From Alphaproteobacteria bacterium (GTDB lineage Bacteria; Pseudomonadota; Alphaproteobacteria; Micropepsales; Micropepsaceae), in the NCBI GenBank assembly GCA_019242395.1, contig JAFAVP010000209.1, forward strand, positions 1 to 32,756: DNA of 32,756 nt. The letters run 5' to 3'. Shown one piece after another: positions 1-32,756 of this stretch. A program made the position numbers and the translations under genes. The stretch's first letter is position 1. Every line of letters starts with the position of its first letter. Under the pieces are notes generated by a model that was not told where the DNA came from, made no database searches, and worked only from the letters and a program-made list of their open reading frames with translations.

Positions 1-48
1 GGATACCTCACAAAGCCGCAGACGCCACGCCAGTTAGCTAATGCGTTC

Positions 49-73
49 ATCCGTTGGCGTAGGGCCAACGGAT
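49..73. repeat. Perfect 10-bp inverted repeat with 5-nt loop (ATCCGTTGGC-gtagg-GCCAACGGAT)
   Basis: Read directly; no T-tract follows, so function (terminator or other) is unclear. Confidence 0.75.
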
Positions 74-79
74 TTGCTG

Positions 80-220
80 TCACGCCTTTCCGCCGACCTT
101 TTTGGGGGAAGAAGGCTTGGCGCGACTCGGTTTAGCCTTTGCTTTCAGCGGTGCATGCGGTTTCGGCGGCGTTTTCAGCAGCCGCTTTAGAACTTCGTCC
201 ACGCGCTTGTAGTCGGTCAT
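80..220 (-). CDS. Candidate 46-aa basic small protein (MTDYKRVDEVLKRLLKTPPKPHAPLKAKAKPSRAKPSSPKKVGGKA)
   Basis: Manual minus-strand translation, ATG to TGA; below the ORF-track size cutoff; Lys/Pro-rich tail; divergent from the 236 ORF. Confidence 0.5.
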   Translation of the reverse strand: MTDYKRVDEVLKRLLKTPPKPHAPLKAKAKPSRAKPSSPKKVGGKA

Positions 221-235
221 ATTGGGGGACATACC

Positions 236-1015
236 ATGTTTGAGAGCGCATATCTAAAGATCGATCGGGCCAAAAAGCATGTCCATGATCTGCAAACGCT
301 CCTCCACAAATATGCGAATGCCGCCCGGATAGAGTTCGAACCGGAAGGCCGCTTCATCACCGTGTACGTTGACCCGAAGGTCGAAGTGGACTCCGCGCTT
401 GTGATCGGAGATGCCGCCCACAACCTCCGATCCGCTCTGGATCACGCGTACTGGGAACTCCTTGGGATCGACACTGGTGGTAAACAGCCCAAAGGAGCCA
501 CGCTGCCAATTCATTGCGACGGGACTGGGGAGAGTTACGAAGGCTCCATAAAAGGAATAAAAAAGGCTACCCCCAGTATCCGCGAGGACACGATCAAGCT
601 CCTTACGAGTCTCGAAGCATACGGCGGTTGGGACAATCGCCTGTGTGCCCTTCATTCGCTCGACATCGGAGACAAGCACAAGCTGCTTACCACGGTCTTC
701 AGCATCACATCGCTGCGTGAGTGCATAGTTATAAAGCCGGACGGGACCAGAGAACCCTGGAGGCGCCTTGGAACATTCTTTTTCAACAAGGTTGACGGCA
801 GCGCGGTCATCACTCCCTTTGATAAGGGGGACAGGTTCGACATACACAGCAAGCCCCAACCGGCCTTGAACATACTTTTCGGCGATATCGAGTACCTCGA
901 TATCCAGAATGTCATGACGGGATTCGTCATTCTGGAGCGCGAGGTTCGTTCCGTGCTGAAACGCATGGAGACCATGCTGGAGCGCCGGGGCGGGACAATG
1001 GGACAGGGCTCATAG
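236..1015 (+). CDS. Hypothetical protein with GDAAHNLRSALDH motif
   Basis: 259-aa ORF; motif resembles one recalled in widespread hypothetical proteins; followed by a strong hairpin. Confidence 0.75.
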   Translation: MFESAYLKIDRAKKHVHDLQTLLHKYANAARIEFEPEGRFITVYVDPKVEVDSALVIGDAAHNLRSALDHAYWELLGIDTGGKQPKGATLPIHCDGTGESYEGSIKGIKKATPSIREDTIKLLTSLEAYGGWDNRLCALHSLDIGDKHKLLTTVFSITSLRECIVIKPDGTREPWRRLGTFFFNKVDGSAVITPFDKGDRFDIHSKPQPALNILFGDIEYLDIQNVMTGFVILEREVRSVLKRMETMLERRGGTMGQGS

Positions 1016-1022
1016 CCATCTC

Positions 1023-1074
1023 TCCGGACCCTCCGTGGGAAATATCAGCGAATTGTATGCCCGGAGGGTCCGGA
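1023..1074. repeat. Perfect 13-bp inverted repeat, 26-nt loop (TCCGGACCCTCCG ... CGGAGGGTCCGGA)
   Basis: Read directly, begins 8 nt after the 236-1015 ORF stop. Confidence 0.85.
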
Positions 1075-1132
1075 ACCTGAGAAGCGTCGGCCTGTCCGGC
1101 CGAATCCTAAACTGCGTTTCTCAAGTATACAA

Positions 1133-1145
1133 TCGCCAATTCCGC
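1133..1145. repeat. Left copy of 13-bp direct repeat TCGCCAATTCCGC (probable target-site duplication or target sequence)
   Basis: Identical to 3985-3997. Confidence 0.8.
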
Positions 1146-1146
1146 C

Positions 1147-1159
1147 CACTTGCCATACC
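1147..1159 (+). repeat. Left terminal inverted repeat CACTTGCCATACC
   Basis: 12/13 match to the minus strand of 3967-3979. Confidence 0.75.
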
Positions 1160-1178
1160 AAGGCCCAAGAGCTAGCAA
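1150..1178 (+). promoter_or_regulatory. Promoter-like boxes in the left end: TTGCCA-17-TAGCAA
   Basis: Same geometry as the right-end promoter; -10 match is weak. Confidence 0.3.
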
Positions 1179-1259
1179 ATGGCCAGGGAACCCGCCGTTT
1201 GGCCGGCTGGCCACCATGATAGTCTCCAGCCCGGACGGCTCTGGAGCCTTTGGGACATC

Positions 1260-2123
1260 ATGAATAACTACGGCGCCCTATTGGTTGGCTTAGGTGCATC
1301 AATTGCACACGCTGGGAATGGTGCGCTCCTCCGTGGCCTCTCCGAAAGTCAGCGCGACATCCTCGTCAGGAAAGAGCCGTCAGGATGGTTTAGGCGGCTG
1401 TATTTCGGTCAGGATCACGTTCTCACGAATGTGCTGGCTGGTTTCGCCACGGCAAACGAACGCAATCTGGAAGGCGCCGAACAGGCCCTCAAGGGCGTGC
1501 TGGAGGATTGTAAGCGGCTGGCGCTGCCCGTTTCCGCAAGGTTGCTTGAGCGGGCCTTAGCAAGCCCCCCCAAGACGCTAGCGGAGTATGAACAGATTAC
1601 CCTTTCGCTTATGGCAGAATTGCAGACAAAGCTATTTGTCTACATTGAGCACGAACGGTGCGGCCTGTACGAGAAGGAAGACATCCTTTCACCTGAATGC
1701 GGCACCAAATTCCCTAGCTGCTTGCGGGAATTGAAAGAGGCGGCCAACGCATTTGTCTTTGGATTGCCCACGGCATGTGTCTTCCATTCGATGCGGGCGG
1801 CAGAACTGGGCGCACGCGCATTGGCACACGATTTGGGTGTTTCGTTTCCCTACCCTCTAGAACTGGCCGACATGCATTGCGTCCTGGACCAGATTGAATC
1901 CAAGATTCTCGCAAAGAAAAACCTGCCGAAGAGCGCTGACAAGGATGGGCAGCTTAAGTTCTATTCGGAGGCCGCAGCACAGTTTCGCTACTTCAAAGAT
2001 GCGTGGCGAGTGCGCGTTGCCCACGCGCGGGAGTCATTCACGGACAAGCAGGCCCTATCAATTCTAGATCATGTCCGCGACTTGCTTGAGGTGCTTTCGC
2101 AGCGCCTCACGGAACCGTTTTAG
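1260..2123 (+). CDS. Hypothetical passenger protein, HEPN-like R-X4-H motif near C-terminus
   Basis: ORF open from 1179; start at 1260 (MNNYG) preferred because 1179 directly abuts the putative -10 box; RVRVAH at 2007-2024. Confidence 0.65.
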   Translation: MNNYGALLVGLGASIAHAGNGALLRGLSESQRDILVRKEPSGWFRRLYFGQDHVLTNVLAGFATANERNLEGAEQALKGVLEDCKRLALPVSARLLERALASPPKTLAEYEQITLSLMAELQTKLFVYIEHERCGLYEKEDILSPECGTKFPSCLRELKEAANAFVFGLPTACVFHSMRAAELGARALAHDLGVSFPYPLELADMHCVLDQIESKILAKKNLPKSADKDGQLKFYSEAAAQFRYFKDAWRVRVAHARESFTDKQALSILDHVRDLLEVLSQRLTEPF

Positions 2124-2301
2124 AGGTGACGCGCTTGAACGCCCTGTCGAAATCCTTCGGGTCTTTGGAAGCCTCGGCCTCGCGAGCCGCTTCTAGGAAG
2201 CGGGCATATTGGGCTTCTTTGTCGCCCGCCCCTTTCGGAACGGCCTTCGATTTCGCGCTACGGGACGGCGGTTTGCGCTTTGACGCTGATTTGCGAGGCA
2301 T
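2107..2301 (-). CDS. Small basic protein (MPRKSASKRKPPSRSAKSKAVPKG...)
   Basis: 64-aa ORF, Lys/Arg/Ser-rich N-terminus, same strand as tnp and GIY-YIG; ORF extends to 2328. Confidence 0.55.
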   Translation of the reverse strand: MPRKSASKRKPPSRSAKSKAVPKGAGDKEAQYARFLEAAREAEASKDPKDFDRAFKRVTSKTVP

Positions 2302-2452
2302 GTCGCAATGATAGCAGCCCTCGCCCATTCTGTGAAATTGGCAGTGAGCAATTTCCTTTGGAAGATGCTCACGCCACAGTTTAACGCCCGTCTGACCGAC
2401 CGGCTTTTAGACTTTTATGACGGCCTGCTTGAACGCGGCCAGATTGCAGCCC

Positions 2453-2806
2453 CTACGCCCGGAGCAATGAGGTTAGCAGCGTCGAAGACTGATGCTGGAC
2501 ATTCATTGGCGGGCACAGCGATCCAATTAGGTCGCGTTCTACCCTTTGCCGGTCGGCCTGATTTGCGGAAGACACAAGGGCCAGAACATGTGTAGCGCCA
2601 AGCCGCACAGCCTCATTCCAGCGTTCATGGGTGCAAAAGCGGTCCTTCGCGTTTTCGCTCTCGCCAACATAGAGCGCCTTCCAGAACAGCGGCATCCGGT
2701 GCGCAAAGATGTAGATAACTGGCACGGGATTCCAGTTATCGCTCATCTGATAAATGCCGAAATTGTAGATAGCGCCCGATGCGCCAGTGACAGTCATGTT
2801 TTCCAT
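2453..2806 (-). CDS. GIY-YIG nuclease-like protein, 117 aa
   Basis: IYIF...ALYVGES, DRF, ERDLI, PPMN signatures; ATG at 2806 preceded by AAGGAGG (2812-2818). Confidence 0.7.
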   Translation of the reverse strand: MENMTVTGASGAIYNFGIYQMSDNWNPVPVIYIFAHRMPLFWKALYVGESENAKDRFCTHERWNEAVRLGATHVLALVSSANQADRQRVERDLIGSLCPPMNVQHQSSTLLTSLLRA

Positions 2807-2904
2807 GTCGGCCTCCTTCGCCGATGTGAGTTGCGGGGCGGCAGCCGATCTCGCGAATCGGTTTGCCGTCGCCGCAACAATGACATGTGCAAGGGGGTGA
2901 GGTG

Positions 2905-2923
2905 CGAATCCGTGGCGGATTCG
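2905..2923. repeat. Perfect 8-bp hairpin CGAATCCG-TGG-CGGATTCG
   Basis: Lies between the tnp stop and the GIY-YIG start. Confidence 0.7.
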
Positions 2924-2986
2924 TTCTATCCATCCACAGGCTTGTTTAGCCGCCTCACCCAATACCGCGCCAATTCGCGGAAAGTC

Positions 2987-3928
2987 TTAAAACGGCGGGG
3001 CTTGGTCACTAGTCGTTTGGTAGGTCAGCCGCTTGCCGACTGCCCCTGCCAGCGCGATCTCCGAACGCATAACGTCATTCACGCCAAGCCGCTCGCGGGT
3101 GTTCTGCCGGAAATCAAATTCCGCCAGATAGCGGTCAAGGTGGCGCTCCGAAACGTGCTGATAGGTGCCGACCATTCCGCGCTTAAACACGCTGAAAAAG
3201 TCTTCAAGGGTATTGGTATGCACGTCGCCATCAGTGACGTATTCCTTGGAGTGGTCCACCCATTGGTGCTTGCTGGCGTACAGCGGAACGGTGCTGCGAT
3301 AGGCTTGAGCCCCGTCAGTGACCAAGCGGCTTTTCGGATCAACATTCCGCCAAAGCGCGGATTTGATCTGGTGCATGTTGGCTCCGTCAATCCGCATGGA
3401 ACGGGTGTTTCCGCCGCGCTCCACAAGGCTCAGGACAGCTACGCAGTGAGCGTTGCCGCTGGCGCCACGGCGCTTGCGGGTGTGGCGCGAATTGGTCAGG
3501 AAGTTTTCATCCGCTTCCACAGTGTTGCCCTCGCCGCCCAGCTTGGAGCCTTCCGCTGGCTTCATTATCTCGCGAATGCGATGGGTCAGAAACCACGCGG
3601 TTTTCATGGAACAGCGCAGCAGCCGCTGTATCTGCCGGGTCGAAATTCCCTTTTTGGACGCGCACATAAGGTGGATTACCTGAAGCCACAGATGAAGCGG
3701 CAGGTGACTGGACTCGAAAATGGTCCCCATGCGCACGGTGAAGGGCTTCTTGCACTCGTAGCACTTGTGAAGGCCGGGGCGAGTGGTCTTGCCCGCAAGG
3801 CGGCCCACGCGTTCGCCAGAGCCGCAGAACGGGCACTTAGGGCCGTTCGGCCACAGGTGGCTTTCGACATACGCGAAAGCGGCGTTTTCGTCTTGAAAGT
3901 GCGGGGCGGAAAGGACGTTGCGGGCCAT
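2987..3928 (-). CDS. tnp: IS1595 family (ISXO2-like) transposase
   Basis: N-terminal CPFC...CYEC zinc ribbon, VEADE, VTDGAQAY, HTNTLEDFFSVFKRG; full-length. Confidence 0.92.
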   Translation of the reverse strand: MARNVLSAPHFQDENAAFAYVESHLWPNGPKCPFCGSGERVGRLAGKTTRPGLHKCYECKKPFTVRMGTIFESSHLPLHLWLQVIHLMCASKKGISTRQIQRLLRCSMKTAWFLTHRIREIMKPAEGSKLGGEGNTVEADENFLTNSRHTRKRRGASGNAHCVAVLSLVERGGNTRSMRIDGANMHQIKSALWRNVDPKSRLVTDGAQAYRSTVPLYASKHQWVDHSKEYVTDGDVHTNTLEDFFSVFKRGMVGTYQHVSERHLDRYLAEFDFRQNTRERLGVNDVMRSEIALAGAVGKRLTYQTTSDQAPPF

Positions 3929-3947
3929 GACTATCTCCTACCCGCTC

Positions 3948-3976
3948 AATCTAGTTATTGGGGTTAGGTATGTCAA
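3948..3976 (-). promoter_or_regulatory. Sigma70-type promoter for transposase: TTGACA-17-TAGATT
   Basis: Minus-strand boxes at 3971-3976 and 3948-3953, overlapping the right inverted repeat. Confidence 0.6.
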
Positions 3977-3979
3977 GTG
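3967..3979 (-). repeat. Right terminal inverted repeat (minus strand CACTTGACATACC)
   Basis: 12/13 match to 1147-1159. Confidence 0.75.
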
Positions 3980-3984
3980 TAACG

Positions 3985-3997
3985 TCGCCAATTCCGC
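3985..3997. repeat. Right copy of 13-bp direct repeat TCGCCAATTCCGC
   Basis: Identical to 1133-1145. Confidence 0.8.
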
Positions 3998-4015
3998 GTG
4001 TTGGCTGCCGGGGCC

Positions 4016-4300
4016 CTACAGCCGCTCCCAGAATCGCGGCTCCTGGGTGTAGCAGCGCTCATCCATCTGGCTGCACAGCGGCCTCAGCTTGAAGCGCTCT
4101 GCCTGCATGCATTCCAGAATGTAGCGTGGTACGAGCGTGCCCATCTTGCTGTGGCGCTGATGCGCCTCGCTGCGCCAGCCCGGCGCCTGCTTGTCGAGCT
4201 GGGCATAACAGGCGGTCATGGTAGCATGGGCGCCTGGGGGCCTGCCGCAAGCCGAAAGACAGATTGCGGTCATCGCGAGGACTCCTGCCAGTCTGCCCAT
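4016..4300 (-). CDS. Putative lipoprotein of unknown function
   Basis: MGRLAGVLAMTAICLSAC lipobox-type signal; ORF extends upstream to 4369. Confidence 0.6.
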   Translation of the reverse strand: MGRLAGVLAMTAICLSACGRPPGAHATMTACYAQLDKQAPGWRSEAHQRHSKMGTLVPRYILECMQAERFKLRPLCSQMDERCYTQEPRFWERL

Positions 4301-4532
4301 GCGGTATGGCGGCTGTGTGCCGGCCGGCGACGCTGTTATCACCATTAAAGTCCTGACTATTTCCAGCATATTGTCAGTAGCGGGAGGTTCTGTCTGCCGG
4401 TTTCAATCATGTCCATCTTTCACTTTCCTTTTTTGCCGATATACGCCGAACCTGCGTGGACCACGAAAGCGGAGCGGCGACGGAGAATGCCGGGAAATTG
4501 GGTTGGCTGCTGAATCAGATTATGATGCCGAC

Positions 4533-6131
4533 ATGAGCCTTGCCACCGTCGCTGCTGCCTCGGGCGAAGAGATCGTGCCGTTCGACATCACGCGGGCGGA
4601 GAAGTCCATCTTTGACGCGCTCATCGGTGCCCGTGCGCAATATGGCGGCAAGCGGGTCGCCATCGTCGATGGTGATGAGCGCGTGTTCAGCTACGACGAC
4701 CTGGTCCGCATGTCGCTCGCCCTTGGGCATGCGCTGAAGAAAGGTACCCGCCCGGGTGAAGCGGTCGGCGTGATGCTGCCGACCAGCGCAGGCGCTGTGC
4801 TGACCTTCTTCGCCATCGGTGCCTTCGGCCGCGTGCCGGCCATGCTGAACTTCACCGCCGGTGCCGCCGGCCTCAAATCGGCGCTGCGCATCGCCAAGGC
4901 CCGGCGGGTCCTCACCGCCCGGCGTTTTGTGGAAATTGCCAAGCTGGAGGGCCTCATTGCGGAACTCAGCCAGGCGGCCGACATCGTCTACCTCGAGGAC
5001 GTCCGCGAGAACGTTTCGCTGCACGACAAGGCGGTGGCCGCAATAGGCCAGTTCGTGCCTTCTCTGGTCATCTCGCGCGCCGCGCACGACACGCCTGCCA
5101 CCATACTGTTCACCTCTGGCACGGAGGGCGAGCCCAAAGGCGTTGCGCTGTCGCATCGGAACCTGCTTGCCAATGTAGAGCAGGTCCGCTCGCACATCGC
5201 GCTCTATCCCACAGACGTGCTGTTCAACCCCCTGCCTACATTCCACTGCTTCGGGCTGACGGTCGGCGCGCTGATGCCGCTGTTCCTGGGCATCAAGGCG
5301 GTGTTCCATCCCACGCCCTTGCAGCCGCACGAAATCGTGCGGCGGATCAAGGCCTCCGGCGCCACCATCCTGCTTTCGACCGACACCTTCATCTCCCAAT
5401 ATGCGCGCGCCGGCGAACAGGGGGACTTGAGTTCCTTGCGCTTATCGGTTTGCGGCGCCGAGCGGCTGCGCGACGAAACGCGCGCACTCTTCCGCCGCAA
5501 GTATGCCATTGAGCTGCTCGAGGGCTACGGCGTGACGGAGGCTTCGCCCGTGGTGGCGGCGAACCAGCCAGGCGCCAATCGCCACGGCACAGTGGGGCGG
5601 CTGATGCAGGGGATTCAGTCCAAGCTCGAGTTCGTAGAGGGAATCCCTGGCGCCGGCCGGCTCTTCATCAAAGGCCCGAACGTGATGATGGGTTACATGC
5701 TGGCCAGCAATCCCGGCATGATCGCGGCCTTGCCCGACGGCTGGCACGACACCGGCGATGTGGTGAGCATCGACGAGGAAGGATTCATCTCCATCAAGGG
5801 CCGCATGAAGCGGTTCGCCAAAGTCGGCGGAGAGATCGTGTCGCTGGCCGTGGTGGAGAATGTGGCATCTGCCCTATGGCCGGATCACGCGCACGCCGCG
5901 ATTGCGACACCTGATCCCCGGAAAGGGGAGCAGGTGGTGTTGGTGACGACCAACGCGGAGGCGTCACGCCACGATCTGGTCGGATGGGTGCACAATCATG
6001 GGGTGCCGGAGATTGCCCTGCCCCGGCGTATCGTCACGGTGGAGTGCATTCCGGTGCTGGGTACCGGCAAAACAGATTACGTGAAGGTGCAAAACATGGT
6101 GCAGGATCAGTTGGCGCAAACCGCCGCCTGA
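4533..6131 (+). CDS. AMP-binding acyl-CoA/acyl-ACP synthetase (Aas synthetase-like)
   Basis: TILFTSGTEGEPKGVALSH, ELLEGYGVTEASPVV, DGWHDTGDV, ...VLGTGKTDY; start MSLATV. Confidence 0.88.
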   Translation: MSLATVAAASGEEIVPFDITRAEKSIFDALIGARAQYGGKRVAIVDGDERVFSYDDLVRMSLALGHALKKGTRPGEAVGVMLPTSAGAVLTFFAIGAFGRVPAMLNFTAGAAGLKSALRIAKARRVLTARRFVEIAKLEGLIAELSQAADIVYLEDVRENVSLHDKAVAAIGQFVPSLVISRAAHDTPATILFTSGTEGEPKGVALSHRNLLANVEQVRSHIALYPTDVLFNPLPTFHCFGLTVGALMPLFLGIKAVFHPTPLQPHEIVRRIKASGATILLSTDTFISQYARAGEQGDLSSLRLSVCGAERLRDETRALFRRKYAIELLEGYGVTEASPVVAANQPGANRHGTVGRLMQGIQSKLEFVEGIPGAGRLFIKGPNVMMGYMLASNPGMIAALPDGWHDTGDVVSIDEEGFISIKGRMKRFAKVGGEIVSLAVVENVASALWPDHAHAAIATPDPRKGEQVVLVTTNAEASRHDLVGWVHNHGVPEIALPRRIVTVECIPVLGTGKTDYVKVQNMVQDQLAQTAA

Positions 6132-7277
6132 TCAGATCGCTCCCGCATCCCTCAAGGCTCGGATCTCCTCAGCCGAAAAGCTCCAATCTGACAAGACCCG
6201 CTCGCTGTCCGGGGGGTGGGGAGCTGTGGGCGTTCCGGGGGCGGTGCGGCTGAATCGCGGCGCGGGCGCGGGTTGCACGATTCCATCAACCTCCACGAAG
6301 GTGTTTCGCGCGGCATTGTGTGAATGCGCGGGCGCCTCACTGAGCGATAACACCGGCGCATAGCAAGTGTCGGTCCCAAGCAGGATGGCATCCCATTCGT
6401 CTCGCGTTTTGGCGCGGATGACGGCTGCGAGTTTCTCCTTCAGCGTAGGCCAGCGCGAGCGGTCCATCTGAAGATCGAATTCCGGATCGGCGATCCCTGT
6501 CTTCTGCAACAGCTCCCGATAGAACTGTGGCTCGATGGCGCCGATCGCCACGTACTTGCCATCGCGCGTTTCATACGTGTCGTAGAAGGGGGCGCCGGAA
6601 TCCAGCAGGTTCACCCCGCGCGCGTCCTGCCAGATGCCGGAGGCGAGCATGCCATAAAAGACCCCCATCAGCGACGCCGCACCGTCGGTCATCGCGGCAT
6701 CGATGACCTGCCCTTTTCCGGAGGTTCGCGCCTCCAGAATTCCGCAAACCATGCCGAAGGCGAGATAAAGCGCGCCGCCGCCGAAATCGCCCGCCAGATT
6801 GAGTGGCGGTACCGGCTTTCCGCCGGCGCTTCCGATCGCATGCAGGGCACCCGACAGCGCGATGTAGTTAATGTCGTGGCCGGCAGCGTGCGCCAGCGGC
6901 CCTGTCTGGCCCCAGCCCGTGATGCGTCCGTAAACCAGCTTTGGATTGCGGGCGAAGCAAGTTTCGGGTCCAAGCCCCAGCCGTTCCATCACGCCCGGAC
7001 GGAAGCCCTCGATCAGCCCGTCGGCTTTCTCAATCAGCTTAAGTGCAGCTTCAACCGCTTCCGGTTTCTTCAGATCCAGCGCGAGCGCTTGCCGGCCGCG
7101 CAGGTATACCTCGGCCTTGTTGGGCAGGCGCCCGCCCTTGCGGTCAATGCGCAGCACCTGCGCTCCCATGTCGGCGAACAGCATGGCCGCAAAGGGACCG
7201 GGGCCTAGCCCCGCAAACTCAACAATTTTGATGCCTTTCAGTGGCCCCACTTCGCGGCTCCACATTGCCGCAGCCAC
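6132..7277 (-). CDS. CaiB/BaiF family CoA transferase (alpha-methylacyl-CoA racemase-like)
   Basis: [32 protein letters not shown]; possible start at 7265. Confidence 0.9.
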
Positions 7278-7306
7278 TCTCTCACAGCCAAGCAGTGGAC
7301 GTAAGG

Positions 7307-8677
7307 CTAGGCCGCCGCTGCGATCACGCGGTTTCGGCCTTCCCGTTTGGCGCGATAAAGCGCCTGGTCGGCCCGATGCAGGAGCTGCTCAGAGCTGTCT
7401 CCGGCGCCCGCGGAGCCCGCGATTCCAATACTGATTGTGATATTCAATCGCCCGGGATCGCGGCTGATCGGAACTGGCGTGGCTTCCACGCTGCGGCGCA
7501 GGCGTTCGGCCACAGCAGCGGCAAACTCCACGTCCGTGTCCGGCATCACCACAACAAACTCTTCGCCACCGTAACGGCAAGCCAGATCGATGCCCCGCAC
7601 ATTCGCCGCAATGCGGCTGGCGAACTCGCGCAGCACCTCGTCCCCGATGTCGTGACCGTAGGTGTCGTTCACGGACTTAAAGTGGTCGATGTCCATGATC
7701 AGGAATGCCAGCGGCTTCGCCGACTTTTCCGCGTTGGCGATCAGCGTATCGAGATGGCGAGCCATGTAGCGGCGATTGTGAAGACCGGTAAGCTGGTCGG
7801 TGATCGCCATTTCGATGCTGAGCTGCATGTTCTGGCGAAGATGGTCCGAATACCGCTTCTTGCGTAGCTGCGTGCGGATACGGGCAACCAGCTCGTTCCG
7901 GTCCACCGGCCGGGTGAGATAGTCGTTCACTCCCATCTCCAGGGCCTGGGTGAGCTTGCGGCGGTCTCCTTCGCTCACCAGCACCAGAATGGGGACGTTG
8001 CGGCCTTCGGGCAGGGAGCGCAGTTGCGAGCACAGCCTCAAGCCATCGAAACTTCGCAAGCCGAGGCTCACAACGATAAGGTCGGGGTCGTTTCCGCGCA
8101 CGCACACCAGGGCTTCTTCGAAGCTATCGACGGCAACGACTTCGTTCTGCGGCGTCAGAGCGGCTTTGAACCACGCGACAGATTCCGGCCGGTCCTCGAT
8201 GACGAGGATGCGTCCGGTTGGCGATCCATCGACCAAAGTCTGAGCCGGATCGAGCAAGCCCATGCTCTGGCCTGTTTCTTCGCGCATGCGCAGCTCATCC
8301 GTCATCATCTTGAGGCGGACGAGGCTGCGGACCCGCGCGAACAATGCGGCGTCGTCCACGGGTTTGGTCAGGAAGTCGTCCGCGCCGGATTCGAGCCCCG
8401 CCACCCGGTCGGCCGGCTGATCGAGCGCGGTGACCATCACCACCGGCAGGTGGGCGGTTTTCGGGTTCTGCTTGATGCGTTTGCAAACTTCGAACCCATC
8501 CATTCCGGGCATCATCACATCGAGCAGCACGATGTCAGGATGGTGTTCCTCGATCTTCGCAAGCGCCTCGAGCCCGCTGAAGGCTGTCGAAACCTCGAAG
8601 TATTCGGCTGCGAGCTTGGCCTCAAGCAGCTTTACGTTGGAGAGGATGTCGTCGACAACGAGAACCCGTGCGGTCAT
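7307..8677 (-). CDS. pleD: PleD-type REC-REC-GGDEF diguanylate cyclase
   Basis: Two receiver domains, YGGEEF active site, upstream RGID I-site; downstream of divK. Confidence 0.92.
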
Positions 8678-8682
8678 GGCAC

Positions 8683-9057
8683 CTAGCCGATGAACCGGCG
8701 GACGGTGTCCAGAAAACTGGTCACCGAAATCGGCTTGGAGATATACGCCTCGCAGCCCCCCTGACGAATCACTTCTTCATCGCCCTTCATCGCGAAAGCC
8801 GTGACTGCCACCACCGGAATGGCTTTCAGCGAATCATCTTCTTTCAGCCATTTGGTGACTTCCAGGCCTGAGACCTCGGGTAGCTGGATGTCCATGAGAA
8901 TCAAATCGGGGCGGTGCTCGCGCGCGATGTCCAGCGCCTCCATCCCGTCTTTTGTCTGCAGGATGTTGTAACCATGAGCATCGAGAAGGTCGTGGAAGAG
9001 CTTCATGTTCAGCTCATTGTCTTCCACGATGAGCACTGTCTTGGTTCTCATGTCCAT
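8683..9057 (-). CDS. divK: DivK single-domain response regulator
   Basis: [23 protein letters not shown]...[22 protein letters not shown]...[15 protein letters not shown] upstream of ATG. Confidence 0.95.
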
Positions 9058-9176
9058 AAAGGCTCTCCGGCAGAAGCAATTTGCGTCCGATACGGCGGCA
9101 AAATGCCATCGCTCGCGCACCCTTGTATTTGCATCCACCTCGGGTTCGCGGTTTGAGAAGTATTAGGTCCAATGTC

Positions 9177-9192
9177 TTAACGCTCTCTTGAC
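9177..9192 (+). promoter_or_regulatory. Near-consensus CtrA site TTAA-N7-TTGAC
   Basis: TTAACGCTCTCTTGAC, one mismatch to TTAA-N7-TTAAC, between divergent divK and DUF3572. Confidence 0.35.
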
Positions 9193-9276
9193 AATCGCCC
9201 GCTGCCGCAGTGAACGGTCGAAAGAAGTGGCGGAAAACCTACGGAGGCGCTTACGGATCGGTTAACAGCAGAGACG

Positions 9277-9510
9277 ATGGGCTTGAAAGCTCTGGCATTC
9301 CTTGCCGGGGCGCCCGAGCCCCTCGAACGGTTCATGGCTGTATCCGGCGCCGACGCGGGTGGACTGCGCGAACGCGCGTCTGAGCCGGCGTTCTTGTGCG
9401 CCGTTCTGGAGTTTCTGCTTACAGACGAGGGCTTACTCCTCACATTCTGCGAAACGGAGTCGCTCAAACCCGAGCTTGTTCACCGGGCGTCGCACGCACT
9501 CGGTGGCTGA
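9277..9510 (+). CDS. DUF3572 family protein
   Basis: MGLKALAFLAGAPEPLERFMAVSGAD...; divergent neighbour of divK. Confidence 0.8.
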   Translation: MGLKALAFLAGAPEPLERFMAVSGADAGGLRERASEPAFLCAVLEFLLTDEGLLLTFCETESLKPELVHRASHALGG

Positions 9511-10433
9511 TGCGAATCGGGATCGACGTAGGAGGCACCAAGATCGAGCTTCTGGCTCTGGGGCCGAGCGGGTCGGAGCTTTACCGCGAGCGTATTCCGA
9601 CGCCGCGGGACTCCTACGGCGCAATCGTCTCCGCGATTGCAGGCCTGGTGAAGCGCGCTGAAGCCGCCCTCGGGGAGCACGGTACTGTGGGTCTGGCGAT
9701 CCCGGGCATCCTTAGCCCAAAGACCGGGCTCGTGAAGAACGCAAACTCCACACTCCTGATCGGTCAACCGTTGGATCAAGATTTGGGTGCTGCACTGAAC
9801 CGCCCCATCCGCGCCGCCAATGACGCAAACTGCTTCGCCTTGTCGGAGGCGACCGACGGCGCGGCCGCGAGCCAGGGTATAGTGTTCGGGATCATCGCCG
9901 GAACCGGGGTTGGCGGCGGCATTTGCGTGGGTGGCCGTGTGCTCACCGGTGCCCATGCTATCTGTGGCGAATGGGGCCACAACCCCCTGCCCTGGCCGAA
10001 GCTCGAAGAGCTGCCGGGTGCTGGCTGCTATTGTGGCAAAACAGGGTGCATCGAAACTTGGTGCAGCGGGCCAGCATTGTCCTCGCGCTTCGAGGCGAAG
10101 ACCGGACGCAAGCTCCGGCCAACCGAGATCGCTGCCGCCGCCGACACCGGCGATGCTGTTGCTGTGCTCGTTATGGACCGGTTTCTTGACCGCTTCGCGC
10201 GTGCCATTGCAACGATCGTCAACATTCTGGATCCAGACGTCATCGTGATCGGCGGCGGGCTTTCGAATATTGCCGCGCTCTACACCGGCTTGCCGAAACG
10301 GGTGGAGCGCTACGCTTTCAACCCCGAAGCCCAGACCATCATCGTCAAGAACCGCCACGGCGATTCCAGCGGCGTGCGCGGCGCCGCGTGGCTGTGGACT
10401 GAGGACGAACGCGAAGACGGTCTGCCAAGGTGA
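9510..10433 (+). CDS. ROK family sugar kinase
   Basis: RIGIDVGGTKIELLAL, GCYCGKTGCIETWCSG; TGATG overlap with DUF3572. Confidence 0.9.
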   Translation: MRIGIDVGGTKIELLALGPSGSELYRERIPTPRDSYGAIVSAIAGLVKRAEAALGEHGTVGLAIPGILSPKTGLVKNANSTLLIGQPLDQDLGAALNRPIRAANDANCFALSEATDGAAASQGIVFGIIAGTGVGGGICVGGRVLTGAHAICGEWGHNPLPWPKLEELPGAGCYCGKTGCIETWCSGPALSSRFEAKTGRKLRPTEIAAAADTGDAVAVLVMDRFLDRFARAIATIVNILDPDVIVIGGGLSNIAALYTGLPKRVERYAFNPEAQTIIVKNRHGDSSGVRGAAWLWTEDEREDGLPR

Positions 10434-11692
10434 TGGCCTTCTGCCGCGACTGCCTGAATGATCAACGGCAGAGCGCGGCGCGGTGCTCAGTGTGCGGCAG
10501 CCATCGTGTTGTGTCGCATCCTGAACTGGCGGCGCTCTCGATTGCCCATCTTGACTGCGATGCCTTCTACGCCGCCATCGAAAAGCGGGATGATCCGTCG
10601 CTGGCTGGCAAACCGGTTATCATTGGCGGCGGCAAGCGTGGCGTGGTGGCGACGGCCTGCTACATCGCGCGCACCTACGGCGTGCGCTCCGCGATGCCGA
10701 TGTTCCAGGCGCTCCAACTCTGCCCCAATCCGGTTATCCTTAAACCGCGGATGGCGAAGTATGTGGAGGTGGCGCGCGACGTTCGGCGGCTGATGCGGGA
10801 TATCACGCCTTTGGTCGAGCCGCTGTCCCTCGACGAGGCCTACCTCGATCTCTCCGGCACGGAGCGGCTGCATGGGGCTATGCCGGCCAAAACGCTGGCG
10901 GCCCTAGCGCTGCGCGTAGAACGCGAGATCGGAATTACCGTCTCGGTCGGCCTTAGCTTCAACAAGTTTCTCGCCAAACTTGCTTCCGATCTCGACAAGC
11001 CGCGCGGCTTCGCTGTGATCGGCCGTGCCGAAGCAAAGACCTTCCTGCGTGATAAACCGGTATCCTTCATCCGCGGCGCTGGCGCGTCGCTTCAGGGCCG
11101 GCTGGCAAAGGATGGCCTCACCACCATCCGGCAGTTGCAGGACGCCAGCCCACGCGAACTCGCAAAGCGATACGGAAGCACCGGTCTCTGGTTACATCGA
11201 CTCGTCAATGCCGAGGATGATCGCAAGGTCGATCCGGCAGGCGAACTGAAGAGCATCTCCTCCGAAACCACCTTCGAGAGGAACCTAACGAAAATTGCGG
11301 AACTTGAGCGGATTCTCTGGCTGCAATGCGAGCGCGTGGGCGCGCGGGCCAAAGCCTCCGGACTCGGCGGACGGACGGTGGTGCTTAAACTGAAAACAGC
11401 CGCTTTCCGCACCCGCACCCGGAGCGTATCGCTCGATGCGCCCACGCAATTGGCTGACCGCATTTTCCGGGTTGCCCGAGAAGCCTTGCGGCGCGAAGCG
11501 GATGGCACGGCGTTCCGCCTCCTCGGTGCGGGCCTGCAAAACATCTGTCCGGAGACCGAGTGCGATCCGATCGACTTGGTCGATCAGGAAGCCGCCAAGC
11601 GCGCCTCCGCGGAACGAGCGATGGACAAAGTGCGCGCCAAGTTCGGCGAAGCAGCGGTCGGTAAAGGCCGCGCCTTGCGGTCAATACGATGA
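10433..11692 (+). CDS. dinB: DNA polymerase IV with N-terminal CxxC...CxxC extension
   Basis: IAHLDCDAFYAAIEKRDDP, PLSLDEAYLDLSGTERL; TGATG overlap with ROK gene. Confidence 0.93.
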   Translation: MAFCRDCLNDQRQSAARCSVCGSHRVVSHPELAALSIAHLDCDAFYAAIEKRDDPSLAGKPVIIGGGKRGVVATACYIARTYGVRSAMPMFQALQLCPNPVILKPRMAKYVEVARDVRRLMRDITPLVEPLSLDEAYLDLSGTERLHGAMPAKTLAALALRVEREIGITVSVGLSFNKFLAKLASDLDKPRGFAVIGRAEAKTFLRDKPVSFIRGAGASLQGRLAKDGLTTIRQLQDASPRELAKRYGSTGLWLHRLVNAEDDRKVDPAGELKSISSETTFERNLTKIAELERILWLQCERVGARAKASGLGGRTVVLKLKTAAFRTRTRSVSLDAPTQLADRIFRVAREALRREADGTAFRLLGAGLQNICPETECDPIDLVDQEAAKRASAERAMDKVRAKFGEAAVGKGRALRSIR

Positions 11693-11876
11693 GGCAGCTG
11701 TTCGACGCGCACAAGCTTCGCTCGGAGCGGGTATTGGGATAGGTCGGCGAGCCGATGACCAGCATACATTCCAAGCTAGGCGTAGGGTATGTTACAAACT
11801 CGCTCTGCAACAAGGAGTTTGCAGCGGCAAGGCGAGCGTTGACCTGTACGCGAACACGGCCCCGCCCGCAAAAGCC

Positions 11877-12746
11877 TTATGCGGCGTCGTGGCTGCGTAG
11901 ATGCCCGTAAAGCTCGGGCCTGCGGTCGCGGAACAAGCCCCACGAGGCGCGCATCTTGGCAATCTCGTCCAGATCGAAGCTGGCCGTGATAACGCCTGGT
12001 TCGGCGCGGCCCAGCTCCGCAACGATGGCACCCATGGGATCGGCGATGAAGGAGGAGCCGTAAAACGTCATCTCTCCCGCCTGCCCTTTTTCCGTGCCAA
12101 TGCGGTTGCTTGCTACAAGGGGAATGTAGTTTGCGCCTGCGTGGCCTTGCATGACGCGGCGCCAGTGATCACGCGAATCCACCGGGGGTGCAGGCGGCGG
12201 TTCAGTGCCAATAGCTGTGGGATAGAGCAGCACCTCCGCGCCCATCAGTGCCATGGCGCGCGCCCCTTCCGGAAACCACTGGTCCCAGCAAATCCCGCAA
12301 CCGAGCACGCCAAACCGGGTGTGCCATACCTTGAAGCCTGTATCGCCGGGCGTGAAATAATACTTCTCCTGGTATCCGGGCCCGTCTGGAATGTGTGATT
12401 TGCGATAAAGGCCGAGCACGCGACCGTCGGCTTCGATCATTGCCAGTGAATTGAAATGCGCGCGGCCCGCGCGTTCGAAAAAACTGAACGGCAGCACCAC
12501 TTCCAGTCCTTTCGCCAATCCTGAAAATTCCGCGATGAGCGGATGGTCTTTGAAGGGCCTGGCAAGGCCAAAATGATCTGCACACTGGTCCTGGCAGAAG
12601 TACGGCGTCTCGAACAATTCCTGCAGTAACACCACATTGGCGCCCTGCCCTGCCGCTGCGCGCACCATATCCTTCGCCGTGGCAAGGTTCTTCGGTACGT
12701 CCCACGAGCAGGCAAACTGGGCGGCCGCGACCGTGACGTTTCTCAT
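11877..12746 (-). CDS. aguB: N-carbamoylputrescine amidase
   Basis: Nitrilase fold: QELFETPYFCQDQ, YRKSHIPDGPGYQEKYYFTPGDTGF, GCGICWDQWFPEGAR. Confidence 0.93.
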   Translation of the reverse strand: MRNVTVAAAQFACSWDVPKNLATAKDMVRAAAGQGANVVLLQELFETPYFCQDQCADHFGLARPFKDHPLIAEFSGLAKGLEVVLPFSFFERAGRAHFNSLAMIEADGRVLGLYRKSHIPDGPGYQEKYYFTPGDTGFKVWHTRFGVLGCGICWDQWFPEGARAMALMGAEVLLYPTAIGTEPPPAPPVDSRDHWRRVMQGHAGANYIPLVASNRIGTEKGQAGEMTFYGSSFIADPMGAIVAELGRAEPGVITASFDLDEIAKMRASWGLFRDRRPELYGHLRSHDAA

Positions 12747-13789
12747 GCCGGTTCCTGTTGGGTGATGCAGTGGATTCCTCCGCCCCCCTGCACGATATCT
12801 AGCGCTTCGACTTGCAGGATATCACGATCGGGAAAGCAATCCGCCAGCACAGCGCGAGCCTTCTCGTCATTAGGATCGTCGAAGGCCGGCATCACGACAG
12901 CACCATTGGGGAGATAGAAATTTACGTAGCTTGCTGCAAGCAGGCGTTCGCGCCAGTCATTCCCCAGCTTTTGGGGTTGTGGCAGTTCCACCACCTCAAT
13001 GTCCCGGCCCTGTGCGTCGCGCGCTTCTTTCAGACGGCGGATCGTCTCCACGGCCGGTGCAAAATCCGGGTGCGACTTTGAGCATGGCACGCCGACCACC
13101 ACACGGCCTGGCGCCACGAAGCAGGCGATATTGTCGACGTGACCGTCGGTTTCTTCATCGGAAAAGCCGTCGCCCAGCCAGATCACTTTCCGGACGCCGG
13201 TAAACAAAGCCAGGCCTTCCTCGATCTGTTGCTGTGTCAGATCTGGGTTCCGGTTTGGGTTGAGCAAGCACTGCTCGGTGGTGATCAGCGTGCGCTCACC
13301 ATCCACATGAATGGCGCCCCCTTCACATACGAAGGGCGCGGGGTAGACGGCCGCGTTTTCCCGCTTAAGCACGCGTGTTGCGAACTCCGCATCCCGATCC
13401 ACAGGATCATACTTGTGGCCCCAACCATTGAAGCGCCACTGCACGCCCGCGCGCCTTCCGGCACCGCCGAGCAGGAACGTTGGTCCAGTGTCGCGCGCCC
13501 AGGAATCGTCGAGTGCCGTTTCAAACACTTCGACCTTGCCCGCGCACGCAAGCTTGGCTTCAGCAGCATCGTGAGGCCGCGCGGCCATGACAACAGGTTC
13601 GAAAGAGGAAATAGCACGCGCGACACGCGCGTAAGCTTGCTTCGCGCGGAGCAGCCCATCGGGCCCGCCCCATACTTCCACGCGGCACGGCCAGCACATC
13701 CATGTGCGAGCATGCGGCGCCCACTCCGGCGGCATCGCAAAGCCGTCCCGGGCAGGATTGGATTCGTTTGGATTAAACCAGCCGGCCAT
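12743..13789 (-). CDS. aguA: Agmatine deiminase
   Basis: MPPEWAPHARTWMCWP, GGGGIHCITQQEP; start uncertain (13789 or 13735), ORF extends to 13909. Confidence 0.93.
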   Translation of the reverse strand: MAGWFNPNESNPARDGFAMPPEWAPHARTWMCWPCRVEVWGGPDGLLRAKQAYARVARAISSFEPVVMAARPHDAAEAKLACAGKVEVFETALDDSWARDTGPTFLLGGAGRRAGVQWRFNGWGHKYDPVDRDAEFATRVLKRENAAVYPAPFVCEGGAIHVDGERTLITTEQCLLNPNRNPDLTQQQIEEGLALFTGVRKVIWLGDGFSDEETDGHVDNIACFVAPGRVVVGVPCSKSHPDFAPAVETIRRLKEARDAQGRDIEVVELPQPQKLGNDWRERLLAASYVNFYLPNGAVVMPAFDDPNDEKARAVLADCFPDRDILQVEALDIVQGGGGIHCITQQEPA

Positions 13790-13865
13790 TTCATCGATAT
13801 AGCTGTTTGCCTTGGCAAGGAAAACGTGATTGATGCGGCTCCCTTGCGCATATCGGAGGGCTTTG

Positions 13866-14333
13866 ATGCCGGGAAAGATCGACAGCCGCCTCGCCGAGAT
13901 GAACATCAAGTTGCCGGAGCCCCCGGCACCGGTAGCGAGTTATGTGCCGTACGTGGTGAGCGGCAACCTCGTCTTCATCTCTGGCCAGGTGACGATGGGC
14001 GAAAGCGGCCTGCAATATGTGGGTACCGTAGGCAAGGAACTATCGCTCGAAGAGGGCAACGCGGCAGCACGGCTTTGCGCTATCAATCTGCTCGCGCAAC
14101 TCCGAGCCGCGGCGGCCGGTGACCTCGATCGGATGAGGCGGTGCGTACGGTTGGGCGTGTTCGTCAATGCGGTGCCAGGATACGCACAGCATCCTGAAGT
14201 GGCCAATGGCGCCTCCGATTTGATTGTCGAAGTTTTCGGTGACGCAGGGCGGCATTCGCGCGCGGCGGTGGGCGCAGGTTCCCTTCCTCGAAACGTCGCT
14301 GTCGAAGTGGATGGTGTGTTCGAGTTGGCGTGA
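13866..14333 (+). CDS. RidA family protein
   Basis: LVFISGQVTM..., GDLDRMRRCVRLGVFVN...; start MPGKID preceded by GGAGG. Confidence 0.88.
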   Translation: MPGKIDSRLAEMNIKLPEPPAPVASYVPYVVSGNLVFISGQVTMGESGLQYVGTVGKELSLEEGNAAARLCAINLLAQLRAAAAGDLDRMRRCVRLGVFVNAVPGYAQHPEVANGASDLIVEVFGDAGRHSRAAVGAGSLPRNVAVEVDGVFELA

Positions 14334-15499
14334 CCAAGTCAGATTTGGTTGTAAAGCTCGCAAGCTCCGCGGCATCGGTCGGCAAGGCGGCTTGGAATGC
14401 CTGCGCCAAATCCGAAGGCGTAAGCGATCCGCATCCCTTCACGCGCTACGAGTTCTTTGAAGCACTCGAGCAATCCGGCTCGGCCACCTCGCGCACGGGC
14501 TGGCGTCCTTGCCATTTAACAATCGAGCGAGACGGAGCGATCCAAGGCCTGCTGCCGCTGTATCTTAAGTCCCATTCGCAGGGAGAATATGTCTTCGACT
14601 GGGCATGGGCCGACGCATTTGAACGCGCCGGCGGGGAGTACTATCCAAAACTCCAGGCAAGTGTCCCGTTCACGCCGGTGACCGGAAGACGCTTGCTGAT
14701 TTCATCCGCACATCGCGGGGCCAGGGAGCAAATTCAGCAAGAGTTGCTGTCGGCTGCTATCTTGGCGGTCGAACAACTGGGCACCTCATCCTTGCACATC
14801 ACCTTTCTCACAGAGGAAGAGTGGCATGCCGCTGCCGGATCCGGCTTCCTCCAGCGGGCAGATCAGCAATTTCACTGGCACAATCGGGGCTATGCCAGCT
14901 TCGATGACCTCCTGGCTGACCTCTCTTCGTCGAAGCGCAAGAACCTGCGCAAAGAACGCGCAGCGGTATTCTCAGAAGGCGTGCAGTTTGAGTGGCTCAG
15001 CGGCCGGGAGATCACGGAAGCCCATTGGGACCGCTTCTTCGCCTTCTATATGGACACAGGAGGCCGCAAATGGGAGCACCCGTATCTGACTCGGGGTTTC
15101 TTCTCGCGAGTCGGTGAAAGCATGGGCGATCAGATACTCTTGATCTTGGCGAAGCGAGCGGGGCGTTACATCGCCGGCGCACTCAACTTCTCCGGCGAGA
15201 GTGTTCTGTTCGGCAGGAATTGGGGCGCCACCGAGTTCATCCCCTTCCTGCATTTCGAGACATGCTACTACCAGGCAATCGAGTACGCCATCGCACATGG
15301 GTTCTCGCGGGTAGAGGCCGGTGCGCAAGGTGAGCACAAATTGCTGCGCGGCTATATGCCGGCACCGACCTACTCGGCCCACTACATCGCTCACCCGGGC
15401 TTTCGCCGCGCCGTGGCCGAATATCTGGCCGCGGAACGCCCGGCTGTGGCTGAGAACATGGAAGCTCTTGCCGAGCACGGGCCATATCGGAAAAGGTAG
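14330..15499 (+). CDS. GNAT family / peptidogalycan biosynthesis protein (DUF482-like)
   Basis: HPFTRYEFFEALEQSGSA...GWRPCHLTIERDG, LSSSKRKNLRKER, VEAGAQGEHKLLRGYMP. Confidence 0.85.
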   Translation: MTKSDLVVKLASSAASVGKAAWNACAKSEGVSDPHPFTRYEFFEALEQSGSATSRTGWRPCHLTIERDGAIQGLLPLYLKSHSQGEYVFDWAWADAFERAGGEYYPKLQASVPFTPVTGRRLLISSAHRGAREQIQQELLSAAILAVEQLGTSSLHITFLTEEEWHAAAGSGFLQRADQQFHWHNRGYASFDDLLADLSSSKRKNLRKERAAVFSEGVQFEWLSGREITEAHWDRFFAFYMDTGGRKWEHPYLTRGFFSRVGESMGDQILLILAKRAGRYIAGALNFSGESVLFGRNWGATEFIPFLHFETCYYQAIEYAIAHGFSRVEAGAQGEHKLLRGYMPAPTYSAHYIAHPGFRRAVAEYLAAERPAVAENMEALAEHGPYRKR

Positions 15500-15533
15500 T
15501 GTGAACCGAAACAAGACCGCTTGAGAGTCGGCC

Positions 15534-15950
15534 ATGCCGTATGACGCGAGCAATGTGTTCGCCAAAATCCTTCGCGGTGAGCTGCCGTGTGTGAGAGTGT
15601 ATGAGGACGAGCACACCCTCGCTTTCATGGACATCATGCCGAGCGCTGACGGGCACACACTGGTAATTCCAAAGGCCCCAGCGAAAGAAATTTTCGATCT
15701 ATCGGCCGACGGCGCGGCCTGCTTGATCCGCGCCACGCAAAAAGTGGCGAAGGCCGTGAAGAAGGGCCTCAATTGCTCCGGCATCATGCTGGTGCAGCTT
15801 AACGGCGCAGGCGCTGGGCAGAGCATCCCGCATGTGCATTTTCACATTTTGCCGCGCGAAGAAGGCCTGGATTTGCACTTGCACGGCCGGGCCATGCGGG
15901 CGCCGGAGGATCTGGAACCCCTGGCGGCCAAAATCCGGGCCGCGCTCTGA
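15534..15950 (+). CDS. HIT family protein
   Basis: NVFAKILRGELPCVRVYED, HVHFHILPR histidine triad. Confidence 0.93.
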   Translation: MPYDASNVFAKILRGELPCVRVYEDEHTLAFMDIMPSADGHTLVIPKAPAKEIFDLSADGAACLIRATQKVAKAVKKGLNCSGIMLVQLNGAGAGQSIPHVHFHILPREEGLDLHLHGRAMRAPEDLEPLAAKIRAAL

Positions 15951-16025
15951 ACTCTGCCTTGCCTCCACTTTGTATTCTGGCTGATTTGTGATTAGCTGCG
16001 GGCCGGGTTGAAAGGGGACTTCTCC

Positions 16026-16613
16026 GTGACGACGAACTGCTGGGCGGCGCTCCTCGCGCTGGTTCTCTGTATAGGCGTACAGGCGCCGTCTTATGCCGCG
16101 CCCACACCTTCCAAGGCAGCCGATTACTGCACCAAGAAGGGTGGCGTGGTGCAGACGCGAATCCCGGAATATGGGACGAATGGCAACAGTCCCTTGGTGC
16201 TTTCCGGCCATAAGGACTTCTGCCAATTCACTTCGGAAAAGGACGGGAGCCAGATCAACGTGCTTCTGAGCACACTGTTCACCAAAGATCCTTCGCTGGC
16301 GGCGCTAGCCTATTACGCAGAAGTTCCCATTGGGCAGTGCAACGGCAATCCGGCCTCCTGTTATTGCACCTTGCTGGGCGGCAGCGATTCCTTCGGAGGC
16401 ATCAATTCGGCCGGGGGCGGCTGGGTGCTTGAAGGCGACTCAAGCGACGTGCTGGAGGCCTGCGTCTTTCCGGATATGTCCTCGATAGACTCCTGGGGGC
16501 TGGCGTACCACTCGGCCGGTATTATACGCGGCAAGGATCTCTCCCAGGTGCTTCGCTATCCCAATCCCTACACCGCGACCCGTCACAAGACGCTCCCTTT
16601 CCGCAAGACCTGA
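16026..16613 (+). CDS. Secreted cysteine-rich hypothetical protein
   Basis: GTG start, signal peptide MTTNCWAALLALVLCIGVQAPSYAA, several Cys; AGGGG upstream. Confidence 0.6.
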   Translation: MTTNCWAALLALVLCIGVQAPSYAAPTPSKAADYCTKKGGVVQTRIPEYGTNGNSPLVLSGHKDFCQFTSEKDGSQINVLLSTLFTKDPSLAALAYYAEVPIGQCNGNPASCYCTLLGGSDSFGGINSAGGGWVLEGDSSDVLEACVFPDMSSIDSWGLAYHSAGIIRGKDLSQVLRYPNPYTATRHKTLPFRKT

Positions 16614-16804
16614 ACGGCGCGGCATTCAGCGCCGGGACAGATTGTTGCGCCGCAATGGGGGGCATGCTAAACGCCTCCGGCGCGAGGTTTACGAGTCGCC
16701 TGCGCGAGTGAATTTCTTCGCTCAATCAACAGTTTAGCAATCACCCGGATCGAGGCCCGCGCCTTCCCGCAAGGGCACCTCGCGTACGGGCAAATGAGGC
16801 ACTT

Positions 16805-17362
16805 GTGGCGGCGGAACACGCACACGAAAGCGGTTTGGCGGGGCGGTACGCGCTCGCGGTTTTCGACTTGGCGCAGGAAGAGCGGGCGGTCGAAACGGTG
16901 GCGCGCGATTTCGCTGCTCTGAAGGGGCTGATGGGCCAAAGCCCCGACCTGACGCGTCTGATTCGCGCACCCGTGTTTTCGCGCGAGGAACAGGCCGCTG
17001 GCATGAACGGCGTGCTGCACCGGATGGAAGCCGCGCCCCTCACCCGCCGGTTCGTCCTCCTGCTCGCTTCCAAGCGCCGATTGTTCGCGCTTCCGGATAT
17101 TGTCCGCGCCTACGACAGCATGGTGGCGAAACAGAAGGGCGAGATGTCCGCCCAGGTGACAAGCGCGCGTCCGCTGTCCGAGGATGAAACCGCAGAACTA
17201 AAATCCATTCTCCGGTCGAAGCTCTCCAGGGATGTGAACCTGGAGACGCGCGTGGATCCTTCGTTGCTGGGCGGCCTGATCGTGAAGGTCGGCTCGCGCA
17301 TGATAGATTCCAGTTTACGCACGAAACTGAACGGCCTGCGTATGGCCATGCGCGGCGCCTAG
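16805..17362 (+). CDS. atpH: F1F0 ATP synthase subunit delta
   Basis: GTG start, RYALAVFDLAQEE, C-terminal LGGLIVKVGSRMIDSSLRTKLNGL; upstream of atpA. Confidence 0.93.
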   Translation: MAAEHAHESGLAGRYALAVFDLAQEERAVETVARDFAALKGLMGQSPDLTRLIRAPVFSREEQAAGMNGVLHRMEAAPLTRRFVLLLASKRRLFALPDIVRAYDSMVAKQKGEMSAQVTSARPLSEDETAELKSILRSKLSRDVNLETRVDPSLLGGLIVKVGSRMIDSSLRTKLNGLRMAMRGA

Positions 17363-17422
17363 GCCGAAGTAGCACAATCCTCGCTCCTCTCGGGAGCGGC
17401 AAGACCACGAAGGACGAAGACG

Positions 17423-18955
17423 ATGAACATTCAACCCGCCGAAATTTCCGCCATCCTGAAGCGCGAAATTCAGAACTTCGGAGCCGAAGCGGAAGTCTCC
17501 GAAGTCGGCCAGGTGCTCTCCGTCGGCGACGGCATCGCGCGCGTGTACGGCCTCGACAATGTGCAGGCCGGCGAGATGGTTGAGTTTCCCGGCGCCATCA
17601 AGGGCATGGCGTTGAACCTCGAGAACGACAATGTCGGCGTGGTGATCTTCGGCTCCGACGAGCACATCAAGGAAGGCGACACTGTCAAGCGCACCGGCGC
17701 CATCGTGGAGGTACCGGTCGGCAAGGGCCTGCTGGGCCGCGTGGTGGACGCACTTGGAAATCCCATTGACGGCAAAGGCGCGCTGACCGACGTGGCGGAG
17801 CGCCGCCGCGTGGACGTAAAGGCGCCGGGCATCATCCCGCGTAAGAGCGTGAGTGAGCCGATGCAGACGGGCCTCAAAGCGATCGATTCGCTGATCCCTG
17901 TCGGCCGCGGCCAGCGTGAACTGATCATCGGCGATCGGCAAACCGGCAAGACCGCCATCGCCATTGACGCTATCATCAATCAGAAATTCACCAACGCCAG
18001 CGGCGACGAGAAGGCAAAGCTCTATTGCATCTATGTGGCGGTGGGGCAGAAGCGCTCAACGGTGGCCCAGATCGTCAAGACGCTCGAAGATGCCGGCGCC
18101 ATGGAGTACACGACCGTGGTTGCGGCCACCGCTTCGGAGCCGGCGCCGCTGCAGTATCTCGCGCCGTTCGCCGGCTGTGCCATGGGCGAATATTTCCGCG
18201 ACAACGGCATGCACGCGCTGATCATATACGATGATCTTTCCAAGCAGGCGGTTGCCTATCGCCAGATGTCGCTGTTGCTCCGCCGTCCGCCGGGACGCGA
18301 AGCCTATCCGGGCGACGTGTTCTACTTGCACTCCCGTTTACTTGAGCGCGCCGCGAAGCTGAACGCCGACAACGGCAGCGGCTCGCTGACCGCCCTGCCC
18401 GTCATCGAAACGCAGGCGAACGACGTGTCCGCGTACATCCCGACCAACGTGATCTCGATCACCGACGGCCAGATATTCCTTGAGACTGACCTCTTCTTCC
18501 AAGGCATCCGCCCGGCGGTGAACGTCGGTATTTCGGTGTCGCGCGTGGGCTCATCGGCGCAAATCAAGGCGATGAAGCAGGTGGCCGGTTCCATGAAGCT
18601 GGAGCTGGCGCAGTACCGGGAAATGGCGGCCTTCGCGCAGTTCGGCTCAGACCTCGATGCCGCCACGCAACGCCTGCTCAACCGCGGCGCGCGACTTACC
18701 GAAATGTTGAAGCAGCCGCAGTACTCGCCCATGCCGGTCGAAGAACAGGTGGTGGCGATCTACTCCGGCGTGCGCGGCTATCTCGACCGCGTTCCGGTCG
18801 CGGATGTGCAGCGTTTCCAGACGGAGCTGCTGCGCGCTGTTCGCGCCAAGGCGCCTGAAATCCTGAACGCCATTCGTACGGAGAAGGCACTGTCGAAGGA
18901 CACGGAAGACAACTTGAAGGCGCTGCTCGACGATTTCGCGAAGGGCTTCGCCTAA
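17423..18955 (+). CDS. atpA: F1 ATP synthase subunit alpha
   Basis: [19 protein letters not shown], full-length. Confidence 0.98.
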
Positions 18956-19830
18956 ATGCCGAGCCTGATTTCCTTCCGGCGGCGGATCGCGACGGTCACG
19001 TCGATCCGCAAGATCACCAAGGCGCAGCAGATGGTAGCTGCGTCCAAGCTTCGCCGGGCGCAGGAAGCGGCCGAGGCCGCTCGTCCTTACGCGGAGAAAA
19101 TGAGCGCGGTGATCGCCAATGTCGCGGAAGGCGTACGCGGACAGGCTGGCGCCCCTCGCCTGCTTTCTGGCACCGGCAGCGACGCCGTGCATCTGCTGAT
19201 TGTGGCGACCGCGGATCGCGGCCTCTGCGGCGCTTTCAACACCAACATCGTCCGCCTTGCCCGCCAGCGCATTCAGGCGCTGCTGCAGGAAGGCAAGACG
19301 GTCAAGATACTCTGTGTCGGCCGCAAGGGCCGTGACCAGCTGCGCCGGACCTACGGCTCCATGATCCTCGAGACTGTCGACTTCATGGGCAAGAAGCATA
19401 TCGGGTTCGGAGACGCCGCGAGCATCGCGCGGCGCGTGCTGGAGATGTTCGACCACGGCGAGTTCGACGTCGCCACGATCATCTATTCGCGGTTCCGGTC
19501 GGTCATCAGTCAGGTGCCGACGGCGCAGCAACTAATCCCGGCGCCGATCGAAGCGGTCGCCGCGGGCGGCGTGCAGCAGCAATACGAATATGAGCCGGAT
19601 GAAGGGGAAATCCTCACCGCCCTTTTGCCACGCAACGTCAGCGTCCAGATTTTTCGTGCGCTGCTCGAGAATGTCGCCGGGGAATTCGGCGCCAAGATGA
19701 GCGCCATGGATTCCGCCACGCGCAATGCGGGCGAAGTGATCGGCAAACTGACCCTGCAATACAACCGCACGCGTCAGGCGATGATCACCAAGGAACTGAT
19801 CGAAATCATCTCAGGCGCCGAGGCGCTTTG

Positions 19831-19831
<1 letters not shown>
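18956..19831 (+). CDS. atpG: F1 ATP synthase subunit gamma
   Basis: [35 protein letters not shown]; abuts atpA. Confidence 0.98.
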
Positions 19832-22075
<2,244 letters not shown>

Positions 22076-22078
22076 GCG

Positions 22079-22477
22079 ATGGCCGAGAAGATTCCATTCG
22101 ACTTGGTGTCGCCCGAGCGGCTCGTCCTCTCGGAGGAAGCCGATATGGTGACCCTGCCCGGCGCCGACGGTTATTTCGGCGTGCTCGCCGGCCATATGCC
22201 GCTCATCACGACGCTGAAGCCCGGCGTGATCGACGTGAGCGGCGGGGCCTTGGGCGACCAGCGCTTCTTCGTGCTGGGTGGTTTCGCTGAGGTCACCACC
22301 ACGAAGGTGACGGTGCTTGCCGAAGAAGCCATGCCGATGGCGGATGTCGATACGGTGGCGCTGGATGAGCGCATCAAAGACGCCGAAGAAGACATCCTTC
22401 TCGCCAAGAGCGAAAGCGACCGCGCCCGCGCTGTCGACACCGTGGACGCTCTGAGAACGCTCCGCGCCTCCCTCTAA
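22079..22477 (+). CDS. atpC: F1 ATP synthase subunit epsilon
   Basis: FDLVSPERLVLSEEADMVTLPGADGYFGVLAGHMPLIT. Confidence 0.96.
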   Translation: MAEKIPFDLVSPERLVLSEEADMVTLPGADGYFGVLAGHMPLITTLKPGVIDVSGGALGDQRFFVLGGFAEVTTTKVTVLAEEAMPMADVDTVALDERIKDAEEDILLAKSESDRARAVDTVDALRTLRASL

Positions 22478-22516
22478 GGACGTGGAAAAGCCCAGACCGG
22501 CCAGCTACGAGTCTCT

Positions 22517-24298
22517 CTAAGCTCTGGTTCCAAGCAACTTTGCCACCTCACCGCGCGCTACCTCCCAGTCATGAATGGGCGGCCGCGCCCATAACGCTTT
22601 CCATCGCAAATCCGCTAAAAGCGTTGGCTCTGCCTGCCGGTCACTGGGAACGAGTAGCAGGCTGCGTTCTCGGGCCGCGTATGCGCGTTCATACCACTCA
22701 ATAGCCCGGTCCAACGCGCCCAAGCGCCGGTAAGCACTGCCGATTTCGGTCGCCCCGCCTTCGCTGGCCCTATAGGCCGCAGCTGCCTGATCGGCAATTT
22801 TGCGCGCATCGGTGCTTCGGCCTTCGGCCAGCGCGATGTCCAGCGGACACCCCATGCGCCACCCGGGCTCTGAAGCATAAAGCGTCGCAAGATTGGCCAA
22901 CATTCTATGGGCCACGCGAAGGTTGTGACGCGCCACCTCATTGGAGCAAAGCGCGTCGCGGCCTGCCGGATTTGCGGGTTGTAGCAGCAAGGCCTTCTGC
23001 TGGGCAGCTACAGCCTCGTCGTAACGCCCTTGCTGGAAATACCAAACCCCCAGATTGTACTGCGCCACGAACGACAACGGATCGAGTTCTGCAGCCCTCT
23101 TCTCAGCCTCGAAATCCTGCTGGGGCAAATTCATGGTAGCGGCCAAAACCGACTGGCTGTGCAGTACCCCATAGCTGTTTGGGTTGATGGCACGAGCGCT
23201 CCGAAACCTGTCAGCCGCCGCCAGCCAATCCCATTTCGCGATAGAAACGAGCATCAGTGTCCGGAGCGCCAGCAGATTACGGCTATCGAGCGACAGCGCC
23301 TGGCGGGCAGCTGCTTCCGCCTGAGGGAACACAGCATTGTCTCCATAGTCGGAAGCTAGAGCAATCAATGCACTGCCATATTCGGCAAAACCGTTTGCAT
23401 AGCCTGGTGCGCGTACGGTCACCTGCTTGAAGATGTCGGCGGCGCGGCGGTAGTCCGCTTCCGCATCACGGGCCACGAAAAAGCGGCCTTGCAGGAACAG
23501 GCGGTAGCTCTGCGGATTGATGGTGCGGGCATCTTGCGTCTTTGCGACTCGCACCAGCAGATGGTTGCCGAGCGCGGCTGCGATCTCGCGTGCAATGCTA
23601 TCCTGTACTACAAGTATGTCGCTTAGGTCCCTATCGTAGCTCCTGGACCAGACCTGAAAGCCGGTTTGCCCATCCACAAGCTGCACGGCAATGCGAATTC
23701 GATCGCGATCGCCAAGCACCGAGCCTTCCACGACCGAGCGTACGTTGAGCGAACGCGCGATGGCCTTCACATCCTGCTTCTTATTTTCGGACGCAAAGGA
23801 GGACGTGCGCGCCGCAACATGGAGCGCGGAATTTTGGGAAAGCGTGTTGATAAGCTGATCGGCAATGCCGTCGCTGAAATAAAGTTTTTTGGGGTCTCCG
23901 CTCAAATTGGCGAACGGCAGCACAGCGATGGAGGCCGCTGGGGGTGTGCCAAGGTTCGGTTGAACATTCGAACCCGTTTTTGGCCACAGGCCCAGCGGCA
24001 ATGCGGCCGCTATTACTACGCAGATCGCGCCGATACCCGCCAGTATGGTGGCGTCGCCACGGGAGGTCGGCCGCACGTGCCCCTGCTCCTTGTGGACGGC
24101 GAAGACCCAGGCAGATGCCAGTGCAACCGGGAAGCCAACTAGCCCGGCTACGATTGCCGCTTGGGAAATCCAGTTTGGCCAGGCGAAGGCGCCGGCCGCG
24201 AGGGCTGTTGCCTGGATGATCGCCCAAGCCGCAACGGCGTAGCCGATGCCGACCCGGTCCAGCCCGCGCCGGCGAATCGTTTCGAGCAGGTTTTCCAT
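22517..24298 (-). CDS. Membrane-anchored TolB/FlgO-like plus TPR protein
   Basis: N-terminal TM helices, SIAVLPFANLSGDPKKLYFSDGIADQLI, TPR-like C-terminus. Confidence 0.8.
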   Translation of the reverse strand: MENLLETIRRRGLDRVGIGYAVAAWAIIQATALAAGAFAWPNWISQAAIVAGLVGFPVALASAWVFAVHKEQGHVRPTSRGDATILAGIGAICVVIAAALPLGLWPKTGSNVQPNLGTPPAASIAVLPFANLSGDPKKLYFSDGIADQLINTLSQNSALHVAARTSSFASENKKQDVKAIARSLNVRSVVEGSVLGDRDRIRIAVQLVDGQTGFQVWSRSYDRDLSDILVVQDSIAREIAAALGNHLLVRVAKTQDARTINPQSYRLFLQGRFFVARDAEADYRRAADIFKQVTVRAPGYANGFAEYGSALIALASDYGDNAVFPQAEAAARQALSLDSRNLLALRTLMLVSIAKWDWLAAADRFRSARAINPNSYGVLHSQSVLAATMNLPQQDFEAEKRAAELDPLSFVAQYNLGVWYFQQGRYDEAVAAQQKALLLQPANPAGRDALCSNEVARHNLRVAHRMLANLATLYASEPGWRMGCPLDIALAEGRSTDARKIADQAAAAYRASEGGATEIGSAYRRLGALDRAIEWYERAYAARERSLLLVPSDRQAEPTLLADLRWKALWARPPIHDWEVARGEVAKLLGTRA

Positions 24299-24322
24299 CC
24301 GCCCATCCCTTCTGCGGACGTA

Positions 24323-26113
24323 TCACTCCCCCGTCTGGAATTCAGCTTCAATCTCGCGGCGAGCCGTTTCCCAATCACGCACCTCCGGCTCGTTCCGCAA
24401 GGCCTTCCAGCGGGGATCTGCCAACACCTTGGCCGGAAGAGGATTCGTTTCCACCACCGGGAGAAAGGATGCCTCGTGGAGATCCACCGCGCGGCGGAAC
24501 CAGCTCATAGCCCGGGCGATATCATTGGTTAGCGCATACGCGATGCCGAGGTCGTTCGCCGTAACGTCACTGGACGGAAAGCGCTTTGCGACGGTGTCCG
24601 CGAATCTGTGTGCAGAGTCGTAATCTTTCTTCGCAACCAGGATGAAGAAGCGCGCCGCCGCCGTGTAGGGCGAATCTTCGCCAGATTGGGCCACGAGCGT
24701 CGAAAGAATGCGCTCCGCCCCCTTGATGTCGTGCTTGCCGAGCGCAATCTGGACTTGCACCTGTTGGAGGTCAGCATTTCCCGGCTGCAATGCCCATGCC
24801 TGGGCGGCAACCCGCGCCGCGTCATCGTAGCGCTTCTCACGCAGCCGGTAGAGGGCGAGATTGTAATGATCGATGAAGGACAGCGGATCGAGCTTGATCG
24901 CTTGCTCTTCCGCTGTCCCACAGAATTGCGAAAGGCCCATGTAATCGAAGAAAATCGCCCGCATGTGCCACGCGGCCGCCGTATTTACTTTCAGCTGGTC
25001 GAGCCGTTTGACATCTGATGCCGCCGCCCGCCAGCGCCACTGCAGCAGTTCTACAGTTGCCCGTGCCATAATGGCGGTTGCATTGTACCGATCGAGCGCG
25101 AGCGCCTTGCCGACCGCCTCCAGTGCTGCCGGCACTGCGCCCGGCACCTGGAAATCGAGCGCCGAAGTGGCGTGCGCGTCTCCCAGCGCGGCAAAGCCGT
25201 CCGCGTATCGTGGCGCCAAGGCTGTCGTCCGGGTGAAGAGCTGGATCGCGCGGAGAACCCCCTCCTTTGTCCGTTGCGCGAAGTAATACTGGCCTTGCAA
25301 ATAGGCCTTGTAGGCGTCCGGATCGATCGCTTGCGGTTTGGGGTGCAGGTTGCCAGCAACCACAGGATGCGCAAGAAACCGCTGTGCCACCGCTTCTGTA
25401 ATAGCGTGGGCAATCTCGTCTTGGAGAGACAGGATGTTCGTCAAATCGCGATCATAGGACTGCGACCAGATCTGAAAACCGTTCGCTGCATCGACCAGCT
25501 CTGCGGCAATGCGTACGCGTCGCCCATCCTCCCGCACACTGCCTTCCAGAACGGCGCGTACATTCAGCGCCCGTCCAATGGTCTTAACGTCAACGTCCTT
25601 GCCCCGAAATGAAAAGGCGGACGACCGCGCGGCCACCCGCAGCGACGGGGTCTGTGCCAGTTCCGTGATCAGCTGATCGGCAATTCCATCGCTGAAGTAG
25701 ACCTTCTTCGGGTCGCCGCTGAGATTGGCGAACGGGAGCACCGCAATCGATGAAGCGCTGCTACGCCCGGCTAGGGGTGGGGGTGCTGCAGAGCGTTTCC
25801 ACCAGAGCCCGCCCGAAATTTGCGCTGTCAGCAGGACTGCAACCAAGCCAATCAGTCCAAAGAGCACCCAATCGCGAGCTGAAACAGGCTTTCGGGGCGT
25901 ATCCTGGTGAGATTGCGAAAACCAGGTGAGCGCCAAGGTGACGGGAAAGCCGGCGATCAGCGCGAGGATAAGCCATGGGAGCGCCGAAGCCGGGGCCTCG
26001 AAGGCTGGGAAGGCAATCGAGGCAGCCTGTACAACTATCCAAGCCACAACCGCGTAGGTTGCTCCCACCCGGTCGAGCTTGCGCTCGCGCGCCATTTCCA
26101 ACAGCTGTTCCAT
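24323..26113 (-). CDS. Membrane-anchored TolB/FlgO-like plus TPR protein (paralogue)
   Basis: SIAVLPFANLSGDPKKVYFSDGIADQLI; start MEQLLEM with GGAG upstream. Confidence 0.8.
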   Translation of the reverse strand: MEQLLEMARERKLDRVGATYAVVAWIVVQAASIAFPAFEAPASALPWLILALIAGFPVTLALTWFSQSHQDTPRKPVSARDWVLFGLIGLVAVLLTAQISGGLWWKRSAAPPPLAGRSSASSIAVLPFANLSGDPKKVYFSDGIADQLITELAQTPSLRVAARSSAFSFRGKDVDVKTIGRALNVRAVLEGSVREDGRRVRIAAELVDAANGFQIWSQSYDRDLTNILSLQDEIAHAITEAVAQRFLAHPVVAGNLHPKPQAIDPDAYKAYLQGQYYFAQRTKEGVLRAIQLFTRTTALAPRYADGFAALGDAHATSALDFQVPGAVPAALEAVGKALALDRYNATAIMARATVELLQWRWRAAASDVKRLDQLKVNTAAAWHMRAIFFDYMGLSQFCGTAEEQAIKLDPLSFIDHYNLALYRLREKRYDDAARVAAQAWALQPGNADLQQVQVQIALGKHDIKGAERILSTLVAQSGEDSPYTAAARFFILVAKKDYDSAHRFADTVAKRFPSSDVTANDLGIAYALTNDIARAMSWFRRAVDLHEASFLPVVETNPLPAKVLADPRWKALRNEPEVRDWETARREIEAEFQTGE

Positions 26114-26254
26114 ACGCAGGCTCCGCCCCGGAAATTCATTACCACAGGAATCCGCTAAGTAGCGGGCAACTTTAAGAGATTCGCCGTGTTCTGGAGGGCA
26201 CCAGATACTGGTATAAGGGCATCCGTGAGAGTCCCTACAGGAACTTCCCTCAAC

Positions 26255-27118
26255 ATGACATCGGGAACAGTTTACACGGCAGGCTGGAGCCTCGACGACA
26301 TTCCCTGGGATCGGTTTGACCGTTCCAAGGCGAGTCCCGGCATGATAGCGGCCGTGAAGGCAGCGGCGCTCGTGGAATTCAACGCTCCGGCCTATGTTAG
26401 CTATCTCGCGCGCGTGTTCGAGGGTGCGGAAAGGTCCCTCGCAGACTTCAAACGATGGGGAGATGAAGAAGCCCAGCACGGGCTCGCACTAGGCCGCTGG
26501 GCCGAGATGGCCGATCCGGCCTGGAGCTTCGAACAAGCCTTTGCCCGGTTTCAAACCGGATACAAGCCGCCGCATTTTACAAGCGAAGAGACTGTTTCGG
26601 TCCGGGGAAGCCGACGCGGGGAGATGATCGCCCGCTGTGTCGTGGAATCCGGCACATCCTCCTATTATAGCGCAATCCGGGAGGCAGCGGACGAACCCGT
26701 GCTGAAGGAGATTGCTGGCCGGATTGCCGCCGATGAATTCCGGCACTACAGGCTCTTCTTCGATACTCTTCATGCACAGGATGAACCAGAACTGCCATTC
26801 TGGCGCCGGTTGCTGGTCGCTCTGGGCCGGATCAATGAATCCGACGATGATGAACTCGCCTACGCCTACTATTGTGCGACTGTCGGGCCAGACGAAGAAG
26901 CCGCGAATCCCTATCGACGATCAGAATATGCAAGGCAGTCCTTTGCCTGCAGCGGCAGAATTTACCGCAGGCACCATATTCGCAAGCTGGTTCAGATGGT
27001 GGCGAAGGCTGTCGGTGCCGATCCACAGGGGCGAATAACCTCGTGGGCCGCCGCCTTTATGTGGCGCCTCTTCCAGTTTCGTGCAGGCAGCACTTTAGCA
27101 TCCGCCCCAAACGGCTAA
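26255..27118 (+). CDS. Ferritin-like di-iron protein, possibly acyl-ACP desaturase-like
   Basis: E + EEAQH and E + DEFRH pairs (two ExxH motifs). Confidence 0.65.
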   Translation: MTSGTVYTAGWSLDDIPWDRFDRSKASPGMIAAVKAAALVEFNAPAYVSYLARVFEGAERSLADFKRWGDEEAQHGLALGRWAEMADPAWSFEQAFARFQTGYKPPHFTSEETVSVRGSRRGEMIARCVVESGTSSYYSAIREAADEPVLKEIAGRIAADEFRHYRLFFDTLHAQDEPELPFWRRLLVALGRINESDDDELAYAYYCATVGPDEEAANPYRRSEYARQSFACSGRIYRRHHIRKLVQMVAKAVGADPQGRITSWAAAFMWRLFQFRAGSTLASAPNG

Positions 27119-27564
27119 TACCGATACCAATAGTCCGTCTGGGCGGCACTGATGGCCTCATCGGCGCGCACAAGCCCGTTCGACACGGCGTCGCGATAAC
27201 AGGGTTCTGAGGTGGTCAGCCGGTAAAATGGATAGGCATCACTCAGATCGTGGCACACGTGGCGCGCCCCTGCACGAACCCGATGCCGCAGCTCCGCTGC
27301 ACCTTGCCACGTCGCGAGGTCCAGGTCTTCGTAATGCACGATTTTCGACAATGATACTTTCTCCGGCGGAAGATCGATCGTACGCGGACCGCTCCCCCAT
27401 TCTTCACGAAAGGCACGCGGCGGCGGTGCCGTCACAATGACTTCCTCATCCGAGGGGCCAAGGCCGTACCCACCGTATCCGCCGTCCTGAGCCATAGCAG
27501 CCGGGGCCAGCGGCAGAGCGGCAGCAGCCAGCGCGAGCAGCGGACACAATGATTTCAGCAACAT
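27115..27564 (-). CDS. UrcA family secreted protein
   Basis: Signal peptide; VHYEDLDLATWQGAAELRHRVRAGARHVC. Confidence 0.75.
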   Translation of the reverse strand: MLLKSLCPLLALAAAALPLAPAAMAQDGGYGGYGLGPSDEEVIVTAPPPRAFREEWGSGPRTIDLPPEKVSLSKIVHYEDLDLATWQGAAELRHRVRAGARHVCHDLSDAYPFYRLTTSEPCYRDAVSNGLVRADEAISAAQTDYWYRY

Positions 27565-27653
27565 GAGCAGGTCTCCTTAAGCGCACCCGCCGCAAGGGCA
27601 CACCCGCTCGCGACGTGCCTGATCGAAAACGATCAGGAGCAAACCCTGTTCCG

Positions 27654-28448
27654 TCAGATGCTTCGTTTAACCAGCATTTGTTTAATTTTCCCAATAGCCC
27701 GCGCCGGGTTCAGACCTTTCGGGCAAGTTTCCGCGCAGTTCATGATGGTGTGGCAGCGGTAAAGCCGGAACGGGTCCTGGAGATCGTCCAGCCTTTCGCC
27801 GGTGCATTCGTCTCGGCTGTCGGCGATCCAGCGGAACGATTGCAGCAGCGCCGCCGGCCCCAGATAGCGCTCCGAATTCCACCAGTAGCTTGGGCACGAG
27901 GTCGAGCAGCAGGCACAGAGGATGCACTCGTAAAGTCCGTTCAGCTTGTCGCGATCTTCCGGCGTTTGCCGCCATTCCTTTTCCGGCTCCGCTGTTTTCG
28001 TGCGGAGGTAGGGTCCGATGGACGAATACTGGGCATAGAAGTTTGTCATGTCCGGTACGAGATCTTTCACCACCGGCATATGCGGCAGCGGATACACATG
28101 CACCGAGCCGGAAATGTCTGAGATCGCTTTGGTGCAGGCCAGCGTGTTCCCGCCACCGATGTTCATCGCGCAGGAGCCGCACACGCCTTCGCGGCACGAG
28201 CGCCGGAAGGTGAGCGTCGGATCGATCTCGTTTTTGATTTTGATGAGGGCATCGAGAACCATCGGCCCGCAGGTGCTGAGGTCCACGCCATAATTGTCTA
28301 TGCGAGGGTTTTCGCCGCTCTGTGGATCGTACCGGTAGATGCGGAAATCCTTCATCCGCCGCATGCGCTTGCCGTTTTCCATGCGCGGCCGCGGCCATAC
28401 CTTGCCCTTTCGGGGTCTGCTGTTTTTCGGGAGCGTTAGCTGGACCAT
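27654..28448 (-). CDS. sdhB: Succinate dehydrogenase iron-sulfur subunit
   Basis: [48 protein letters not shown]. Confidence 0.97.
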
Positions 28449-28533
28449 GGAATTCCTTTTTGTCCTGCCCCGTGGATAGCAAGCCTGCCCTGTTTCGCCA
28501 ACTACTTGTTCCGTGAGTGCCCTTCAGTGAGGA

Positions 28534-30234
28534 TCACGAATTGCCAAAGCGTTCGAAAAACCAGCTAATGTCCACCGGCTCGTTGCGTACGGTTCCGCTG
28601 AGCACCAGCTGTTCTGCGCGGCGCGCGCTTTCATTCGCGACATAGATGCTCTTTTCCAATGAGAGCTGTGCCCCAGTTGCCTGGAAGCGCCAGCCTTCTC
28701 CCGAAGGCAGTTTCAGGATGGCGCCGCCACCCTGGCTGGCCGACACGCGAATGTCGGGATGAACGTGAAATCGCGCAGCAAACGAAACCGGTTGGGGCCG
28801 GCGCTCCTGACCCGGCGTGAGCCGATCCGTTCCGGATAGCATGGTGCCGGCCGGCGACAGGGTAATTCGCCGCTGATGAATGACACCATATGCCGGAACA
28901 TAGCCATCGTGCATCGCGTCCACGATTCCACCGCCTGCGGTCTCGTGGCGTATGGTTTCCACGCGCGTCGGGCCGCCCAGTAGCCGAGGCCCAAGCAGAC
29001 GCGAAGGGATGCCGCTCAAGATATAGCCCACGGATCGATCACCCAACACAATAGTCGAGTGGGCCGCCGTGGCCCGCAAAGCATTTTGCCAGCGGGTGTG
29101 ATCGTCTGAAGTGCCGCAGTTGACCACAACACGCTGGTGTCCCGCGCTGAATTCGAACCCGAGGCAGCCGGAATGGGCAGTGTTGGCGTAAACACCTGGA
29201 GGGGGTGCGCCGCAGTCCATCACCACGAGCGTGCGGCCTGCCGCGAGCCGGTGGTAGGCCGAATGTGGCGCAAACGCGAAGGGTTGCCCGCGAACGTCGT
29301 CGCGCGCCAACAGGCTTGCGAGCGCCTTGGCGTCGCTTTCGCGGCCGCCGTTGAACATGGCCAGCGCACCGTCCCCTAGGCGGAAAAAGCGCAGCATCGG
29401 CGCCATCCGGTCTCGAGCATTCCGTAGCCCGGGCGGAATATCCTGCTCGGTGCGCGCCAGAACGTCAGTCACGCAGACGACGATCTGATAAGCACAGAGT
29501 AGTGCGAGTGGGGAACGGCTGATGTGTCCTCCGTCTGGAAGTATTTGCATCGAGAGTTCCGATTCCAGCCGGGAGAGGCCCGCGGCAAGTCTGCGCGAGC
29601 CCCCGTCGATGCAAAGGCCAGACAGGGCAAGTGCCGCCGCGGCTTGAAGGCGCGGCACCCCTTCTGGTGCCTCATTGCAAACGCGAGCCAGCATGCGAGT
29701 TTGCTCGCGCAAGGAGACAAGCAAGCGCGAGCGCCACATCAGGTCCGAGCGAGCCAGAACGAACCTGCCGTGCGAAAACAGGTTAAGCAGGCGGCGGGCA
29801 AGCACGCCGGCCCGCCAAGCCGGCTCGGAGTACCGGCCATAGCGGTGAAGCCATTGCCCGATAAGATCGCAGGCCAAAGTCCGCGCCGGCTCTCCGCCAG
29901 CTTCGGCAAGAGAAGCAAGCCATCCGAAGCCGTGCAGTGTTTCCGCCCAGGCATTCGATGGCGGAGCCTTGTCGAAGATGGAACCACCGTCCGCTTTGAC
30001 GCTTTCGCCGGCAAAGCTGAATTTGCCGTTCAACAAAGCGTTAGCTTCCTCGAGGCTGCGCGGTGAAAAGTCCACCGGCTGTATTCGAATGCGCTCCGGC
30101 ACCCGGCCGTGCAGCTGAAGCCGGTAGATGGAGCTCCGCCGCCACGCGACTCGGAGGGGCCGGCTGCTGGCGCGCCACAGGGCCGAAGCACATTCGAGGC
30201 AAAGTGATAAATACGAATTGCTCGTCTGCGGCAT
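28534..30234 (-). CDS. Heparinase II/III family protein
   Basis: ILPDGGHISRSP, HSGCLGFEFSAGHQRVVVNCG, RATAAHSTIVLGDRS. Confidence 0.9.
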   Translation of the reverse strand: MPQTSNSYLSLCLECASALWRASSRPLRVAWRRSSIYRLQLHGRVPERIRIQPVDFSPRSLEEANALLNGKFSFAGESVKADGGSIFDKAPPSNAWAETLHGFGWLASLAEAGGEPARTLACDLIGQWLHRYGRYSEPAWRAGVLARRLLNLFSHGRFVLARSDLMWRSRLLVSLREQTRMLARVCNEAPEGVPRLQAAAALALSGLCIDGGSRRLAAGLSRLESELSMQILPDGGHISRSPLALLCAYQIVVCVTDVLARTEQDIPPGLRNARDRMAPMLRFFRLGDGALAMFNGGRESDAKALASLLARDDVRGQPFAFAPHSAYHRLAAGRTLVVMDCGAPPPGVYANTAHSGCLGFEFSAGHQRVVVNCGTSDDHTRWQNALRATAAHSTIVLGDRSVGYILSGIPSRLLGPRLLGGPTRVETIRHETAGGGIVDAMHDGYVPAYGVIHQRRITLSPAGTMLSGTDRLTPGQERRPQPVSFAARFHVHPDIRVSASQGGGAILKLPSGEGWRFQATGAQLSLEKSIYVANESARRAEQLVLSGTVRNEPVDISWFFERFGNS

Positions 30235-30240
30235 TGCCCG

Positions 30241-30894
30241 TCAGCCGCGCAAGGCAGCAATATTGGACGGGTAAGCCGATGCACCGCCGCGAAACACTGA
30301 GGTTCCAGCGACGAGGATGGTCGCTCCGGAATCCACGGCGCGCCTAGCTGTCTCTGGTGTAATCCCACCGTCGACCTCCAAGTCGATCACGCGGCCCGCC
30401 CGCGCGATACGTTCTGCGGCGGCCTCAATTTTCCGCAGCTGCCTTTCGATGAAGACCTGGCCCCCGAACCCTGGGTTGACCGTCATGATGAGCACGAGAT
30501 CGACCAGGTCGAGCAGGTTATCGATGGCGTCGATAGGCGTGCCGGGATTGAGCACCACGCCCGGACGTTTGCCGCAGGCGCGGATGTGCTGCAGCGTACG
30601 ATGTACATGGGGCCCGGCTTCCGGATGAACTGTGACCCCATCGGCGCCCGCGTCGCAGAACGCCTCGATATACGGATCGGCGGGGGAGACCATCAAGTGC
30701 ACGTCGAGTGGCTTCTTGGCGTGTGGGCGGATCGCCTTCACCACCATAGGGCCGATGGTGATGTTGGGGACGAAATGACCATCCATCACGTCGACATGAA
30801 TAAGGTCGGCGCCCGCGCGCTCAACCGCTTCCACCTCTTCGGCAAGGCGTGAGAAGTCGGCAGAGAGGATCGAAGGCGCAATGCGAACAGCCAT
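30241..30894 (-). CDS. rpe: Ribulose-phosphate 3-epimerase
   Basis: IAPSILSADFSRLAEEV, HVDVMDGHFVPNITIGP, VNPGFGGQ. Confidence 0.97.
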   Translation of the reverse strand: MAVRIAPSILSADFSRLAEEVEAVERAGADLIHVDVMDGHFVPNITIGPMVVKAIRPHAKKPLDVHLMVSPADPYIEAFCDAGADGVTVHPEAGPHVHRTLQHIRACGKRPGVVLNPGTPIDAIDNLLDLVDLVLIMTVNPGFGGQVFIERQLRKIEAAAERIARAGRVIDLEVDGGITPETARRAVDSGATILVAGTSVFRGGASAYPSNIAALRG

Positions 30895-30901
30895 GCGCCG
30901 A

Positions 30902-32338
30902 TTAAGGCCGGATTCTCAACGGAGCCGCAAGGCGCAGGCTTGGCCTGTCCACGGCCAAAAGGGCCAGAACATAGGCTGGCACCCAGATGAGCCGCGACTG
31001 ATAGCGGGCATGCGGATTTGAAAAGACGCCGCAAATGGTCGCATTACCGATCAAAGCCAGGAGTACAAAGCCGAGCAGCACGGCGGCGCGCCGGTCATCC
31101 TTCCACCAGCTCCCGGCAATGCCTGCCAGCAGCAGAGCTATAACCGCGAACCCGGTTGGCACGTGAACGAGATTGATCAGGCCGAAGTGCAATGTCCCCT
31201 TCTGCTGCCGCGCAACGCTGTATTCATGTAGTTGATGTGGGATGAAGGCATGGAAATCCCGGTACAAAATCCACTGCTGCGGCTCGATTTGATCACCCGT
31301 GTAGAAGAGCGTGAACTGCTGCAGCGCATCGCGCGCCGCCAGCTGGGCATTCCAGAGTGGATACCGGCTCAAAGCGTCATGGACGATCCGCTCAGATTCC
31401 TTCTCAGTTCCGATAAAGCGGTGGAGCTTCACGAAAGGGGTCCCTGGCCCCCATAGCCACTTGTCGGCGCGGTGCGGCAAAACCTTCCGATAGCGGCACA
31501 GCATGTAGTTCGAGGTTGGGCAGGTGTCGTCCAGGAGCTTCTGAACGACTCCATCCTGCAACATGCGGGCGACCATGAACACGGGACCCGCGCGGCTGAC
31601 GAAAACGTGGCGGGTGTAATGGTAATTCGCGGCTAAGGTCATGCTGAAGCCGAGGGTGACGGACAGTGCCGGGAGCAGCGGATTGACGGGAGGCCATGGC
31701 CGCCGCGCGATGCTGTTGACCAGCCAATACACGAGAAGAATGGCCACAAGACCCGCTGCCAGTCCAAGGTGGGACGGATGCACCGCGGCGGCCAATCCTC
31801 CCAGCCAGAGAAGCACGGCGCAACGCCACCAGCCGAGCCGGTTCGCGTGGAACCCGAGCAGATACAAGGTCAGGACAACAAGTGGTGTGAAAATGTCCGG
31901 CTCGATCTGACCTGCGTACCACGGTAATGCGGTAAAGATGGTCAGCCCCAGTCCGATCAATAGTATCCATGGTAACGTGAGGCTGGGCACGAGAACGCGC
32001 GCGGTTTGCACGATTACAAAGGTTGCCATGACGGTTTGAACAAGTGCGACGACCCACAGGCTGAGGCCGCCCCCCCCCAGCAACAGGAAAAGGGAAAACA
32101 CTGGCGAGCGCTCGGGGACGAATTTGTCACCGAAACTTTGCAGCATGTAGGCGCCGGTATCGTAGAAGATCAGTGGAAAGCCGTTCCACAGCGCCGCTAA
32201 CAACAACAGCGGACAGAGCCCGAGAAGAGCGAGGCATTCCCCTAACGGTCGCGCCAGCGGCAGGTCGAAGGGACGTGCGAACCGGCGCACGCTTCCGTGG
32301 CGCTCAACAACGACGGCCGCGGTCCTCGCTTCGCTCAT
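30902..32338 (-). CDS. Polytopic membrane protein of unknown function
   Basis: Many hydrophobic segments; start MSEARTAAV preferred over 32524; contains a G9 tract. Confidence 0.7.
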   Translation of the reverse strand: MSEARTAAVVVERHGSVRRFARPFDLPLARPLGECLALLGLCPLLLLAALWNGFPLIFYDTGAYMLQSFGDKFVPERSPVFSLFLLLGGGGLSLWVVALVQTVMATFVIVQTARVLVPSLTLPWILLIGLGLTIFTALPWYAGQIEPDIFTPLVVLTLYLLGFHANRLGWWRCAVLLWLGGLAAAVHPSHLGLAAGLVAILLVYWLVNSIARRPWPPVNPLLPALSVTLGFSMTLAANYHYTRHVFVSRAGPVFMVARMLQDGVVQKLLDDTCPTSNYMLCRYRKVLPHRADKWLWGPGTPFVKLHRFIGTEKESERIVHDALSRYPLWNAQLAARDALQQFTLFYTGDQIEPQQWILYRDFHAFIPHQLHEYSVARQQKGTLHFGLINLVHVPTGFAVIALLLAGIAGSWWKDDRRAAVLLGFVLLALIGNATICGVFSNPHARYQSRLIWVPAYVLALLAVDRPSLRLAAPLRIRP

Positions 32339-32506
32339 ATACTGTTCCACATCCCCGTTGACTTCTATGAATGCTCCTCCGGAAAGCGCAAGCGACGCAG
32401 AGAGTCCGCGCGGCGGCCCAGCTAGCGAGTCCGGCAATTCGCCGCAGGTTGACTGGCAATTCCCTGCCCCTAAAATTACAGAGCTTCGAACAACCGGTCC
32501 TTGCCG

Positions 32507-32756
32507 ATGGCGGACAATCCACAATCGCCTCCTTTACGGTCGCGCCCGCTTTCGCCCTTTGTCACGATCTACAAATGGCCGATCACCATGGCCACTTCGA
32601 TTGCCCACCGGGTGACAGGGGTGGCGATCTCGCTGGGCATGGTGCTGATTGCATGGGGGCTGATTGCGCTTGCCAGCGGGCCGGAACTTTATCAGCCATT
32701 CACGGCCGCGATCTCGAATATCGTTGGCCAGGTGGTGCTGTTCGGGTTTCTAACGG
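32507..32756 (+). CDS. sdhC: Succinate dehydrogenase cytochrome b556 subunit, truncated by the window end
   Basis: RPLSPFVTIYKWPITMATSIAHRVTGVAISLGMVL. Confidence 0.93.
   Translation, partial: MADNPQSPPLRSRPLSPFVTIYKWPITMATSIAHRVTGVAISLGMVLIAWGLIALASGPELYQPFTAAISNIVGQVVLFGFLT

Follow-up and report, generated by a model that had tools for sequence, protein, structure and literature searches.

The stretch of DNA analysed here (the window, 32,756 nucleotides) carries at positions 1146-3989 what we consider, with high confidence, to be a passenger-carrying IS1595 transposon of a class that aims for dif sites. This element, Y, stands in a stack with a second IS1595 transposon, X, in the order dif-AATTCCGC-X-AATTCCGC-Y-AATTCCGC. 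The dif site is conserved and occurs about once per circular bacterial chromosome; XerC and XerD resolve chromosome dimers there, and it matters for segregation. A preliminary description of this DNA had drawn a single passenger-carrying transposon with precise ends. Its observation was partly confirmed and its interpretation partly supported, and it overlooked both the second transposon at the left and the dif-site target.

Transposase and family membership

The features of Y and its surroundings are as follows (coordinates of the window).

1138-1145, no strand: middle copy of the 8-bp target duplication, AATTCCGC; a third copy lies beside dif on contig C98
1146-1159, no strand: distal terminal repeat of Y, without its outer ~9 bp (from the distal ends of 43 relatives)
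1179-2123, plus strand: HEPN-family passenger, 314 aa (Pfam, R277/H282, Foldseek)
2107-2328, minus strand: S, conserved small basic protein, conserved start probably at 2301 (recurrence in Y-type elements, purifying selection)
2453-2806, minus strand: tentative GIY-YIG-like passenger (sub-threshold Pfam score; homologues in 6 of 289 genomes)
2987-3928, minus strand: IS1595-family transposase, 313 aa, intact (Pfam, NCBIfam, alignment)
3948-3976, minus strand: promoter-like site of the transposase, TTGACA (3976-3971), 17 bp, TAGATT (3953-3948), read from the sequence
3967-3989, no strand: proximal terminal repeat of Y, inward GGCGACGTTACACTTGACATACC (consensus of relatives)
3990-3997, no strand: outer copy of the 8-bp target duplication, AATTCCGC
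4016-4369, minus strand: host flank gene, 117 aa, lipoprotein-like according to the preliminary description (orthologue 49% identical in the congener G069)

The transposase matched PF12762 with 105.8 bits (cut-off 27; E=2.7e-30), PF12760 with 44.8 bits (cut-off 25.4) and NF033547 with 186.4 bits (cut-off 75), which bore out the earlier reading of an IS1595-type transposase in a passenger-carrying element. All positions that are at least 95% conserved in 43 aligned transposases were kept in the Y protein, catalytic and zinc-finger residues included, among them C32, C35, C56, C59, D140, D205, N239 and E242. Inverted terminal repeats and an 8-bp duplication were also present: the right end and the 8-mer are exact and the left repeat lacks ~9 bp, while the 43 relatives are exact. 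Y belongs to the IS1595 family (Pfam DDE_Tnp_IS1595), with which it shared every feature tested, namely the transposase family with its zinc ribbon and catalytic domain, the inverted terminal repeats and the 8-bp duplications. The TTGACA of the promoter-like site lies within the terminal repeat, and TTGAC is retained in most proximal ends of the relatives.

Ends and target duplication of transposon Y

The DNA upstream of the transposases was compared at 56 loci from bacterial genomes and about 30 loci from related genomes that encode transposase relatives, and the shared terminal sequence was GGCGAYGTTWCACTTGACATACC. Complete elements were defined by identical 8 bases on both sides together with matching ends; 43 such relatives, 1.7-4.2 kb long and with exact 8-bp duplications, gave a family terminal repeat of ~23 bp that begins with GGCGA, GGCGAYGTTWCACTTG(A/C)CATACC. 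Because the relatives end in this way, the right end of Y is placed at 3989, where AATTCCGC (3990-3997) adjoins it. The left repeat starts at 1146 with CCACTTGCCATACC and, compared with the distal ends of the 43 relatives, its outer ~9 bp are absent. Y, tipless at the end that faces dif, may be unable to move.

The repeats named in the preliminary description, CACTTGCCATACC at 1147-1159 with CACTTGACATACC on the minus strand of 3967-3979, and the direct repeat TCGCCAATTCCGC at 1133-1145 and 3985-3997, were all found in place. They are not due to chance, since the 13-bp direct repeat sits inside a 30-bp direct repeat of 80% identity (1116-1145 / 3968-3997). The meaning given to them did not hold. 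The 12/13-bp inverted repeats are ruled out as termini by the ~23-bp GGCGA ends of the relatives, and the 13-bp direct repeat consists of the TCGCC tips (5 bp) of two different elements plus the 8-bp AATTCCGC. The suggested target duplication, TCGCCAATT, was likewise rejected in favour of AATTCCGC, and the boundaries drawn with it are contradicted by the family repeat. The left end is not precise either, as it lacks its outer bases, and another transposon ends right beyond a single copy of the 8-mer. Other copies with different termini, which the same description had named as evidence against itself, were indeed found for the termini as it drew them.

No close copies of Y were found in its own or related genomes, where the best match was 72% over part of the transposase and 62% at the protein level. 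In 385 genomes, a strict pattern for proximal ends matched only twice, once at dif.

Second transposon and reconstruction of the locus

The far end of X lies at 1116-1137 (reverse complement GGCGATTGTATACTTGAGAAAC) and is of a type shared with L055, L073, L077, L085 and the element of G069. Window positions 1-1137 belong to X and hold its small basic ORF and its 259-aa passenger; the window begins in the last codons of the X transposase gene.

1-41, plus strand: last codons of the X transposase (frame 3, with TAA as stop codon at 39-41, by alignment with the end of the transposase gene of L055)
80-232, minus strand: small basic ORF of X-type elements (relatives in L055, L073, L085, L019 and others)
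236-1015, plus strand: X passenger, 259 aa (ORF; no Pfam or NCBIfam match)
1116-1137, no strand: distal terminal repeat of X, inward GGCGATTGTATACTTGAGAAAC (ends of L055, L073, L085 and the G069 element)

The ORF at 1-132 had been a candidate for the C-terminus of this transposase and was rejected, being out of frame with the true stop at 39-41. Contig C63 begins with the window, and the assembly therefore truncates X. Its 205 N-terminal transposase codons were found on contig C98, running off that contig; about 300 bp of the gene are absent from the assembly. From position 10870, C98 reads CGTATAATCTATATTATGGGC, then AATTCCGC, then GGCGATTATATACTTGAC, followed by the 205 codons. The dif on C98, TTCGTATAATCTATATTATGGGC, is the sole dif match in the genome of the window, and the 8-mer beside it is identical to both window copies of AATTCCGC, which gives the locus order dif-AATTCCGC-X-AATTCCGC-Y-AATTCCGC-host gene. 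A dif beyond X had been predicted from the relatives that lie at dif and from the contig order of G069, and it was then found on C98.

C98 is linked to the window by the 8-mer that they share, by an X-type transposase of which each has one half, and by the gene order of a single congener; there is no joining sequence. The join is supported by this congener, G069, where a single contig bears mazG, dif and an IS1595 element together with the orthologue of the gene beside Y. A mazG homologue is found near the C98 dif and in about a dozen other loci, most of them with dif, and for this reason the C98 dif is probably the chromosomal one. Several IS1595 transposases were observed at contig edges in this genome (C63, C98, C194, C227 and C176), and IS1595 repeats probably break its assembly.

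dif as insertion target

The dif core was searched as CATAA-N6-TTATG. It was found near 9 of 68 proximal ends, always 11 nt away. Among the 43 complete elements, 18 have dif as their neighbour; the distance to the TTATG arm is exactly 11 nt in every one of them (0.008 such cases were expected), and dif occurred at no other of the 45 distances. This spacing corresponds to 3 nt plus the 8-bp duplication. Five of these elements meet dif with the proximal end and 13 with the distal end, and the elements are found on both sides of dif. The dif match was perfect in 15 of the 18 and had one mismatch in three; otherwise dif was clearly absent, with a few degenerate forms at the same spacing. Three of the seven complete elements of a set drawn separately also obeyed the 11-nt rule. 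As many relatives in other species sit at the same spot beside dif, this transposon group appears to aim for it.

Of 69 genomes in the genus of the window, 50 have dif, at about one site per genome. IS1595 ends were counted from 14 matching bases out of 18 upwards. One stood at the expected position on one side of 10 of the 51 dif sites, and a further site had a weaker end on the opposite side; about a fifth of the dif sites are thus occupied. A partial second copy of the left part of dif was seen ~28 bp from dif at G077:C1:3718155-3718247.

In the assembly G005 of this genus, dif is empty on contig C822 and filled on contig C871, and the flanks of the two sites agree over 95 bp at 100% and over 145 bp at 98.6%. 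At the filled dif, ACTCACAT is duplicated around a 3.7-kb element encoding an IS1595 transposase. The assembly is estimated to be 8% contaminated, and the two versions may stem from two strains. The empty site called for by the preliminary description was thus found for a relative; that of Y itself was not recovered from its right flank in the genus, where G069, the sole orthologous locus by this flank, gave no alignment outside the flanking gene.

These data bear on two simpler accounts. It could be that Y is a single passenger-carrying IS1595 transposon at an arbitrary site with a chance insertion sequence as its left neighbour; passenger-carrying elements are frequent in the family and about half of the relatives lack a recognisable dif. 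We regard this as very improbable, because chance cannot account for an 8-mer that is present three times, once exactly next to dif, or for the identical distance from dif in 18 of 43 relatives, and the G005 pair strongly disfavours it as well. Entry into dif by XerCD recombination, like that of IMEX elements and some phages, would explain why the elements live at dif, and such elements are known (PMC9765430). We give it almost no credence: each locus has a single dif, and a complete element (43 in all) was never flanked by dif at both ends; the elements have a DDE-type transposase, inverted ends and 8-bp duplications; and the G005 pair is a simple insertion duplicating ACTCACAT. Insertion by the transposase at a chosen position beside dif is our preferred reading.

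The end-to-end pairs L019 and L034 are likewise at dif. L019 has three copies of its 8-mer, and L034 has two copies and the end of a second element before the contig stops. Junctions of the form end-8 bp-end, seen in L019, L034 and L161, could also mean that IS1595 ends are themselves preferred targets, so that X went into the flank of Y and dif is incidental. This seems to us improbable, as dif lies at the outer edge of L019, of L034 and of the X/Y locus, and repeated use of dif explains these three junctions. End-to-end insertion as a separate preference was set aside as mostly accounted for by dif re-use in L019 and L034.

dif is not the sole target of these transposons. In about half of the complete relatives no dif can be recognised at the insertion, and some lie at LexA-type boxes, a palindrome or C/G-run hairpins. 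LexA-type boxes, GTTC-N7-GTTC, were seen upstream of the proximal ends at 15 nt in L018/L099, L024, L038 and L049 and at 12 nt in L047 and L156; they occurred at 5 of 68 discovery ends and, in the second set, at 1 of about 24, against a control rate of 0.17% per 70 bp. An 18-bp palindrome, GCGGTATTATRATACCG(C/T), 8 nt from the elements, abuts the target duplication in three loci, in the proximal flank of L043/L068 and L058 and in the distal flank of L053. L007, L044, L061, L080, L084, L086, L087, L158 and L168, mostly with GGGA-type ends, lie within C-run/G-run hairpins, which are probably intergenic terminator or repeat sequences. The fixed spacing from the LexA-type boxes and the palindrome would fit a general recognition of protein-bound sites.

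The same use of LexA-type boxes and other dyad sites at fixed spacing could mean that dif is not recognised as such, and that the transposase favours AT-rich or dyad-symmetric DNA of which dif is one example. We consider this unlikely, though it deserves some weight: the spacing at dif is constant to the single nucleotide, and dif accounts for 42% of complete insertions despite being present about once per genome.

Passenger genes and the conserved small protein

The preliminary description had counted three further ORFs besides the transposase, and this count stands, with four ORFs between the ends (transposase, GIY-YIG-like, small basic and HEPN). It had implied that such cargo is exceptional, which the relatives contradict: all 43 with a verified target duplication exceed what a transposase needs, and nearly all carry extra genes. 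As to whether this cargo combination is new, the exact pair is absent elsewhere in the searched loci, but HEPN-family genes and the small basic gene do appear there in the same arrangement.

The HEPN protein scored 21.5 bits against the Pfam HEPN model, 0.5 bit short of the cut-off of 22. R277 and H282 are invariant in six homologues (R-x4-H; the superfamily motif is R-x4-6-H), and the best Foldseek match was the HEPN structure 2hsb (prob 0.99, E=0.28). The product of 1179-2123 thus has both the fold and the R-x4-6-H motif of the HEPN superfamily. The protein of 2453-2806 reached 12.3 bits with the GIY-YIG model, below the cut-off of 22.4, a resemblance of motif only, and is tentatively regarded as a GIY-YIG protein.

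Apart from S, the passengers differ from element to element. Pfam searches of 68 passenger ORFs gave DUF3800 in eight, and PIN, DUF433/DUF5615, a MazF/PemK toxin, SieB, GmrSD, HNH and others; PADLOC indicated candidate defence proteins. S, a basic protein of ~50 aa, was found in 36 of 37 complete Y-type elements, Y included, always on the strand of the transposase; the sole exception, L058, is shortened. It is under purifying selection, with pN/pS of about 0.3-0.5 in most of the closer pairs and the third codon positions most variable. Convergent passengers are present in 21 elements; in 17 of these the 3' end of the passenger gene runs into the end of S. Among the S matches in 61 genomes, 13 of 16 were beside an IS1595 transposase, two were near contig edges and one was in a transposase-less element.

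A transposase-less element of 973 bp with near-identical ends, at L109:996-1968, holds S and the apparent start of a DUF3800 gene. In RefSeq, plasmid-borne relatives of S are annotated as hypothetical proteins following a VapC/PIN gene. The annotated plasmid elements L147 (NZ_CP061092.1) and L148 (NZ_JX627580.1) have, in this order, a transposase, a hypothetical protein of ~270 aa, PIN/VapC and an S of ~61 aa, an arrangement similar to that of L030, L050 and L060.

Searches of Pfam, NCBIfam, PHROG and PDB gave no useful match for S, apart from one RelB-like hit (E=0.005) among 35 members, and its AlphaFold model consists of two helices with low confidence (pLDDT 68). S as the selector of dif was disfavoured, since X-type elements without a detected S (L055, L073, L077) are also at dif. 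X-type elements without a detected S (window 80-232; L055, L073, L085, L019) have another small basic ORF on the opposite strand, directly after the transposase.

Discussion

Insertion takes place just inside one recombinase arm, near its outer limit, where the footprint of the bound protein is expected to end. By its position, the 8-bp staggered target starts 8 nt outside the dif central region; we propose that the transposase joins the transposon ends to this target and may read either the dif DNA or bound XerC/XerD. The first three target bases are the outer edge of the Xer arm and are duplicated, and the sequence shows that insertion leaves dif whole and re-creates the target next to it, so that dif survives and the target can serve again. 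A second insertion at the same target gives three copies of the 8-mer, as at the Y/X locus and in L019. Since X adjoins dif, Y probably came to dif first, and X would have followed at the same 8 bp, between dif and Y.

More broadly, a clade of small-cargo IS1595 transposons may hunt protein-bound landmarks, chiefly dif/XerCD, also LexA-type boxes and operators, through contacts of the transposase with the bound proteins, perhaps tuned by S, and build re-usable toxin/defence stacks at dif. We offer this as a speculative proposal about which we remain somewhat doubtful.

Members of the IS1595 family with passengers reportedly exist, as Siguier and co-workers are said to have noted in 2009; compared with the known family, dif targeting and the conserved small basic protein are undescribed in the literature that we found. 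The literature search gave no paper with both 'IS1595' and 'dif site', an earlier mention being still possible, and papers with IS1595 and XerC apparently concern other subjects, judging by their titles. Passenger-carrying IS1595 elements are known, and dif targeting is a new variant. Homing to site-specific recombination sites also recalls the Tn5053/Tn402 'res site hunters', which target resolvase (res) sites by a multi-protein Tni system; the two are likened here by description.

The IS1202 family (ISAjo2, ISAba71) targets pdif and dif; its members are 1.5 kb long, with a TnsB-like transposase of 441-457 aa and 5-bp duplications, and insert 5 bp from the XerC site in constant orientation on the XerC side, for which an interaction with XerC bound at dif was proposed (PMC10132070). 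Both groups keep a fixed distance from a Xer arm beside dif. In contrast, the IS1595 elements have 8-bp duplications, lie 11 nt from TTATG, encode a 313-aa transposase, carry passengers and use either end and either side; Y is not an IS1202-family element, though it aims for dif alike. IMEX elements also reside at dif and exploit XerCD, integrating by Xer recombination with two flanking dif-like sites (PMC9765430), whereas the IS1595 elements have a single dif and a duplication of the transposition type. Y is not an IMEX.

A transposon family able to insert repeatedly beside dif without breaking it has found a near-universal safe harbour. The targeting of dif explains stacked transposons with common duplications, and it allows the choice of target by a DDE-type transposase to be tested directly. 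The IS1595 ends also give a handle to locate dif in new genomes. Taken together, the near-universal S and the changing toxin-antitoxin-like and defence-like cargo suggest that in Alphaproteobacteria dif may be a small landing pad where accessory genes arrive.
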